Source: Thermoplasmatota archaeon (GTDB taxonomy: Archaea > Thermoplasmatota > E2 > DHVEG-1). From it: a stretch of 58,673 bases of DNA. The DNA lies in NCBI GenBank assembly GCA_016927555.1, contig JAFGML010000023.1, forward strand, positions 1 through 58,673, read 5' to 3'. Shown in pieces: positions 1 through 58,673 of the stretch. Each line of letters begins with the position of its first letter. Positions within the stretch are counted from its first letter, which is position 1. The position numbers and the translations under genes are program-made. The notes under the pieces were generated by a model. The model was not told the origin of the DNA. It searched no databases and was given only the letters and a program-made list of their open reading frames with translations.

Positions 1-270
1 GTCTGCATTCTCAACCCCGTTAACCCTCTGAGCATCGGCAGTCTGTGGTAAGGCTGCTCACTTCCGTGCCTCACCCGGTTCCCACAGTAAAGACACACAC
101 ATGACCCTCCGGTCATATGCCCGCATCACCTCTGATCCCAAAGGACAAGGTGTCATAGGCAACAAACGGATCACGAGACACTCGTAACACCGCCTCTCAC
201 ATTCGACCCCAGCGTATCGGCGATTTCTGGTGACAGGGAACGCCTAGCTCCCCGGTCTAGTCTACACCTT
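1..270 (-). ncRNA. ffs: Archaeal SRP RNA (7S RNA), 3' end cut by window edge
   Basis: On the minus strand the sequence shows the conserved SRP helix 8: GTGAGGCACGGAAGTGAGCA followed by GCCTTACC, with the GGAA tetraloop and the asymmetric internal loop bound by SRP54. The 5' part contains the archaeal Alu-domain pattern (GACCGGGGAGC, then GGCGTTCCCTG, then AAATCGCCGATACGCTGGGG). The RNA scaffolds SRP54 and SRP19 for co-translational targeting to the membrane, relevant to the many signal-peptide proteins in this window. The 5' end is placed near 265-270, just after the stop of the upstream membrane-protein gene. The 3' strand that should close helix 1 is not present, so roughly the last few tens of bases lie beyond position 1. 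The exact 5' end is inferred. Confidence 0.93.
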
Positions 271-279
271 TCGCTATTG

Positions 280-540
280 TTACCAGGCACGACGGCTAAG
301 TTTCCGGTAATTTAAATACATTTGCACAAACAGAATGACGAGCCCTACTGATAGAAACGCTATGTCACGAACCACCATAAACCATGCATTGGGGTCATTC
401 AGAGACATCCCAACCGATATGGAATCCTTAATCAGCAGGTAGATAAAAATCGCGATGATGAAGAAAACCACGACATTGATGTAAAACGAATACTTGCTCC
501 ATGTTTTCTTATCCATTGGAAGAACTTGCGTCTCAGCCAT
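280..540 (-). CDS. Small two-helix membrane protein, unknown function
   Basis: An 86-residue protein if translation begins at ATG 540 (MAETQ...). A longer reading to 570 is possible, but the TATA-like ATATATGT at about 572-579 would then lie on the start codon, whereas it is well placed for transcription starting just before 540. Two hydrophobic segments are visible (VVVFFIIAIFIYLLI, and DIAFLSVGLVILFVQMYL), with a short polar loop between them and a basic C-terminus (NYRKLSRRAW). There is no recognisable catalytic motif. It starts MDKKTWSK after a few residues, resembling the start of the 57-residue protein at 13349-13522 (MDKWSKG), so the two may belong to one group of small membrane proteins. 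Its stop is about 10 bases from the SRP RNA 5' end, suggesting the two might be co-transcribed. Confidence 0.6.
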   Translation of the reverse strand: MAETQVLPMDKKTWSKYSFYINVVVFFIIAIFIYLLIKDSISVGMSLNDPNAWFMVVRDIAFLSVGLVILFVQMYLNYRKLSRRAW

Positions 541-601
541 ACACACCAACCTACACACAGCATAAAACAATACATATATGAAGGTTATGCTCCAAGCAGG
601 G

Positions 602-3600
602 TTAGAAGAAGTCAGTTAATTTCGCGTTTTTCACCTTATCGCTCACGAACAGCGAGTCAATGGATTTCTCCACCAAGGCTATCCGCTGCTGTGCGTACAA
701 CGGCAGGTGGTACTTCTCAGCTATCTCCTTGGAAATCGTCAGGTACTTCTTCACAGACATCTCGTGCACGGTGAGGGTCAGCTTCCCATTGCACTTCGTG
801 CACACTCCCTGGAGCGGTACACGTCTGTACGTGGTGTTACACAGAGGACAACGTACCGATTGCTTGCTGAACGCCCGCAGGTTCCCAATGATATCAGGAA
901 GGAAGTGCCGCTCGATGACCTTGTAGGCGACATCAGCCTCATCCACCGCGCGGATCTTCGCAGCCAGGCTCAACTGTACATTCATCTTATCCATCATGCT
1001 CTTCAACGTCTTGTACAAGGACTCCTTGGGTCCCTCTGAGATGTTCGCGGTGTCATGGGTGAATCCGAACTGCTCGTACTGCAACTCAGTACCCAGCCGA
1101 CTGGCCACCAGCCCCATCTTTGATTCCATGTTCTTGGAATGCTCATGACGCATCGTTGCTTCATAGAACTCCAGGGGATACCGCGCTAAGGTATCCAGGT
1201 TGTGTGCCTCTTTGTCCACCTCTGAAGGGTCCAGACGCGTCGTCAGAATCAACGGCAAATCCATTTTTCCTCCCCGTTTATCAGGGATGTACGAATGAGA
1301 AAAATTCAGCAGTGCGTCAAGGAGGAGCATGAGACCATCCTCGTCGCCGTCCGCATTTCGCCTTTTAGTCGCATGAAAATACGGATGACCATAGCACACC
1401 TGCGCGGTTGTAAACCCGATGATCCTGGCCAGGGCACCTGCTGAGGTGTGTGGTGCAAGCCCGACAACCAGATGCCCGATGAGGTCCTGGTCTCTTTTCA
1501 CTTTGTAGAACCGTTCGACCCCGTAGAATTTCGAGAGGAGCTCATCGATGAACTTTGCGACTTGGATGAAGTACTCTGCGCAGGCGCTGGAGACGATGAC
1601 GTCTTGCGCTTTCAGCTCACAGATCTGCTCGTCATTCTCAAGAGCCGCTCCAAGGTAGTCGTGGGTGTATCCCAGTTCCTGGAGTCTTTTCAGGGGGACG
1701 CCTATCTCTTTTGGTTTGAAATGTGTTAACGGGGCATCGGTCATGTCAAACCGAATCGTCCCGTCTTTGAACACGTGGACACCGTGTTTCGCCCGCAGGA
1801 TGCCTTTCTCCAGTGGCTCAGGGGTCTTGTGCTTGGAGATGGTGCCGATCACACCTTTTATGTTGTCGGGAAGCAGATGCTCTTTGAGGTGCTTTTGGGC
1901 ATGCTCAAGCTCCTCGGTGAGGTTGATGGAATGTTTCTCGAGTTTTCCTTCGATGACCTCGGTGTGGGTGCCACAGGCGCAGACGAGGTGGAAGGTCGTC
2001 CTGTTGCACTTCGGGCAGCGGCGGGTGCCTGCCTCGACGTCGATGGTGACGTTTTCTGCTGCGTTTTTCACGAGTCGTTGGTTCCCCCCGTAATCCCCTA
2101 AGGGGAAGAGGACGTGTGGTGGTGGTCGCATTTTCCGTGGGGACGCCTTCTCAGGTCTGCCCATGCGGGTGCCGATGCGGAAGGGCCCTCGGGCGCGCAC
2201 GGTCACCCCTGCTAGTCGGGAGACGTAGGACAGGGTCGTGTCCTGTGGCTCTGGTGGTTGCAGTCGGTCTGTTACGACAATGTTTCCTTCTTGAAGCTCC
2301 AGGCCGCAGCACCGTATCAAGGAATACGCATAGCGATCTAGGTGGTAGGCTCCTTCTCGTTGGCTGTGCAGTGCTCCGAGTTCGATGAGGATGTTCTTTA
2401 TGTCAGGGTTCTGTGGAAGCACCAGGGTGTCTGGATGGTCCTGCTGCAGGGTTCCTTGTTCTTTCACATACGTCGATAAGGTGATGATGTCCTGAAGGGT
2501 GAGATCGTGCCAGAAGAGGTTGTAGTCAGGGTGGAGGGGGACCTTGTATTGTTCTGCGAGAATGAATGCATCAGGGGGTGTAGGGTGGCGTAGGTCGATG
2601 TGTCTGCCAAGGTCGTCGTCCATGGTCTGCTGCAACTGCTGGTCTGCGGCGTTCACCTCTGGTGTTGTGTAGTTTTTTGGTAGGCATTTTCGTTGACGTT
2701 GGAGTTCTTGTACCCACCATTCATAGGAGTAGGAGGCGTCAGGGAGCAGGGCGTTGTTCTCGATGAACTCTCCGTAGGGGACCAGGAGTTCCCCCAGGTC
2801 AATGATTTTTTTCACATCGCTACGGAGGCTTTTCACATCGTTTATCTGGATGAGGTCACCATTCTGAAGCAGGACAATGGGTCCTTCGATCTGGTCGCAG
2901 GGGGTGCCGATGGTTCCTTTGCCTGGTCGTTCGGTTTTCATCTGCGTGCCGACCGTGATGAAGTTGTCAAGCAGGAACATGGTGGCAGGGTTGATGGCAG
3001 TGGATGCCAGTCCCGCGGTGCGTGCTCGTCCGTAGCGGAGGCGGAAGCCTCCTTTTCGTGAGGGATGCGACAGCACAGGTCGTCCTGCGATGACCTCACC
3101 AATGTACTTTGAGGAGGGAGGGATGGTGGGGATGTCGCCGCTCTCTTTGGTCGGCTCTGTTCCTCTGTTGACGAAGGTTTCGAGGAACTCCCACCCGGGG
3201 AGCTTGAGTTTTTTGATGTGTTTGTAGATTTTTGGTGCTTTGAGGCAGAGTCCCTCAGCGATGACCAGGCAGGCTCCTCCTCGGAGTCTGTTGGTGCCAA
3301 CACGGGGGAGGTCGCGGTACCCGGTGACTTCTTCGTCTTCGGTTCCTTCTCCGTTGATGCAGATGGGGCAGTTCCGCACGATGAGGTCGATTTCGTCGAC
3401 CGTGGGGACGTACTGGAGGTGTTGCACTCGTTTATACAGCGGGATTTCTTCTTTGAGCCGCTCGATTTCTCCTTGAGTCGCCTTGAATGTTCCTACGCCG
3501 AGTTCCCGTCGCACGACATCAGCGATCAGTACGCTCATGGCTTGTCCGGTTCCCCCAGCGCTGCGGATAGGCCCTGAGAAGTACACATCCACGTAGGTGG

Positions 3601-4036
3601 TGCCGTCGTTGTTTCGTCCGAGTCGTACCTCAGCAATACCTTCGAGGGGTGCGACCAGGACGCCTTCGGTGAGGATGGCTAGACCAGTTCGTATCGCCTG
3701 GTCCAGTGCTTGTTCTGCGCTGCCGGATGCCCTGTTTTTTTCTCTGGCGACCTGTCTGGCGATTTCAAGGGAAACCAGTTCTCTGTTGCCGATTTTTTTT
3801 GTCGCCTGGCGGATTTGTGGTGCGATGCCTGGTGGGCCGACGAGCTGTTCGACGCGGGCGGCAAGATCGAGCGCCTGTGGTATTTCCACGGAAAGCTCAG
3901 GGTCGTATCCTTTTTCTCTTGCCGTTTGTGCAAGGGTGTAGCAGGCGTCGATGTCGTGTTGCAGCTGGTCAAAATACAGACGCATGTCTTTGCTTGCAGC
4001 GATATTTCTGGATAACTCCCCATCCATGGCTCTCAT
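602..4036 (-). CDS. polC: DNA polymerase D large (catalytic) subunit DP2
   Basis: Catalytic subunit of the archaeal replicative polymerase PolD; with DP1 it copies the chromosome. In the 1146-residue numbering from the GTG at 4042, the catalytic motif NADGDEDG lies at residues 896-903, in the double-psi beta-barrel core that PolD shares with RNA polymerase. Zinc-binding pairs include CPKC...CACG in the middle and CPLC (1065) with CTKC (1081) near the C-terminus. The very C-terminus ends KLTDFF, resembling a PCNA-interacting peptide. Length is normal and there is no intein, although this motif is a common intein site. ATG 4036 is chosen because a TATA-like CATTTAAG lies about 40 bp upstream; GTG 4042 is equally possible. 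DP1 lies immediately upstream, but a T-run separates them. Confidence 0.97.
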   Translation of the reverse strand: MRAMDGELSRNIAASKDMRLYFDQLQHDIDACYTLAQTAREKGYDPELSVEIPQALDLAARVEQLVGPPGIAPQIRQATKKIGNRELVSLEIARQVAREKNRASGSAEQALDQAIRTGLAILTEGVLVAPLEGIAEVRLGRNNDGTTYVDVYFSGPIRSAGGTGQAMSVLIADVVRRELGVGTFKATQGEIERLKEEIPLYKRVQHLQYVPTVDEIDLIVRNCPICINGEGTEDEEVTGYRDLPRVGTNRLRGGACLVIAEGLCLKAPKIYKHIKKLKLPGWEFLETFVNRGTEPTKESGDIPTIPPSSKYIGEVIAGRPVLSHPSRKGGFRLRYGRARTAGLASTAINPATMFLLDNFITVGTQMKTERPGKGTIGTPCDQIEGPIVLLQNGDLIQINDVKSLRSDVKKIIDLGELLVPYGEFIENNALLPDASYSYEWWVQELQRQRKCLPKNYTTPEVNAADQQLQQTMDDDLGRHIDLRHPTPPDAFILAEQYKVPLHPDYNLFWHDLTLQDIITLSTYVKEQGTLQQDHPDTLVLPQNPDIKNILIELGALHSQREGAYHLDRYAYSLIRCCGLELQEGNIVVTDRLQPPEPQDTTLSYVSRLAGVTVRARGPFRIGTRMGRPEKASPRKMRPPPHVLFPLGDYGGNQRLVKNAAENVTIDVEAGTRRCPKCNRTTFHLVCACGTHTEVIEGKLEKHSINLTEELEHAQKHLKEHLLPDNIKGVIGTISKHKTPEPLEKGILRAKHGVHVFKDGTIRFDMTDAPLTHFKPKEIGVPLKRLQELGYTHDYLGAALENDEQICELKAQDVIVSSACAEYFIQVAKFIDELLSKFYGVERFYKVKRDQDLIGHLVVGLAPHTSAGALARIIGFTTAQVCYGHPYFHATKRRNADGDEDGLMLLLDALLNFSHSYIPDKRGGKMDLPLILTTRLDPSEVDKEAHNLDTLARYPLEFYEATMRHEHSKNMESKMGLVASRLGTELQYEQFGFTHDTANISEGPKESLYKTLKSMMDKMNVQLSLAAKIRAVDEADVAYKVIERHFLPDIIGNLRAFSKQSVRCPLCNTTYRRVPLQGVCTKCNGKLTLTVHEMSVKKYLTISKEIAEKYHLPLYAQQRIALVEKSIDSLFVSDKVKNAKLTDFF

Positions 4037-4074
4037 GCTCACAAAATAGACATAGTCTACATGGTGGTTTTTGT

Positions 4075-4085
4075 CTTAAATGTTT
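4075..4085 (-). promoter_or_regulatory. TATA-like element for DP2
   Basis: Minus-strand ACATTTAAGAC lies 40-50 bp upstream of the DP2 start and downstream of the T-run that follows DP1. This suggests DP2 has its own promoter. Judged by eye from sequence and spacing only. Confidence 0.4.
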
Positions 4086-4098
4086 GTATTTTCTGTTG

Positions 4099-4107
4099 AA
4101 AAAAAAA
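4099..4107 (-). terminator. T9 terminator after DP1
   Basis: A run of nine T on the minus strand starts about 22 bases after the DP1 stop codon. Archaeal RNA polymerase terminates at such T-runs without needing a hairpin. It sits before the DP2 promoter, so read-through to DP2 may be partial. Confidence 0.45.
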
Positions 4108-4129
4108 CAGGGAGATGAACTCTCTTCTG

Positions 4130-5920
4130 TTATGTTGATGTCTTGCTGAAGTCCATGGTGGTGGCGTTGCCTGTCTTCAGGTCGACAATAGGGAGCTTCG
4201 CTGAGTCTGGGGTAAAATTCATCATCTTCTGGTAGGAGGTCTGTGCTTGCCAGCTGGAGGCGTTGATCAGGGTGACGCCGCGGTAGTTGTCAATAGCGGA
4301 GACGTGGACGTGTCCGGTGACGAAGATGTCGGGGACCTGGGTGATGATCATGTAGTCCTCTTGCTCTGGGGCGAGTGGTGTGTAGCCGCCGTAGGTGGGT
4401 GCGAGGTGTCGTTTCTTGAGCATGAGTTTCATGACCTCGGTGGGTGCGTTGTAGCTGAGGGCTTGGATGTTGGTGGAGTAGTCCAGGAGGCTTTGGCCGT
4501 GGTAGGAGAGGATTTCGACGCCGTGTAAGGTGAAGGTGCTAGGGTTGCCAAGGAAGATGAATTCTTTTCCTTGGAAGAGGTCGCGTATCTCTTGTTCGAA
4601 GGCTGGTTGTGGCTCTGCTGGTCTGACCGCGTCGTGGTTGCCTGGTTGAAGGAGGACGGTGATGTGGTCGGGGATGGCGGTGAGTTGTGTAGCGAGTGCC
4701 TCGTACTGGTGGTAGATGTTGGGGATGGAGAGTTCTTTTTCCTGGTTGGGGTAGATGCCGATGCCGTCGACCAGGTCGCCGGGGAGTACGAGGTACTTGA
4801 GTTTGCTGGCGACGTCTCGTTGTCGTGAGTTGCCAAGGTCGCCGTTGATCCAGCGGAGGAACGCGTTCCACTCTGGTTGCATAAACATTTTGCTGCCGAT
4901 GTGGATGTCTGAGAGGAAGGCAGCGCACAGGGGTGAATCGGTGCGTTTTCGTTCATGGTGGAGCTTGATGTCTGGGTAGATGATGTTGTTGATGATGATG
5001 AGGTCGCTGTTTATGCTGATGCGGCCGACGATGCCGATGACTTCGTCGGCCATGACCTCGCTGGCTAGGGGGAAGATGTCGGTGTTTCCTTTGAGTGCCA
5101 TGAGGGGTACAGTGCCGGTCTCGTCTTCTATTTCGATGAGGCGGTGTCCGTTGTGCGTGGTTTTCACGGTTTTGACGATGCCGATGAGCTGCACGTCCGT
5201 CATGCTTTTCTTGATGCGGTTGATGGGGATGAACTGGGCGATTTCTCGTCGTTGGTTGCACAGGATGGTGCGGATGCCTTGGTAGCGGCTGCGGAAGAGG
5301 TTGACGAAATCCTGGGTGGTGCCATGGCTGGAGCGTTTCCCGGTGACGTCCTGGGTGATGCGTACCTCTGCGTCGTAGTCTCGAGCCAGTGGTTTCCATC
5401 CTTTGGCTGTTTTGATGTCGAGGGGTTGGAGAGGTGGTTGTTCCTCGGTGTCGTCTCGTGATTTGTCGTCATCCTCGGTGTCTTCGCTGTCCTCGTCATC
5501 CGTGACCTCAGTGGTGAATTTCGGTTTGTCGTAGAGGGTGGAGAGAATCTTCTTCTGGAGTTCTTTCTCCATGGTTTTATCCAAGGGGTGTGTTGGTGGT
5601 GCAGGTGGTTCAGTGGGAGGTGGTGATGGTGGTTGTTCTGAAATCTGCTGGGATGTTTCTTCAATGGTTTTGATGGTCTCCATGGTGAGGAATAAGGGGT
5701 ACTCTCTGAGGCTGTGGATGAGGAAGCTGGCGAAGGTGTCCGGGTTGTCTTTGGAGGCGATGTACTTGAGTGCCTCAGGTTGGACGAACGTCCCATGGTC
5801 AGAGAAGAGTTGCAGAATGGATTTCATTGCCTCGCCATGAAAAATGTTTTTGTCTGCATCCGGTATAGGTGTTGTTGTTTTTAGTGTTATGGTTTCCCAA
5901 GCACGCATGGTGCTGCTCAT
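4130..5920 (-). CDS. polB: DNA polymerase D small subunit DP1 (3'-5' exonuclease)
   Basis: Proofreading subunit of PolD; 596 residues. The N-terminal part (1-90) is helical. A Pro-rich then strongly acidic linker follows at about 95-165 (PPSPPPTEPP; DDEDSEDTEDDD). An OB-fold follows at about 240-320, then the calcineurin-like phosphoesterase domain with metal ligands in FLSDIHIG (336-342), GDLVDG (381-386), PGNHD (426-430) and TGHVHV near 535. All Mre11-type metal-binding motifs are present, so exonuclease activity is expected. The start at 5920 lies 26 bp from a TATA element, fitting a leaderless mRNA. DP2 lies just downstream in the same direction, the usual partner, though a T-run and a separate promoter candidate lie between them. 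Confidence 0.96.
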   Translation of the reverse strand: MSSTMRAWETITLKTTTPIPDADKNIFHGEAMKSILQLFSDHGTFVQPEALKYIASKDNPDTFASFLIHSLREYPLFLTMETIKTIEETSQQISEQPPSPPPTEPPAPPTHPLDKTMEKELQKKILSTLYDKPKFTTEVTDDEDSEDTEDDDKSRDDTEEQPPLQPLDIKTAKGWKPLARDYDAEVRITQDVTGKRSSHGTTQDFVNLFRSRYQGIRTILCNQRREIAQFIPINRIKKSMTDVQLIGIVKTVKTTHNGHRLIEIEDETGTVPLMALKGNTDIFPLASEVMADEVIGIVGRISINSDLIIINNIIYPDIKLHHERKRTDSPLCAAFLSDIHIGSKMFMQPEWNAFLRWINGDLGNSRQRDVASKLKYLVLPGDLVDGIGIYPNQEKELSIPNIYHQYEALATQLTAIPDHITVLLQPGNHDAVRPAEPQPAFEQEIRDLFQGKEFIFLGNPSTFTLHGVEILSYHGQSLLDYSTNIQALSYNAPTEVMKLMLKKRHLAPTYGGYTPLAPEQEDYMIITQVPDIFVTGHVHVSAIDNYRGVTLINASSWQAQTSYQKMMNFTPDSAKLPIVDLKTGNATTMDFSKTST

Positions 5921-5932
5921 TATATATCTGTA

Positions 5933-5951
5933 CTATTGAAAGCTTTAATAG
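5933..5951. promoter_or_regulatory. Shared divergent TATA region between DP1 and thiC
   Basis: The 19-bp near-palindrome CTATTGAAAGCTTTAATAG sits between divergent genes. Read on the plus strand, CTTTAATA is centred about 29 bp before the thiC ATG (5976). Read on the minus strand, TATTAAAG is centred about 26 bp before the DP1 ATG (5920). Both distances fit leaderless archaeal transcripts, so one TATA element seems to serve both directions. Confidence 0.55.
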
Positions 5952-5975
5952 GATGAAGTGATTTGGTTGTTTTGT

Positions 5976-7292
5976 ATGACGCAGATTTCACTGGCGAGAC
6001 AGGGGAAGACCACCGCGCAGATGAGGCAGGCTGCTGCCTCTGAGACGATTCCGGTTGATGTCCTTCGTCGACGGGTTGCATCTGGCTCGGTGGTGCTGCC
6101 GTGGAACCCAGTACATGCACCGACCGTAGTTGGTATTGGACAAGGGTTACGCGTCAAGGTGAATGCAAACATTGGCACCTCGCGTGAGCACTGTCGTCTC
6201 CAGGAGGAAGTAGAGAAGGCTACGGTAGCGGTGGCAGCAGGTGCCCATGCGGTCATGGATTTGTCGACCGGGGGGAACCTGGATCACATCAGGAAAGCGT
6301 TGTTGAAGACGGTGCACGTCCCGTTTGGTACCGTGCCGATTTATCAGACCGGTATCGAGGCGATTACCAAGCGTGGTGCACTCGTGGATATGACCGCGGA
6401 TGACATGTTTCGGGTGTTTGAGAAGCAGGCGAAGCAGGGTGTTGATTTCGCAGTGGTCCATGTGGGGGTGACCCGGGAGAGTGTGGCACGGTTACAGAAG
6501 CAGAAACGGTTGATTCCCATGGTCTCACGCGGTGGGGCGTTCCACATGGCCTGGATTCTGCACCATGGGCAGGAGAACCCGTTGTATCAGGAGTTCGGGT
6601 ACCTCCTGGAGCTGGCGAAGCAGTACGATGTGACGCTGTCGCTGGGTGATGGCATGCGGTCTGGGGCTCTTGCGGATTCGAATGATAGGGCGAAGTTTCA
6701 GGAGTTGTTGATCATCGGTGAGCTGGTGGAGGAGGCGCGGCGTGCTGGGGTGCAGACCATGGTCGAAGGACCAGGTCACATGCCGCTGAATGATATTGCA
6801 GCAAACATTCAGGTGATGAAGACGGTGACGCGGGACGCCCCGTACTTTGTGCTTGGGCCGCTGGTCACGGATATCGCCCCGGGGTACGACCACTTCGTAG
6901 GCGGCATCGGGGGTGCCCTGGCTGGGTGTGCTGGTGCTGATTTCCTGTGCTATCTGACGCCTGCGGAGCACCTGTGCCTGCCTGATGCAGATGATGTCCG
7001 TGAGGGGGTGATTGCCACGCGGATTGCGGCGCATGCTGCTGATCTCGCACGAGGTGTGGACCGTGAGGTTGATCGACGGTTTAGTGTGGCGCGGGAAGCC
7101 CTGGACTGGAAGCAGATGTTTGCGTTGTGTGTTGATCCGGCGACGGCGAAGAGGTACCGGGCGAAGCGTCAGCCACTAGAAGATACCCATGCGTGCTCGA
7201 TGTGTGGGAAGCTGTGTGCTATTGAGCTGGTGCAACGGCACTTACGCGGGCAGAAAACACCCCAAAAAAAGATATATAAAAAGAAATATTAA
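5976..7292 (+). CDS. thiC: Phosphomethylpyrimidine synthase ThiC
   Basis: Radical SAM enzyme that rearranges aminoimidazole ribotide into HMP phosphate, the pyrimidine half of thiamine. The 438-residue protein matches the short archaeal/clostridial form. Seen: KVNANIGTS near the N-terminus, MDLSTGG, TVPIYQ, SRGG, SLGDGMR, EGPGHMPL, LGPLVTDIAPGYDH and the C-terminal iron-sulfur cysteines CSMCGKLC. The spacing is C-X2-C-X3-C, one residue shorter than the C-X2-C-X4-C (CSMCGPKFC) of E. coli ThiC. I cannot tell from here whether that is normal for short ThiC. Start 5976 is preferred over 5958 because it is 29 bp from the TATA element. No other thiamine gene is adjacent and the 55-bp upstream gap has no room for a TPP riboswitch. 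Confidence 0.95.
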   Translation: MTQISLARQGKTTAQMRQAAASETIPVDVLRRRVASGSVVLPWNPVHAPTVVGIGQGLRVKVNANIGTSREHCRLQEEVEKATVAVAAGAHAVMDLSTGGNLDHIRKALLKTVHVPFGTVPIYQTGIEAITKRGALVDMTADDMFRVFEKQAKQGVDFAVVHVGVTRESVARLQKQKRLIPMVSRGGAFHMAWILHHGQENPLYQEFGYLLELAKQYDVTLSLGDGMRSGALADSNDRAKFQELLIIGELVEEARRAGVQTMVEGPGHMPLNDIAANIQVMKTVTRDAPYFVLGPLVTDIAPGYDHFVGGIGGALAGCAGADFLCYLTPAEHLCLPDADDVREGVIATRIAAHAADLARGVDREVDRRFSVAREALDWKQMFALCVDPATAKRYRAKRQPLEDTHACSMCGKLCAIELVQRHLRGQKTPQKKIYKKKY

Positions 7293-7322
7293 AGAATATT
7301 CATAGAAATATATAACTATTGC

Positions 7323-7329
7323 TTTTTTT
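7323..7329 (+). terminator. T7 terminator after thiC
   Basis: A run of seven T, 30 bases after the thiC stop and before the promoter of the next gene, fits an archaeal intrinsic terminator. Confidence 0.4.
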
Positions 7330-7358
7330 CACATAGGCGCGTCAACCAAACAACAGTC

Positions 7359-7366
7359 TATAAATA
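7359..7366 (+). promoter_or_regulatory. TATA box of presenilin-like gene
   Basis: TATAAATA lies about 28 bp before the ATG at 7391, an ideal spacing for a leaderless transcript. Confidence 0.6.
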
Positions 7367-7390
7367 AACCAAAGGCATTCACCGGAGCAC

Positions 7391-8311
7391 ATGGCTGAAA
7401 CATCCACCCCAACAAAGCATGAACTACTCCCCATTGTCTTCATGGGCTGCTTCTTCATTCTCATCAATGGGTTTGCCTTGATCCTTTCTCATATTTTCGC
7501 TGGCGCAGGCATGGAGGTCTTCGAAGAGGCAGACAACCCGGTCAACCTCCTCTGGCTGTTCCTCACCATCCTAGGCATGACCATTCTCATCCTCATCATC
7601 GCAAAGTTCTGGAAGAAACGCCTCATCCAACTCATCATCCTGTTCGCTGTGGGGTACACGTCTTTTTACATCTTCATTCCTCTGCTATCGCTAGTCACCT
7701 CTGATGACCTCCTGATTCTCCTTGTGTCAATTCTCCTTGCGGTCTGCTTGGTGGTTCTCCTGGTGAAGTACCCTGAGTGGTACGTCATCGACCTCTGCGG
7801 CATCATCATCGGAGCAGGAGCAGTCGCCCTCTTTGGCATCTCACTGAGCATCCTGCTCGTCCTGCTTCTGCTGATTGGTCTGGCAGTCTACGACGCTATC
7901 TCTGTGTACAAAACAAAGCACATGATCGATCTGGCTGACACCGTCATGGACCTCAAACTCCCTGTGCTGCTCGTCGTCCCAAAGATCAGACACTACTCCC
8001 TTCTCAAAGAGACCAAGCGACTCAAGGAGCAACTCAAAGACGGAGAAGAACGCGAGGCGTTCTTCATGGGGCTCGGGGATGTCGTCATGCCAGGCATCCT
8101 GGTCACCGCAGCCTACATCAACATCCAGAACGGTCTGCCTGTTGCGCTGTGCACGCTTCTGGGAACCCTGATTGGTTTTCTGGTCCTGATGACCTTTGTG
8201 CTGAAAGGAAAACCACAGGCAGGGTTACCACTCCTCTGCGGCGGTGCTATTCTTGGGTACGTGCTCTCCAGCATTGTGTTGTATGGCACGGTAGTCGGCC
8301 TGGGGTTCTAG
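7391..8311 (+). CDS. Presenilin/signal-peptide-peptidase-like intramembrane aspartyl protease
   Basis: A 306-residue polytopic membrane protein with about nine hydrophobic segments, as in the A22/PSH family (presenilin homologues of archaea). The two catalytic aspartates are visible: YD in the sixth segment (LAVYDAISVYKTKHM, about residue 177) and GLGD in the seventh (FMGLGDVVMPG, about residue 228), separated by the usual cytosolic loop. The third landmark, PAL in eukaryotic members, reads AGLPLL here. The family cleaves transmembrane segments inside the membrane, including signal-peptide remnants. The stop interleaves with that of the convergent rhomboid gene (CTAG at 8308-8311). Natural substrates cannot be deduced, but the many secreted neighbours make signal-peptide clearance a plausible role. 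Confidence 0.88.
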   Translation: MAETSTPTKHELLPIVFMGCFFILINGFALILSHIFAGAGMEVFEEADNPVNLLWLFLTILGMTILILIIAKFWKKRLIQLIILFAVGYTSFYIFIPLLSLVTSDDLLILLVSILLAVCLVVLLVKYPEWYVIDLCGIIIGAGAVALFGISLSILLVLLLLIGLAVYDAISVYKTKHMIDLADTVMDLKLPVLLVVPKIRHYSLLKETKRLKEQLKDGEEREAFFMGLGDVVMPGILVTAAYINIQNGLPVALCTLLGTLIGFLVLMTFVLKGKPQAGLPLLCGGAILGYVLSSIVLYGTVVGLGF

Positions 8312-9258
8312 TAGTCAGTGCTGAAATGCTGCGCCTCGCACCAGATCTTCCTGTTCAGATGGTGCAGCGGTTTGTTGCACACCGGGCAGGTGATCTTTTC
8401 TAAAAAATGATCCAGCCACATGTCCCTGACTTGTCGCACGTTCTCATGTTCAATGCGTTGAAAGATAGTGTCAAGCTCCGGGGTTCGCACCAGCTGTCGG
8501 AGGTGAGAAAAATTCAGTTGATCTGAATCTCCAATGCGCATGTAGTCAGGTGCTCGTGCGACGTTTGGGTGTCGTGTTGTCCGTACTGTGTTCCGTAGTA
8601 GCAGCGCGGCGATAATCACACCACTGGCAAGCCCACCAAGGTGCGCAAAGTGAGCAACGTTATCCTGTCCTGAGAAGATCACAATCACTGTCTCTAGAAT
8701 AGCAAATAGGATGGTTGCGTAGATGACCTTGATACGCATGATTACCATAATGCCGAGTGGTACAGGCATGACGACTTCGTCTCGTGGGTACGCATACGCA
8801 AACGCTCCCAGGATCCCAAAGATAGCTCCCGAGGCACCAACAAGCACGATTGTATCCTCTAGATGGAGCACCGTATGGGTGAGCGCGCCACACACCCCGC
8901 TGATCAGGTAGATCGCCAAGAATTTCTTTCGGCCAACCCGTTGTTCAAACGCAACGCCCATGAAGAAAAACACAAACATGTTCCCCAGAATGTGGAGAAA
9001 ATCGCTGTGGACAAACATAGAGGTGAACAAGGTGTAGAGATTCGGAGACAGCTCAACTGTAAGAAAGACAGGTTGAAACCCTAACTCTTTGAGAATCTGC
9101 GCCTCTGAGAAGAGTGTTACTAGGAACACAAAGAAATTGGCGACAATGAGCCCGTACGTCATCATGATTTTTTTAAAGTACGCTACGAGAAGCGTGCCAA
9201 TCATGATGGCAATGGCAACCAGGGACACAGCGGATGGTTGAAGAAACACTATCTCCAT
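8308..9258 (-). CDS. Rhomboid-family intramembrane serine protease with C-terminal zinc-finger-like tail
   Basis: A 316-residue rhomboid. The catalytic serine is in GASGAIFG (Ser143) and the histidine in HFAHLGG (His206, with His203 nearby). The upstream TMFVHSDFLHILGNMFVFF segment is the conserved His-X-Asn region of the oxyanion site. An extra N-terminal helix precedes the six-helix core. After the core a soluble tail ends with CPVC...WCEAQH, a likely small metal-binding knuckle, unusual for a minimal rhomboid. The start overlaps the last 10 bases of the upstream phospholipase-like gene, indicating translational coupling. Cleavage of single-pass membrane proteins is the family role; the TM-anchored neighbour is a candidate substrate by inference only. 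Confidence 0.92.
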   Translation of the reverse strand: MEIVFLQPSAVSLVAIAIMIGTLLVAYFKKIMMTYGLIVANFFVFLVTLFSEAQILKELGFQPVFLTVELSPNLYTLFTSMFVHSDFLHILGNMFVFFFMGVAFEQRVGRKKFLAIYLISGVCGALTHTVLHLEDTIVLVGASGAIFGILGAFAYAYPRDEVVMPVPLGIMVIMRIKVIYATILFAILETVIVIFSGQDNVAHFAHLGGLASGVIIAALLLRNTVRTTRHPNVARAPDYMRIGDSDQLNFSHLRQLVRTPELDTIFQRIEHENVRQVRDMWLDHFLEKITCPVCNKPLHHLNRKIWCEAQHFSTDY

Positions 9259-11699
9259 TTTCGTTTTCTCCAGTCCCGTAGAATAAAGACAAACGTCAGA
9301 CAGAACACTATGGCAACAAGCACATAGTATTTATAGTCTGCCCACGAGACATCACTTGTTTTGGGATTCTGTGTCGCCAGAGTCCAATCATGGCAGAACA
9401 CTGAGGCGTAGTAGCTGGCGATGTCCTCGTTGTGGAGTAGCAGACCTGCCTCTCGGTTTTTCCGCACTGATTGCTCGTTCCAGTTAATACTAGAGATGAG
9501 CACGGTGTGGTTATCGATGATCATCCCCTTGTTGTGGACGGTGGAGAATGGTGACCAGTCGCTGGAGATGAAGACCACGGCAACCCCGTATGATTCGAGG
9601 AGTTGCTGTGTTTCATGCAGCTTTATAATGGTGTCGTCGTACTCAAGGTTGTAGTCCAGGAGCACTCGCACAGTGACGCCTTGCAGGCTTTTATTGATGA
9701 GGTGCTCTACCAGGGGGCTGAGGGTGTCCGCCCAGTCTTTGTAGATGTAGAGTTGCTGGATGTAGATGGTGCTTGTTGCGGCATCGATGGTATCGAGTAG
9801 TGCCTGTTCACTGGTGTCTGGGGAAAACACAGGTGTGATGATGCAGGAGTCTGTGATGGTTTTTGGTTGGAAACATGGAGTATATGTTCCAGTGGGTGTC
9901 TCCTCGTTCAGGGTGAACTCTGAGGGTATGGAGAGATTCATGGCCTCAATCGGGTAGCTGTCAGGGTGCTGTGGGTTCCAGTCATCATCGAACACGTGTT
10001 GGAAGAGGGATGCGACGTCTTGGTTGCGGACGACGATGCCCCATTCTCTGTTTCCGAAGCTGGGGTCCTTGGGTACCCCGGTTTTCGCCCAGTTGCAGCT
10101 CTCCACGATCACCGTGGTGTTGTCGATGATGAGGTACTTGGCGTGGTTGAACTGGTAGCGTGCGTGCACTTGGTGGTCTGCGTCGCTGACGATGAATCTG
10201 ACCCAAGCACCGTGTTCTGCAAGTGTTTGTAAAATGTATTGTTCTCGTTCGTCGAGGCCACCTATCGGTGAGCCTTCCATGAACATCCGAAGAGTGATGC
10301 CTCGGTGTAATGCGTTCAGGAGTTCGTTGTAGAGGAACGGGTTGGTGAATTCGTACAGGTTGATGTCGATTCTGCTGTGTGCGTTGCGGAGTTCCTGGGT
10401 GATGGTCTCGTAGCTATTATCTGGTGAGACGAACGCGGTGACTTCGCATCGAGCAGAGATGGCTTCGAGGGGGAATGCTGATTGTCCGATGCGGTAGATG
10501 CGGTGGTGCATCCAGTCTGAGGCACTATTGGTGTCCAGGGGTGTGCCGTTGATACAGTTGCGTTTCAGGATGACTCCTTGTCCTGAGGAGGGGATGGAGG
10601 GTCCTTCCCAGCAGGAGATGTAGTGGTCTGCCTCCCCGTAGATGACCAGGTCCACGAGGGTAGAGGAGGCGGTGTATAATCCCACGAGACCACCGGTGTT
10701 GCTGTAGGTGACGGTGCGGTCGGTGAGCAGTTGGGGGATGACAGGAAGGGAGTCGACTGCATATTCGTACTGCGGGAGCATGGTGGTCTCCCAGAGGTAC
10801 GCGGTTGCGTTTGCGGTGAGGACCCATGTGGTCTGTGGTGGGAGTAAGGTGTGGTCCGGGAAGATGATTTTTGCTTGGTCATCTGGTTCGCTCCATGGCT
10901 CATCAGTGAGGTACCACCCTGAGACATCCATAGGATCTGTTGTTGGGTTGTAGAGTGCGGCAAACTCGTTTTTTATCTTTGGGTAGGTATGGTAGTAGAG
11001 TTCTGTGATGAGGACCTGTGCTGCTGAGCATCCTGAAGCTTCCTCCTCGTCTAGGGTGCTGGACTCGTCAACGGTCTCATCGATATTTACTGATCCCGGA
11101 GTTGGAGTTACACCGTCGAAGAAATCAAAGGCGGAGTCATCGGTATCGGTTTCACCATAGCGGGCGAGGGTATGACCTTCGTCCACAGCAGTTACTGGTG
11201 AACCTGGGACTTCGTCATAGTCTTCTCCCCATTCGATTGCGTCGATGACTGTCCCCTCTGCATCGTACAAGATCAGATATTCTTGTTGGTTATTCAGTCC
11301 ATATCCACAGAGGGTGCTGTCGTCAACCAGCAGTCGTACCGCGGTGTCCGCAATAGTAAAACTTTCATCAATGGTGGTTTCTTTATCTGTGATTACTGCA
11401 TAGCCGCCTGGTGCAATGATTGTACTACCATCGCCATACTGTGTGTCCCCTTCTAATGTATCTGTTTCTTTTTCATCTGCTATCATCCAACCTACGACGT
11501 CAAGAGACTCTGAGGTGGGGTTGTACAGTTCAATCCATTCGTTGGTGTTTTCGTTTTCACTAGGATGGTACATCACTTCGTTGATGAGCAGTGTCGAAGA
11601 TGGTTCTGCTCTGAGTGGTTGGTTGCTTACCTGGAGCATTTGGCTTCCTAGAATACACAGGATGAGTACAGCGTCTATAACTTGTTTTTTTCTTTTCAT
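9249..11699 (-). CDS. Membrane-anchored phospholipase D-like protein with two lamin-tail domains
   Basis: An 816-residue exported protein. Residues 1-32 form a signal sequence. Two lamin-tail-like beta domains follow, at about 36-180 (LLINEVMYHP...NEWIELYNPT) and 228-380 (LITELYYHTYP...FAALYNPT). Then come two PLD half-domains with HKD motifs: H519-K521-D526 (HAKYLIID...SCNW) and H722-K724-D729 (HNKGMIID...SINW), so the active site is complete. A C-terminal membrane helix (about 786-808) ends in RDWRKRKWR, leaving the enzyme outside and anchored. The superfamily hydrolyses phosphodiesters, lipid or nucleic acid; several surface PLD proteins with lamin-tail domains are nuclease-like. The substrate here is unknown. 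The rhomboid gene overlaps its end. Confidence 0.88.
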   Translation of the reverse strand: MKRKKQVIDAVLILCILGSQMLQVSNQPLRAEPSSTLLINEVMYHPSENENTNEWIELYNPTSESLDVVGWMIADEKETDTLEGDTQYGDGSTIIAPGGYAVITDKETTIDESFTIADTAVRLLVDDSTLCGYGLNNQQEYLILYDAEGTVIDAIEWGEDYDEVPGSPVTAVDEGHTLARYGETDTDDSAFDFFDGVTPTPGSVNIDETVDESSTLDEEEASGCSAAQVLITELYYHTYPKIKNEFAALYNPTTDPMDVSGWYLTDEPWSEPDDQAKIIFPDHTLLPPQTTWVLTANATAYLWETTMLPQYEYAVDSLPVIPQLLTDRTVTYSNTGGLVGLYTASSTLVDLVIYGEADHYISCWEGPSIPSSGQGVILKRNCINGTPLDTNSASDWMHHRIYRIGQSAFPLEAISARCEVTAFVSPDNSYETITQELRNAHSRIDINLYEFTNPFLYNELLNALHRGITLRMFMEGSPIGGLDEREQYILQTLAEHGAWVRFIVSDADHQVHARYQFNHAKYLIIDNTTVIVESCNWAKTGVPKDPSFGNREWGIVVRNQDVASLFQHVFDDDWNPQHPDSYPIEAMNLSIPSEFTLNEETPTGTYTPCFQPKTITDSCIITPVFSPDTSEQALLDTIDAATSTIYIQQLYIYKDWADTLSPLVEHLINKSLQGVTVRVLLDYNLEYDDTIIKLHETQQLLESYGVAVVFISSDWSPFSTVHNKGMIIDNHTVLISSINWNEQSVRKNREAGLLLHNEDIASYYASVFCHDWTLATQNPKTSDVSWADYKYYVLVAIVFCLTFVFILRDWRKRKWR

Positions 11700-11733
11700 A
11701 ATATCTTTTCTCCCAGACTTTTTTTGTATGCAG

Positions 11734-11804
11734 AGGGCGGGCTGGGATTTGAACCCAGGTAGGCGGATCTGCAGTCCGCCACATAGCCACTTTGTTACCC
11801 GCCC
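11734..11804 (-). tRNA. tRNA-Cys (GCA)
   Basis: The minus strand folds as a complete 71-nt tRNA. The acceptor stem is GGGCGGG/CCCGCCC, the anticodon loop CTGCAGA has anticodon GCA (plus-strand 11770-11772), the T arm contains GGTTCAAATCC, and the discriminator base is U, as expected for tRNA-Cys. There is no intron and CCA is not encoded. The first 20 nt of the gene recur downstream at 12475-12492 and 13228-13247 (see repeats). Confidence 0.96.
11785..11804 (-). repeat. tRNA-Cys 5'-end repeat, copy 1 (within the intact tRNA)
   Basis: Plus-strand agccactttgttacccgccc. This stretch of the functional tRNA gene recurs twice in the next 1.4 kb, each time without the rest of the tRNA. It marks one end of a ~0.69-kb segment holding the first toxin-antitoxin module. 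Confidence 0.85.
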
Positions 11805-11812
11805 AAGGTCGC

Positions 11813-11844
11813 CTGTTATGTGGCCAAAAACAGTTATGTGGCCA
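11813..11844. repeat. Short tandem repeat upstream of tRNA-Cys
   Basis: The motif GTTATGTGGCCAA occurs twice 17 bp apart (from 11814 and from 11832). It sits between the tRNA 5' end and the conserved TTTTAATTCTTTTGGT block (11874-11889), which lies only ~30 bp from the tRNA fragment in copy 2 but ~70 bp here. Confidence 0.7.
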
Positions 11845-11979
11845 ATGTAGTATCCCGAATATTAAGTGGGCTGTTTTAATTCTTTTGGTCATTCAATATA
11901 TCTAGTTTGATACCTATGATTGCAAAGATATAAATATTATAAATGATATAAGTAATATAGTAGATATAGAGGTAATGTT

Positions 11980-12165
11980 ATGACAAATACTACAATTGCA
12001 GTTACGCAAGAAACTAAAAAGGCATTACAACAATTAGGAACCAAAGGAGAAACATACGACTCAATCATTAAAAAATTACTTCAACAATTCGCCTGGAAAA
12101 AACTGGATGAGAAATGGAATAAAATCCTTTCTGAAGACGAATTTATTCCCCTTAACGAGCTGTGA
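11980..12165 (+). CDS. Antitoxin of RelE/ParE-type toxin-antitoxin pair
   Basis: A 61-residue protein (MTNTTIAVTQETKKALQQLG...) of the archaeal antitoxin type: an N-terminal strand plus helix likely to bind DNA as a ribbon-helix-helix-like dimer (TTIAVTQETKKALQQLGTKGETYDSIIKKLL), then a charged C-terminal segment (AWKKLDEKWNKILSEDEF) that would wrap the toxin. A GAGGTAAT ribosome site precedes the ATG and AT-rich TATA sequence (TATAAATATTATAAA) lies upstream. It overlaps the toxin gene by four bases (GTGA), the usual arrangement for translational coupling. The family assignment rests on size, partner and motif rather than a database match. Confidence 0.8.
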   Translation: MTNTTIAVTQETKKALQQLGTKGETYDSIIKKLLQQFAWKKLDEKWNKILSEDEFIPLNEL

Positions 12166-12437
12166 GTGGGATGCCATTTACTGTTATAGTCTCAAAAACA
12201 TTTCAAAAGGATTTTCAGCATTTACCAAATGAACTACAAAAACTGATACGAAGTGGATTAAAAGAATTGCAGAACGATCCATATTCCGCTCGTCCTCATT
12301 GCGATATAAAGGTGTTAAAAAACACAAAACCAAAGAAACATCGTCTACGAGTTGGCGAGTATCGTATCATATACACGATAGAAAAAAATGAAGTAAGAGT
12401 CATCTATCTGATGAAACGAGAAATCGGATATGGATGA
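12162..12437 (+). CDS. RelE/ParE superfamily toxin
   Basis: A 91-residue protein with the RelE fold pattern: VIVSKTFQKDFQHLPNELQKLIRSGLKELQNDPY (helical hairpin), then the beta-sheet with H-RLRVGEYRIIYTIEKNEVRVIYLMKR. The G-E-YRIIY motif and the basic C-terminal residues are typical of RelE-type mRNA interferases, which cut mRNA in the ribosomal A site. The nominal start is GTG 12162 overlapping the antitoxin stop; ATG 12171 is also possible. Both genes lie between two copies of the tRNA-Cys 5' end, suggesting they arrived as a unit. Confidence 0.9.
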   Translation: MSGMPFTVIVSKTFQKDFQHLPNELQKLIRSGLKELQNDPYSARPHCDIKVLKNTKPKKHRLRVGEYRIIYTIEKNEVRVIYLMKREIGYG

Positions 12438-12474
12438 TTGGAATAAATCGATAAATAAAAAGAGAATATTATTA

Positions 12475-12492
12475 CCACTTTGTTACCCGCCC
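12475..12492 (-). repeat. tRNA-Cys 5'-end repeat, copy 2
   Basis: Plus-strand ccactttgttacccgccc, identical to the first 18 nt of tRNA-Cys and followed by AA in both copies. Beyond it, ACCCGATTAA and TTTAAATTCTTTTGGT (12522-12537) match the flank of the intact tRNA. Read on the minus strand, GAATTTAAATGG is a good TATA box ~35 bp before this tRNA fragment, so promoter plus 5' end of a tRNA gene are preserved without the body. Confidence 0.85.
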
Positions 12493-12548
12493 AAAGAGTA
12501 ACCCGATTAATTCATGTTCCATTTAAATTCTTTTGGTTGAAAACGAGT

Positions 12549-12923
12549 TTAAAACAGTGATATGTTCGGGATGGCTTGGAAATGTTTTTTATTGAAGGTA
12601 AACAACTGTGCTTTTCTATTGATAACGATAGCAGTAATCATAGCATCGATACGGGATACCATACATCCTTTCTGTTCTGCATCAAGTTCAATTTTTGCTG
12701 AAAGAAGAGCATCTTCTTTAGAAAACTCTATGGTCTCTAATTTTTCAATGGAAGGTGTTTTCTTTTTTCCATATTTGTACAGTCCATAGAGGATTTCATG
12801 AAGCGACAACGAGGTGATCGCAATTTCTTCTCCGGAGGATTCTATTTTTTCTAACGCATCGGTTCCTTTTTTAGAGCCTTTGTTAAAAATTTCTATGAGG
12901 ACATCGGTATCTAAAATGATCAT
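12549..12923 (-). CDS. vapC: VapC PIN-domain ribonuclease toxin
   Basis: A 124-residue PIN-domain protein. The acidic residues expected to bind Mg are visible: D5 in MIILDTDVLIE, E43 in SLSLHEILYGL, and the aspartates in VSRIDAMITAIV, with a further LFTFNKKHF near the end. VapC enzymes cleave tRNA or rRNA and are inhibited by the cognate VapB. It starts three bases after the vapB stop, so the pair is one transcript. It sits between tRNA-Cys repeat copies 2 and 3. Confidence 0.92.
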   Translation of the reverse strand: MIILDTDVLIEIFNKGSKKGTDALEKIESSGEEIAITSLSLHEILYGLYKYGKKKTPSIEKLETIEFSKEDALLSAKIELDAEQKGCMVSRIDAMITAIVINRKAQLFTFNKKHFQAIPNISLF

Positions 12924-12926
12924 GGT

Positions 12927-13139
12927 TTACACGTACCTTTGTTCTTTGCGTTTCTTTTCGATTTCTCTTAGCATCTGGTCTTTCTTTTCAAATTTTGTAC
13001 ATCCGTGAAGTTTTCGTAACGTTTCGATATTGTTTTTACTGAGTCGTTCAAAAAGATCGCTGAAGCTTTCGTTTTCCCGTTTCATAGCCAGTAGTTTTTC
13101 ATAGACGGATACTTTCACGGTTAACGTTTTAAAACTCAT
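12927..13139 (-). CDS. vapB: VapB-type antitoxin
   Basis: A 70-residue antitoxin. The N-terminal FKTLTVKVSVYEKLLAMKRENESFSDLFERL is a ribbon-helix-helix-like DNA-binding segment of the archaeal VapB group that pairs with PIN toxins. The C-terminal part is very basic/charged (KFEKKDQMLREIEKKRKEQRYV), consistent with a toxin-binding tail. The ATG at 13139 lies about 25 bp from a TATA-like ATTTATATATG, and the same stretch holds overlapping palindromes (13142-13163), so autorepression by VapB is likely. Confidence 0.88.
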   Translation of the reverse strand: MSFKTLTVKVSVYEKLLAMKRENESFSDLFERLSKNNIETLRKLHGCTKFEKKDQMLREIEKKRKEQRYV

Positions 13140-13141
13140 AA

Positions 13142-13163
13142 TTAAACATATGTTTAAACATAT
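13142..13163. promoter_or_regulatory. Overlapping palindromic operator at the vapB promoter
   Basis: Two perfect 16-bp palindromes overlap: TTAAACATATGTTTAA (13142-13157) and ATATGTTTAAACATAT (13148-13163). They abut the vapB start codon and overlap its TATA box. Tandem half-sites are what a ribbon-helix-helix antitoxin would bind cooperatively. The palindromes are directly seen; the regulator is inferred. Confidence 0.6.
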
Positions 13164-13227
13164 ATAAATATCTTTCGTTTATATGGAAGAAACCATGCTA
13201 GCTTAGCTAATATCTAATGTGTAAAAA

Positions 13228-13247
13228 AGCCACTTTGTTACCCGCCC
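13228..13247 (-). repeat. tRNA-Cys 5'-end repeat, copy 3
   Basis: Plus-strand agccactttgttacccgccc, 20 of 20 identical to the 5' end of tRNA-Cys. It lies ~755 bp from copy 2, bounding the vapBC segment. The sequence beyond it differs from copies 1 and 2 and instead belongs to the degenerate repeat at 13250-13308. Confidence 0.85.
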
Positions 13248-13249
13248 TT

Positions 13250-13308
13250 ACTCCTGTTCAGGTACGTCGTGAATTCAGTAGTTGGGTTTAGTGGTTTTGG
13301 TTCTTGGA
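13250..13308. repeat. Degenerate direct repeat, copy A
   Basis: Shares GTGAATTCAGTAGTTGGGTT and flanking bases with copy B at 13530-13590 (CATGAATTCAGTGGTTGGTT). Both also contain a TCCT core (AGGAG on the minus strand) at one end and a GGTTT(T/C)GGT block at the other. Copy B is the leader of the small membrane-protein gene; copy A is an orphan leader ending in the tRNA-Cys fragment. Confidence 0.6.
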
Positions 13309-13348
13309 CCTTTGTGAAAAACATCTCTGATCTTCATCACTATTTTAG

Positions 13349-13522
13349 CTAGATTCTATCTATCAGTATTCGAATGATTACAGCGTAAGCAAATAGAATT
13401 ATTGCGAAAAAAATTGAAAGTATATAATTAGTATTTATAAAAAATGAAAACAGGAAAAGAAGTATCAATGCTAGGGGGAGAACGAAGATGATTTTAATGA
13501 CTCCTTTACTCCATTTATCCAT
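13349..13522 (-). CDS. 57-residue two-helix membrane protein, unknown function
   Basis: A short gene below usual length cutoffs. It reads MDKWSKGVIKIIFVLPLALI at the N-terminus and ends RILIDRI. Two hydrophobic segments (about residues 8-29 and 33-52) are separated by a short FINTNY turn. An AGGAG ribosome-binding site lies six bases before the ATG, supporting real translation. The start resembles that of the membrane protein at 280-540 (MDKKTWSK). No toxin family can be assigned, although size and place next to two toxin-antitoxin modules fit a small membrane-active peptide. Function unknown. Confidence 0.6.
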   Translation of the reverse strand: MDKWSKGVIKIIFVLPLALILLFLFSFFINTNYILSIFFAIILFAYAVIIRILIDRI

Positions 13523-13529
13523 AGGCGTC

Positions 13530-13590
13530 TCCTAACCTTTTCGAGTATGTCATGAATTCAGTGGTTGGTTGTAATGGTTTCGGTCTGTCG
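13530..13590. repeat. Degenerate direct repeat, copy B
   Basis: Second copy of the 13250-13308 repeat, upstream of the 57-residue membrane protein on the minus strand and including its ribosome-binding site region. The similarity is about two thirds by eye, with an identical TGAATTCAGT core followed by a conserved GTTGG. Confidence 0.6.
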
Positions 13591-13719
13591 CTTCCTTATT
13601 ATCTGTAATCCAGTACACGTGGTTTTCCCTGTTATTCTCATAGTCTTCCTTTAAACGTATCAATCGAGATAATATTAAATACAACTACACTTATAGTTAT
13701 CGAATACAGGGGAAGGAAG

Positions 13720-14475
13720 ATGAAAAGGATCTACGGTCTGTTTCTTGTGGTGCTGTTTCTCTCACCAGTACTCAGAGGTGTAACCGTTGATGACGGACAA
13801 CCTGAATTCGAAGTCACATTTCTCGATAGACGCGCAAGAGAACTCAGAATCGCGATTACCAACAGTGGAGATGCTGATGCGTACAACGTATCGTGGCTCA
13901 TGTACTACCCCCAGCCGCTTCCCCTTTGTATTCTACCGAATCCAAACATGATGGAAGGTACTATCGCTCATCTCCCCGTTGGATCAAGCTACATTGTCTC
14001 CACTGGTCCGATGTTCGGTTTTCACTTGCAGGGCGCCGTCCAAGTCTATGTTGGTGAGTACTGCCTGTTTCATGGTACAAAAAATATCATCGGATTCACC
14101 GTGGTTGACCCCTGGTTCATCCGCTATGAAAATGATTTTTTTACAACACCAGATGGTCTCTCCTTTGGGGTGACTGAAGGAACAAGAACTGAAATTCGGG
14201 CGTTCATACAAAATACTGCAACAGAATCAGCACACAATGTCCACTGGACGATAGAACTCTCCTTATTTCCTGGTAATAGCAGACCAATGACCTTCAATGG
14301 AACTATTGACAGACTCGACCCAGAAGAGCGTGTGTTCGTAAGCCCTGGCTCGCTCCATGGGTTTCACCTGTGGGCAGATGTCTTTGTGTATGTGAACAAC
14401 TATGGTCCAGCGCATGGATATCAGCATATCATTGGACCGTATGTTATTTTTCCCCGATACATGCCGAATCACTAA
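13720..14475 (+). CDS. Secreted protein of two CARDB-like repeats
   Basis: A 251-residue protein with a signal peptide (residues 1-20, LFLVVLFLSPVLRG) and two copies of one beta-rich domain, about 27-130 and 148-245. Each copy has N-(S/T)-G/A...A-x-NV-x-W (ITNSGDADAYNVSW; IQNTATESAHNVHW), an I-x-x-L segment, a G-(F)-FGFHLQ/HGFHLW segment and ends IIGFTVV/IIGPYVI. The same domain forms the C-terminus of the C25 peptidase at 42689-44863. No anchor is seen, so it is probably released or held by partners. It is preceded by a GGGGAAGGAAG leader and a plausible TATA (AATATTAAATAC). Role unknown; probably a surface-adhesion or presentation module. Confidence 0.75.
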   Translation: MKRIYGLFLVVLFLSPVLRGVTVDDGQPEFEVTFLDRRARELRIAITNSGDADAYNVSWLMYYPQPLPLCILPNPNMMEGTIAHLPVGSSYIVSTGPMFGFHLQGAVQVYVGEYCLFHGTKNIIGFTVVDPWFIRYENDFFTTPDGLSFGVTEGTRTEIRAFIQNTATESAHNVHWTIELSLFPGNSRPMTFNGTIDRLDPEERVFVSPGSLHGFHLWADVFVYVNNYGPAHGYQHIIGPYVIFPRYMPNH

Positions 14476-14546
14476 CCTCTTCTCGTGGTCAATACATGTG
14501 TCTGTAAGACAGTCTGCTGTGTTGTTTGTCTTCGATGAAGAACTCC

Positions 14547-15047
14547 TCATTTGACTCTCAACAAGAACACAGCTGGTTTTCCCCGTTGCTTGTGGCCGGT
14601 TTCCTTCTCTGCTGAGAGAGGGACCAGGGTGGATCCTCTGTGCACCTTCCACTCAAGAGTAAAGTAGAGGATATTGACCATGGCAACACTGAAGAGGAGT
14701 ATGACGTACCTGTGCATGTGTAGCGAGAAGGAGTACTCGTTCCACTGTGTCGTGATGATCACACCACCACCAAGTAACCCCACCATCCAGACCATCGTTG
14801 CAATGGTAAACCCGATGTTGAGAAGGAATCGCTTCGTATCTCCTTTTGGGTACATACTGCTGAGCTGTGCAAGACTGATCACTAGTATTGCTGTGGGAAT
14901 CACCCAGTAGATGCGTGTGTACAAGAGGTCTGTGGAGAGCTCTGGGTACGAGTGGAGAATGAACAGCAGGGCGCTGAGGGGGACGATGAGGTAGAAGACC
15001 GAAGTGAGGCAGGCTTTCAGCGAGATCCGATGGTTCTTAGGGGACAT
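14547..15047 (-). CDS. Four-helix membrane protein, unknown function
   Basis: A 166-residue protein with four hydrophobic segments (ACLTSVFYLIVPLSALLFIL; YWVIPTAILVISLAQL; LLNIGFTIATMVWMVGLLGGGVII; YVILLFSVAMVNILYFTL) and a basic cytosolic tail. No family motif recognised. It overlaps the end of the upstream gene (15037-15864) by 11 bases, so the two are translationally coupled and probably act together at the membrane. Confidence 0.72.
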   Translation of the reverse strand: MSPKNHRISLKACLTSVFYLIVPLSALLFILHSYPELSTDLLYTRIYWVIPTAILVISLAQLSSMYPKGDTKRFLLNIGFTIATMVWMVGLLGGGVIITTQWNEYSFSLHMHRYVILLFSVAMVNILYFTLEWKVHRGSTLVPLSAEKETGHKQRGKPAVFLLRVK

Positions 15048-15864
15048 AGTTGATACTCACCCCCTGAACGATAAACACCGGGCTATCAGCTTCGTATCCG
15101 ATGAGGAACGATGCCATGAATTCAAACGAACAGCTGGTTATCAAAAGTGGTGCGATGATATGGCAGGTGATGTTCTTCATGGTGTCTGAGGCCGGCGTCA
15201 AGGTGAGGGAAAATGAAAATCCATTCTCCGTGGTCAACGAGAGTTCCGGTAACAAGAGGAGCGACAGGATGTCAGATAGAGATGCGAGTGATGTGTTCTG
15301 TGCGATACATAGCAGGGACGACACCCCTTGTAACCCTTCGAGGACTGTCGTATTGGTCGAGATGTTGTGAAGTGGGGGCGACCAGGGGACATCCATGGCT
15401 TCATTTGCGGTGAATTCAATGAGACCAAACATGTACAGGGCGTCAATGTCAATGAGTAGTTGAAGCGTAGTGTTCCTGTACATGATGCTGAACCAGTCGA
15501 GTACTGACACAGTGTCAAGGTTGATAGGAATGAGTAAATCGAAGGTTGTGTTGCTGCCTCGTAAAACGGCCATGTCATGTTTTTCGAACGTTATGAGAGG
15601 TATCCCTGCGTCTTTTACCAGCTGAGCAGAAATGTCAATTCCTTTGATGTCGTACGCACCCTGATTGTTGACAGAAAACGTAGTGTGGAAGAGAATTTCT
15701 TTGTGTGTCGGGTCAACGGACCAATGGATATCCTCTTCTGTTGGTAGGTGTACAGAAATACCTTTTGTAGCAATAGTGAACAGATTACAAATGGTGAGGG
15801 TAGCAACCAGACCCGCCATCATCAGGGCAACGACTCTAACATAGGTGAGTTGTTGCCGGTTCAT
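15037..15864 (-). CDS. Membrane-anchored LEA14-like extracytoplasmic protein
   Basis: A 275-residue protein with an N-terminal anchor helix (VVALMMAGLVATLTICNLFTI) and an extracytoplasmic beta-rich part. The segment FHTTFSVNNQGAYDIKGIDISAQLVKDAGIPL resembles the water-stress/LEA14-type immunoglobulin-like fold. Many N-x-S/T sites (NTT, NIS, NTS) suit a glycosylated exterior protein. It is coupled to the downstream four-helix protein by an 11-bp overlap. Specific function unknown. Confidence 0.7.
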   Translation of the reverse strand: MNRQQLTYVRVVALMMAGLVATLTICNLFTIATKGISVHLPTEEDIHWSVDPTHKEILFHTTFSVNNQGAYDIKGIDISAQLVKDAGIPLITFEKHDMAVLRGSNTTFDLLIPINLDTVSVLDWFSIMYRNTTLQLLIDIDALYMFGLIEFTANEAMDVPWSPPLHNISTNTTVLEGLQGVSSLLCIAQNTSLASLSDILSLLLLPELSLTTENGFSFSLTLTPASDTMKNITCHIIAPLLITSCSFEFMASFLIGYEADSPVFIVQGVSINYVP

Positions 15865-16353
15865 TACTGCTCTGCCACTCCCTTACTGTGTATGCTGGTA
15901 TGACGACGGGTGCTGCGTGCGTGCGTTTCTGTAACAGTGCTCCTCTCATTTGTGAGCGTAATGGTTCTCTCTGTAGGGAGTTGGAAAAGCATGGTGATGG
16001 GGCTGATTTTGAGACGGAGGCTTTGGTCCATCTTGTTTCGATGAAAATCATCATGCCAAAAGCGCTGTATCGTCGATGACACGTACGGAAACCTCTTCCT
16101 CGTTATACTATTCTCACCTTGTCATTCTTTATCACTGCTTCTATATAGACGTGTCGAGGCATCTTGACAAAATGGTAAAATGGCACAGAAACACCTTGAT
16201 GTACTCGTTTTCCTTGTGTTCCGACGGCAGCCATGTGCTTCTTTCGGAGAGCTTGGTGAATCACTCTGATCTCCAAAATTTCTAAACAGAAATCTGCGCT
16301 GACCAACGGTATATTTTTTGGAAAAAAAAAAAGAAGAAGAGGTTGTTTTTATA
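15865..16353. other. 489-bp stretch without a convincing gene
   Basis: Short open frames exist on both strands, but none has recognisable protein character. One minus-strand frame (GTG 16082 to TAA 15865) ends in TAATG with the next start, but its composition is unlike a folded protein. The end near 16322-16332 holds the T-run terminator of the next gene. I see no RNA gene here. Confidence 0.5.
16322..16332 (-). terminator. T11 terminator
   Basis: Eleven consecutive T on the minus strand, 20-30 bases after the stop of the 16354-16842 gene. Confidence 0.6.
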
Positions 16354-16842
16354 TTACTCTGGAATGAAACAGAAGTACCAGACGTCCATAGTGGCAAACC
16401 CGATGTTGCCTGTGCTGTCCTCAGCCGTGATATTCATCGTAAAGACCCCAAGGTCAGGTCCAATCCATTTCCGTTCGAAGAGCTGGGTTTGGTTGTTCCA
16501 CGTCATGTTCCCTTGCTCTTCGTCGTAGACGTACATGTAGACGGCAATGTCTTCTGGTGGATCGATATCATCAGTGACAGACACTTGGACGGGTCTGACC
16601 CGGAAGCCGCCGAATCCCATGGTGTCTGCAACCAGGTTCAGGACGGTGGGAAAGAGTTTGATGCCTGAGAAGTGGAAGTACCCTTCTGTGGGGTTGACAA
16701 TGGTGATTTCTGGTGGTTCATCACCAAGAGCCGTAGTCGTCATCGATTCGTTTACTGGTGGTGTTGCCGAGAGTTGTGTTGCGCTGGCAATGGTCAACAG
16801 CATGGTAATTATTCCTATAATTTTTACTACGCTGAGTTTCAT
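16354..16842 (-). CDS. Secreted Ig-like protein
   Basis: A 162-residue protein with a signal peptide (residues 1-22, IIGIITMLLTIASA) and one beta-sandwich domain: PPEITIVNPTEGYFHFSG...VQVSVTDDIDPPEDIAVYMYVYDE...GVFTMNITAEDSTGNIGFATMDVWYF. The pattern (I-V-P-x-x-G-Y, then V-x-A-x-D-x-x-G-N) is that of bacterial/archaeal Ig-like or cadherin-like surface modules. A GGAGG ribosome site precedes the ATG and a TTTATATAC TATA box lies upstream. No anchor follows. Partner unknown. Confidence 0.72.
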   Translation of the reverse strand: MKLSVVKIIGIITMLLTIASATQLSATPPVNESMTTTALGDEPPEITIVNPTEGYFHFSGIKLFPTVLNLVADTMGFGGFRVRPVQVSVTDDIDPPEDIAVYMYVYDEEQGNMTWNNQTQLFERKWIGPDLGVFTMNITAEDSTGNIGFATMDVWYFCFIPE

Positions 16843-17049
16843 AATGTTTTCCTCCAGAGTTTTATAAAAAGACTCGTGTATATAAAGGTTTCATTGTTGC
16901 TCTTAGAGGTTCTTTAATTTTTTTTAGTCGGTGTCATGCTAGAACAGAGACTGAAACTGCAGTGTCTATAGTATCTCTCAAACCTGAAAAATAAGCGGTG
17001 GGCTTTTATACAGAACATCGATTTATTTTATGGTAATCACACCACGAAG

Positions 17050-19578
17050 ATGGTTGGAGAGAGAATGGGATATCACACGAAATTCTGGTCTACTGTATTG
17101 GCTTGTGGCTGTGTACTAAGCGTTTTTTCTATTCTTTTGCTTGGTTTTGCTAATCACAATGGTACTATCTCATTCCAAAAACAGAGTACGCCAGTGGTGT
17201 CTCACACTACAGACCGTGCTGTCTGCTCTGAGGCTCCTTCGATTCACACCGTTCTGCAAGGATGTCCGTATATTCAAACAAGCAGTGTACAGACGTTGAC
17301 TGTGGTGACCAGTTCTGCTGTGGACAACATTACATTGTATTATCGGTATTCACCCGATAATGTCAGCTTTGAAGTGACAAACGCAGCCCTTACACTCAGC
17401 GATTCCTATGGGTATGATGAGGACAGGGTCATTAGCTATCCCAATGTTGTTGAACTCAATGAGAATGAATCTGTGTTGTACGCAGCATGTATGCTCTCGG
17501 GAGTTCTTGTTCTGCTCGATGTCTCAGAACCTTGGAACATGCAGAAGCTGTCGACCTATAGCATGACGAAGATCCATGATGTGGTGTACTTTAATTACGC
17601 TGATGTCGGGGCGTCGTTTGGAGAGGTCGTGTTCCTGGTCTCCTACACTCCACACAATACGTTTCATGTGGTCAACGTCAGTGATCCACGGCACCCGGTG
17701 TACCTGGATGGATTTAGCGACAGCAGGTATCTCAGCACAGGGATGTACTCTGATGTCTACGTGAATCGTAGTGGCCATGTCATCGTTGCGACTGTCGGGC
17801 TTGAAGGTGATAACGGATCGGGCGCTGTCATTCTCACCGATGTCTCTGACCCTCATGCCATTCAGCGGGTTGCGAACTATTCACTGCGCCCGCACCCGGG
17901 GAACCATTCCCCGTGGTTTCCCTATTTCGACAAAAACGGTCGCGAGTATGTGTACCTCCCGAAAAACAATAACGCCGGAGGTACTAACTACTCGGTCACT
18001 CTCTTGAACATCAGTGACGCACGACATCCTCTCTATGTGGGGTACTATAACCGTCCAACCTACGACATTCTGTGTCCACGGTGGTGTCAGGTAGGGGATA
18101 TGATGTATTCAGTCAATCAGAATGTCGTGGAGGGACAACCCTTGTACAGTGTTCACATCGCTAACTGCTCAGACCCGGCACAGTGGCGGTTCATTTCAGA
18201 GACTGATGTCGATATGAACGGTGCTATGGATGTCTCGTCTGATGGTCAGTTCATGATAGGGGATAGCTATGGGGGGAACAATCAGAATCTCAAAGCAGTC
18301 TTTGTTGGCAACCCGTACGCTGTTCGTGTCGCTGGGGTCACACCAGATAATCCTCTCTACTACGGGTCACACTCGTTTGTGCTCAACGCCAACAAATCCG
18401 TGCTCTACGGGTGCACCTACATTAATCCACAGGAGTACCAGTTTAATGTTCATTCCACAAACATCAGTTACTATACTGTGTCGCAGCCATGGGTCCCCTG
18501 GGATGATGCAACAAATCCAGATACCAGTGCACCATGGACATGGAAGTTTCCCTTTCCCAATGGCACTGGCTACTATGAGTTTTACAGCAGGGGAACACAC
18601 CAGGGTGCTCTCGAGGATGAACCTGATACTCCAGAGCTTCGTCTCTACTACTACGAGACGACGCAACAACAGCATGAATATCCTTCCAATGGCTCACGGT
18701 TTGTGACAGTGCCTCCCTGCTTACAGGTGACGGTGAACGACACGCTTGCAGATACCGTCGATGTGTACTGGTTCAGCAACGCTTCTGGTGAGATGACGCT
18801 GTTTGCGAGAAATGAAAGCGTACAAGTTCCTCAAACGGTGACACAGATCAACACCAATATGAGTGAGCCAAAGACGATGTATTGGTGGAGGGTCTGTGTG
18901 CAGGGCAGCATCTGGGTGAATCGTACATATTACTATACCGCAGATTATGTGAATCATCCACCGGTTCTGCAACTTCTCAGCAGCCCAACCACCGGGCATC
19001 AACATGAGGCGGTGACGTTTCTGGTGAGTGGCATGGATGAAGATAGCGAGCCTCTCCAGTGCTTCGTAGATTGGGGCGATGGTACAACCAGCATGACTGA
19101 TTTTTTTGCAGCAGGGACGCCTGTTGAACTCGTGCATACCTGGTCTTTTGCTGATTGCTACCCTGTTGTTATTCTTGCTTCAGATAGCCGAAGCTCCTCA
19201 CCAGCAAGTGACTCGGTAATGCTCATTGATAGCATCTACGTTGGTCCCTATGGGTATCTGAGCGACTCAAACGGTAACTCCTGGTATGATATTTTCTTCA
19301 GTAATAGCTCAGGAAAACTGAAGGAAATCTCCCATGACGACACAACGTATTTTATTGATACCGATGGGGATGAAGTCGTCGACCTCATCTACGATGCAGT
19401 GACCAATGAGTACTTCCTTGCGGCGGCATCTCCGGGGATACTTCAAGATTACTACCCTCTGTTCATTACCCTGGGGATAGTGATTGTTTTTACTCTCTAT
19501 GTGTATTCGAGGAAAAAATCTAAAAAAGATGATGACCGAAAGCATGTTGATGAACACAGAAGAAAAAGGAAAAAATGA
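17050..19578 (+). CDS. Membrane-anchored LVIVD-repeat surface protein with PKD domain
   Basis: An 842-residue exported protein. After an N-terminal signal/anchor (WSTVLACGCVLSVFSILLLGF) the region of about 130-470 holds LVIVD-type beta-propeller repeats: GVLVLLDVSEPWNMQKL, FHVVNVSDPRHPVYLDG, AVILTDVSDPHAIQRV, VTLLNISDARHPLYVG. A second beta domain and a PKD-like domain follow (FLVSGMDEDSEPLQCFVDWGDGT...HTW). Near the end come a Ca-binding-like DTDGDEVVD and a membrane helix (YYPLFITLGIVIVFTLYVY) before a lysine-rich tail. The likely role is protein or carbohydrate binding at the cell surface. ATG 17065 is an alternative start. Confidence 0.8.
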   Translation: MVGERMGYHTKFWSTVLACGCVLSVFSILLLGFANHNGTISFQKQSTPVVSHTTDRAVCSEAPSIHTVLQGCPYIQTSSVQTLTVVTSSAVDNITLYYRYSPDNVSFEVTNAALTLSDSYGYDEDRVISYPNVVELNENESVLYAACMLSGVLVLLDVSEPWNMQKLSTYSMTKIHDVVYFNYADVGASFGEVVFLVSYTPHNTFHVVNVSDPRHPVYLDGFSDSRYLSTGMYSDVYVNRSGHVIVATVGLEGDNGSGAVILTDVSDPHAIQRVANYSLRPHPGNHSPWFPYFDKNGREYVYLPKNNNAGGTNYSVTLLNISDARHPLYVGYYNRPTYDILCPRWCQVGDMMYSVNQNVVEGQPLYSVHIANCSDPAQWRFISETDVDMNGAMDVSSDGQFMIGDSYGGNNQNLKAVFVGNPYAVRVAGVTPDNPLYYGSHSFVLNANKSVLYGCTYINPQEYQFNVHSTNISYYTVSQPWVPWDDATNPDTSAPWTWKFPFPNGTGYYEFYSRGTHQGALEDEPDTPELRLYYYETTQQQHEYPSNGSRFVTVPPCLQVTVNDTLADTVDVYWFSNASGEMTLFARNESVQVPQTVTQINTNMSEPKTMYWWRVCVQGSIWVNRTYYYTADYVNHPPVLQLLSSPTTGHQHEAVTFLVSGMDEDSEPLQCFVDWGDGTTSMTDFFAAGTPVELVHTWSFADCYPVVILASDSRSSSPASDSVMLIDSIYVGPYGYLSDSNGNSWYDIFFSNSSGKLKEISHDDTTYFIDTDGDEVVDLIYDAVTNEYFLAAASPGILQDYYPLFITLGIVIVFTLYVYSRKKSKKDDDRKHVDEHRRKRKK

Positions 19579-19674
19579 CTTATTTCTTTAATAATGAATT
19601 TAATCATTGGTTACAATGTCATAAGGAATTTATCGACTGATGATTTTTTAAAAAAAACAAAGTTGTTTTAATTT

Positions 19675-19989
19675 TTATTTTCCAAGATCCTTTTTCATCT
19701 CTTCAAATCGCTCTTTCGTAATCTCTCCTTTGGCGTAGCGTACTTCTAGTGTCTCAAGAGCAGCGGATTTTTTGATTCGTTCTTCATAGCGGAATTTATA
19801 GTTCCAATACATTAAAACAAGTACAAAAACAAAAAAGAGCAGGGGAGAAAGCATTCTTCCTATCTCTCCAAAGAAGAACCAAATGATTCCACTAATGATT
19901 AGTGTGACAATGCCAGCAATAACTCCAAAGATACACAAATCAACTACGTAAAAATTAAATCCGATTTTCATTACATTGTCCTTAGTCAT
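19675..19989 (-). CDS. Membrane protein with C-terminal SHOCT domain
   Basis: A 104-residue protein (a GTG two codons upstream is also possible). Two membrane segments (VVDLCIFGVIAGIVTLIISGIIWFFFG; LSPLLFFVFVLVLMYW) are followed by a short cytosolic SHOCT motif: ALETLEVRYAKGEITKERFEEMKKDL. SHOCT is a small C-terminal oligomerisation motif in many prokaryotic membrane proteins. Function unknown. A TATA-like CTTTATTAG lies upstream. Confidence 0.75.
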   Translation of the reverse strand: MTKDNVMKIGFNFYVVDLCIFGVIAGIVTLIISGIIWFFFGEIGRMLSPLLFFVFVLVLMYWNYKFRYEERIKKSAALETLEVRYAKGEITKERFEEMKKDLGK

Positions 19990-20088
19990 AATCACCAGTT
20001 CTATTCTAATAAAGATGATCTTGTGGATATCTAGTGGTTTTTTGTAGTACCACTTAGTATACTATGGAATACAATGTCTAAATTGGTT

Positions 20089-23000
20089 TTATATGTTGTC
20101 TCTTGTTTTATCGTCTCGTTCCGATTGTGATGTATTTGATGAGCCGCTACCAGTGTTAACACCTAAGCTTAAGATGCTTATTATGTGTGATCGTGACCAA
20201 TTACTTTCATCACTATAGATGTCTTTCGCCTTGACTCGTACTTGGTAAAGACCAGAGAGATTCCATGAGTGATTGGCATGTATTGTTTCACCTGAGACGA
20301 AGGGTCCAAGCCATCCACTGTTCATATTGTCACCCCAATCGAATAGATAGAATACTGAATGATTCTCTGGGTCTATTGTTGTAGTGGTAAAGGTGCATGT
20401 CCTTCCAGATATACTGAAGGGCAGTCCAGTTGGTGTATCTGGAATGTTCGGGGGGTTGTTCGGGTACAGAACTACAATTATTTTTACTGTTGTATCTTGT
20501 GCTCCATCGGAATCAGTGACGGTTAGACTCACGTTGTACATTCCTTCTTCGTCATAGCAGTGTTTTGGATGTTGTCGACTTGAATAGTAGTCATCTCCAA
20601 AGTCCCACCACCACGAAATAATCTCCCCATCAAAGTCAACCGATGTGTCCATGAAGAAGACTGTCTCATTTGGTGTTGGGATTGCTGGTGTAAATGAGAA
20701 ATTAGCTAAAGGTGGCATGCCCACGACAAATATTGTCTTGTTAATAGTACCTGTCGCGTTTTCGTTATCCCACACTGTTAATACCACGAGGTATGCTCCG
20801 TTGTTATTGTATTGATGTGTTGGATTGGGTGAGTAGGAAATAGTGCCATCTCCAAACTCCCAATGCCAACCTGTGATGTTTCCATCCTGATCTATAGATA
20901 AGTCACTGAATTGTACGATATCTAGTATAGTGGGTTGTTCTGGTGAATAGGTGAAGTTGGCGACTGGTGGGTGGTTCAGCTTCCAGCCATTTGGTTGTAT
21001 GAAGGGGTACAGATCTTGATTTCCTTCTATCATGGGGATGTGGTAGGGAGTATCCACTATTCCGTTACTGTCGTTGTCCCATGCTCCCTCAGCCGGTTCG
21101 TCAAAGTCACTCCAGTAGTTCCCCTCCTGGAGGGTGGTATCGTACCATGTGTTATTGTTGTTTACATCATATGCGCCGAAGTACATATTATCTATGAAGT
21201 TGTTATGGAAGATAGTGTTGTATTCACACCCTGAGGAGAGTATCAACCCTATTATATTATTGGTGAATGAGTTTTCACACATTGTGTTATGATGTGAGAA
21301 GCCTGCGAGGATTCCAATGACTGGGTCTGAGATATTGAGGTCTCGTATTGTCATGTTTGTACAATGTGCAAGTATGATTTGGCCAGAATCAGTTGGTACA
21401 ATTATGTTGGTTGTATTGCTGTAGTATCGTATCAGTTTACCATTTACTGTGTTATTTAAGAGAATGTGTGTAGTCCACTGATCTAGAGAGTACCCGTCTA
21501 TGTAGATGCTTGTTGCGATGAGTTGATTGTTTATTAGTTGGACGGAGGAAGAAGCTGCTAAACCTATTCCTATTGGGTATGATGCGATAGTATTGTCACG
21601 AATGATTATATTTGAGGTTCCCATGACCACTATTCCTTGATTATTGGATATGATTATGTTACCTTCTATTGTGTTGAATGGTTGTGTAACATAGATTCCA
21701 CTGTAGTTGGCATGGATGATATTGTGAGAAAGGAGGTTGTGTGTGGATGCTATTTCGATTCCACGGTACGATGTGTCATCTATGATGGTGAACTTACTGA
21801 TATTAATGTTATCTGCAGACAGAAGGAGCACAGGTTCCCATGAGTCTCCAATAATGATTGTATTGTTTTTATTTTCTCCAATGAGATTTACTGATTTATT
21901 GAGCAGTACACTGTCATTGTACACACCGTTGAAGACATAGATGGTACCATGGTTCGATACTGCATCTACGCCATCTTGTACGGTGTTAAAATGATCGATG
22001 CCCCACCCTAATGTGGTTTCGTTGAAGTCGTCATCAACCCATACGAGAGAAGGTATAGTACTTATTGTCACAAGAGCTGTATCATTCCTACGGGTATTGT
22101 GGCTATCCGTGACTGTTACGGTTACAAGGTAGGCACCTGTTTCGTTGTAGATGTGTTGTGGGTTTGGTGATGGAGAAAGGTTGGATCCATCTCCAAAGTC
22201 CCACGTCCAGTTGTATGGTGGGATTCCACCTTGTGCTGAGCTTGTAAATTGTATTGGTTCATTAACGTAGCCGGTGTATGGTCCGTTTGCTGATACTACC
22301 AGGGAATTGGGTTGTATGATGATAGCTATTGTCATGTCAGCTGCGGTGTTGTTCAAATGATCTGCGACTATGAGCGTTACTATGTAGCAACCAAGTGATG
22401 TGAAGGTGTGATTGGGATTCTGCGTCCATGATTCATTTCCGTCTCCAAAGTTCCAGTGCCAGCTGTACGGAGGCTGCCCTCCTGTTGCAATACCAGAGAA
22501 TTGCACTGGGACATCAACGAATCCTGGATACGGTCCATTTGCGAATGCGTGCAGAGCTTCTGTATGATACAGACCGGTATGGTGGTTATCATGGTGGAAT
22601 GTTGGCCATTCCATTGTCGTTATATTATAATAACCGTCCATCTCCCATACATAGAGACTTCCCCTACGTTTTGACTCTTGAGTCTCCCAATCATAATCCA
22701 TGTCAGAACTAGCGATTATTTCTACTTTATTATCACCGTCAATGTCTGCGATTACAGCAGGAGCTTGTGCATCTACTTCAGTTACCTTTGGAAATCCGCT
22801 TATGCGGGTGCCGTTATACTCCCAAGCAAACACGCCTCCATGAGTAGCTATATTTGGGTAAAAACCGTCTCCGGCTGTTTCAACAATATCTGCGATACCA
22901 TCTCCGTTTACATCACCAACAACAGGTGAATAGTACCCGGGCCATAGGATGGACTGTGGCCATCCTGCGCATAGGCTGCCATTATGATGTAATACGTACG

Positions 23001-25758
23001 TCTTGGCGTAACTCCCCATACAATCGCTAATTACTATTTCTAAATCGCCATCGTGATCAAAATCAGCGAGAGCTGGAGCGGACCAGAAACTCAAACCTTC
23101 TCCAAATGGCCAACCTGACATGGTGACTCCAGACTTATTAACAACGTAGAGGCCTCCATCTCCATGCATACATCCAACAATGATCTCCATTTCTCCGTCA
23201 TTATTAATGTCGCCAACTGCTGGTGATGAAAAAATCATTCTGTTCTGAAGGTAGATGGGCCATCCGTCAACACAAGAACCATCTATATTGTACACGTATA
23301 GTGCGCTTTCATAGAAATATCCTACAGCATTCGCACTAGGACTTGCACACACAATTTCTAGCTCGGGGTCCTCATCGAAATTTCCTACGGCTGGGTTACT
23401 GTGGACTGAAGCACCCCAATGGGACTGTTCTAACTCCCATTGGTTGATTATCGATCCGTTACCACTAACAATAACTAATGTCTCATTCCAGGCGTCATTT
23501 CCTTGGATAATGATTTCATTCCTGCCATCAAGATTTACATCTGCCATAAGTAGTGTTGGATGAAAATCACATGGAACTAATGTGTGCCATAATACGTCAC
23601 CAGAATACGTAAATGCATATAATACAGAATCTCCCAAGAGTGGATCAATGTAATTGAAATTATACGCAATAATCTCATTAAAACCGTCGTTATCGAGATC
23701 ACCGACCAAAGGCATAGGCAAGTTGCCCCCAGCTGCATATAAATTTCCAACATTCCCAACCCAATACAAAGACCCATTCTCTCTAAAGACTTTTATCTTC
23801 GGTGGATCCCCGCCTGAATAGATTATTATCTCACTAAGACCATCGTTATCTAAATCGCTCACAACAGGTTCCAACAGACCTGGCCAATACCAATAATTTT
23901 CCTCTCCTGCTTCTAATTCAGCATTTATCCTCTTTGGCCAGCCTTTTTTTAATGTAGGATCAATGTAGATGTTTGTACTGTACGCAAAAACCTGCTCTCC
24001 GGTTCTATTGACTGTCAGACGAAGGATGTAGAAATCCCCATTTGTTATATGACTGGTATTCCAAGATGCTAACGTATCGTTATACACTGGGCAGGTTCCT
24101 CCATTGACAAGACTCACACCCTCTGTAGACCACCCAGAAGGCTCTAGAGACAGACAATAGTCTACAGTGTAAGATGTAAAATTACTATGATTTGGGGCTG
24201 TACCAATAATGTCTATTACCTCTCCTGCCCTAAAGATATCATTATTCAATGGGTAAAACAGCTCAGTTTTGTTCAGCAAATCTATATGTAATTCTGTCAG
24301 TTGTTCTTCGATGATAACTGCAGTTGTAACAACATCTTCATAGTGATTTTTGGTAATTTTCACTTCTCTGACCATGGGAGTTAAATTGGTTGTTACGGGT
24401 GTAGTACCACGATAAATATACTGTTGTGTTTCTAAATCTTTGATATACACCCGTGCGTTGGGTGGGTTTGATGTCACATGTAATGCTCCATAGTCAAAGT
24501 CCAGCATTCCGCAGCCTTCGAAAATTGAAGCATTTGAATCATTACAATCAGGTATGATATTGGTACAAGGACAGTACGCTGGTTTCTCTCCAATGCCCCA
24601 GTTGCAGTATCCGTCATTATCGTTATCGTTACAGAACACAATATGAGGAGTTGGTGGAACAGGAGCATCAAGTGCATGGACAAAAAAAGAATCAATGCAA
24701 CACTCACCCATAACAATTCTAAAGTACCCCTCTTCTCCCCAGTCTGTCCCCCAACTGTTCTTACAAATCCAGTACTCTAAACCATCGTACGAACCAAAAC
24801 CCACAATAACAATTGCATGGTACCCTGCAAGGTCTCCATAGACATGAGAGTAGACACCGCCCTCATAGTCAAAGAAATCATAGTACACTTCCATACCAGT
24901 GACTAGCGGTCCTTTTGTCATCAGAGCATTTTTTATATCATCAACTTGAAGAGGAACATCTTGCCACGATAGTATGCTCCATGCACCTTGCTCCCAGTTG
25001 GGGCATTTCACTGAACAATCATCGTTTAAAGCTGTATACAGAAAACAAGACTCATTGCACACCCCGTTTTGTTGGATATAATCTAAAGCCAGATCTGGCC
25101 ATCCGCCACCGCAAGAACCTGCTCCGCTACAGGACACCAAATCCTGCTCAGAAAGATTTACTTGTACATAGGGATCATTGTAATACGCCTTGATATGACC
25201 CTCTAATGCACCAATGACTGCAAACGCCCAGCAGCTCCCGCAAGCCGCCTGATCTTTAACTGGTGTGATGTAACTTACTCCATGTTGCGTCATCCAATTA
25301 AAATAGTCAGGAAGGCACCCTCCTTCTGTGTTAAAAGTTCCAGGTAGTTTTCTTCTACTTTCCACTTTCTCAAAATCAAGTTCTAAACCAAGATAGCCAT
25401 CGAATTCCTCCACCGGCATACCCGTGAATTTATTTTCAGCGGCTCTCCATAGAGCACCTTTTTCAGAAATCTCGTCATTTCTCTCAAGAGGCGTTTTTCT
25501 CTCTTCGATAGTACTTACATCAGTGAGTTCAAAAAAATCATCATCAAAAAAAGAATCATACATTTTTATAGATTTAATCTCATCGTCATTAGAGGCAGAA
25601 GTAGTACTCTCGCCTTGACGTACCTTCTCTTCACCGATATGAAAAATGTCATCCAACGTAAGCGTTGCTAAGACGGGGGTTATGGACGATAGAACTATAG
25701 ATATGACAACAGCAATCATTAAGGATGTTTCTATAGTTCTCCTCATATTCTTTTTCAT
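20089..25758 (-). CDS. Giant secreted papain-family (C1) peptidase with PEGA, FG-GAP, PKD and beta-helix modules
   Basis: A 1889-residue exported protein. After the signal peptide (1-31) comes an acidic propeptide-like part, then a C1A peptidase with a complete active site: Gln170, Cys176 (DQAACGSCWAFA), His314 (GYHAIVIVGFG), Asn334 (CKNSWGTDWGEEGYF). Next are a Ca-binding NDNDNDGYCN segment, a PEGA domain (LHVTSNPPNARVYI), about 450 residues of FG-GAP/VCBS repeats (SDLDNDGLSEIII, GDINNDGEMEIIV, ADFDHDGDLEIVI), two PKD domains (WNFGDGNES, WDFGDGSN), a NosD-type right-handed beta-helix starting VWVDDDFN, and two further PKD domains plus one related module. No C-terminal anchor is visible. It should digest extracellular protein while the other modules bind particles or matrix. 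Its upstream GGTGATGAGG is the ribosome site. Confidence 0.92.
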   Translation of the reverse strand: MKKNMRRTIETSLMIAVVISIVLSSITPVLATLTLDDIFHIGEEKVRQGESTTSASNDDEIKSIKMYDSFFDDDFFELTDVSTIEERKTPLERNDEISEKGALWRAAENKFTGMPVEEFDGYLGLELDFEKVESRRKLPGTFNTEGGCLPDYFNWMTQHGVSYITPVKDQAACGSCWAFAVIGALEGHIKAYYNDPYVQVNLSEQDLVSCSGAGSCGGGWPDLALDYIQQNGVCNESCFLYTALNDDCSVKCPNWEQGAWSILSWQDVPLQVDDIKNALMTKGPLVTGMEVYYDFFDYEGGVYSHVYGDLAGYHAIVIVGFGSYDGLEYWICKNSWGTDWGEEGYFRIVMGECCIDSFFVHALDAPVPPTPHIVFCNDNDNDGYCNWGIGEKPAYCPCTNIIPDCNDSNASIFEGCGMLDFDYGALHVTSNPPNARVYIKDLETQQYIYRGTTPVTTNLTPMVREVKITKNHYEDVVTTAVIIEEQLTELHIDLLNKTELFYPLNNDIFRAGEVIDIIGTAPNHSNFTSYTVDYCLSLEPSGWSTEGVSLVNGGTCPVYNDTLASWNTSHITNGDFYILRLTVNRTGEQVFAYSTNIYIDPTLKKGWPKRINAELEAGEENYWYWPGLLEPVVSDLDNDGLSEIIIYSGGDPPKIKVFRENGSLYWVGNVGNLYAAGGNLPMPLVGDLDNDGFNEIIAYNFNYIDPLLGDSVLYAFTYSGDVLWHTLVPCDFHPTLLMADVNLDGRNEIIIQGNDAWNETLVIVSGNGSIINQWELEQSHWGASVHSNPAVGNFDEDPELEIVCASPSANAVGYFYESALYVYNIDGSCVDGWPIYLQNRMIFSSPAVGDINNDGEMEIIVGCMHGDGGLYVVNKSGVTMSGWPFGEGLSFWSAPALADFDHDGDLEIVISDCMGSYAKTYVLHHNGSLCAGWPQSILWPGYYSPVVGDVNGDGIADIVETAGDGFYPNIATHGGVFAWEYNGTRISGFPKVTEVDAQAPAVIADIDGDNKVEIIASSDMDYDWETQESKRRGSLYVWEMDGYYNITTMEWPTFHHDNHHTGLYHTEALHAFANGPYPGFVDVPVQFSGIATGGQPPYSWHWNFGDGNESWTQNPNHTFTSLGCYIVTLIVADHLNNTAADMTIAIIIQPNSLVVSANGPYTGYVNEPIQFTSSAQGGIPPYNWTWDFGDGSNLSPSPNPQHIYNETGAYLVTVTVTDSHNTRRNDTALVTISTIPSLVWVDDDFNETTLGWGIDHFNTVQDGVDAVSNHGTIYVFNGVYNDSVLLNKSVNLIGENKNNTIIIGDSWEPVLLLSADNINISKFTIIDDTSYRGIEIASTHNLLSHNIIHANYSGIYVTQPFNTIEGNIIISNNQGIVVMGTSNIIIRDNTIASYPIGIGLAASSSVQLINNQLIATSIYIDGYSLDQWTTHILLNNTVNGKLIRYYSNTTNIIVPTDSGQIILAHCTNMTIRDLNISDPVIGILAGFSHHNTMCENSFTNNIIGLILSSGCEYNTIFHNNFIDNMYFGAYDVNNNNTWYDTTLQEGNYWSDFDEPAEGAWDNDSNGIVDTPYHIPMIEGNQDLYPFIQPNGWKLNHPPVANFTYSPEQPTILDIVQFSDLSIDQDGNITGWHWEFGDGTISYSPNPTHQYNNNGAYLVVLTVWDNENATGTINKTIFVVGMPPLANFSFTPAIPTPNETVFFMDTSVDFDGEIISWWWDFGDDYYSSRQHPKHCYDEEGMYNVSLTVTDSDGAQDTTVKIIVVLYPNNPPNIPDTPTGLPFSISGRTCTFTTTTIDPENHSVFYLFDWGDNMNSGWLGPFVSGETIHANHSWNLSGLYQVRVKAKDIYSDESNWSRSHIISILSLGVNTGSGSSNTSQSERDDKTRDNI

Positions 25759-26000
25759 TCCTCATCACCACCTATTCTCTCTATATGGTTGGAATACTCC
25801 ATACACTTTTCCAGGTAATGCCGATTCGTTTTCTCAATAGTTGTATATTAACCTATCATGTGAATCCTTCGAATTGGAATTTTAACTATCTGTAAAAATG
25901 ATTTCAGTAAAGAGAAATCGATAGAAATAAAATGCAAACTGAATTCTCTCTTTGCTGTTACAAGTATGTAGCATCAGGCTGGACAACACAAGAAATCGCC

Positions 26001-28298
26001 TTAGACGTCTGTGTTCAGTGTTGGTCTGCCTTGATCGTGGAATCCATTGTTGGGCTCATAGGGGTTGAATGCAGGATCCCCATACAAGGTGCGGACGTAG
26101 AAGGTTGGTGGTTCTGTGTCAACCTGTTTTTCACCCCGGAGTGCTTCCCCGAGGCTCCAGTCATCAACAATTAAATGATTCTCTAGTGTTGTTAACCCTG
26201 CCTCTTGTCCTGTCTCCCGTGTAGCGCCGATGAACCCGTTGCACCCTGCGTGCAGCATGGTCAGACCGATGTTCATCTGCGGGGGCAGTCCATCGGTGCG
26301 TCCCATGAGGCAGGCAGATGACAGGAAGAGGCTTGGTTTTTCGAACACCCAGGTTTTTGCATGGGCGACATCCACTGCCTTGGAGTACATGTCAAACCCG
26401 TACAGTGATGCTGGGAACCAGAACCAGTCGCCATGGCCTAGGTACTCGATGTAGTTGGCACCTGTGTAGACGTCCAGGAGACCTGTGATCTGCCGACCGT
26501 TCCGGAGCACACCGTACACGTGTGAGCTAAATCCATAGGCTCTGATTTCCCTGGCGTAGGGTATCTGATGGAAGATGCCACCGGTCTCCCCGAATCCTTC
26601 ACCGAAGACGAAGTTGAACCGCGTGTGCCAGTCCTCTGGTTCACCGCACAGGGTGTTGTAGAAGAACGTACGGGCAATAAGGACTGAGGCATCTGAAGCA
26701 TCCCAGCTGATGAGTCGTCCCACGGAGAGACTCTGGTTGAGTGAGTACGGGTTATCTGAGGGTAACCCTCGGTCAGGGTACCCCTGTTGTGAAGGACCGT
26801 AGTAGTACATCGGAATCATCGTGGTGTCAGCAAGGAGAGCAAGCCAGGCAGGACCCTGGAGGTACCCGTTGAGGAGGTCATGGGTGTTGAGCTTATCGAG
26901 GGTTGCATTCACCTGGCGTACAATCGCATCGACTTTTTCGTTTGTGAACTGATGAAGCGATTCAGTGTACCAGGGACCTGCGGCGGTTCCTTCAGCAGCT
27001 GTTTCATAGGAGTCGTCAGTCAGCTCCCATGACGAGTTTGCAATGAGCAGACCACCATGTGCTGCTGTCAGATACGGTGCGAGGACAGACAAGTTGGGGA
27101 TGAGGGGAAGATGGGGGCTTGTGAGTCTGCTTATCGTTGCTGTGAACTGGAGATCCTCATTGAGATAGGAGAACCCGCGTTGGAGAAAGTATCCTCCTTT
27201 TATCCCGTGATAGAGGGTGACGTTGAGTGTGTAGTTTCCTGACAGGTTACAGGTGAGTGTCTCTACATAGGTCTTTCCAAAGTCATAGCCCATGCTGTTT
27301 GCATACGCAACGACGTGACCTTTTGGGTCATACAGGGTGAGAAAGAGGAGAGGATGGATTGGTGAGAATTTTTCCAAAACTGGGTTTTTTTGCACGATTT
27401 CTGCATCAATCTGCACTCTATTGGTATCCTCAGGGACGTAGACGACGTACTGTTGCGTGCTGGTTCCATAGATGTCAATTTCTCTGCTGAGGAGAGTGAG
27501 TTTTAGATTTGAAAAATGGTCTGTGTATTCTGTGTTGGTTGTTGAGGTAACGGATGGTGGTTGCACATCAGAGGGGTTCGTCATTGTGATATAGTTGAGA
27601 GCACCGAAGTGTTGTTTGATGACGGCAAGGATAGTATCTGTGATGGTGTCTTCATCGGGAAGAGACATACAGGTGATATTCGGAAGGTTGACAGGGATGT
27701 TTCCGATGAGATAGGCGGAAGTGACTTGGAGTTGGGTACATACTGTCTGAATCTCTGGTTCGTTGTTGTCATAGATGAGAAGTGGGATGTTGAGGTAGCT
27801 GGCAAGGGGTGTGGCAAGCATGCTGAGGTGGTATGCATTAGGGGTGGTGTACGGGAGGATGAGGGCGGCGGGTGCTGTGGTATACAGCTGGAGAGCAAGT
27901 GTGAGGGCAACGGATGCTGGTGAGCCGGTGAGTTCAGTGACAGGATAGGAGGTGTTCAGCTGCTGACCCAGGACAAGAAGGGACGGAGGTGATGAGGGGA
28001 GGTACGTCTCAAGGAATCTGTTCTGTGCATCGGTGAGATTGTTTTCTTTGGAGATGAGGAGCGGGAGTAGTCCGGTGGTGTTTGTTGTCCTGTCGTACCA
28101 ACAGGCTGCGTTGGTCCCTAGGAGTCCGAAGAAAGGATCGCTGTCTGTGACAATGACGGCGTCTGCGGGTTGATTCCTCAGTGCTGACGTATGGTGTGTG
28201 GTGACCGCAGTACTGCTAGAAAGGTGTGTGCCACTTGTGAGATGTACCGAGGCAAGACAGAGGAGAAGTATGAGGAATAGGATCCTGATGTGTTTCAT
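26001..28298 (-). CDS. Secreted C25 (gingipain-like) peptidase with CW_binding_2-like N-terminus
   Basis: A 765-residue protein with a signal peptide (1-23). The region of about 45-215 alternates ILV-rich strands in the manner of cell-wall-binding repeat 2 domains (ASVALTLALQLY...AALILPYTTPNAYHLSMLATPLASYLNIPLLIY...SAYLIGNIP). A beta domain follows (pre-peptidase-like, DRVQI...NYTLNVTLYHG). The C-terminal part holds the gingipain dyad: His622 in YLGHGDW and Cys663 in LFLSSACLMG, and ends with LYGDPAFNPYEP, the common C25 end motif. Activity is therefore expected, with unknown specificity. No anchor is seen. It is one of three C25-like proteins in the window. Confidence 0.82.
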   Translation of the reverse strand: MKHIRILFLILLLCLASVHLTSGTHLSSSTAVTTHHTSALRNQPADAVIVTDSDPFFGLLGTNAACWYDRTTNTTGLLPLLISKENNLTDAQNRFLETYLPSSPPSLLVLGQQLNTSYPVTELTGSPASVALTLALQLYTTAPAALILPYTTPNAYHLSMLATPLASYLNIPLLIYDNNEPEIQTVCTQLQVTSAYLIGNIPVNLPNITCMSLPDEDTITDTILAVIKQHFGALNYITMTNPSDVQPPSVTSTTNTEYTDHFSNLKLTLLSREIDIYGTSTQQYVVYVPEDTNRVQIDAEIVQKNPVLEKFSPIHPLLFLTLYDPKGHVVAYANSMGYDFGKTYVETLTCNLSGNYTLNVTLYHGIKGGYFLQRGFSYLNEDLQFTATISRLTSPHLPLIPNLSVLAPYLTAAHGGLLIANSSWELTDDSYETAAEGTAAGPWYTESLHQFTNEKVDAIVRQVNATLDKLNTHDLLNGYLQGPAWLALLADTTMIPMYYYGPSQQGYPDRGLPSDNPYSLNQSLSVGRLISWDASDASVLIARTFFYNTLCGEPEDWHTRFNFVFGEGFGETGGIFHQIPYAREIRAYGFSSHVYGVLRNGRQITGLLDVYTGANYIEYLGHGDWFWFPASLYGFDMYSKAVDVAHAKTWVFEKPSLFLSSACLMGRTDGLPPQMNIGLTMLHAGCNGFIGATRETGQEAGLTTLENHLIVDDWSLGEALRGEKQVDTEPPTFYVRTLYGDPAFNPYEPNNGFHDQGRPTLNTDV

Positions 28299-28401
28299 GT
28301 GTGATATTTATAGAGGCGAGGATATTAATAAACTTTTCATCAAATGACTTTGCCGTAGGGGTTGTATCTTGTACAAAAAAGTTACATCAGGATGTGACTC
28401 T

Positions 28402-28423
28402 AAAAAAAAGAGAGAAGAAAGGA
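28402..28423 (-). terminator. T-run terminator of hsp20
   Basis: The minus strand has eight T preceded by CTTCTCTC, just after the hsp20 stop at 28433. Confidence 0.5.
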
Positions 28424-28432
28424 GGGGTGGGT

Positions 28433-28951
28433 TTACTTTACTTTTATCTTTGTTGACTTGTACGCTGGCTTTGCTTCGACTTTCGGTATGGTGAGGTGCA
28501 GGACCCCATCGTGGAGTTGTGCGTCGACGGTGTCTGCTTTGACTTCCTCGGGGAATTCGACCTTGCGGTAGAAGCTCATGCTGCTGCGTTCTCGTCTGAG
28601 CCAGTTCTTGTGTTTCTCGTCGTCCTTTGTTTCATGTGTTGCTGAGATTTCTATGGTGTTTGGTGAGACCTCGATGGTGATGTTGTCTTTTGGAATCCCA
28701 GGCATTTCCAGCTTCATTTCGTATTGGTTTCCAAGGTCAGCGACATCCATCATGGGTGCGCGGATGTCTTCAAAGGTGCTCAGGATGTTGCTGTGTGGTC
28801 TCCAGAAGAGGTCGTCGAAGTTGGATCGGAACTGGTCGAAGAGTTGGTCCATGTCGGTCCAGAGGTCGTAGGGTCGTCGTTGGGTGATTTCAGCTTTCTT
28901 TTCGTCGGTTGGTCGTACAGCTAATTTGTCTTTTTTTCCCATTATTGCCAT
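28433..28951 (-). CDS. hsp20: Small heat shock protein Hsp20
   Basis: A 172-residue sHSP. A variable N-terminal arm (residues 1-65, with PYDLWTDMDQLFDQFRSNFDDLF) is followed by the alpha-crystallin domain (about 66-160): APMMDVADLGNQYEMKLEMPGIPKDNITIEVSPNTIEIS, the FYRKVEFPEEV segment and DGVLHLTIPKVE. The extreme C-terminus KSTKIKVK has the I-x-V oligomer-locking motif. ATP-independent chaperone that holds unfolding proteins. A strong TTAGGAGGT ribosome site and a TTTTTATAG TATA box lie upstream. Single gene with its own terminator. Confidence 0.95.
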   Translation of the reverse strand: MAIMGKKDKLAVRPTDEKKAEITQRRPYDLWTDMDQLFDQFRSNFDDLFWRPHSNILSTFEDIRAPMMDVADLGNQYEMKLEMPGIPKDNITIEVSPNTIEISATHETKDDEKHKNWLRRERSSMSFYRKVEFPEEVKADTVDAQLHDGVLHLTIPKVEAKPAYKSTKIKVK

Positions 28952-29063
28952 AGGTTTTACCTCCTAATTTCCTTTTTCTTAAAAATCGGAATATATGCAC
29001 ATCTATAAAAATTTTACTCTTGCTTGCTATTGTCGTTCATACCGCCTTGCTGTTGATGAGATA

Positions 29064-29107
29064 ACTATTTAAATGATAATTGTATACGTGTAACACGCTA
29101 ACGTATA
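29064..29107 (+). promoter_or_regulatory. TATA box and 7-bp inverted repeat before the candidate RiPP precursor
   Basis: CTATTTAAATG at 29065-29075 is a TATA candidate. It is followed at 29083-29107 by TATACGT, an 11-base spacer and ACGTATA, a perfect 7-bp inverted repeat spanning the expected transcription start. It may be an operator or a leader hairpin. Confidence 0.45.
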
Positions 29108-29134
29108 GCAATTAAGTTAGGCAAGGAGGTATAC

Positions 29135-29374
29135 ATGAAGGGAAAATCAAAACATCTCCAAACCAAGCTCCACGACCTGGGGCACACGCTAGGACTCAAC
29201 GACACAGATATTGCCAATGCGAAACAAACAGCATGCAGTATGCTGAGTGTGGCACTCGCAGCGACTCTCGTCATCATCATTGGAAAATTCGCAACCACAC
29301 AACTCGACGCTGTTGGTCTCTACTACACAGGAGTCAGCATAAAGGATTTCGGTCTTCTCAGTAGATTCTTCTGA
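29135..29374 (+). CDS. 79-residue peptide, candidate precursor of a radical SAM-modified peptide
   Basis: A small protein with a strong AAGGAGGT ribosome site. The N-terminal part is polar and helical (MKGKSKHLQTKLHDLGHTLG...DIANAKQT), as in leader peptides. A hydrophobic helix follows (ACSMLSVALAATLVIIIGKF, 34-53), then a C-terminal TTQLDAVGLYYTGVSIKDFG and LLSRFF. There is only one Cys (34), so a multi-thioether sactipeptide is unlikely; aromatic residues (YY, FF) in the tail would be the more likely targets. It is followed after a perfect 13-bp hairpin by a radical SAM/SPASM gene in the same direction, the arrangement seen for many peptide-modifying systems. The role as substrate is inference; it could instead be a small membrane subunit. 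Confidence 0.6.
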   Translation: MKGKSKHLQTKLHDLGHTLGLNDTDIANAKQTACSMLSVALAATLVIIIGKFATTQLDAVGLYYTGVSIKDFGLLSRFF

Positions 29375-29385
29375 GAAAAAACAAG

Positions 29386-29432
29386 AGAAACACTGCTAAA
29401 GACCCCCAACCTCCTCTTATAGCAGTGTTTCT
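29386..29432 (+). terminator. Perfect 13-bp inverted repeat between peptide and radical SAM genes
   Basis: AGAAACACTGCTA (29386-29398) and TAGCAGTGTTTCT (29420-29432) are perfect complements around a 21-base loop. Placed between the small peptide gene and the maturase gene, it could act as partial terminator or mRNA stabiliser, giving more peptide than enzyme. Confidence 0.65.
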
Positions 29433-29456
29433 TCCAATTTACATAAGAGATTTCTC

Positions 29457-30512
29457 ATGAGAAAAAAATACATCCCGCTGAGTGTCGCCTGGGAACTCAC
29501 CCTGTCCTGCAACATGCGCTGCATGCACTGCGGTTCATCAGCAGGAACGACCCGGGACAAAGAATTAACAACTACTGAAGCTCTCAACCTGTGCAGCCAG
29601 CTTGCAGATCTCCATGCAAAGTACATCAACCTCACTGGTGGTGAAGCAATCCTGCGAAAAGGCTGGTACGACATCAGCAAAGCAATCAAAGACCTCGGCA
29701 TGGAAGTCAGCGTTCTTTCAAACGGTCTCGCACTCACCGACACTATGATTCAACAACTCCGGAACGCTGGTGTCTATGCCATCGCGTTGAGTTTAGACGG
29801 TGGAACACCACACACACATGACAGCATACGAGGAGTCCCCGGGTCGTTTCACACGTGCCTTGATCGGTTGAAGCAACTACGAGAAGAAAACCTCCCAGTC
29901 ACCGTCATCACCACGGTTCATAAACGCAATTTCCATGAGCTACCCCTCATCCGTGATCTCATCCTGGGGAAGACAAAAGCCTGGCAGATACAAATCGCAG
30001 TTCCTATTGGACGATTCCCTACAAACCTCATTGTAAGTAAAGAAGAATTCTATGCAGTCGCTCTCTTCATTGCAGCAACACGGAAACGCTACTCTGTTAG
30101 AGAGCTGGCTGTCATGGGTGCGCATAGCATCGGGTACCATTCACAAATCATTCGAAACACCATGGTCTCGCCCGTCTGGAAGGGATGTCAAGCAGGCATC
30201 AGTGTGCTAGGGATACAGAGCAACGGCAACATCAAAGGATGCCTGTCGCTTCCAGACTCCTTCATAGAAGGAAACATTCGCCAGAAACCACTGGCTGACA
30301 TTTGGAATGATCAGAAAGCGTTCTCCTACACAAGGGACTGTACACCATCTGATTTGAAAAACCAGTGTGCGACGTGTCGATATGGACGCTCCTGCAGAGG
30401 TGGATGTACCACGGTCTCAGCGTCACTGACCGGTGCTCCACATTGTGATCCCTACTGTCTTCGTGACATTGAAATGTACATGATCGCCAAGGAGGAACGC
30501 CTCATATCTTGA
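29457..30512 (+). CDS. Radical SAM/SPASM-domain peptide-maturase-like enzyme
   Basis: A 351-residue protein. The radical SAM iron-sulfur motif is CNMRCMHC (CX3CX2C, residues 18-25), with the SAM-binding GGE (NLTGGEAIL) and the ALSLDGG strand. The C-terminal SPASM region has cysteines for auxiliary clusters: KGC, KGCLSLP, NQCATCRYGRSCRGGCTT and HCDPYCLRDIE. This architecture is that of PqqE/anSME-type enzymes acting on peptides or proteins. It is 82 bases downstream of the 79-residue peptide, so modification of that peptide is the simplest hypothesis. A cofactor-related role (haem or PQQ-like) is an alternative. A partial second copy of its SPASM end exists at 31588-31764. Confidence 0.9.
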   Translation: MRKKYIPLSVAWELTLSCNMRCMHCGSSAGTTRDKELTTTEALNLCSQLADLHAKYINLTGGEAILRKGWYDISKAIKDLGMEVSVLSNGLALTDTMIQQLRNAGVYAIALSLDGGTPHTHDSIRGVPGSFHTCLDRLKQLREENLPVTVITTVHKRNFHELPLIRDLILGKTKAWQIQIAVPIGRFPTNLIVSKEEFYAVALFIAATRKRYSVRELAVMGAHSIGYHSQIIRNTMVSPVWKGCQAGISVLGIQSNGNIKGCLSLPDSFIEGNIRQKPLADIWNDQKAFSYTRDCTPSDLKNQCATCRYGRSCRGGCTTVSASLTGAPHCDPYCLRDIEMYMIAKEERLIS

Positions 30513-30627
30513 TAAAAAAGATGATCCTATAATAAACATTAAGAAACGTAAAAAACTATTATTTGTAAAAAATGTTAAAATAAAGTTTAAATAATAGTAC
30601 TTGGGATAATTAGAGCGGGGAAAAAAG

Positions 30628-31584
30628 ATGAGACAAGGAAAAGCATCCAGTCAGTTACAGGCTGCTTTGGTGATTTGTGTGGTACTTGGTGTCTCGTTTG
30701 TACCCATGGTAACCGCACACGATCAACAACCTATTGATGACCAGACCCAGTGTGTGGATGTGTCAATTGAAGTGTGTGGTATGCAGGAGACTGAGAAGCA
30801 CACAGTATCGCTTCGTGAAGATGATGCGCTGCGCCTGAAGGCGATGACTCAGTCGCTCAAGGAGCGGTTAGATGCAGCTGCCACTGAAGAGGAATTCGCA
30901 CAGATTTGCTCTGAAATGGTGAGAGCTCTTGAATCTTTTGGCGTGTTACCGCCAGGTCAATCAGTTGAGAGTGTCCTGCGGCTGGTGACGAGGGGCCTAC
31001 GGGCGGATCAACGTGCGGTGCTGGGAAAGAATCGGTGTATCGACACCGAGGTTGGTGATTTAAAAAATATCAATGCCCTGTGTCTCGTCGCAGGGGCCAC
31101 AGACACAACTTTAATCATACCTTATCTCGCAGGTCTTCATTATCTATCGTATTTATCCGTATTTGGAATCCTGAAGTTAATCGTCTCGGTCCTTGAAATT
31201 TTATCACCAATACTATATAAACTCATTGTGTCCCTTATTTACGCTCTTCCATTAACACTATTTGTGTTCTACGTCGAACATATTTTCACGCCAATTCAGA
31301 AATACTTACTATATAAACCATTCATCTTTGGAAATTTTATTGTATTAGGTTACCAAAATCCTATGCCTCCTAACACTTGGCCGGCTTCTGGATGGTTGGC
31401 GACAGCAGGTGCCCTTGGAATAAAGGGTTGGAATGGTTCTTTTACAGGAGGATTTGATCTTGGTAGAGGCTTCAATGTAGGGATTATTGGGTTTACAGGA
31501 ATCAAACTAGGCTGGGGTTATGAATATCTCTGGTCAGAAGAACTATTCTATTTTGGATCTGCACTCGTTGTAAAGATAGACTGA
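30628..31584 (+). CDS. Secreted/membrane protein of unknown function beside the radical SAM genes
   Basis: A 318-residue protein with an N-terminal signal sequence (AALVICVVLGVSFVPMVTA). A charged helical part (KHTVSLREDDALRLKAMTQSLKERLDAAATEEEFAQICSEMV) follows, then two or three hydrophobic segments (about 165-225, including LKLIVSVLEILSPILYKLIVSLIYALPLTLFVFYV). A Gly/aromatic-rich C-terminal beta part ends the protein (WNGSFTGGFDLGRGFNVGIIGFTGIKLGWGYEYL). No family recognised. It lies between the radical SAM gene and a decayed radical SAM C-terminus, suggesting it was once part of a second peptide/maturase cassette or an immunity/export function. It has its own TATA candidate (GTTTAAATAATAG). 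Confidence 0.65.
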   Translation: MRQGKASSQLQAALVICVVLGVSFVPMVTAHDQQPIDDQTQCVDVSIEVCGMQETEKHTVSLREDDALRLKAMTQSLKERLDAAATEEEFAQICSEMVRALESFGVLPPGQSVESVLRLVTRGLRADQRAVLGKNRCIDTEVGDLKNINALCLVAGATDTTLIIPYLAGLHYLSYLSVFGILKLIVSVLEILSPILYKLIVSLIYALPLTLFVFYVEHIFTPIQKYLLYKPFIFGNFIVLGYQNPMPPNTWPASGWLATAGALGIKGWNGSFTGGFDLGRGFNVGIIGFTGIKLGWGYEYLWSEELFYFGSALVVKID

Positions 31585-31587
31585 TAA

Positions 31588-31764
31588 TCAAGTCAAACGA
31601 TTGAGCCATACCAAGGCAATCTGGAGAACCAGTGTGCGACGTGTCGATATGGACACTCGTGTAAAGGCGGATGCACAACAGTATCTGCGTCACTGACTGG
31701 TGCTCCCCATAGCGACTCCTATTGTTTGTATGATATAGAAACCCGAATTCTCGACGAGACATAA
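31588..31764 (+). pseudogene. Remnant of a second radical SAM/SPASM gene (C-terminus only)
   Basis: Just after the previous stop, a frame without a start codon reads NLENQCATCRYGHSCKGGCT and continues TVSASLTGAPHSDSYCLYDIETRILDET to a TAA at 31762-31764. It matches NQCATCRYGRSCRGGCTTVS...TGAPHCDPYCLRDIE of the intact enzyme, with high nucleotide identity too (aaccagtgtgcgacgtgtcg shared exactly). One SPASM cysteine has become Ser (PHCDP to PHSDS). The SAM-binding part is missing, so it is a truncated duplicate. Confidence 0.88.
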
Positions 31765-31856
31765 ACACTTACTTTCAGCTCATATATTATTCTTCTAAAC
31801 ATTGGTTTTATATACTATAACCTTAATAATAGTCTCAGTTAGAGAGGGCATGAGTT

Positions 31857-34355
31857 ATGAAAAAATGGCTAAGTATACTCTTTGTAGGCATGTTTCTCAT
31901 CAGCGGCTTTGGTGCGACTGCGATCACCACCATGACGACGAACAACGTACACGGGACGATAACTGAAAGAATAGAACTACATCCATCATCAGTAGAAATC
32001 TCTGAGTACTCCACTGAATATGTGACTGTTCAATTGCCCGACATCCCTGAGTTGTATCTCCTGAACCCTGGGCAGCCGATGATGCCTCGGATGCTGAAAC
32101 AGTACGAACTCCCTTTTGGGGCAACTGACATCCACGTCCAGGTGACACCTCGTGGTATCCAAGAGCAGATGATCACCCAGGAGATTCGACCAGCACCCAC
32201 ACCAGTCTCGTACACTCCGCAGCAAATTCTACCAACGAGCTTTGAGAAGGACCTTCGTGTGTATGACAGCGATGCATTCTACCCTGACGCGTGGTCTCAG
32301 TATCACGTTGGATGTGGATTGAACGCCAATAACGAACACGTCACCCATCTGGTTGTGAACATGTTCCCGGTACGGTATCAGCCAACCACCGGTAGACTCC
32401 ACATCGCGCACACCTATGACCTCCAGATATCGTACACTCCGCCAGACCGCAGTCCGTTCCCCTTAGAAAGCACCTATGATCTCGTGATTATCAGTCCGTC
32501 GAAGTTCTCTGAAGAGCTGGACCGGCTTGTCACACATAAGACAGACATGGGTGTTCCCACTGTGCTGAAAACAACTGAAGATATCTATGCCGAATACACT
32601 GGTGTCGATGAACCTGAGCAGATAAAGTATTTCATCAAAGACGCCATGGAAACCTGGGGTGTACAGTATGTGCTGCTCTTCGGTGGATTAAAATCCATCG
32701 TGTTCGGTAGACCAAAGGATGATACGAATCACGGCTCAAAAGGCTGGTACGTCCCTGTGCGGTACTCAAACTTCGCATGGGATGGCGACCCCTACTTTAA
32801 CTTTACTGGAGATGAACCTGGCTTTATCAGTGACCTCTACTACGGTGATGTCTACAAGGAGGGAGGCGTGTTCGACAACTGGGATTCCAACGGCAATGGG
32901 ATTTTTGCTGAATGGGCTGGCCCGTCGTTATTCGATGACCTTGATTTATATCCTGATGTTGCTTTCGGGCGGCTCGCCTGTCGCAACACCCTTGAGGCAA
33001 AGCACGTGATTGATAAGATCATCACCTACGAGGCACAAGCTGCTGACCCGAGCTGGTTCAACAGGATTATCGCGATTTCTGGTGACGGGTTCCTCGATCA
33101 AGAAGATTGGGGCATCCAGTGGAATACCACAGGGCTGCCCACGGGGGAGTACACGATTCATGCACAGTGCTCAAACCCTGACGGCGAACTTGGTCCTGTT
33201 GATGAGATTCAGGTCACTCTTGATACCACACAGGAGACAAACATCACGTTCAACCATGATGACCATCTCAACCCTGCGATACAGGATGGCTACCCAGCGC
33301 CACCCATCGCAGAAATCGTCTCTATCTCAAACAACAACATTCTTGGCAATACTGATCGCACCTACACGCCACATGATGGGGAGGCCTACTGCAACGATTT
33401 GTACTGGTGGGCGAACATCAGCTACGTCGGTGGTGTGCTCACGATACGAGGAAAAACCTATGATCCCTCACCGTATGGGAATCTGACCAACCTCTCCGTC
33501 TGGATCACCAACGAAGCGAATGTCACCGTTTTTTCAGACACCCGTGAGAACATGGAGACCTACTACGAAGGTGAGTGGGTTGTTGGAGAAAAAAACCTCC
33601 TTGGACGTGGTGGAGCCCTCTATTATATCTCAGATGATTTTGAAAAGAATAGTGTGTTCACCTCAAACGGCAAGTGGGTTGATCAATCTGATGTCATCAG
33701 GGAGTTCAGCGAAGGCTACGGCCTTGCGTACTTCTCAGGCCATGGAAGCCCAGGCTGGTGGGGAGACCACTACCCGGGGATACCGGGGAACCGACGCTAC
33801 GGCCAGGTCGCAGGACTCGTCGTCAGCCAAGTCTCCATCTACTTCCCCTTCATCCACTTCCCAGTGCTCCCCATGCGGAAGTTAAGCAACATCGACAAAC
33901 TCCCAGTCGTCTGCGTGGGCGGATGCCACAACAGCATGTTCAGCGTCTCACTGATTCCGTCTGTCCTTGATGCCTTCCTGCCGATGCACATGTTCACGTA
34001 TGGTGCCCCCACACCAGAGTGCTGGGGATGGTACATGGTGAAACTGCCCCGGACTGGCGCAATAGCCACCATGGGTAACACCGGGTACGGTTGGGGATCA
34101 GAAGGTGATGTCTGTACCATTGGCACCGGTGACGGGTGGTTGAACACTGAGTTCTTCAGACAGTACGGCGTGGAGAATCACACCGTCCTGGGGGTGACGT
34201 ACACGCAGGCGATCACCAGCTACATCGACTACCATAAAGTCTTTGAGTACACCTACTGGCGGTATGACCATGGCTGGGATGGCATTGACCAAAAGACAGT
34301 GCAGCAGTGGCAGCTGCTTGGAGACCCCAGTCTGCAGATTGGAGGATACGCGTAA
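31857..34355 (+). CDS. Secreted C25 (gingipain-family) cysteine peptidase
   Basis: An 832-residue protein. The signal peptide covers 1-22. A C25 propeptide-like region follows (PDIPELYLLNPGQPMMPRMLKQYELPFGA, HLVVNMFPVRYQPTTGRLHI). The catalytic domain starts near YDLVIISPSKF (about 205) and GVQYVLLFGG. The active-site His629 is in YFSGHGSPGWWG and Cys690 in VVCVGGCHNSMF. An Ig-like insert of about 120 residues (TGLPTGEYTIHAQCSNPDGELG...) splits the two halves of the catalytic domain, which is unusual. It ends WQLLGDPSLQIGG, the conserved C25 end. Secreted endopeptidase for external protein. A strong T-run terminator follows. Confidence 0.9.
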   Translation: MKKWLSILFVGMFLISGFGATAITTMTTNNVHGTITERIELHPSSVEISEYSTEYVTVQLPDIPELYLLNPGQPMMPRMLKQYELPFGATDIHVQVTPRGIQEQMITQEIRPAPTPVSYTPQQILPTSFEKDLRVYDSDAFYPDAWSQYHVGCGLNANNEHVTHLVVNMFPVRYQPTTGRLHIAHTYDLQISYTPPDRSPFPLESTYDLVIISPSKFSEELDRLVTHKTDMGVPTVLKTTEDIYAEYTGVDEPEQIKYFIKDAMETWGVQYVLLFGGLKSIVFGRPKDDTNHGSKGWYVPVRYSNFAWDGDPYFNFTGDEPGFISDLYYGDVYKEGGVFDNWDSNGNGIFAEWAGPSLFDDLDLYPDVAFGRLACRNTLEAKHVIDKIITYEAQAADPSWFNRIIAISGDGFLDQEDWGIQWNTTGLPTGEYTIHAQCSNPDGELGPVDEIQVTLDTTQETNITFNHDDHLNPAIQDGYPAPPIAEIVSISNNNILGNTDRTYTPHDGEAYCNDLYWWANISYVGGVLTIRGKTYDPSPYGNLTNLSVWITNEANVTVFSDTRENMETYYEGEWVVGEKNLLGRGGALYYISDDFEKNSVFTSNGKWVDQSDVIREFSEGYGLAYFSGHGSPGWWGDHYPGIPGNRRYGQVAGLVVSQVSIYFPFIHFPVLPMRKLSNIDKLPVVCVGGCHNSMFSVSLIPSVLDAFLPMHMFTYGAPTPECWGWYMVKLPRTGAIATMGNTGYGWGSEGDVCTIGTGDGWLNTEFFRQYGVENHTVLGVTYTQAITSYIDYHKVFEYTYWRYDHGWDGIDQKTVQQWQLLGDPSLQIGGYA

Positions 34356-34360
34356 CCTCC

Positions 34361-34382
34361 TTTTTTCTCTCTTTTTTTTTTT
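34361..34382 (+). terminator. T-rich terminator after C25 peptidase
   Basis: TTTTTT, CTCTC and an 11-T run begin just after the stop at 34355. Confidence 0.65.
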
Positions 34383-34506
34383 AAGGTATCTGACTTGAGA
34401 ATTATTCCTCTATATATACGAAAGAGATATGGAATCCTGGAGTTAAAAAAGTCAGAATCCTTAAATAGAATTCATCGATTCTTTTCTATGGCTATTGGGG
34501 GAGTCT

Positions 34507-35961
34507 ATGAGTGGATTATTTGGTGTTGTGAGCAAGAACAACTGTATCTCGAGTCTGTATTATGGAACTGATTACCATACACATCTCGGGACAGAGTATG
34601 GAGGGATTGCATTCATCGGCAAGCATGGGATGCCGGTGAAGAAGATCCATGATATCAAGAACTCGCAGTTCAAATCCAAGTTCTACGAAGGCTCTGATAA
34701 AATCAAAAGCCATATGGGGATTGGAGTGATCTCAGATAAAGACCCGCAACCCCTCACGTTTGAAAGTAAATTTGGTGCGTTTGCTATCTGTTGTGCTGGC
34801 CTTGTCGCCAATAAAGGAGCTTTGACCCATGAGCTGATTCAGAAGGGCGTCTCCTTCAGCGAGATTGATCACGGGGAGATCAATACCACGGAGTTGGTCG
34901 CTCATCTCATCAACCAGGGAAAGGGCATCACGTATGGTATTGACCATATGTTCGATAAGATCATCGGTTCGATCTCGCTCCTGCTCCTGACGAAGAAAGG
35001 GATTTACTGTGCACGGGATCGCCATGGTGTGACGCCCTTGGTGATTGGCGAGAAAGACACGGAGATTGCTGTCGCCAGCGAGACCTGTGCGTTCCCTAAT
35101 TTGGGGTTTTCAGTAAAAAAGTACCTGACGCCAGGAGAGATTGTTCGTATCAGTAAGAAAGGGATGGAACAACGAAGGAAAGGCCTGCAGAACAGTAAGA
35201 TTTGCGCGTTCCTGTGGGTGTACACCGGGTTCCCCGCGTCTTCCTATGAAGGAGTCAACGTTGAGAAGGTACGGGAAGGTTGCGGAAGATTCCTAGCGAA
35301 GCGAGACACCGTTCAAGCAGACCTTGTCTCTGGGGTTCCTGACTCAGGTGTTGCTCATGCGATTGGCTATGCGATGGAGTCAAAGATACCGTACCGACGT
35401 GTGCTGTTCAAGTACACACCCGGGTATGGACGGAGCTACACCCCATTGTCTCAGGAGTTGCGGGATCGCATCGCCTTGATGAAGTTGATCGCCAATGAGG
35501 CGATCGCCAGCGGGAACAGGATTGTGCTCTGCGAGGACTCTATTGTCCGGGGGACGCAGTTGAAGAACTATACGATTGAAAAACTCAGGGTAGCGGGGGC
35601 AAAGGAGGTTCATGTGCGGCCAGCGTGTCCACCGTTGCTGTTCCCCTGCATTTATAATTTGTCGACGCGCAGCACCCAGGAGTTGGTTGCGCGTCGAGCG
35701 ATAAAAGCTTTAGAAGGTAGAGATGTCGATGATATCTCAGCGTATTTAGACCCAACTTCAGAGAAATATAAAGCCATGGTGGACTGGATAGCCAAGGACA
35801 TCGGGGCTACCTCGTTACAGTACCAAGTGGTAGATGACATGGTCAAAGCAATAGGTCTCCCTAAGGAGCGACTGTGCTTGTATTGCTGGGTAGGCAAAGG
35901 AGTGCAGAAGAACTTGCTCTCATATGAAGAGCGATGTTCAGAGATATTAGTACAGCACTAA
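34507..35961 (+). CDS. PurF-like amidophosphoribosyltransferase homologue lacking the N-terminal Cys
   Basis: A 484-residue protein resembling glutamine PRPP amidotransferase, the first enzyme of purine synthesis. The PRTase motif IVLCEDSIVRGTQLK is intact, and iron-sulfur-type cysteines appear as ACPPLLFPC and CLYCWVGKG. The Ntn glutaminase domain begins MSGLFGVV, with Ser where active PurF enzymes have the Cys nucleophile (MCG). The next stretch, SLYYGTDYHTHLGTEYGGIA, matches my recollection of a PurF-like paralogue group in Bacteroidetes and Clostridia that also lacks this Cys. Start ATG 34507 is chosen because GGGGGAG lies just before it. It may use ammonia, use Ser, or be regulatory; glutaminase activity is doubtful. 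Alone in its transcription unit. Confidence 0.85.
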   Translation: MSGLFGVVSKNNCISSLYYGTDYHTHLGTEYGGIAFIGKHGMPVKKIHDIKNSQFKSKFYEGSDKIKSHMGIGVISDKDPQPLTFESKFGAFAICCAGLVANKGALTHELIQKGVSFSEIDHGEINTTELVAHLINQGKGITYGIDHMFDKIIGSISLLLLTKKGIYCARDRHGVTPLVIGEKDTEIAVASETCAFPNLGFSVKKYLTPGEIVRISKKGMEQRRKGLQNSKICAFLWVYTGFPASSYEGVNVEKVREGCGRFLAKRDTVQADLVSGVPDSGVAHAIGYAMESKIPYRRVLFKYTPGYGRSYTPLSQELRDRIALMKLIANEAIASGNRIVLCEDSIVRGTQLKNYTIEKLRVAGAKEVHVRPACPPLLFPCIYNLSTRSTQELVARRAIKALEGRDVDDISAYLDPTSEKYKAMVDWIAKDIGATSLQYQVVDDMVKAIGLPKERLCLYCWVGKGVQKNLLSYEERCSEILVQH

Positions 35962-36064
35962 TATTTTTCTCCTCTGTAGAAAAAAACTCTCTTTTCCCAG
36001 ACTAACCTTCAGATTTGTACAAACGATAAATTTATTAAGGATTTTTTTCTCTTTGTCATAAACC

Positions 36065-37033
36065 ATGATTGAATTAGATGTCAAAGACCGAAAAATCCTC
36101 TATCAACTCGATCTCGACGCACGGCAATCACTCACACAAATCGGTAAGAAAGTCAACCTCCCTAAAAACGTGGTGCAGTATCGCATCAAACGATTAGAAG
36201 ACGAAGGAGTGATTAAGAAGTACTACACGGTGATCGACACCTTCAGACTTGGGTACATCAGCTTCCGCATGTACTACTCGTTTCAATACACCAAAGACGA
36301 GCTCCAACATGAGATTATTGATTTTTTTGTCAAGAACACGGACACCTACTGGATTGCTTCAACCGAGGGTCGCTACAATCTCGTGGTCATCGTCTGGGTC
36401 AAAGACCCCTGTCGGTTCTACATGCTCTGGCAAGCAAGCTTACGACGCTACCGGGACTACTTCCAAGACAAGGATTTCTCATTCTACTTCCAGTTATTTC
36501 ACTTCAGGAATTCCTTCCTCCTCCCCACCTACGACCCACAGGACCGTACCAAGTACGAGGTGATTGGCTGTGGACAGACCATCCCCGTTGACGAGTTGGA
36601 CATCGCTCTCCTGAGAACCATAGCGTCCCAGGCTCGGCTGCCAATGACCACCATAGCTCAGGAAGTGAACTCCACGATACCCACCGTGAATTCACGGTTA
36701 ACGAAATTAAAAAAATCAGGGATCATTCAAGGGTTCCGCACAGAGTTTGACCTCTCGAAGCTCGGGTACAAGCAATTCAAGGTTGACATCGAATTCAAAG
36801 ACTACAGCAAAATCGATGCAGTCACCGGTTATCTGAGGGAGAATCCTCATCTGTACTACATTACAAAAACCGCTGGTCATGCAGACTTAGAGCCAACGTT
36901 CCGCGTGCAAGAGCTGAATGAAATGCATGAAATCATGGATGACCTCAACAGGAAGTTTCCAGGGGCGTTTAAAAACTATCACTACTTCCACATCACAAAA
37001 ATGCACAAATTAGAGTACATGCCGATGGCATAG
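36065..37033 (+). CDS. Tandem Lrp/AsnC-family transcriptional regulator
   Basis: A 322-residue protein made of two Lrp/AsnC units. The first HTH is LDVKDRKILYQLDLDARQSLTQIGKKVNLPKNVVQYRIKRLEDEGVIKKYY (residues 3-55), followed by a ligand-binding-like domain. The second HTH is VDELDIALLRTIASQARLPMTTIAQEVNSTIPTVNSRLTKLKKSGIIQGFR (about 178-228) with a second regulatory domain to the end. Most Lrp proteins are single units that dimerise, so this is a fused pseudo-dimer. Targets are unknown; the divergent or nearby amino-acid-related genes (E2-like enzyme, ABC operon) are candidates. Convergent with the E2 gene. Confidence 0.88.
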   Translation: MIELDVKDRKILYQLDLDARQSLTQIGKKVNLPKNVVQYRIKRLEDEGVIKKYYTVIDTFRLGYISFRMYYSFQYTKDELQHEIIDFFVKNTDTYWIASTEGRYNLVVIVWVKDPCRFYMLWQASLRRYRDYFQDKDFSFYFQLFHFRNSFLLPTYDPQDRTKYEVIGCGQTIPVDELDIALLRTIASQARLPMTTIAQEVNSTIPTVNSRLTKLKKSGIIQGFRTEFDLSKLGYKQFKVDIEFKDYSKIDAVTGYLRENPHLYYITKTAGHADLEPTFRVQELNEMHEIMDDLNRKFPGAFKNYHYFHITKMHKLEYMPMA

Positions 37034-37049
37034 CACCGATTGTATGCTG

Positions 37050-37880
37050 TCATGGTAAGTCTGCTGGTAACCCAAACCCAGTTTCCAGTAGTTCTGTGAG
37101 TCGTGCGACGAAGCGGGCGAGCGGACCACCATCCACGATGCTGTGGTCCGTGGTAATGGACACATGCAGATACTCCCGTACGTGAATCTCATCATGCACG
37201 ACCCCTGGTTTCTTCGTAATCCCACCCACCGCAACCAAGGTGGCAATCGGTCCACCCATGCCGAGAACCCATCCGGGGAACCTGCCTTTCATCCCAATCG
37301 ACGTGACACCGATAGTACCAAGGTGCTTCTTCTTTAACAGTCCCCGACGTCTGAGTACACGCAATCCCAGTTTCTTTATCCAGAGCGGTGCATGAATGAC
37401 GAATCGCTCTCCCCGCGTCAGACTCTCCCCGAGCACCTCGGTGTCAGCATCAACAGCCTGGGACTGCGCCTGGCGGATCTCCCTGGTAATCTCCTCAACT
37501 GTCTTCTTGTTCGCCTGACGTACGATGTACGCCAGGGGACGGATGTCACCGTCTACCTCTCGCTCAACCGGAATCGGGATGTCGACATCATCGAACAACA
37601 CCATTCGCCTGCGACCCTGCCGGTACGCATTCATCTGCTTATGCTCACTGGCTGCTTGACTGACACACTTGATGAGCCAGGCAGTGAACGACACATCGAA
37701 TTTTCCCTTCGACGCTTGAATGATTCCACGGGCTTTTGTCACGTCGAATTCTAACAAGGCGTAAATTTTGAGTTTCCGTTTTCCTTCGCCGGACACCAAG
37801 GCGATGTCCTGACGTGATTTTGAAAACGGCTTTGTTTCATAGCTCCCGATTTTATCCATAGGACCTATGTCTCGATGCAT
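37050..37880 (-). CDS. Stand-alone 2-oxoacid dehydrogenase E2-type acyltransferase domain
   Basis: A 276-residue protein from ATG 37880, with a TATA-like CCTAATAAG about 30 bp upstream; a longer frame to 37991 would overlap the divergent gene. The CAT-fold acyltransferase is complete in outline: RRMVLFDDVDIPIPVERE, LGTIGVTSIGMKG and the catalytic HVSITTDHSIVDGGPLARF with the DHxxxDG motif. The usual lipoyl and E1/E3-binding domains are absent, and no dehydrogenase genes lie nearby. So it probably does not sit in a normal dehydrogenase complex. It may be an acyltransferase with another CoA substrate. Substrate unknown. Confidence 0.82.
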   Translation of the reverse strand: MHRDIGPMDKIGSYETKPFSKSRQDIALVSGEGKRKLKIYALLEFDVTKARGIIQASKGKFDVSFTAWLIKCVSQAASEHKQMNAYRQGRRRMVLFDDVDIPIPVEREVDGDIRPLAYIVRQANKKTVEEITREIRQAQSQAVDADTEVLGESLTRGERFVIHAPLWIKKLGLRVLRRRGLLKKKHLGTIGVTSIGMKGRFPGWVLGMGGPIATLVAVGGITKKPGVVHDEIHVREYLHVSITTDHSIVDGGPLARFVARLTELLETGFGLPADLP

Positions 37881-37947
37881 CGCTGCTTCAAATACTTTTT
37901 CGCAGGAACTCTTATTAGGCTCCTCTGATGTACTCTTCCTTTGACCT

Positions 37948-38517
37948 ATGAAGAGAAAACCAATCCTGGTCATTGAACACTGTGAACCCACACTGTCAGA
38001 GTGGCTGATGCTGGAGTATAAGCATGCAGCAAAACTCTGGGGCGATAAACTAGTTTTTACTCGAGTTTCTAGGAAAAAAACCTCGGAAGTCCTCCAGCAT
38101 CTTGGTCAGGTGACATCAAAGAAAGCAAAAGACTTCTATGCACAACGAAAATGTGTAGTGCTTGATCCACAGGCAAAAAAACCACTCACCTCAAAAGACT
38201 GTGCAACCTTTGATGTACTCATCATTGGTGGTCTGCTTGGGTATGAAAACCCACAGGGTCGCACGAAGACGATGATTGCTGATGAAACCGCCTTTCAAAC
38301 GCGGCACCTTGGGCTGCTTCAACTCTCCATTGACGGAGCTGTATTTGTCACCAAAGCCATCTGTCTAGGGATGAACCTCAAAGACATTGAGATTGCACAA
38401 GAAATCGAAATTGTCCATGATGCGGTTCATTCAACAATCCTCCCGTTTGGATATCCACTGATCAATAATACACCGATGATAACTCCTGGCCTTGTGAAAT
38501 ATCTCATAAAATCTTAA
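37948..38517 (+). CDS. SFM1-like SPOUT methyltransferase (DUF431)
   Basis: A 189-residue protein resembling yeast Sfm1, the SPOUT-fold enzyme that methylates an arginine of ribosomal protein uS3. Matching blocks are VIEHCEPTLSEWLMLEYKHA at the N-terminus, VVLDPQAKKPLTSKDCATFDVLIIGGLLGYENPQGRTK in the middle (the SAM-binding knot region) and LPFGYPLINNTPMITPGLVKYL at the end. The archaeal substrate is not established here but uS3 is the natural hypothesis. It is divergent from the E2-like gene and ends at a T9 terminator. Confidence 0.83.
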   Translation: MKRKPILVIEHCEPTLSEWLMLEYKHAAKLWGDKLVFTRVSRKKTSEVLQHLGQVTSKKAKDFYAQRKCVVLDPQAKKPLTSKDCATFDVLIIGGLLGYENPQGRTKTMIADETAFQTRHLGLLQLSIDGAVFVTKAICLGMNLKDIEIAQEIEIVHDAVHSTILPFGYPLINNTPMITPGLVKYLIKS

Positions 38518-38518
38518 A

Positions 38519-38527
38519 TTTTTTTTT
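38519..38527 (+). terminator. T9 terminator after SFM1-like gene
   Basis: A nine-T run directly follows the stop codon at 38517. Confidence 0.5.
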
Positions 38528-38558
38528 CACTAAGGTATGTAAAGACACGTACTATTTG

Positions 38559-39245
38559 TTAGGTTTTGAAGGGTATTTTCATATTTCGTTTAACGATTCT
38601 TGGCGATAATCCTACCCCTGGGATGCGAACACGTTTTTCCACTCGATCAACAATTTCAGAAAAAAGAATAGTAAAGAGTAAATAAATCAAAGCAACTACG
38701 AGGAACGTCTCAAGGTACCTCGATGATTGTGCTGCGATATCCTTCGCTTGGAATGTCAGATCTCGTACTTGGATATAAACAACAATTGACGTATATTTAA
38801 GCAGATAAATTAATTCATTTGACCACGCAGGAATGGAAATACGTAACGCTTGAGGAAGGATGATAGTACGGATGGATTGGAATCGAGTCATGCCTAATGT
38901 GCGGCCTGCTATCATCTGATTTGCCGGAATAGCTTGTATTGATCCTCGTAAATATTCAGCTTGATAGGCCGCGCTGTTCAATGATAATCCAAGCAAAGCT
39001 GCTAATAATGGTGAAAAAATAATTCCTATGTTTGGTAAACCATAGTATATGATAAAGAGTTGGACTAGAAGCGGAGTCCCTCGGAATATCTCTAGATAAG
39101 CAATACAGCTGTATGAAATTCCTTTTTTGCCATAGACCCTACCAAGCGCAAGAAGGAGACCAAGTGCAAACCCTGCTGATATGGCACAAAACGTAAGCAA
39201 TAACGTGATGGGTACTCCTTCGAGAAGCTCAGGCAGCGATCTCAT
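38559..39245 (-). CDS. Polar amino acid ABC transporter permease (HisM/HisQ type), second copy
   Basis: A 228-residue membrane permease with about five helices. The EAA loop region (LGMTRFQSIRTIILPQALRISIPAWSNELIYLLKYTSIV) identifies the amino acid/opine family; it contacts the ATPase. Last gene of the four-gene operon running from the binding protein at 41529. Two different permeases in one operon imply a heterodimeric channel. Its start lies 36 bases after the ATPase stop. Confidence 0.92.
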   Translation of the reverse strand: MRSLPELLEGVPITLLLTFCAISAGFALGLLLALGRVYGKKGISYSCIAYLEIFRGTPLLVQLFIIYYGLPNIGIIFSPLLAALLGLSLNSAAYQAEYLRGSIQAIPANQMIAGRTLGMTRFQSIRTIILPQALRISIPAWSNELIYLLKYTSIVVYIQVRDLTFQAKDIAAQSSRYLETFLVVALIYLLFTILFSEIVDRVEKRVRIPGVGLSPRIVKRNMKIPFKT

Positions 39246-39281
39246 GAGATAGTCAACAAATCCTATCGTTTCCGTTTGTGC

Positions 39282-40025
39282 TCACTCCTTTCCATACAAT
39301 GTCGAGATTCTTCCAAGGAATTGTCGTGTTCTTTCCTTCTTTGGATTATTAAACATTTGTTCAGGAGGGCCACTTTCTATAATTGTTCCTCCTTCCATAA
39401 ATATGATTTCATCAGCAACATTTCTAGCAAATCCCATCTCATGGGTGACAATGAGCATCGCAACTTTACCTGCAAGATTCTTCATAACATCGAGAACATC
39501 ACCAATGAGCTCCGGGTCAAGAGCCGAGGTTGGCTCATCGAAGAGGATAATAGCAGGGTCCATCGCTAACGCACGAGCAATACCGACACGCTGCTTCTGC
39601 CCCCCTGAGAGCTGCGCAGGGTATTGGCAAGATTGTTTTTCTAATCCTACTCTCCTTAGTTCTTCCAAGGCTTTCTCTCTAGCGTTCTCTTTCTCTATTT
39701 TTTTTACTTTTTCAAGACCGATACTAACGTTTTGTAGCGCCGTTAAATGATTAAAGAGGTTAAAATCCTGAAACACAAACCCTATCTTCTGGCGAATTCG
39801 ATTGAGATCAATTGAAGGGTTCGTTATGTCTTCACCTTCCAACCAGACTTCCCCTTTGTCAGGTGGATCTAGCTGATTGATACATTTAAGAAGGGTGCTT
39901 TTACCAGTTCCACTTGTCCCAATAATTACTTTTGTTTCATCCTTGTCAACTGTAAATGATAGGCCTTTGAGGACTTCGCATGATCCATACGATTTATAGA
40001 TATCTACTACTTCTAGCATATGCAT
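39282..40025 (-). CDS. glnQ: Polar amino acid ABC transporter ATP-binding protein (GlnQ type)
   Basis: A 247-residue ATPase. Walker A is GTSGTGKSTLLK (residues 37-48), the Q-loop FVFQDFNLF, signature LSGGQKQRVGIARAL, Walker B ILFDEPTSALDPE and H-loop VTHEMGFA are all intact. The EMGFARNVADEIIFMEGG end is typical of amino-acid importers. It powers the two permeases on either side of it in the operon. Confidence 0.95.
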   Translation of the reverse strand: MHMLEVVDIYKSYGSCEVLKGLSFTVDKDETKVIIGTSGTGKSTLLKCINQLDPPDKGEVWLEGEDITNPSIDLNRIRQKIGFVFQDFNLFNHLTALQNVSIGLEKVKKIEKENAREKALEELRRVGLEKQSCQYPAQLSGGQKQRVGIARALAMDPAIILFDEPTSALDPELIGDVLDVMKNLAGKVAMLIVTHEMGFARNVADEIIFMEGGTIIESGPPEQMFNNPKKERTRQFLGRISTLYGKE

Positions 40026-40046
40026 GGAGCTCTTGTCTCCTTTTTG

Positions 40047-40730
40047 TTATTGGACAGCAGTGACCTCATACCCGGAGAGTCTGTATCTTTTTTCAAGATA
40101 ATTTAACCCCTTGTTTATCGAAAATACAAGGATAAAATATAACAATGCAATAAAGAGTAGGACGTGCAAAATCCCTGAAGGATTCATGGAGTTAATTGCG
40201 TCTCCTCGTGCCATCAGTTCAACAACTCCTATACTAAATGCAATCGAGGTATCTTTGAGAAGGATTGTGAACTCGTTTGACCAGCCAGGGATAGATAATC
40301 GAAGGACTTGAGGTAGGATAATATAAAAAATTGTTTTTGGTTTTGACATGCCCAATGACATCGCCGCAGTTTGTTGTCCCTCAGGGATAGCTAAGATAGC
40401 ACTTCGAAAAATTTGGATTTGATAGGCGGTACTATGCAAGACGAGTCCGGTAACAGCTGCATAGAATGCCTTGATATGGATACCCTGTTGGCTTAAACCA
40501 AAATACACTAAAAAGAAGATGATGAGGAGAGGTAATCCTCGGAAAACCTTTTCATAAATATAAATAAGAAAAGGGAGGGGTTGTCTTGTGTAACATCGCC
40601 CCATAGCTAAGAGTATTCCAAAGACGGTTGCCAACGTTACACTGACAACCGTCAGCGCGATGGTGACTCCAAGGCCTTCAAGGAGGAAGGGAATGTTGTT
40701 TATGATGCTATTGATCCCCAAAAGGATCAC
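40047..40730 (-). CDS. Polar amino acid ABC transporter permease (HisM/HisQ type), first copy
   Basis: A 227-residue membrane permease: VTIALTVVSVTLATVFGILLAMGRCY, LLIIFFLVYFGL and the EAA loop MSLGMSKPKTIFYIILPQVLRLSIPGWSNEFTILLKDTSIAFSIG. It starts one base after the binding-protein stop, so the two are tightly coupled. Partner of the permease at 38559-39245. Confidence 0.93.
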   Translation of the reverse strand: MILLGINSIINNIPFLLEGLGVTIALTVVSVTLATVFGILLAMGRCYTRQPLPFLIYIYEKVFRGLPLLIIFFLVYFGLSQQGIHIKAFYAAVTGLVLHSTAYQIQIFRSAILAIPEGQQTAAMSLGMSKPKTIFYIILPQVLRLSIPGWSNEFTILLKDTSIAFSIGVVELMARGDAINSMNPSGILHVLLFIALLYFILVFSINKGLNYLEKRYRLSGYEVTAVQ

Positions 40731-40731
40731 A

Positions 40732-41529
40732 TCAGTCTTCTATGATCCAGAGCTGTTCAAAGTACTTCTCTTGCAAGTCAGCTAAATATTGTGATCCCAT
40801 TAACTGTTCCAAGCCGGTATTCAACACATTGAGCAGCGTCGTGTTTCCTTTTTGAACTGCAAATCCGAATTGTTCATTTGTAACAATCGTCATTGAAATG
40901 TTCTTCCCGTTTTTTCCTTCAAAAAACTGAGCTACTGGTTTATCAATTACTACCGCTTGTATTCTATCAAAATCTAAATCAGACACAGCACCCGTATAAA
41001 GGACATAAGGTTCATACTGTGTTTCATTGATTATTCCTGTCGCAATGAGATTATCTTGTATCCATATCTCTCCTGTTGTGTACCGTTGCGCTCCAACTTT
41101 TTCTAAAGCTCCAAAATCATCGGTTGAATTAATTATTAAATCTGGGTGATTATTCAAATTAATTAAAACCGATTGATTTGAATCAAAATACGGCATTGAA
41201 AAATCCATGACTAAGCTTCTATTTGCGGTTATCGTATACCCTGCCGCGATGATGTCTATTGAATTACTTGTTATCGCTGTTTCAAGTGAATCAAAATCCA
41301 TGTTTCTTACTTCTACTTCGTAGCCTGCATCCGTGAGAATTTTTGTGACCAGCTCAATGTCGTATCCAACAATAGTATTGTTTTGATAGAATTCAAAGGG
41401 CGGAAAATATGCATTTGTTCCAATAATGATTTTTGTTCCTCTTTCTTCGACGCACCCTGATATTAAAGCAACAGGTGTGATGGTGATTAGTACAAGCACT
41501 AGCGTTAATATTTTCTTTTTATTTTCCAT
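40732..41529 (-). CDS. Polar amino acid ABC transporter substrate-binding lipoprotein
   Basis: A 265-residue SBP_bac_3 protein, first gene of the importer operon. Signal peptide with lipobox-like LISGC (Cys26) suggests a lipid anchor. The binding domain is typical: IIIGTNAYFPPFEFYQNNTIVGYDIELVTKILTDAGYEVEVRNMDFDSLETAITSNSIDIIAAGYTITANRSLVMDFSMPYFDSNQSVLI. The ligand is probably a polar or charged amino acid; the exact one cannot be read by eye. It captures amino acids freed by the secreted peptidases in this region. Confidence 0.93.
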   Translation of the reverse strand: MENKKKILTLVLVLITITPVALISGCVEERGTKIIIGTNAYFPPFEFYQNNTIVGYDIELVTKILTDAGYEVEVRNMDFDSLETAITSNSIDIIAAGYTITANRSLVMDFSMPYFDSNQSVLINLNNHPDLIINSTDDFGALEKVGAQRYTTGEIWIQDNLIATGIINETQYEPYVLYTGAVSDLDFDRIQAVVIDKPVAQFFEGKNGKNISMTIVTNEQFGFAVQKGNTTLLNVLNTGLEQLMGSQYLADLQEKYFEQLWIIED

Positions 41530-41604
41530 AATGTTTACCTCACCGCAACGAAGTGAGATATAACTAAGGCATTATTTAAAGATTATAGGTTTTTTTGTTT
41601 TATG

Positions 41605-42576
41605 TTAACTATTCAGCAAATTCTTTGGAGAACGAGACTCCGTCAGGGACAATAAAAACCCAAGGAACCCCAAGAACAAATCTGTGACCACAAACCCAAG
41701 CAGCGATAGCACCAGGATAGGTTCTCCGGCTATTCCAAACAGCGTGGAGAACAGAAAAATCGCGGTGAACTCCCGGGTTCCTAGTCCAGCGAACGTAATC
41801 GGGATGAACCCTGCGGTGTTCGCGATAGGAAACAGTAACAGGAAGGAGAAGTAAGGGATGTTCAAATGCAATCCTAGCACGATCATGTACTCCTGGGAGA
41901 ATTGAATCACCCACGTGATAATCCCAAGCAGGAACGGCAAAATCATCGCTTTAAAACGGGGAAAATCTATGTAGAACGTGTCCACAAATGCATGCAAGTG
42001 ATGTTTCACTTGTTTTGGGATCAAATACATAATGAGGACTCTGAAGAGTTTTTCTCCTCGCTCTCTTTTCACAAAATACGCGGCGACCAGAGTGACACAG
42101 AGAATCCAAATGAGGGTCAGCGGCAGCAGTTCTGGGATAATTCCAACTGCGAGAACCCCCCCGATAATCATCATACCATACAGGGAGAAGGTATGAACAT
42201 AGGTCTCAACCACGGTATTGACAAAGAGCTTCCCGAACGGCTGGCTGGTACGGTCTTTGAGGTATGGCACCCGCATCAGTTGCCCCGCCCACCCAGGTGT
42301 AATGCTGCCGTAGAAGATCCCGATGAGGTAGATTTTCATGGACCAGAAGAACCCAACGTGGATATTCTGATTTTTTAGGATTAACTGCCAGGCAGCGATA
42401 CGAAACAATAGGAGGGGGAAGGTCAGCAGCAGGGCACAGATCATGTAGAAGGGTTCAATAGATACAAGTGCATCGACAATCTTCTGGACATCCAGGGTGT
42501 AGATGAGATAAAAAAAAATCACAAGACCGATGAACGGAAGTACAAGTTTTATTTTTCGAAAGGCACCCTGAGCCAT
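41605..42576 (-). CDS. Flippase-like/UPF0104 lysylphosphatidylglycerol-synthase TM-family protein
   Basis: A 323-residue membrane protein with eight or so helices. The family blocks are visible: GIFYGSITPGWAGQLMRVPYLKDRT (the S-x-TPG-x-G motif), TVVETYVHTF, and FIPITFAGLGTREFTAIFLFS near the C-terminus. This fold is found in the MprF flippase domain and archaeal AglD-like proteins; it likely moves or modifies lipid-linked molecules. ATG 42576 is preferred over 42597, because the TATA-like CATAAAAG lies ~30 bp upstream of it. It could serve glycosylation of the many N-x-S/T-rich secreted proteins nearby, by inference. Confidence 0.82.
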   Translation of the reverse strand: MAQGAFRKIKLVLPFIGLVIFFYLIYTLDVQKIVDALVSIEPFYMICALLLTFPLLLFRIAAWQLILKNQNIHVGFFWSMKIYLIGIFYGSITPGWAGQLMRVPYLKDRTSQPFGKLFVNTVVETYVHTFSLYGMMIIGGVLAVGIIPELLPLTLIWILCVTLVAAYFVKRERGEKLFRVLIMYLIPKQVKHHLHAFVDTFYIDFPRFKAMILPFLLGIITWVIQFSQEYMIVLGLHLNIPYFSFLLLFPIANTAGFIPITFAGLGTREFTAIFLFSTLFGIAGEPILVLSLLGFVVTDLFLGFLGFLLSLTESRSPKNLLNS

Positions 42577-42688
42577 GATGGGGAAGGGAAACACCATCGC
42601 TCTTTTATGGTTTGTTCATTGGTACAGAATTTTTGTGTGAATAGAAGTATGTGAGTACGAGAGAAGAACGTGGCGGTCACTTTATCTG

Positions 42689-44863
42689 TTAGCAGCTGCG
42701 GATGACGCGCAGGACGAACGGCCCAAGCACAAACCCGGTGCCGCTCCACGGCTCTGCGTACTCAACAGTTACCTGTATTGAGATTTTCCCTAACCCAAAC
42801 ATGGGGTCGTCTGGTTGTAGAGTACTGGTTTCTCCCACATCAATGACAGCGAGATTGTTGCGTGCGTCGATGTTGATACGTCCGAGTAGCCCGCCTTGTA
42901 AGGAGATGCTCCAGGCAACACCGGTCACCGGGGTGTCCCCTTCATTGGAGATGGTCGCACTAATGCCTCTTCCACCGGTGACAGCATGAATGCTGAGAGA
43001 GGGTTTACTCCCTGAAGCTTGTTTAAAGGCAACAGCGGGGTCTCCAAACAGGTTTGTCTCGTAGTAGCACCAGCGGATGCAGGAGCGTTGAATCAGAAAC
43101 AGGTTGTCTTCTTTGGAGTCGTGGTTGGCTCTGCCGAGTTCCCTGATGTTTTCTCCAAAGACTGCGTCCCAGAACTGCCGATGGAAGCGTTGCGAGTCCC
43201 CATCGGTGCTATAGGACCAGAAGAACCCGTAGCGGGCGTTCCAGATGCCGGCGAACGCCCCATGGTTCGTCTTGGCGGTGAAGTGCTCTGCGATGCAGTC
43301 TCCTTGGTCAAACCCACCAGACATGCATCCCTGTGAGTACACGAAGCAGAATTGATCGGTGTTGGTCAAATCAGTGACATCACTGGTCCCCATTCTCATA
43401 TTGTATTCATAGTAGGCATGTCCGTTGTGGTTGATGAAGTGCACCCCGTTGTTGATCCGATCGATGATTTCCTGCGCAGGCCATCCAGAGCCCCCGGGGT
43501 AGGTTTCATCGTATAATGTGTCTATCATATAGGTACTCGCTGGGATGCCAACGGTGGTAAATCCATTGTCATTAGATCCGTTGATGAGTTGATTCAACAT
43601 CGCACTCCCGTAGGAGGCGATGCCATGGTCGCCGAGGTACTCACCAGCAAACGTGGCAGCACCTAGGTAGGTGTCGCCATCAGGGACTGTGAGATACGTC
43701 AGTGTCTTGTTGACGAAATACTCCACTTCTGTAAGGGTGCTGGCACAGGCGCGGCCGACGTACACGTCTGCGATGAGGTCGACGTCGCTGCCGTTCTCCC
43801 CGTCGGTGGGTTCTCCCCATTTGTTGTCTCCGTCGTAGTTGTAGGTGCCGTCGAGACATGCGTAGTACACATCCGCTGGCATGAAGGTCTCATAGGGGGT
43901 GACGTTCTCATCCATGCCGAGTACCCAGAGCATCTTCTCAGGGACGACCTCGGTGTCACCGCCCAGCAGGACGTAGGAGATCCCCCAGGTGGTGTACGCG
44001 GTGCGGAGATAGTCCCGTATGTCCTCAGGGGTACTTCCTCCAACGTCAGTGAGCGTTCGGATGATGGTCTGCGTCCCTGTCTGGTTATGCTGAGCTGCAA
44101 GTGGAGTGAATGCTGACGTAAAAGTCTCACTGGTGAGAATGAGCAGGTCATAGTCTTCAGCACGACTGTTTTTGTGCAGGAGATCGTGGTACAGCGGTGC
44201 GCCCTCTGGGTTGTCTATTTTTTGAAGCACCAGTTCCTCATCGATGGGAAGTCCACGGAACATGCTGTTGCCAAAAGGCTCCTCTTCCAGAGTAACTCTC
44301 ACGTCTAGTGAAGGGTAGTAGAAGAGCTGACCACTGAGTGGTTGGTACTGTACTGGATGCAGCATCACCACAAGGATCGTGTATCCACGGAAGGGGTGCA
44401 CTCCTACGTGGGTTGAGAGCACACCAGGGAACATATCATCAGATGAATAGATAGTAGGATCTGGCTCTGGTGGCATCTGTGCTGCGTCTGGTGTCAAGGG
44501 TAGTGATGCTCCACAAGGGACGATGGTGAATCCCGAGCCAAGCGAGACTGCCTCCCCGGTAACGGTGATGGAGGCAACCGTGGTCTTCGGTGGTAAGAGC
44601 AGGTAGGCACCTCGTGTTGGTAACAGTGGTTCACCTGCATTGCCTGACAAGGGTGAATCCTGAAGCGTGATGTGGTCATATACTTTGTTTTCAATCGTTA
44701 TGGTATGTAGATGCAGTTGGGAAAAGAAATAGGTGTGTTCAACATCATCAGAAGAAGATGGTGATATCATAGATGCCGTTGTGGAAAACGAGGCACAGAG
44801 GACGACAGCCACACTCAACAGAACAGCCGTCTGTCTGCTGACTCTTGTTATTGAGTTGTTCAT
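42689..44863 (-). CDS. Secreted C25 peptidase with C-terminal CARDB-like domain
   Basis: A 724-residue protein. Signal peptide about 1-30, C25 propeptide-like region (QDSPLSGNAGEPLLPTRGAYLLLPP; HPVQYQPLSGQLFYYP), then the catalytic part from YDLLILTSETF. Active-site His482 is in INHNGHAYYEY and Cys513 in YSQGCMSGGF, with the end motif NLFGDPAVAFK. After about residue 620 comes an extra beta domain: ATISNEGDTPVTGVAWSISL...GLGKISIQVTVEYAE...VLGPFVLRV. It is the same fold pattern as the two repeats of the 13720-14475 protein. Likely surface-displayed or secreted endopeptidase. Confidence 0.9.
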   Translation of the reverse strand: MNNSITRVSRQTAVLLSVAVVLCASFSTTASMISPSSSDDVEHTYFFSQLHLHTITIENKVYDHITLQDSPLSGNAGEPLLPTRGAYLLLPPKTTVASITVTGEAVSLGSGFTIVPCGASLPLTPDAAQMPPEPDPTIYSSDDMFPGVLSTHVGVHPFRGYTILVVMLHPVQYQPLSGQLFYYPSLDVRVTLEEEPFGNSMFRGLPIDEELVLQKIDNPEGAPLYHDLLHKNSRAEDYDLLILTSETFTSAFTPLAAQHNQTGTQTIIRTLTDVGGSTPEDIRDYLRTAYTTWGISYVLLGGDTEVVPEKMLWVLGMDENVTPYETFMPADVYYACLDGTYNYDGDNKWGEPTDGENGSDVDLIADVYVGRACASTLTEVEYFVNKTLTYLTVPDGDTYLGAATFAGEYLGDHGIASYGSAMLNQLINGSNDNGFTTVGIPASTYMIDTLYDETYPGGSGWPAQEIIDRINNGVHFINHNGHAYYEYNMRMGTSDVTDLTNTDQFCFVYSQGCMSGGFDQGDCIAEHFTAKTNHGAFAGIWNARYGFFWSYSTDGDSQRFHRQFWDAVFGENIRELGRANHDSKEDNLFLIQRSCIRWCYYETNLFGDPAVAFKQASGSKPSLSIHAVTGGRGISATISNEGDTPVTGVAWSISLQGGLLGRINIDARNNLAVIDVGETSTLQPDDPMFGLGKISIQVTVEYAEPWSGTGFVLGPFVLRVIRSC

Positions 44864-44904
44864 AGGCTCTCCCTGCTGTACTATTTCATTGGGTGTTTAA
44901 ATAA

Positions 44905-45423
44905 TTATCTCTTCTGGAGAAGTGGTTTCATCTCCTTCAGAATGAGTTCTGCGGTCCACTGTGCGACGTTGCCGGAGACACTTGGGCATTTATCGACGTG
45001 ACCACCAGCTTGTTCAAACGCCGCATAGTCCTGTCTGTCTAAGAGATTGTAGCTGCGTCCAAACAGCTGTGTCTGTACATCGCAGCAGAGCGGTGAACCG
45101 TACTCAGCAAGAAATCTGTCATACAGTTGTTTGGTGTACTTGTAGACGAGTCGTTTTGACTCCCCTGCTGAGAACTGCTGGTAGGTTCTTCCCACCAGAC
45201 TGCTAATGGCCAGTATCCCGCCAACGAGTGCTCCACACGTCCCTCGTGTGCTCAGTGCTGTGCCACCAGCAAGACCCTGTGATGCTTGGAAGAGAACTTC
45301 ATCACCGATATCGAGTGTTTCTTTGAGTGCAGCTAGTACGCATTGGGGGCAGCTGCCCCGTGTCGCCTCGTAGGTGTACGCCAGCGTGTACGCTTTCTTT
45401 GGAAGAGTATCAGTGTCAGTCAT
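44905..45423 (-). CDS. C_GCAxxG_C_C family (putative redox) protein
   Basis: A 172-residue cysteine-rich protein. Visible conserved residues are CPQC (RGSCPQCVLAAL), GTCGALVGG (the family's G-C-GA-x-x-G core), SPLCCDVQ and KCPSVSG. No signal peptide, so it is cytosolic. The family is often linked to redox chemistry or metal binding but has no agreed biochemical role. It lies between two exported proteins with the same orientation; operon linkage to either is uncertain. Confidence 0.85.
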   Translation of the reverse strand: MTDTDTLPKKAYTLAYTYEATRGSCPQCVLAALKETLDIGDEVLFQASQGLAGGTALSTRGTCGALVGGILAISSLVGRTYQQFSAGESKRLVYKYTKQLYDRFLAEYGSPLCCDVQTQLFGRSYNLLDRQDYAAFEQAGGHVDKCPSVSGNVAQWTAELILKEMKPLLQKR

Positions 45424-45441
45424 AGAGAGAGAAATAGAGCC

Positions 45442-45924
45442 TTATGATAAAAAGTGTTTCATGAGCTGTAGTCTCTGGAGTAGCACCTGAAGCAATGTGA
45501 CTCCTTGGGAGGATTCCTCGGTCTGCTTCAAGTGGAAGGCAAACAGCTGGTCGTCTAGGACAACAAAGTCAAACAGCAGAGACTCGTAGTTCGGATCTTG
45601 GACTCGCACCCGGTATGTTCTGTCATACTCGAGTTGCAGTACGCATTTCCCGTCATCATCGGTGACCCCTGAGGTGGAGTGATCGGTGTCTCGGCCTGTG
45701 GCATTGATCGGGATGAAGCGAAGCGGCACGCACCCGCAGCCTTCCCCTTCGAAGAGGTAGACGGTGATGTTCGCATAAAACTCTGTTGCGGTGTTCATGA
45801 TCGGTGCAGTCTTCTGGGTAGGAAGCGTGTGTGTGACGTACCCTGCATGTGCCGCGATGAGAACTGAGGGAATCGCGAGCAGTACCACCGTCAGGATGAC
45901 GATGGTTGATGATGTTTTCTTCAT
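45442..45924 (-). CDS. Small secreted carboxypeptidase-regulatory-like domain protein
   Basis: A 160-residue protein from ATG 45924 (an upstream extension to 45954 lacks support). Signal peptide about 1-25, then a small beta-sandwich: NITVYLFEGEGCGCVPLRFIPINATGRDTDHSTSGVTDDDGKCVLQLEYDRTYRVRVQDPNYESLLFDFVV. This is the pattern of transthyretin/CNA-B-like stabilising domains. It ends GVTLLQVLLQRLQLMKHFLS, an amphipathic tail resembling that of the neighbouring 46057-47862 protein. The function is unknown, probably a surface protein. Confidence 0.68.
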   Translation of the reverse strand: MKKTSSTIVILTVVLLAIPSVLIAAHAGYVTHTLPTQKTAPIMNTATEFYANITVYLFEGEGCGCVPLRFIPINATGRDTDHSTSGVTDDDGKCVLQLEYDRTYRVRVQDPNYESLLFDFVVLDDQLFAFHLKQTEESSQGVTLLQVLLQRLQLMKHFLS

Positions 45925-46013
45925 ATGGTTTATACCCCTAGAATCTATTAACAATTGTTAATTATTTATAGTTTTCCCTGGGAAACACTCAACGAATACA
46001 TTACTTGTTCATG

Positions 46014-46024
46014 AAAAAAAAAAA
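46014..46024 (-). terminator. T11 terminator
   Basis: Eleven T on the minus strand just after the stop of the 46057-47862 gene. Confidence 0.6.
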
Positions 46025-46056
46025 GAGGGGGTGGGGGACCCACCACTGGTGTTCTC

Positions 46057-47862
46057 TTAGTGGATGAGCAATCGCTCGAGCAACGGGAACCGCTCAAGCA
46101 GCCGCTGGAGTAATTCCGAGAACGTGAGATGCGGGAAGAGGAATTTTGTTGGTATCTTCACCTCAAGTTCACCCCAGTCGCTCTCTAACCCGTAGACATC
46201 TTTTGATTTGACTTTCACGGTGTAGGTGCCTTTCTCCTCCCAGCTGTGGGTAAAGGAGATTTCCGCTCCAGGGGTGTGCGGTCCATCCCAGTCTGTGATG
46301 GTCCCATCAGCCCAGTCGATGTAATAGTACAAATTATCGCCATCTGGGTCAGTTCCTGTGACCTTATAGACGTAGCTTTTCCCAGGTTTTCCAGAGGCAG
46401 GCCCTGAAATGGAGGGGGTGTCTGGCGCGATGTTCGGTTCTTCACCGGTGATGAACTCCCATTCTGGTCCCTGTGCTGAGAGCCCGTAGTTATCCCACGA
46501 GACAACCTTCCAGTAGTACTGCGTGGTGTACGGCATGGTCCCAGGGTTGTAGTTCGCCCCGGTTTTATTACTGACGACCAACGGCGGTGGACTGCTCGTC
46601 CCGAAGTACACATCATACGTTACCGTGTCCATGGTATCAGGGTCTCCACCAGTCCAACTCAGTTGAGCATTGATGGGTACATTGGTTGCACCGTTCGCTG
46701 GATTTGGATTACTTGGCGTATTAGGTGGACTGTTTGCCTTGGTGGTGAACTGCCAGAGTGGTCCTTGGGTGGACGCCCCATGATTATCCCAGGAGACGAT
46801 CTTCCAATAGTACGTGGTGAGGTGAGAAAGCAACCCGGGGTTGTAGCTTGCGGAAGACTGGTTACTGGCGACTTTCGGTGGCGGGCTGGTCGTCCCGAAG
46901 TACACGTCATAGGTCACCGTATCAAATGGGTTCACATCGCCACCTTGCCAGCTGAGTATCTTATTGATGAGGACGTTAGTGGATCCGTTCGTCGGGCTTG
47001 GTGTGTGTGGTGTTATTGGCGGTGTGTTCTCCCCGACACGGACACCGACGGCATCATCAACGTAGTACGCAGTGAACGGATACCCTGATGGTGGGTAAGA
47101 GTACCCTGTGTGTGGTGTTGGGTTGAACACCACGGCGATGACCTCAATGTTGCCATATTGGATAGACCCAAAGTTTACGCCTAATCCATTGTTGTAGTTA
47201 TGTCCATCCCACACCATTGAGGAACTCCACGTGTTGCCCGCGGCAATCGAGAGCACCTGATTGTACGCATAATCTAAGAATGGGTAAGTATAGACCTTCC
47301 CAGAGGTATCCTTCCAACCAAGTGACGAACCGACTTCGGTCACATACACTCGGAGGCGCCCTCCGTATGAAGTGGCTTCATTGTTCTGCACGCCGACTGC
47401 GATGTTCATCGCTGCGTTCCCCAGCCAGGTAACATTTAAGGTTATTTCAACATCAGCGACCGTCCGAGCCCCAGTGCTCACAATGCTTGAGCGAAACTGT
47501 GCTTCGTTCCCGGTTCCACCGCCGACGTTGACCTTGTATCCCCCGTCGAAGTACACGGTGGGATACCCATATATGTTGTACTCGTCAATTCTTTGTGCAG
47601 AATGAGTGTTTTTATCATCTACCAGCGAGGTGTAGAAGAAGGGGTAATCTCCACTCTGAATAATGTTTTTTAACGCGGTATGTGCATAGTGACAATACCC
47701 GCACCAAGTCGCTGTTGCGAACTCGGCAAACACCGTGTGGGTGAAATCCCGGACACCGAGGTTATTTTCAACAGGCACTTCTGGTGTGCTTGGTTGCGCA
47801 AACGCGCCAAACGTGCTGAGTACTAAGAGGCCTACTATCCCTATGATAAGTATATGTTTCAT
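46057..47862 (-). CDS. Secreted thioredoxin-fold protein with fibronectin-like and PKD-like domains
   Basis: A 601-residue exported protein. Signal peptide 1-22, then a thioredoxin-like domain with active-site-like ATWCGYCHYAHTAL (C54-x-x-C57) and the cis-Pro context IYGYPTVYFDGG. A beta domain follows, then two near-identical fibronectin-like repeats, about 280-385 and 386-475 (TPSPTNGSTNVLINKILSWQGGDVNPFDTVTYDVYFGT; NPNPANGATNVPINAQLSWTGGDPDTMDTVTYDVYFGT), then a PKD-like domain (DPDGDNLYYYIDWADGT). It ends LLQRLLERFPLLERLLIH. Possible role: oxidising or shuffling disulfides of the cysteine-rich secreted peptidases. Confidence 0.86.
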   Translation of the reverse strand: MKHILIIGIVGLLVLSTFGAFAQPSTPEVPVENNLGVRDFTHTVFAEFATATWCGYCHYAHTALKNIIQSGDYPFFYTSLVDDKNTHSAQRIDEYNIYGYPTVYFDGGYKVNVGGGTGNEAQFRSSIVSTGARTVADVEITLNVTWLGNAAMNIAVGVQNNEATSYGGRLRVYVTEVGSSLGWKDTSGKVYTYPFLDYAYNQVLSIAAGNTWSSSMVWDGHNYNNGLGVNFGSIQYGNIEVIAVVFNPTPHTGYSYPPSGYPFTAYYVDDAVGVRVGENTPPITPHTPSPTNGSTNVLINKILSWQGGDVNPFDTVTYDVYFGTTSPPPKVASNQSSASYNPGLLSHLTTYYWKIVSWDNHGASTQGPLWQFTTKANSPPNTPSNPNPANGATNVPINAQLSWTGGDPDTMDTVTYDVYFGTSSPPPLVVSNKTGANYNPGTMPYTTQYYWKVVSWDNYGLSAQGPEWEFITGEEPNIAPDTPSISGPASGKPGKSYVYKVTGTDPDGDNLYYYIDWADGTITDWDGPHTPGAEISFTHSWEEKGTYTVKVKSKDVYGLESDWGELEVKIPTKFLFPHLTFSELLQRLLERFPLLERLLIH

Positions 47863-47949
47863 ATTATAGTTCCCCTAATTAGCAATAATATACACTCTCC
47901 TCTTTAAATACATTATGTTACAATGGTGAAAGGAGTATTGAGTCAACGA

Positions 47950-48750
47950 TTAGGTTTCCCTGAGGTAGAGGCAGTCCCCGCTCATGATAGTCTTTGTCTC
48001 CCCTCTCTTGGTTTGGAGGCGGAGAAAACCCTGCTTGTCAATACCTATGGCGATCCCTTCAAGTGTGTCTCCTTTGGTCTGGATTCGGACTGGTTTCCCA
48101 AGGGTGTCTGAGGCCGTCTTCCAGTGGCTGAGAATCTGATCGTATTGTTTCTCCAGAAACTGCTGATACCACGTATCAAACTGCAACAACAGCCTGGTGA
48201 GGAACTCATAGAACTCCACAGGGCTGCCTAGTTCAACGGCTACTGATGTGGACTGTGACTGGATCTCATTGGAGAACGCGGTGCTCTCAATGTTGAGATT
48301 GATGCCAACTCCTACGATGAGAAAGGTGACGGTCTGGTTGACGAGTTCAGATTCAAGCAGCATGCCCGCGATTTTTTTGTGATGCACACGGACGTCGTTT
48401 GGCCATTTAATCATCGCAGGAAGGCCATAGGAACGTATCGTGTGTGCGACAGCAAGGCCCGCGACGAAAGCTAACAGCGACGTCTGTTCAGCAGAAACCT
48501 GTGGTCGCAGGATGATGGAGAGGTAGACTCCGCCTTCCGGTGATTCCCAGGTACGGTCAAATCGTCCACGCCCCTGACTCTGTGTTTTTGCAAGGACCAC
48601 TGTGCCGTGTTCTGCACCCGCAGAGGCAAGCTGCTTTGCAGTACTGTTCGTCGACTCAATCTCATCGTACGCAAGCAGGTTCTTCACGACGTCTGCCTGA
48701 AGGCTGTGTGAAAAGATTTTTGTTTTTTTTACAAACGCACTTTCAGTCAT
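47950..48750 (-). CDS. birA: Biotin-protein ligase
   Basis: A 266-residue ligase that activates biotin and attaches it to the acceptor lysine of PycB. Catalytic signatures are GRGRFDRTW (biotinyl-AMP loop) and KWPNDVRVHHKKIAGMLLE. The C-terminal SH3-like cap is LGKPVRIQTKGDTLEGIAIGIDKQGFLRLQTKRG. There is no N-terminal repressor HTH, so it is a ligase only. Third gene of the pycB-pycA-birA operon, 22 bases after pycA, so the enzyme and substrate are made together. Confidence 0.95.
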   Translation of the reverse strand: MTESAFVKKTKIFSHSLQADVVKNLLAYDEIESTNSTAKQLASAGAEHGTVVLAKTQSQGRGRFDRTWESPEGGVYLSIILRPQVSAEQTSLLAFVAGLAVAHTIRSYGLPAMIKWPNDVRVHHKKIAGMLLESELVNQTVTFLIVGVGINLNIESTAFSNEIQSQSTSVAVELGSPVEFYEFLTRLLLQFDTWYQQFLEKQYDQILSHWKTASDTLGKPVRIQTKGDTLEGIAIGIDKQGFLRLQTKRGETKTIMSGDCLYLRET

Positions 48751-48772
48751 ATGAAAAGAAACACCCGTTTTT

Positions 48773-50233
48773 TTACTTGGGTTGGCGGCTACCGGTTGAG
48801 GCCATGATGACTGCTTGGACGGCAGCCATGGCTGCTGCGGTCTTTGGTGCTGAGGACTGCGCTTTCAACTCTTGCACGTGTTTGACGACCTGATCAAGGA
48901 TGTTGTACCGCGGGATGAAGCTGGTGTCGTAGGTGCCTGCCCGCCACTGTGGCTGATCCATGACGACCTGATGGAAGGGGATGTTGTGTCGCACGCCTCC
49001 AATCTGGAACTCCCACAGCGCTCGTTTCATCCGCTCGATAGCCCGTGGGCGGTCTTCTGCCCAGACGATGAGTTTTGCGATCATGGAATCATAGAATGGG
49101 GGGATCGTAAACCCGGGGTACACTCCAGAATCGACACGGATGCCAGGGCCACTTGGCTCAGCATAGCGGACAATTTTTGCTGGCGCAGGCATGAAGTTAT
49201 TCAAAGGGTCCTCTGCGTTGATCCGACACTCGATCGCATGCCCTCGTGGGTGGATGTCCTTCTGCTCGTACTCCAGCTCGAGGCCTGAGGCGACGCGGAG
49301 TTGCTCCCGTGCAAGGTCCACACCCGTGGTAATCTCGGTGATCGGGTGTTCGACCTGTAACCGGGTGTTCATCTCAAGGAAGTAGTACTTCCCGTCTTTG
49401 AACATGAACTCACAGGTCCCCGCGTTGTAGTACCCCGCTGTTTTTGCAGCCAGAACTGCTTGCTTGCCGATTTCTTTTCGCAGCTCAGGGGTCAAGGCAC
49501 AGGACGGCGTCTCCTCGATGAGCTTCTGATGTCGCCGCTGAACACTACATTCACGTTCATAGCAATGAATTAAATGTCCTTTTTTATCACCAATCACCTG
49601 GTACTCGATGTGACGTGGATTCTCAATGAACTTCTCAATGAACACCGCATCGTCACCAAACGAGTTCTTTGCGAGCTGGCGGACAGTGGTAAGCGCTTTT
49701 TCCATGGACTGCTCGTCGTCCACCTTCTGGATGCCGATGCCTCCACCACCTGCTGAGGCCTTCATCATGATAGGATACCCAATCTCATGAGCAATGTCTT
49801 TTGCACGCTCATGGTCAGCGATTGCCTCTGTGACACCAGGGACGACAAAGACACCAGCATTGATCATGGATTTCTTCGAGTCGATTTTTGAGCACATCAG
49901 CTTCATCGCAGAGACCGGTGGACCAATGAATTCAATATGATTCTTGTGGCACATCTCCGCAAACTCAGCGTTCTCCGCCATGAACCCATATCCCGGGTGG
50001 ATTCCTTCAGCACCGGATTGCAACGCGACATCAATGATTTTCTGCTTCTTCAAGTAACTCTGGCTTGCTGGGCCTGGCCCGATGTTGTACTTCTCATCAG
50101 CGTACTTCACAAACAGTGCGTGTTGGTCTGCATCAGAGTAGACTGCAACGGTTCGTATCCCAAGCTCTTTGCATGCTCGCATGATGCGGACAGCGATTTC
50201 ACCGCGGTTTGCAATCAAGACTTTATTCAACAC
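48773..50233 (-). CDS. pycA: Pyruvate carboxylase subunit A (biotin carboxylase)
   Basis: A 486-residue ATP-grasp biotin carboxylase. Seen: N-terminal VLIANRGEIAVRIMRACKELGI, the PGYGFMAENAEFAEM region, the ATP-binding MMKASAGGGGIGI loop, EKFIENPRHIEYQV, and FLEMNTRLQVEHPITEITTGVDLARE with the catalytic E and R. It carboxylates the biotin carried by PycB using bicarbonate. The residues for catalysis look complete. Separate A and B subunits are the archaeal form of pyruvate carboxylase. Confidence 0.96.
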   Translation of the reverse strand: MLNKVLIANRGEIAVRIMRACKELGIRTVAVYSDADQHALFVKYADEKYNIGPGPASQSYLKKQKIIDVALQSGAEGIHPGYGFMAENAEFAEMCHKNHIEFIGPPVSAMKLMCSKIDSKKSMINAGVFVVPGVTEAIADHERAKDIAHEIGYPIMMKASAGGGGIGIQKVDDEQSMEKALTTVRQLAKNSFGDDAVFIEKFIENPRHIEYQVIGDKKGHLIHCYERECSVQRRHQKLIEETPSCALTPELRKEIGKQAVLAAKTAGYYNAGTCEFMFKDGKYYFLEMNTRLQVEHPITEITTGVDLAREQLRVASGLELEYEQKDIHPRGHAIECRINAEDPLNNFMPAPAKIVRYAEPSGPGIRVDSGVYPGFTIPPFYDSMIAKLIVWAEDRPRAIERMKRALWEFQIGGVRHNIPFHQVVMDQPQWRAGTYDTSFIPRYNILDQVVKHVQELKAQSSAPKTAAAMAAVQAVIMASTGSRQPK

Positions 50234-50251
50234 GAGCGCTCACCTTGTTCT

Positions 50252-52075
50252 TTAGAGAATCTGCATCAGCAGATCACCACTGGCAACCGGTGCTCCTTCT
50301 TTGACGTAGATCTCTTTGACTTCTCCTTCAACGTCGCATTTAACCTCTTGCTCCATCTTCATGGCTTCGATGGTGGCGATGACATCACCTTTCTTGACCT
50401 TGTCTCCCTTCTTCACCTTGATCTTCAAGATTGTTCCCTGCATACTTGATTTGATGCCACCTTGGACGTCCTTTGGTTTCTCCTGTGCTGCAGAGGCTCC
50501 TGCGCCAGCGACGAGGAATCCTCCCTGGGGAATGACTTTCACTTCATAGGGCTCCCCGTCGACCTCCACTTGGAATTCTGTGGGAATCTGCACGGGTCCT
50601 GCTCGTTGTTCTGGTGGCTGCGTTTCCAGCCAGAGTTGTTTGACTTCCGGGAATGATTGTTTCACCATGGCTCTGGTGAACTGGTGATCAAGTGGTAACG
50701 GGAGACCGTCAGAGGTGAATTCTGCGACCGCTTGACCCTTGAGGAATTTTAATCCGACTTGAGGGTATAAAATATAAGTCATGATGTCTTCTTCTTTCTT
50801 AATGAGAGATCCGCCATCCATCTCCTGAAGTTCTTTCTTCTTTTGATCCCACAGCGGCTTAAGGAGGTCTGATGGTCGGCAGTCAATGACTTCTTCTTTC
50901 CATTTTGGTCCCAGGACTTGCTTCATGATGTCTGGTGAAATCTCCCCTGGTGGTTTTCCGTACATCCCTCGGCAGTAATCCTTGGTTTCCTTGGGCACAA
51001 TTTTGTAGCGTCCGTGCAACACGTTCATGACTGCTTGCACACCAACGACTTGGCTGGTTGGTGTGACCAGTGGTGGATACCCGAGTTCTTCTCTGACACG
51101 TGCTGTCTCATCGAGAATCTGACGGTACTTATCACGGGCGCCTTGCTCTTCCAGCTGAAAGATGAGGTTCGACAGCATTCCACCAGGAATCTGGTGGAGG
51201 GTGACACTCGGGTCGACCTTTAAGGCATCGAAACGATGGAGGTGGCGGTACTTGTCCCAGACTTTCAGGAAATAGGCTCGGCATTCAATGAGCAACTCGA
51301 GGTCATACGTAGTGTCCCACTCTGTGCCCTGCAGGGCAGCAACGACACTCTCCGTGGCAGGCGCAGCAGTCCCCCCAGAAATCGGTGAGAGGGAGGTATC
51401 CAGGATGTCTACCCCTGCTTCAACCGCCCGCTGGTACGCCATACCGGTCATGCCACTGGTGCAGTGGGTGTGCAGGTCGATGGGGAGCTTGACGCCAGCA
51501 TCCTTGGTTCCTTTGATGATGTCATAGGCACGTTTTGGTGAGATCATCCCTGCCATGTCTTTGATGCAGAGGGAATCCGCACCCATTTTCTGCAACTCGA
51601 TGAACCGCTCGACAAAATAGTCCACGGTATGAATCGGTGAGATCGTATAGCTGAGGCATGCTTGCACATGCCCCTTGTTGTCCTTCACCGCCTGCATGGG
51701 AACCTTCATGTTACGCAGGTCGTTGAGCGCATCGAAGATGCGGAAGTAGTCGCATCCGTTTTTTTTCGCAAAATAGATGAATTTTTTGACGACATCATCA
51801 GGGAAGTTCCAGTAGGCGACGATGTTCATCGCCCGCTCCAGCATCTGCAGGGGTGTGTTCGGCATCGCTTTTTTTAATTGGTTGAGTCGAACCCAGGGGT
51901 CTTGGTTGAGGTACCTGATACACACATCATAGGTGGCTCCGCCCCAGACCTCCAGAGAGAAGTAGCCGACCGCATCAAGTTTTTCTGCGATAGGGATCAT
52001 GTCTTCTGTTCGCATTCTGGTCGCTAGTAATGACTGATGGCCATCCCGAAGAATCATCTCATGTAGTTGTACCAT
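50252..52075 (-). CDS. pycB: Pyruvate carboxylase subunit B (carboxyltransferase with biotin carrier)
   Basis: A 607-residue protein. The TIM-barrel carboxyltransferase domain begins LHEMILRDGHQSLLATRMRT, with DLHTHCTSGM (metal-binding His pair), and ends near residue 450. A conserved linker and a biotin carrier domain follow: SSMQGTILKIKVKKGDKVKKGDVIATIEAMKMEQEV, with biotinyl Lys573 in AMKM. It transfers carboxyl to pyruvate, making oxaloacetate. Oxaloacetate decarboxylase alpha subunits look similar, but the adjacent biotin carboxylase supports pyruvate carboxylase. First gene of the operon; GGGAGGTG precedes its start. Confidence 0.96.
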   Translation of the reverse strand: MVQLHEMILRDGHQSLLATRMRTEDMIPIAEKLDAVGYFSLEVWGGATYDVCIRYLNQDPWVRLNQLKKAMPNTPLQMLERAMNIVAYWNFPDDVVKKFIYFAKKNGCDYFRIFDALNDLRNMKVPMQAVKDNKGHVQACLSYTISPIHTVDYFVERFIELQKMGADSLCIKDMAGMISPKRAYDIIKGTKDAGVKLPIDLHTHCTSGMTGMAYQRAVEAGVDILDTSLSPISGGTAAPATESVVAALQGTEWDTTYDLELLIECRAYFLKVWDKYRHLHRFDALKVDPSVTLHQIPGGMLSNLIFQLEEQGARDKYRQILDETARVREELGYPPLVTPTSQVVGVQAVMNVLHGRYKIVPKETKDYCRGMYGKPPGEISPDIMKQVLGPKWKEEVIDCRPSDLLKPLWDQKKKELQEMDGGSLIKKEEDIMTYILYPQVGLKFLKGQAVAEFTSDGLPLPLDHQFTRAMVKQSFPEVKQLWLETQPPEQRAGPVQIPTEFQVEVDGEPYEVKVIPQGGFLVAGAGASAAQEKPKDVQGGIKSSMQGTILKIKVKKGDKVKKGDVIATIEAMKMEQEVKCDVEGEVKEIYVKEGAPVASGDLLMQIL

Positions 52076-52298
52076 AGGGTAGCACCTCCCGCTCTCAACA
52101 CACAGTTACGAATAGTGTTGAGTTGATGGGTGTAGACGAGGAAGGGTAACCTCTGAACCTACTTAAGAATATCGGGGGATTTTTTCATAACTATACTAGA
52201 GACCAGGCGCCTCAGATACCTTCGTATTCTCCAAATTTTCCATCGTAATCTATTTGTATCACATGCGGTATTAAACCCGAACTACTGAGGTGATATTG

Positions 52299-54347
52299 AT
52301 GAAAAAACATGTGATGTTGGGTGTTATTGTGCTCTGTCTTTTCTGTTTCTGCAGTAGTCCTTCCTCAGTTGCCCTATCAGCAGGGGATATTTCCACTGGA
52401 CAGGTCTCTCTTGAGTACCGGAATGTGACAGTGTACGCACCAGCAGTCTCTGACTCAGATGCGGGGTACGTAGGAGTGATTTCCACCATCACTGTCACGG
52501 TGCAGGGGAATGGAAGCGGCCGGGTGTTCGTCGACACTCTCCCGCTCACTGATGTCGACATGCAAGGCTCTGCTCGTCTCGCTGTCAAGGTCGCCAGTGC
52601 GTTCGTGAGTAGTGACACCCGTCCTCATCTTGACCCACGTACCTGTGATTACTTCTTTGTCGTCCGTACCACAGCACCGATGATTGGTGGCCCTTCTGCT
52701 GGGGCGATTATGACTGTAGCTGTTATCGCTCTGTTGGAGAATTGGACGCTTGATACAGATACGATCATGACTGGGATGATCAACCCTGATGGGAGCATCG
52801 GACCAATCGGGGGTATTCCCTACAAAATCGATGCCGCATATTCGGTCGGTGCGACTCGATTCTTGATTCCAAAAGGACAAATGACCTACACCGAGATGGT
52901 CATAGAGACGTCCTCGGGCAATGGTTGGACCCAGACTATCACCAGGCCGGTCACCCGTAACGTCTCTGACTATGCGAGGGACAACTACGGCATGGAAGTC
53001 TATGAAGTAGCGGATATCAATGAAGCATTGATGTATTTTACCGGATGGGATTTTCCTGCTGTCGAAGTACCGAATAAGATTACGACTGAAGACTACATCG
53101 CTGCGATGGAACCACTGGCAACCTCGCTGCTTGACCAAGCACGATTGTCCTATGAGAACGCAAGTGACGCGTGGAATACCTCGTCGTATCGTCATTGGCC
53201 AAGCTCGTACAGAAACCAAGTCATCGATTTTTTAAACAACGCCGAGCAGCGACTCCAGGAATCCTCCACGTGGTACTCAGCGAAGGTGTACTACACGAGC
53301 ACAAGTAAGTCGTTCCAGTCTCTCATCTACTCTCGCTTTGTGTCCTACACCTGTGACTATTTCGCCAGCGAGGACAAAGATGCCTACATGCAGGGACTCA
53401 TTCATGATGCACAGGAGTTCTATGAGAATGTCAGTGACATCGCAAAGAACGCTCCGATCACCGGGATGGTCACCCTGCAGTGTGTTGGTGCTGCTCAGCA
53501 GCGAGTCACAGAAGCAGCAACGTACATAACTCGTGGGAACAGTAGTTATTACACAGGGGATGATTTAAACGCGTTGTACAACCTTGCGTTTGCCCAAACG
53601 CGCAGTGAAAGCGTGCACTGGTGGTTGAACATCTCAGCGCCGTTCAATGACACAGGGGAGATCAACGCGTCAACCCTCCGTGCTCTTGCTGAGGAGTACC
53701 TCGATGACGCGCAACAGGCGATCGTCTACTCACAGATCATCGTCGGAGAGCTGGGGGGCGGATCGTCGTACCTCCTGGATGCACAGAGCTTACTGGAGAA
53801 CGCTCGCAGTGAAAACGAGAAGGGTTTTTCTGCGGCAGCACTGTTCGGGGCGTTTGAATCGCTCGTGAAAGCGAACCTTGCCTTGGAGCTCGTCGATGGC
53901 GTCACCCTTGGAAAGGTGGAGCGTGCGAAGGAGCGGGCCAGTACGAGTATCACAGCAAGTCGGAATCAGGGGATCGAGCCTGTGCTGGCGGTGAGCTACT
54001 ACGAGTACGGGCAGAGCCTTGCCAATGAGTCCTCCCTTGACGATGCCATTGTCTATTACAAATACGCGGATCTGATCGCTGGGGCGATTCGACTCACCAC
54101 TGCCTATGGGACCCAGTCGTCACGGTACGTGGGTATCCCGGAGAGCACCCCGATTTCGATGTGGGACATCAGTAGTTCTCGTTACCTTATGGTGTTGCTC
54201 TTCTTTGCACTGATTGCAGGAGTCGGTGGTCTTGGCATCGGCTTGCTGATAGCTGGGTTGATGGGTCACCCAAAACAGAAAGAAAAACAGTACTCAGGGT
54301 CCTCAGTGCCACGCAGTATCGAGGATTACGACAAAAAAAAGAAATAA
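52299..54347 (+). CDS. Secreted/membrane Lon-like (S16) protease
   Basis: A 682-residue protein from ATG 52299, preceded by GAGGTGAT four bases before it. Signal peptide about 1-27, an S16 proteolytic domain with Ser133 in GGPSAGAIMTVAV and Lys176 in GGIPYKIDAAYSVGA, the Lon Ser-Lys dyad. No AAA+ ATPase domain is present, so it acts without ATP-driven unfolding. A long helical region (270-600, TPR- or coiled-coil-like) follows, and a C-terminal membrane helix (YLMVLLFFALIAGVGGLGIGLLIAGLMG) with a lysine-rich tail. Such exported archaeal Lon-like proteases form a separate group from LonB. Function unknown; extracytoplasmic protein quality control is likely. Confidence 0.9.
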   Translation: MKKHVMLGVIVLCLFCFCSSPSSVALSAGDISTGQVSLEYRNVTVYAPAVSDSDAGYVGVISTITVTVQGNGSGRVFVDTLPLTDVDMQGSARLAVKVASAFVSSDTRPHLDPRTCDYFFVVRTTAPMIGGPSAGAIMTVAVIALLENWTLDTDTIMTGMINPDGSIGPIGGIPYKIDAAYSVGATRFLIPKGQMTYTEMVIETSSGNGWTQTITRPVTRNVSDYARDNYGMEVYEVADINEALMYFTGWDFPAVEVPNKITTEDYIAAMEPLATSLLDQARLSYENASDAWNTSSYRHWPSSYRNQVIDFLNNAEQRLQESSTWYSAKVYYTSTSKSFQSLIYSRFVSYTCDYFASEDKDAYMQGLIHDAQEFYENVSDIAKNAPITGMVTLQCVGAAQQRVTEAATYITRGNSSYYTGDDLNALYNLAFAQTRSESVHWWLNISAPFNDTGEINASTLRALAEEYLDDAQQAIVYSQIIVGELGGGSSYLLDAQSLLENARSENEKGFSAAALFGAFESLVKANLALELVDGVTLGKVERAKERASTSITASRNQGIEPVLAVSYYEYGQSLANESSLDDAIVYYKYADLIAGAIRLTTAYGTQSSRYVGIPESTPISMWDISSSRYLMVLLFFALIAGVGGLGIGLLIAGLMGHPKQKEKQYSGSSVPRSIEDYDKKKK

Positions 54348-54371
54348 GGCATCCTCTTATCTGCTTCTACC

Positions 54372-55421
54372 ATGGATATTTCTGCAGAACTCATCGGGAA
54401 CCATATTCTTGTCAAAAAACCCAGGGACATTGGAAGGGTGTACACGAAGAGCCACATTGGCACACCTCTCTCGGGGAATATCGTACAGTTGAATCTCCTT
54501 GAAGGTGTGTTCTTAGTCGATGAAGGGAAAATGAGGGTGTTTGAGCAGAAAAAAGAGGTAGGGATGCAACACCTCGTGTTGCGTGCTGCAGCCCAGCTCC
54601 CTGAGTTTGAGACACAGTACCTCGTGTATAAGGATTTACGCACCCGCGGTCATGCCATTAGTTTAGACACGACAGAACCGCCTGGCGTGTTTCGTAAGCA
54701 CCAGAGCGATCGAGCAACGCCGTCTTGTGTTATTGTTCCGTTCTCTGAACGTGATACTCTTGATATTGATGCGACACACCAGTTGATTCATCAGAGCCGG
54801 AAAAAAAAGGACGTCGTGTGGTACGCGTTGGTCGACGAGGAGGGTGACCTGACCTACTATGACGTATCTCTTGTGGACCTACGTGGCGATGTGGCTGCGC
54901 ACCAGTACCCAAAAGGCAAGTGCGTGATGTTGAAGAACCGTGGTATCGTATTTGATACAAATCTTGCCGGTCACCTCCTTCAGAAGGAGTTCTTTGGGAA
55001 GCCATTCGGCGCAGGCTTGCAGCTCTCCTTTGTCGAGGCCTTGTATCTTCAACGTAAAAAGGTCTTAGACATTCTCCGTATTGATGGAACACGTCTGTCG
55101 TATGAGGCAAGTCTGGTTGCGATGCGGAAGTTCCAGCCAGATATTGAGAAGCGGTTGCTGGTGTTCCAGGAGTTAAAGCAGCGGGGACTGCTGGTGAAAA
55201 CAGGGTTTAAATTCGGTGCGCATTTCCGTGCGTATACGAAGCAACCAGATGCTACCCATGCTGAGTACTTGATTCATGTGGTTGACAAAGGGTTTACGAG
55301 CATCTGGGCTGAGATTAGCCGAGCGGTTCGTCTTGCCCATTCTGTGAACAAAGAATTTGTGTTTGCGCGAATTGATGGCACGTCTGTTGATTACCTTAAA
55401 CTTGGACGACTGCGTCCGTGA
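54372..55421 (+). CDS. endA: tRNA-splicing endonuclease EndA (two-domain form)
   Basis: A 349-residue enzyme of the euryarchaeal fused type: an N-terminal inactive repeat and a C-terminal catalytic repeat, which dimerises. Catalytic Tyr288 (FRAYTKQP), His296 (ATHAEYLIHV) and Lys327 (HSVNKEFVFAR) are present; the Tyr-His spacing is slightly shorter than in the A. fulgidus enzyme. It cuts bulge-helix-bulge motifs to remove introns from tRNA and rRNA precursors. It starts 25 bases after the Lon-like gene, so they may be co-transcribed. Confidence 0.93.
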   Translation: MDISAELIGNHILVKKPRDIGRVYTKSHIGTPLSGNIVQLNLLEGVFLVDEGKMRVFEQKKEVGMQHLVLRAAAQLPEFETQYLVYKDLRTRGHAISLDTTEPPGVFRKHQSDRATPSCVIVPFSERDTLDIDATHQLIHQSRKKKDVVWYALVDEEGDLTYYDVSLVDLRGDVAAHQYPKGKCVMLKNRGIVFDTNLAGHLLQKEFFGKPFGAGLQLSFVEALYLQRKKVLDILRIDGTRLSYEASLVAMRKFQPDIEKRLLVFQELKQRGLLVKTGFKFGAHFRAYTKQPDATHAEYLIHVVDKGFTSIWAEISRAVRLAHSVNKEFVFARIDGTSVDYLKLGRLRP

Positions 55422-55495
55422 TAATTTTTTTTCATAATGTATTTATACTTCATGTGTTATTCGACTCATTCCTTGTGTAAGGGAGGAGAACGAGT

Positions 55496-56134
55496 ATGCT
55501 TCTGATCCGGTGGCATGGTCATTCCTGCTTTGAGATAACCAATGATGTGACTATTGTCACTGACCCTCACGATGGTCGTTCGATTGGGATACCAACGCCT
55601 AGTGTTACCGGTGATATTATCCTTGTGTCCCACAACCACTATGACCACAACAGCGTGAAAACCGTTGAGAAAGACGGCTCAAAGGTGATCACTGATGAGC
55701 GCAAACGGACCGTTGAGAAGGTCACCATTAGTGGGGTTCCTGCGTACCATGATGAAGAGCAAGGGGCTCACCGTGGGAAGATGATACTCTTTAAATTCAT
55801 CTGTGATGACATCACGTTTTGCCATCTGGGTGACCTTGGCCATGAGCTCGATGAGAAAACCATTCAGCAGATTGGTGAGGTGGATATCCTCTTTGTTCCG
55901 ATTGGTGGCACGTACACCATTGATGCTGAGCAAGCCTGGCATGTCATTGATAGAGTAAAACCAAAGATTGCGATTCCGATGCACTATCGCATCGAAGGAT
56001 TATCACTCCCTATCACAGGCGTTGATCCGTTCCTGGAGAAGAATCACTACAAGATTCTGAAGGTGGGAAACGAGATCGACATCGAGAAGGATGAGTTGCC
56101 AAAAGAACCCGAGATATGGGTCTTCACGTTGTAA
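55496..56134 (+). CDS. UlaG-like metallo-beta-lactamase-fold hydrolase
   Basis: A 212-residue protein. The metal-binding motif is LVSHNHYDHNS (H-x-H-x-D-H), with additional ligands in LLIRWHGHSCFEI, LGDLGHELDE and IPMHYR. It belongs to the UlaG/L-ascorbate-6-phosphate lactonase-like group, whose archaeal members have unknown substrates. GGGAGGAG before the ATG is a strong ribosome site. It converges with the 2-hydroxyacid dehydrogenase gene, one base apart. Confidence 0.9.
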   Translation: MLLIRWHGHSCFEITNDVTIVTDPHDGRSIGIPTPSVTGDIILVSHNHYDHNSVKTVEKDGSKVITDERKRTVEKVTISGVPAYHDEEQGAHRGKMILFKFICDDITFCHLGDLGHELDEKTIQQIGEVDILFVPIGGTYTIDAEQAWHVIDRVKPKIAIPMHYRIEGLSLPITGVDPFLEKNHYKILKVGNEIDIEKDELPKEPEIWVFTL

Positions 56135-56135
56135 T

Positions 56136-57122
56136 CTACTTCTGGAAGACTTCTGTGTTGATGCAGTTTGGTGGTCTCTTCCCCTGTAGTCCTACGATGA
56201 GGTTTTCTGCAGCCATGAGTGCCATTTTCGTTCGCGTCTCTATGGTGCCTGAGCCGGTGTGTGGTTGCAGCACAACATTCGGCAGAGTCTTGAGTTCATC
56301 AGGAATAGTTGGTTCGTTTTCGTAGACGTCAAGGCCAGCACCGAAGATCCAGTGTTTTTTCAGGGCTCTTATCAAGGCTGATTCATCAATGATGGGCCCT
56401 CGTGCCGTGTTGATGAGAATAGCGGTGGGTTTCATCATCCGAAGTTCCTGCTCCCTAATCAGATGGTGCGTGGTTGGGATGAGCGGAGCGTGGATGGAGA
56501 CGTAATCAGATGTTTTCAGCAGCTCTGCTAACGAGACTTTTTTTGCCCCCAGTTCATGCTCAATGGTTTCGTTGCGCTGCTCATCGGTGTACAACACGGT
56601 CATGTTGAATCCTTTGCTTTTCAGGGCAAATGCCGTGCCGATGCGTCCTGCTCCAATGATGCCAAGTGTTTTGTATGCGACGTCCTGTCCGAGCATCAGC
56701 TGAGGCGCCCAGCCTCTGAAATGACCGGCTCTGGTATAGCTGTCTCCTTCCACGATGCGTCGTGCGACTGAGAACAGTAACGCCCAGGCGAGTTCTGCAG
56801 TCGTCTCTGTCAGTACCCCTGGGGTGTTGCTCACAGGTATGCCATGTTTGGTGGCTGCTGTCACATCGATGTTGTCGTACCCGACCGCATAGGTGGCTAT
56901 CATCTTCAGACGTGGTTCGGATGTGATCACCTCCTGGTCGATAGGGTCTGTTAGCAGACAGAGCAATCCGTCTTTTCCCTTGATACCGCTGATGATTTCT
57001 TCTTTGGTCAGTGCTCGGTCAGAAGGGTTGATGTCGACGTCGCAGGCGATGCGCAGTCTGTCAAGGCCTGGCTCTGGGATTTTTCTGGTCACAAAAACCT
57101 TTCTGGTTCCCCCCTTGTTCAT
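56136..57122 (-). CDS. D-2-hydroxyacid dehydrogenase (glyoxylate reductase-like)
   Basis: A 328-residue NAD(P)-dependent enzyme. Dinucleotide-binding TLGIIGAGRIGTAFALKSKGF (Rossmann GxGxxG), catalytic Arg in INTARGPIIDE, Glu in DVYENEP and His in LQPHTGSGT are all present. Its N-terminus FVTRKIPEPGLDRL is typical of glyoxylate/hydroxypyruvate reductases, so glyoxylate or hydroxypyruvate reduction is the likely reaction. A terminator for the neighbouring minus-strand gene lies just upstream. Confidence 0.92.
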   Translation of the reverse strand: MNKGGTRKVFVTRKIPEPGLDRLRIACDVDINPSDRALTKEEIISGIKGKDGLLCLLTDPIDQEVITSEPRLKMIATYAVGYDNIDVTAATKHGIPVSNTPGVLTETTAELAWALLFSVARRIVEGDSYTRAGHFRGWAPQLMLGQDVAYKTLGIIGAGRIGTAFALKSKGFNMTVLYTDEQRNETIEHELGAKKVSLAELLKTSDYVSIHAPLIPTTHHLIREQELRMMKPTAILINTARGPIIDESALIRALKKHWIFGAGLDVYENEPTIPDELKTLPNVVLQPHTGSGTIETRTKMALMAAENLIVGLQGKRPPNCINTEVFQK

Positions 57123-57156
57123 AGGATGAAATACGGTCGTTGTTATTTAGAGATTT

Positions 57157-57183
57157 CTAAAAAAAGGTTTTTTCAATAAAAAG
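57157..57183 (-). terminator. T-run terminator of the metalloprotein gene
   Basis: On the minus strand CTTTTTATTG, six A and then seven T occur 26-50 bases after the stop of the 57209 gene and before the dehydrogenase start. Confidence 0.4.
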
Positions 57184-57208
57184 AAAGATAGCTGGAGGAG
57201 AGTTCTGT

Positions 57209-58673
57209 TTATTTTGTACGCTCTTCCATGATTTCGTCGAATGAGTAGAACACGAATTCTCCATTATCATCCAGGTCTGCTTCCCGGTTCAGGACCCATT
57301 GTTGTGTTGTCTTGATGTCTGGTTGAGCGAAGACCTTCACGTCTTTGTAATCAGGATACTGTTCTTTGTCGACGAGTCGGTAGACTGACCAGTTGACGCC
57401 AAAACGAGGATTAGGTGAGTAGCTTCCAATCTGCTGTATATATTTGTTTGTGAGAGTTGGATCATAGACGTACCCCGTAGGTCCAGGTTGTTCACTTGTT
57501 ACGAGACTTTCACCGGCTGTGGGTTCGTAGTATGGTTCTTCTACAAGCTCGGTATTATATTGAAAAAATCCAACAAACATCATGCTCCAGTCGTCTTGGT
57601 CGTAGGGTGGGCCGTTGTCACCGTGGGATAAATCAAAAGTTGTTGGATAGTTACAATAAAGGTAGTTTAAAACACTATGGTACTGTCCCCAAGTGTTCTT
57701 GTATTCCTTATTGGGGAGGATGAAGAGTCCGTAACTAATATTATCAATTCCTTCAAATCTACAACTATCCGCCCCAACACTGCAACTATGTGCCATTTCA
57801 TGCAGAATGAGCGATCCTAACCATACACGTTTACCTCGCTGTGTGGGAACAACGCCCATTACGATAAAATTATAGATATTGGAACTTTGGAAATCAGTAA
57901 TAATTTTTAGCGGTCTTGGTAATTTTGATGACACATACGATACTTGTGTTGAATCAAATATGTTATTTTTTGATGGGTGTTGAAAGCCTCCACCGTGCCC
58001 GATGACGAGATACCGGAAGATGCCTTTTCGCTCGTTGGAGAAGTAGTGCTCATAGAACTGCAGCATCATCCCAGAATCCTGTGAGATTTTGTTGATGTGG
58101 GGAAGCTCCTGTCCGCCGCCGTTGCTTGGTCCATCTGGCCAGCCGTAATCAAAGATGAGCTGTATGTTGTTCTCCGCGAACCGTTCGATGATGCCCTGCT
58201 GGCTTTCTTCAAAGAAGATATGTGGCGGGTCGTTCAAGCCTCCTGATCCCATGTAGTCGACCTCGTAGTAGATGTTCTCGTAGAATGGGTTGGAGAAGTA
58301 TTTTGCCATTTGATACTCCTCGCAGTTATCCAGGCCATCGAGGTCAGGGTCGAGGTTGTTGTGGTCATCCCACGTGAAGGGATCGTATCCCCATTTCCAT
58401 TCCCATGTTGTAGGGATGCCGTCGTTGTCAGGGTCGAGGGTTGAGTCATCCACTGTTGGGTCTGTCCTCAGGACGTTAACTTCGGTCCAGTAGGGAATGA
58501 AATCGTTATCATAATCAATCTGGTAGAGATTGAACCATATCTCGAAGGTCTCTCCGAGGTAGTGTCCATACCCATCCGTATCCATTAAGGAATCATCACC
58601 TGACCATCGACCGGTGCGGTAGTCGTAGGTGACGGTAATAGATTCCTGCTCTACATCACTGGTTCTTCGTCCA
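57209..58673 (-). CDS. Secreted HEMAH-type metalloprotein with Ca-binding repeats, 5' end cut by window edge
   Basis: The frame stays open to the last base, so the N-terminus lies outside the window (about 488 residues are visible). Asp-rich Ca-binding repeats (DYDNDFIPYWTEV, LDPDNDGIPTTWEWKWGYDP, LDPDLDGLDNCEEY), like thrombospondin type 3 repeats, precede a domain with LGSLILHEMAHSCSVGAD. The HExxH-like HEMAH motif fits a zinc metallopeptidase. The remaining parts (HIFFEESQQGIIERFAENNIQLIFDYGWPDG, IGHGGGF) resemble secreted archaeal proteins of this type. It probably belongs to the same extracellular protein-degradation theme, although activity is inferred from the motif alone. Confidence 0.82.
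   Translation of the reverse strand, partial: GRRTSDVEQESITVTYDYRTGRWSGDDSLMDTDGYGHYLGETFEIWFNLYQIDYDNDFIPYWTEVNVLRTDPTVDDSTLDPDNDGIPTTWEWKWGYDPFTWDDHNNLDPDLDGLDNCEEYQMAKYFSNPFYENIYYEVDYMGSGGLNDPPHIFFEESQQGIIERFAENNIQLIFDYGWPDGPSNGGGQELPHINKISQDSGMMLQFYEHYFSNERKGIFRYLVIGHGGGFQHPSKNNIFDSTQVSYVSSKLPRPLKIITDFQSSNIYNFIVMGVVPTQRGKRVWLGSLILHEMAHSCSVGADSCRFEGIDNISYGLFILPNKEYKNTWGQYHSVLNYLYCNYPTTFDLSHGDNGPPYDQDDWSMMFVGFFQYNTELVEEPYYEPTAGESLVTSEQPGPTGYVYDPTLTNKYIQQIGSYSPNPRFGVNWSVYRLVDKEQYPDYKDVKVFAQPDIKTTQQWVLNREADLDDNGEFVFYSFDEIMEERTK

Follow-up and report, generated by a model that had tools for sequence, protein, structure and literature searches.

Serial integration at the 5′ end of a tRNA-Cys gene is well supported at a locus of a Thermoplasmatota archaeon, and the locus as a whole is best explained as a stack of integration scars: it is probable that integrase-mediated insertions followed one another at the tRNA 5′ end and that they were then lost down to an integrase tail and a toxin-antitoxin pair. 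The DNA examined is a stretch of 58,673 nt (hereafter the window) from an assembly of 1.47 Mb that is 85% complete. The relatives compared with it are represented by assemblies differing in completeness, such that the lack of a module or an integrase in any one of them is weak evidence. The initial annotation had described a RelE-type and a VapBC pair bounded by exact repeats of the tRNA-Cys 5′ end, which sequence search and Pfam comparisons confirm. It had also proposed serial or att-like recombination at that end, and this gains support from an integrase abutting the tRNA gene in relatives, from the junctions of empty and occupied sites, and from integrase tails at every copy.

Copies of the tRNA-Cys 5′ end and the adjoining integrase

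The tRNA-Cys(GCA) gene at 11733-11804 (minus strand) is the sole tRNA gene that ARAGORN detects in the window, and its ortholog is present in most genomes of the host's family. Within it lies the integration core, GGGCGGGTAACAAAGTGG (11787-11804, minus strand), with exact repeats at 12475 and 13230. Copy 2 (12475-12492) matches the first 18 nt of the tRNA exactly and copy 3 (13228-13247) the first 20; both are on the same strand as tRNA-Cys, the spacing between successive 5′ ends being 688 and 755 bp, and they would represent an old and a still older 5′ end of the gene, respectively. Base composition predicts 4e-5 exact copies of the core per 1.47 Mb assembly, the host assembly contains three sites in total even when one mismatch is allowed, and a reversed control pattern gives zero matches in the same search of that assembly. 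The low expectation and the null control rule out a chance repeat as the source of the copies.

The core spans tRNA positions 1-18 and reaches to about position 27. Together with the next tRNA bases it forms, in the window, the imperfect palindrome GGGCGGGTAAC-AAAGTG-GCTATGTGGC, which in many to most relatives reads GGGCGGGTAAC-AAAGTG-GTTATGTGGC, i.e. roughly 27 bp of the acceptor/D-arm end of tRNA-Cys. The palindrome's right half is the reverse complement of GCCACATAAC. In most genomes this decamer or a close variant recurs at a spacing of ~20 bp in the interval separating the integrase tail from the core, and the window has two such copies, both reading GGCCACATAAC on the minus strand (11815-11825 and, 18 bp from it, 11833-11843). 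Being near-reverse complements of the right half of the core, these are candidate integrase-binding repeats, and the core with its nearby repeats has the layout that would be expected for a tyrosine-recombinase core with accessory binding sites.

Directly downstream of tRNA-Cys, at 9249-11699 of the window, is a gene whose 816-aa product has lamin-tail as well as phospholipase D-like domains; members of the family share this gene neighbourhood, which is the side of the hotspot that stays stable.

Each of the three cores in the window is accompanied by an integrase tail; the tails, all on the minus strand, are in varying states of decay and are recognized by comparison with the integrase C-terminus. 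The remnant adjoining the tRNA gene (11847-11888, PKELKQPT*YSGYY) has a broken frame and contains CCAAAAGAATTAAAA, a likely tRNA promoter. That of copy 2 (12495-12536) reads PKEFKWNMN*SGYS, and that of copy 3 (13259-13300), PKPLNPTTEFTTYL, is still in an open frame. A fourth remnant at 13536-13584 (minus strand, translation PKPLQPTTEFMTYSKR), assigned to repeat family D2 and 80% identical to the tail of copy 3, no longer has a recognisable core. It sits beyond a 57-aa ORF for a predicted membrane protein (13349-13522, minus strand), taken from the ORF list, which has no significant match in Pfam and is tentatively considered the cargo of a third, more decayed unit; this fourth tail is thus just outside the interval 11734-13247 that contains the two modules. 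The initial annotation had noted a retained tRNA promoter block at copy 2: the block is indeed there and probably was a promoter, but its sequence derives from the 3′ end of an integrase gene, now eroded, and copy 3 and the tRNA gene itself are equally tailed.

The identity of the tails follows from the relatives. The counterpart of TTTAAATTCTTTTGGT in G008 (contig C143) is the 3′ end of an intact tyrosine integrase gene of 327 codons, which ends beside a displaced copy of the tRNA-Cys 5′ end, and G011 encodes a full-length homolog, 57% identical to it, directly upstream of tRNA-Cys. In both, the integrase ORF is complete beside the core, so the gene has not been split by integration; the stop codon is followed by the core after about 38-44 bp. 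Further copies in G002, G009 and G001 are at the same place and are frameshifted or truncated. The last 14 integrase codons (PK-LK----EF-GY) are found just upstream of tRNA-Cys in 20 genomes from ten genera, at 16 of these 20 sites without the remainder of the gene, and the tail also accompanies about a dozen displaced cores. The window's own assembly (85% complete) yielded no such integrase gene, and to this extent the earlier remark that the locus has no integrase is right for the host and does not extend to G008 and G011.

Relatives also provide empty and occupied states of the site. G004, G002 and G001 have the tail, the core and the tRNA gene with no insert, whereas in G008 a 9.2-kb segment lies between the tRNA gene and a core preceded by the intact integrase; translations of its genes read as aminotransferase-like, aldehyde oxidoreductase-like, homoserine dehydrogenase-like and others. 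The upstream side of the empty sites matches the far core flank of G008 at 81-87 of 90 positions and the downstream side matches its tRNA side at 76-79 of 80; crossed comparisons give no more than chance agreement (13-14/45 and 18-20/62). Because each flank matches on its own side and the crossed ones do not, the insertion junction lies at the core. The arrangement is that of a tyrosine-recombinase element: in the relatives an integrase of the phage integrase family adjoins the att site (the window keeps tails alone), and the target fragment is duplicated at the far end of the insert, with the intact gene at the near end. The search for an empty site suggested by the initial annotation thus succeeded for the G008 insert at the same core and gave none for the two units of the window among the eight genus members examined, none of which is usable for this purpose because each already has at least one integrase tail at the place.

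The retained integrase end and the probable tRNA promoter

In the mechanism that we propose, elements with an Xer-like tyrosine integrase would recombine, presumably by means of this enzyme, at the ~27-bp imperfect palindrome in tRNA-Cys. The front of the gene would thereby be swapped: the tRNA body would be joined to a copy of the tRNA 5′ end brought in by the element, with the 3′ end of its integrase gene in front, and the old 5′ end would be displaced outward along with the old upstream sequence. The next element would repeat this front swap. The integrase 3′ end would take over as the tRNA promoter, which would account for its being kept.

The conservation of this end across the 16 integrase-less tRNA-proximal sites is abrupt in its onset: homology begins at CCAAAAnnATTAAAA, which starts with CCAAAA. 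On average, the information content amounts to 0.39 in the 15 positions preceding the block, 1.75 in the 15-bp block and 0.91 in the following 27 positions, as against 0.48 (maximum 0.68) and 0.22 (maximum 0.32) for random-segment controls treated identically. Two of the 16 sites, those of the window and of G007, keep the block despite a broken reading frame. The CCAAAAnnATTAAAA block resembles an archaeal BRE/TATA element. As insertion at the 5′ end severs a tRNA gene from its own promoter, the element must supply one, and the conservation is most simply read as a promoter function of the integrase 3′ end (CCAAAAnnATTAAAA) for tRNA-Cys. The tail would then survive the loss of the remaining integrase because of this service, and the displaced tails would be fossils of earlier promoters. 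Comparable consequences have been described for pTN3-type elements, in which integration separates the tRNA from its original promoter (PMC5495485) and the recombinant tRNA is described as being expressed from the integrase promoter (PMC8371274).

Cargo and the origin of the short units

The unit next to tRNA-Cys encodes, on the plus strand, a 61-aa RelBE/ParDE-type antitoxin (11980-12165), whose match to DUF7557 in Pfam is sub-threshold so that it has no confident family, and a RelE/ParE-family toxin (12162-12437; PF05016, ParE_toxin, E=9e-8). The next one encodes, on the minus strand, a PIN-domain VapC toxin (12549-12923; PF01850, E=2e-12) and a VapB antitoxin (12927-13139; PF02697, VAPB_antitox, E=7e-13). 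The genes of each pair are in operon layout, overlapping or 3 bp apart, and with PF05016, PF01850 and PF02697 all above cut-off both pairs have the make-up of type II toxin-antitoxin systems. The whole assembly has a single match to PF05016 and a single one to PF01850, and both lie within 1.4 kb between core copies; the chance of two randomly placed toxins both falling there is ~1e-6, a figure to be read with the choice of the locus because of these toxins in mind.

Toxin-antitoxin genes beside tRNA-Cys 5′ copies, for which the initial annotation had proposed a wider search, were found at core copies in G007 (PIN_2), G018 (HicBA) and G059 (ParE). G060, from another genus, has homologs of the window RelBE pair (74% identity for the antitoxin, 57% for the toxin) beside its tRNA-Cys, in opposite orientation, and homologs of the window RelE and VapC are located close to further element ends in G049 and, less clearly, in G006. 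In genomes other than that of the window, 3-4 out of 111 such toxins have a site within 1.5 kb, against 0.3 expected; the number of sites (about 75) is approximate, and they were partly found via toxins. The idea that toxin-antitoxin pairs are the sole cargo fails in G005, G006, G008 and G009: the same spot in relatives is occupied by genes for a PH-domain protein, C25 and C1 peptidases, a nitroreductase, ABC transporter components and a radical-SAM protein. The toxin-antitoxin content of the units is accordingly a tendency and not a rule. By eye, a ParE-type pair beside the RelBE pair upstream of tRNA-Cys in G060 (L076:8155-8430) resembles the ParE unit of G059 (L079).

On the reading of serial insertion followed by loss, what remains is what cannot be lost, namely the tail and an addictive toxin-antitoxin pair: the two short units would be remnants in which the tRNA-sustaining tail and a pair costly to lose survived deletion. 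Against this stand the lack of an integrase in the host assembly, the lack of a relative with exactly the window locus minus both modules, and the two left junctions of the window, which are without the conserved block seen after many cores. A different, possible but rather improbable account is that the short units are non-autonomous mini-cassettes of cargo, tail and core, mobilised in trans by an integrase that a resident element encodes. It draws on integrase-less units with one or two genes between cores, both of their ends preserved, in G006 (803 bp), G051 (711 bp), G017 (1371 bp) and G009 (1435 and 2284 bp), on the location of the 9.2-kb segment of G008 beside an intact integrase, on the core copies that relatives carry in short arrays far from tRNA-Cys, on the recurrence of cargo families (C25 peptidase, nitroreductase), and on the opposite orientations of the homologous RelBE pairs. 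However, erosion of complete elements to useful or addictive genes yields the same picture, and the sharp onset of homology at the presumed promoter is a prediction of such selective erosion; moreover, neither a circular form nor an identical cassette at two sites was seen, and the window units are without the conserved left-end block. About as improbable is a Thermoplasmatota cassette system unrelated to integrons, in which a resident Xer-like integrase by tRNA-Cys would capture and stack short integrase-less, often toxin-antitoxin units and the integrase end would be both recombination arm and tRNA promoter.

Readings that dispense with integration fare worse. Unequal exchange can yield tandem direct repeats, and the 5′ fragments might thus have come from segmental duplication or homologous recombination, with the toxin-antitoxin pairs arriving independently; yet in many species the copies always end at the same core, flanked to one side by a tail or a tRNA-type leader and to the other by unrelated cargo, and the comparison of G004 with G008 gives a clean insertion at the core, which makes this origin extremely unlikely. 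A reading of the fragments not as scars but as functional small-RNA genes or promoters of tRNA-Cys origin is very unlikely: many copies elsewhere do combine a promoter-like upstream region with an 80-nt downstream block and a T-run, but in the downstream block no fold is conserved, the window lacks this block, and the upstream region is integrase coding sequence wherever the integrase is intact.

The conserved block of ~80 nt that follows many cores contains TCGTCGAAAAT repeats and is a candidate for the recombination site's other arm. RNAalifold predicted no consensus pairing across the core and downstream block of 20 copies, and for lack of a conserved fold we set aside a small-RNA or attC-like reading of the block; it is absent after the window copies, i.e. 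at both left junctions. What precedes the block-bearing copies in G009, G017, G059 and related genomes resembles a tRNA promoter more than an integrase tail. The block (GTTACCTTCCCCTTTTCGCTGAGAATATCGTCGAAAATAATCGTCGAAAATC, then a T-run) was seen after core-like sequences at L070:12032-12102, L071:9886-9950, L079:1647-1716, L170:9012-9080 and about 30 more places, often distant from tRNA-Cys and beside single genes.

Relation to known integrative systems

The use of a tRNA 5′ end, which the initial annotation had called unusual, is rare and has precedents in the pTN3-type elements (PMC8371274, PMC5495485) and in one thaumarchaeal element (PMC6563490). The attB of the pTN3-type elements of Thermococcales is the 5′ half of a tRNA gene (PMC8371274; PMC5495485). 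As would be the case for the elements described here, their integration restores the tRNA and yet cuts off its original promoter, such that the element must supply expression. The pTN3 integrase is, however, suicidal, its gene being split with the att site inside it, whereas in G011 and G008 the att core comes after the stop codon of an unsplit, Xer-like gene; further differences from pTN3 are that most genomes retain nothing of the gene but its tail and that the insertions form a stack. CalSub-E1 of Thaumarchaeota recombined with the 5′-distal part of tRNA-Ser, the sole such case in 39 tRNA integrations (PMC6563490). It shares the use of the tRNA 5′ end and differs in being a single element, in another host phylum and at another tRNA.

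In tandem accretion, known from ICE/IME families, integrase-less units (CIMEs) bounded by att copies reside beside an integrated element at one target and are mobilised by a related element. The units of the window have this structure, an integrase-less unit between att sites, which is a likeness of structure alone; here, in contrast, the host is archaeal, the target is the tRNA 5′ end, the units are of 0.7 kb and a tail of the integrase gene is retained. The terms tandem accretion and cis-mobilisable elements occur in passages of PMC5704250 and PMC7563491. The event type is thus known, whereas its form here is unusual and readable, being stacked and leaving the integrase gene unsplit.

Integrons likewise combine a tyrosine recombinase with a nearby site, direct repeats by the core, units of one or two genes and toxin-antitoxin cargo. 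The integrase of the relatives nevertheless scores far under the cut-off of the integron-integrase model TIGR02249 (71-102 bits vs 265), aligning to it in two separate stretches between which the IntI-specific segment is missing, the anchor is a tRNA gene, and RNAalifold, as distinct from attC-specific models, gives no attC-like conserved fold for the core plus downstream block. The low score and the missing segment rule out membership among the integrons, which include archaeal ones (PMC9668308). The intact genes of the relatives are instead of the phage integrase family (PF00589, E=1e-29/1e-31); their closest solved structures are XerA 5hxy and 4a8e, and with 134-146 bits they remain under the cut-off of 220 of the archaeal XerA equivalog model.

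The system adds a second archaeal integrase type that uses a tRNA 5′ end, and its traces extend over ten genera; it also preserves, in readable form, the succession of insertions that one essential target has received. It further offers a case for the promoter problem, in that the integrase 3′ end appears now to be the host's tRNA-Cys promoter and the one part that would not be losable. As a natural experiment, it lets one ask why toxin-antitoxin pairs persist longer than the elements with which they arrived.

As for the carrier, a viral collection searched with the core and with the integrase gave no match to either, and a viral carrier was rejected on these grounds. Upstream of the G011 integrase are a 555-aa ORF (L037:6464-8131) and a 99-aa ORF, both without a family match, which would fit an undescribed plasmid or provirus; the 555-aa ORF, which has no match in Pfam or PHROG, is possibly the replication protein of an undescribed Thermoplasmata plasmid or virus. 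A small gene overlaps the integrase start in G011 (L037:6158-6442) and in G002 (L218:1389-1781), the two products being similar to each other by eye (MELIIxxE...); it matches no Pfam family and is a possible accessory or excision factor, and a histone-like reading of it received no support from Pfam. The integrases of G040 (L072:6700-7824) and G010 (L179:8494-9477) end about 50 residues earlier than the others, without the C-terminal tail, and in G040 the tail sequence adjoins the tRNA gene about 1.1 kb from the integrase, with other sequence between them.

Follow-up and report, generated by a model that had tools for sequence, protein, structure and literature searches.

Excision of tyramine from a peptide corresponds to a mass change of -135.07 Da. 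The splicease PlpX removes tyramine at Xaa-Tyr-Gly (PMC11002830, PMC10533398) and is a member of IPR026482 with Nif11-type or nitrile-hydratase-type leaders (PMC11002830). Spliceotide products have been reported as protease inhibitors (PMC11117315). In archaea, a 2025 survey of RiPP clusters lists radical SAM types including sactipeptide and ranthipeptide, does not mention spliceotides, and cites only two haloarchaeal lanthipeptides as characterized before its own work (PMC12144867). A preliminary description of the locus reported here had expected an archaeal peptide of this sort to be little described, which agrees with that survey; the main splicease survey (Scott 2022, Chem) may have listed archaeal members earlier. 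No experimental result was recovered from the literature for any enzyme of the archaeal clade.

The window is a stretch of 58,673 nucleotides (JAFGML010000023.1) that belongs to a 1.47-Mb genome bin (G000) of Thermoplasmatota. The reading preferred here, held with moderate confidence, is that it carries a two-gene archaeal cassette of RiPP type, with splicease-like chemistry on Tyr64 of the peptide core and a product that stays anchored in the membrane.

Locus organization

The peptide and enzyme genes lie on the (+) strand with an intergenic gap of 82 bp (Table 1). The preliminary description had read them as a 79-residue peptide followed in the same direction by a radical SAM/SPASM enzyme, and ORF reading, Pfam and homologues confirm this. 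Its strong ribosome site is also present, AAGGAGGT ending 5 nt ahead of the ATG, as is its hairpin between the two genes, with a folding energy of -21.9 kcal/mol (z -6.3; 0/200 shuffles equally good). The span 29065-31764, given there as the cassette, was too wide: the peptide-hairpin-enzyme part stands, but the gene for a 318-aa protein at 30628-31584 is unrelated. It was rejected as a member because it belongs to a multi-copy family that is equally found in enzyme-less genomes. Further downstream, the relic of a second enzyme gene is 79% identical in DNA to positions 30352-30474 and its reading frame is still open; the locus therefore formerly had two enzyme genes, as relatives do.

A significant hairpin between peptide and enzyme was found in four of the nine loci of the transmembrane type defined below (the window and 3/8 others), with unrelated sequences. 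For this reason, and because Rfam gave no match, it was rejected as a conserved or known RNA. The hairpin of the window probably sets the peptide yield above the enzyme yield, and the unrelated hairpins in 4/9 loci suggest that a lowering of enzyme relative to peptide evolved repeatedly.

Table 1. Features of the peptide-enzyme locus, in positions of the window
Feature	Position	Strand	Basis
Ribosome-binding site AAGGAGGT ahead of the peptide ORF	29126..29133	+	Read directly
Precursor gene for 79 aa, encoding leader, predicted transmembrane helix, Tyr core and hydrophobic tail	29135..29374	+	ORF; homologues adjoin homologous enzymes
Leader motif LGHTLGLNDTDI, residues 15-26	29177..29212	+	Alignment A2; present in far Thermoplasmatota precursors too
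Predicted transmembrane helix, residues 32-50	29228..29284	+	Kyte-Doolittle mean 2.18 over 19 residues
Core GLYYTGVSIKDF, residues 61-72	29315..29350	+	Alignment A2, core counts
Hydrophobic C-terminal tail GLLSRFF	29351..29371	+	Hydrophobicity survey of precursors
Hairpin in the peptide-enzyme gap	29385..29433	+	Folding energy
Enzyme of 351 aa with radical SAM and SPASM domains, in the splicease-like clade, lacking an RRE domain	29457..30512	+	Pfam, NCBIfam, alignments A1/A3, trees, AF2
Remnant of another enzyme copy, covering the SPASM domain's C-terminal half	31619..31741	+	DNA comparison

Precursor peptides

A Pfam search of the window peptide gave no match. In other genomes, homologues of the ORF adjoin the enzyme homologue (E 2e-13 and 2e-12, or 2.4e-21 when the family profile was used), so the 79-aa ORF is not due to chance. 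The AF2 model of the peptide, of low confidence (pLDDT 61), shows a helical leader, then a long helix (residues 23-57) into which the membrane stretch falls; the core is unstructured and the tail forms a helix. The only Cys, C34, is located where the transmembrane helix begins and the core has none, which bears out the earlier remark that this is no classic sactipeptide.

A leader of the form LGxxLGLxxxDI is common to all family precursors in alignment A2, and LGHTLGLNDTDI, its form in the window, is proposed as the recognition site of the enzyme. The core follows the pattern GxxY[G/T/A/N/M]xxS[I/V]x[D/E][F/L], in its fuller form GxxY-x-x-x-S-I-K-D-F; Tyr64 and Ser68 are invariant in the 22 rows of the alignment and the residue before the Tyr varies. 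Within the window core GLYYTGVSIKDF, the proposed site of modification is Tyr63-Tyr64-Thr65, on the strength of the alignment. Conserved leader and separate core, as expected of a precursor cassette, are seen in alignment A2 and in soluble precursors with several cores, namely three YGT[V/I]S repeats in L045 and four in L131. L046 and L048 consist of tandem leader-core units, and one genome may hold eight precursors.

The precursors fall into two clear sets. Soluble precursors, of which 44 are catalogued in the family, end at or near the core. The transmembrane type comprises nine loci (the window, L121/L033, L039, L040, L041, L042, L043, L050 and L119) and has, between leader and core, a 19-residue stretch with a Kyte-Doolittle mean of 1.96-2.67, in most cases with Lys/Arg ahead of it; a hydrophobic tail of 7-15 residues that ends in Phe, Leu or Ile follows the core (9/9). 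Gly follows the core Tyr in 49/52 soluble-type cores vs 1/9 of the transmembrane type, where the residue is Thr (3), Ala (3), Met (1), Gly (1) or Asn (1); the window has Thr65. The hydrophobic helix of the preliminary description is present; that it defines a subclade lay beyond that first view, as did the leader motif, the invariant Tyr core and the kinship to enzymes with X-Y-G substrates. Complete reading of four distant families of Thermoplasmatota showed precursors with the same leader motif, a pair of hydrophobic segments and, at the C-terminus, [D/R/K/E]YG[V/A][F/Y] (e.g. DYGVFSR, RYGVFKR, EYGVYYK).

The topology of the peptide would be N-in/C-out, judged from the Lys/Arg-rich N-terminal side of the helix, which is clearer in relatives than in the window. 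Most members carry positive charge ahead of the helix, which suggests an outward-facing core.

Enzyme

Pfam assigns Radical_SAM (6e-22) and SPASM (9e-8) domains to the enzyme. The intact CX3CX2C motif and Cys-rich SPASM end noted earlier are C18-x3-C22-x2-C25 and seven SPASM Cys (C244, C262, C304, C307, C313, C317 and C334), all invariant in 46 relatives. The AF2 model (mean pLDDT 90) starts at the barrel, hence no RRE domain lies in front. Its nearest solved folds are the peptide-modifying SPASM enzymes SkfB, PqqE, SuiB and CteB, with anSME among the matches, and a sequence search of the PDB returned only SkfB, PqqE, BlsE and SuiB, no solved member of the clade.

The best NCBIfam match is TIGR03913 (GDL-peptide maturase) with 239 bits, short of the cut-off of 592, followed by TIGR04103 (nif11-class maturase 3) with 232 bits, short of 725, and the heme b synthase AhbD with 186 bits. 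The PQQ (PqqE) and mycofactocin (MftC) families score 111 and 130 bits, below their cut-offs of 381 and 265. In InterPro, TIGR04103 corresponds to IPR026482. A Nostoc plasmid enzyme with the TIGR04103 annotation also gets a good score as a relative.

Six residues, W70, Q177, Q179, W241, A246 and G261, are nearly invariant among the 46 group members. Q179 occurs in 46/46 and W70 and W241 in 45/46, vs 0/15 for other SPASM enzymes (PqqE, MftC, TIGR04053, TIGR04133, AhbD-like and other archaeal ones); Q177 is likewise absent from these 15, and A246 and G261 are found there in a minority. In the tree the transmembrane-type enzymes form one clade (support 100/99), sister to the soluble-type enzymes, and keep all signature residues of the group; no position conserved in the soluble-type enzymes is replaced in them by a different conserved catalytic-type residue. 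Support is moderate only (82/61, 85/68) for the branches linking the PlpX/TIGR03913 clade with the archaeal one.

Distribution of the gene pair

Enzyme relatives in the same GTDB family are 46-57% identical, often as two tandem enzymes. When the two profiles were searched separately (enzyme E<=1e-60, peptide E<=0.01), both genes were found in 17 of the 45 family genomes and neither in the remaining 28. Some positive genomes had contributed to building the profiles; clean tests are provided by the unseen genomes G063, G065 and G066, which hold both genes, and by the 28 negatives, none of which holds the peptide. A peptide family widespread without a radical SAM neighbor, the outcome that would have spoken against the preliminary description, was thus not encountered in the family. 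Peptide and enzyme are a real cassette. Beyond the family the enzyme is seldom found: of 389 genomes of the phylum 24 have it, and 17 of these belong to the family.

A precursor lies near the enzyme in 19 of about 21 family loci, mostly within 100 bp; the two enzyme loci without one nearby are L051, at a contig edge, and L054. The idea that homologues always neighbor the enzyme accordingly holds for most loci but fails for about ten extra precursors located away from any enzyme. These are always in enzyme-bearing genomes, so the enzyme probably acts in trans too. Viral carriage of the cassette was considered and rejected, as a search of IMG/VR yielded just two remote SPASM relatives.

Comparison with known systems

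Substrates adjacent to relatives of the enzyme were read across the wider clade. The Nif11 precursor beside the Nostoc TIGR04103 enzyme ends in ALYGLPPELF, the DUF1843 peptide beside the Azospirillum TIGR03913 enzyme contains RPYGPAM, and peptides beside a TIGR03913-type enzyme of Aureibacter contain QPYGAGI, LYAAGI and MYAASI. In Agathobacter rectalis an unannotated 35-aa ORF beside the enzyme ends in VMYGTGVRM, and in Bacteroidota and Desulfobulbaceae the adjacent protein is of the chagasin family (I42), with many copies of LYYG, KYG and RYN. The sole element common to the adjacent substrates of the whole enzyme group is an X-Tyr-small residue sequence, X-Y-(G/A/N).

With PlpXY (Pleurocapsa plp cluster; TIGR04103) the locus shares enzyme similarity over the whole length, a precursor directly upstream and an X-Tyr core, and with the Nostoc TIGR04103 member it shares all six signature residues. 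Unlike PlpXY, it is archaeal, its enzyme scores below the family cut-off, its leader is related to neither Nif11 nor NHLP leaders, Thr replaces Gly after the Tyr, and the precursor has a transmembrane helix and a tail. A PlpY-like partner (a truncated RRE) was found neither in the window nor in the transmembrane-type neighborhoods read; it could be encoded elsewhere. Since family cut-off, Gly and PlpY partner all fail, the enzyme is better said to work like a splicease than to be one.

The TIGR03913 GDL-peptide maturases of Azospirillum and Aureibacter provide the best NCBIfam match and likewise have small peptides directly upstream, with a PYG or LYA-type motif. There, however, a soluble peptide of the DUF1843/GDL type bears the motif in its N-terminal part, and the window enzyme lacks the C-terminal extension seen in those enzymes. 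The enzymes of the Bacteroidota/Desulfobulbaceae I42 systems are 35-37% identical, with the substrate gene directly upstream and repeated X-Y-G or X-Y-N, but their substrate is a many-core protein with a protease-inhibitor domain and their enzyme has a TPR-like C-terminal extension. Like known archaeal RiPPs (haloarchaeal lanthipeptides; predicted sactipeptides and ranthipeptides), the locus pairs a ribosomal peptide with a dedicated enzyme (PMC12144867); unlike them, its core permits no Cys-based crosslink, the thioether of sactipeptides and ranthipeptides included, and its enzyme is of another clade.

Proposed chemistry and alternatives

The preliminary description supposed that the enzyme acts on this peptide. 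Adjacency, co-occurrence (both genes in 17 genomes, neither in 28) and the conserved leader and Tyr core support this, and the relation is probable. The X-Tyr-small substrates and the signature residues kept in the transmembrane clade point to Tyr64 as the site and favor tyramine excision. A different reaction on the Tyr within the same cassette, such as a C-C or C-O Tyr crosslink, beta-hydroxylation, desaturation or epimerization in the transmembrane clade, is possible, though we think it rather unlikely. SPASM enzymes are chemically very diverse, the Gly after the Tyr is lost in 8/9 transmembrane-type cores, and the crosslinking SuiB and PqqE are among the fold neighbors; against this, all signature residues are retained, and YA instead of YG also occurs in TIGR03913-type peptides. 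A three-residue cyclophane from the invariant Tyr, with triceptide spacing, would need a beta-carbon two residues on, where Tyr64-Thr-Gly66, and YGG and YAG in relatives, have Gly; Tyr63-Tyr-Thr65 fits, but Tyr63 is not conserved.

Ser68 is as invariant as the Tyr in the 22-row alignment, and anaerobic sulfatase maturases are also SPASM enzymes, one of which (anSME) is among the fold matches. Modification of this Ser instead of the Tyr, for example to formylglycine, is nevertheless improbable: the far Thermoplasmatota cores and the bacterial substrates keep X-Y-small but not the Ser, and there is no C/S-x-P/A-x-R sulfatase motif. Still less credible is a cofactor pathway of PQQ or mycofactocin type with the peptide only as scaffold. 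It would accord with PqqE as fold neighbor and with the fact that loci of the transmembrane clade have just one precursor each, but dehydrogenase, chaperone and protease genes are lacking from the conserved neighborhood, and relatives have multiple divergent precursors and multi-core repeats, eight precursors in one genome being unlike a cofactor precursor. Signature and tree moreover set the enzyme apart from PqqE, MftC and AhbD-like enzymes, which speaks against the cofactor outcome that would have refuted the preliminary description. The modification is deduced, and the AF2 model of the peptide is of low confidence, as would suit a small membrane protein of other function that merely lies beside the enzyme; this explanation is very hard to uphold, since adjacency, order and genome-level co-occurrence persist among enzymes of about 50% identity whose neighborhoods otherwise differ.

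Under the preferred splicease-like reading, the peptide would be made in excess, from a perfect ribosome site and with a hairpin before the enzyme gene, and the enzyme would bind the helical leader LGxxLGLxxxDI. Radical chemistry on Tyr64 would occur before or during insertion of the peptide into the membrane. The product would remain anchored, its reactive core outside between the transmembrane helix and the amphipathic aromatic tail. No conserved transporter, peptidase or other gene was found beside the cassette in the transmembrane-type neighborhoods; the anchored modified peptide itself is therefore probably the product.

A ketoamide acting as a protease-directed warhead is a speculative role, prompted by the inhibitory spliceotides (PMC11117315), the I42 cysteine-protease-inhibitor domain in bacterial cousins and about 29 C25 peptidases in the genome. 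A surface-held ketoamide might check the secreted peptidases of the cell itself, a reasonable but speculative idea. In its specific form, a membrane-displayed alpha-keto-beta-amino acid peptide arising from Tyr splicing without Gly, whose electrophilic outward core could trap or regulate the cysteine peptidases (C25, C1) that these protein-degrading archaea secrete in abundance, the proposal is tentative and on balance unlikely. C25 peptidase was rejected as a conserved partner: it occurs close to the cassette in the window (31857-34355) and in L043/L050 and is absent near L040, L041, L042, L119 and L121. Given this unconserved adjacency and the number of C25 peptidases in the same genome, the C25 neighbor is not significant and lends no support to an inhibitor role.

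If the preferred reading is correct, backbone editing by radical SAM enzymes would operate in sediment archaea that are uncultured and would act on a substrate anchored in the membrane, its motif relaxed (no Gly after the Tyr), and the rewriting of a Tyr in a small anchored peptide would be a little-described archaeal protein modification. Y-T or Y-A sites, if spliced, would broaden the applicability of the reaction for placing ketoamides in proteins. The about 55 catalogued precursors cover soluble single-core, soluble multi-core, and one- and two-helix transmembrane architectures, a set that allows direct tests of leader recognition and substrate scope.

Candidate substrates and gene context of related loci

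The proteins encoded beside related SPASM enzymes in the bacterial loci L034, L035 and L036 carry many XYG/XYN repeats, preceded in L034 and L036 by a chagasin-type I42 protease-inhibitor domain; the likeness of the L035 protein to these two was judged by eye. All three are candidate multiply spliced protease inhibitors. The short open reading frame of L139 ends C-terminally in VMYGTGVRM, and a related SPASM enzyme lies downstream.

Larger archaeal clusters (L044, L047-L049, L052, L117, L118 and L120) contain several XYG peptides and two tandem SPASM enzymes. They also encode an AMP-ligase-like protein and a TPR-bearing protein that resembles class I methyltransferases, and some of them include a deoxyhypusine-synthase-like gene as well. 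In the distant Thermoplasmatota families (L149-L153), two-helix precursors are arrayed in tandem; the stretch linking their helices holds SYPFA or GYPYA, and XYG stands at the C-terminal end. These arrays adjoin a methyltransferase-like gene and a single SPASM enzyme. In two transmembrane-type loci, L041 and L042, an AbrB/MazE-type protein, with an ACT-domain match in L042, is a possible regulator.

Downstream region and peptidases of the window

The relic of the enzyme's SPASM tail retains an open frame and is preceded by the unrelated gene of the 318-aa membrane protein, which had no match among Pfam and NCBIfam families; its own family has 7 matches within the genome. About 29 C25 peptidases are present in the 1.47-Mb genome.

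Coordinates of features in the window and in related loci
Feature	Locus	Position	Remarks
XYG/XYN-repeat protein	L034	3923-4774	bacterial; directly upstream of related SPASM enzyme
XYG/XYN-repeat protein	L035	4639-5343	as L034
XYG/XYN-repeat protein	L036	247-930	as L034
Unannotated ORF, 35 aa	L139	4824-4931 (+)	Agathobacter rectalis (gut) plasmid
AbrB/MazE-type protein	L041	5130-5552	directly upstream of transmembrane-type peptide
AbrB/MazE-type protein	L042	3684-4103	as L041
Membrane protein, 318 aa	window	30628-31584	lineage-specific multi-copy family
SPASM-tail relic, second copy	window	31619-31741	79% DNA identity
C25 (gingipain-type) peptidase match	window	26001-28298	
C25 (gingipain-type) peptidase match	window	31857-34355	
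C25 (gingipain-type) peptidase match	window	43031-44143
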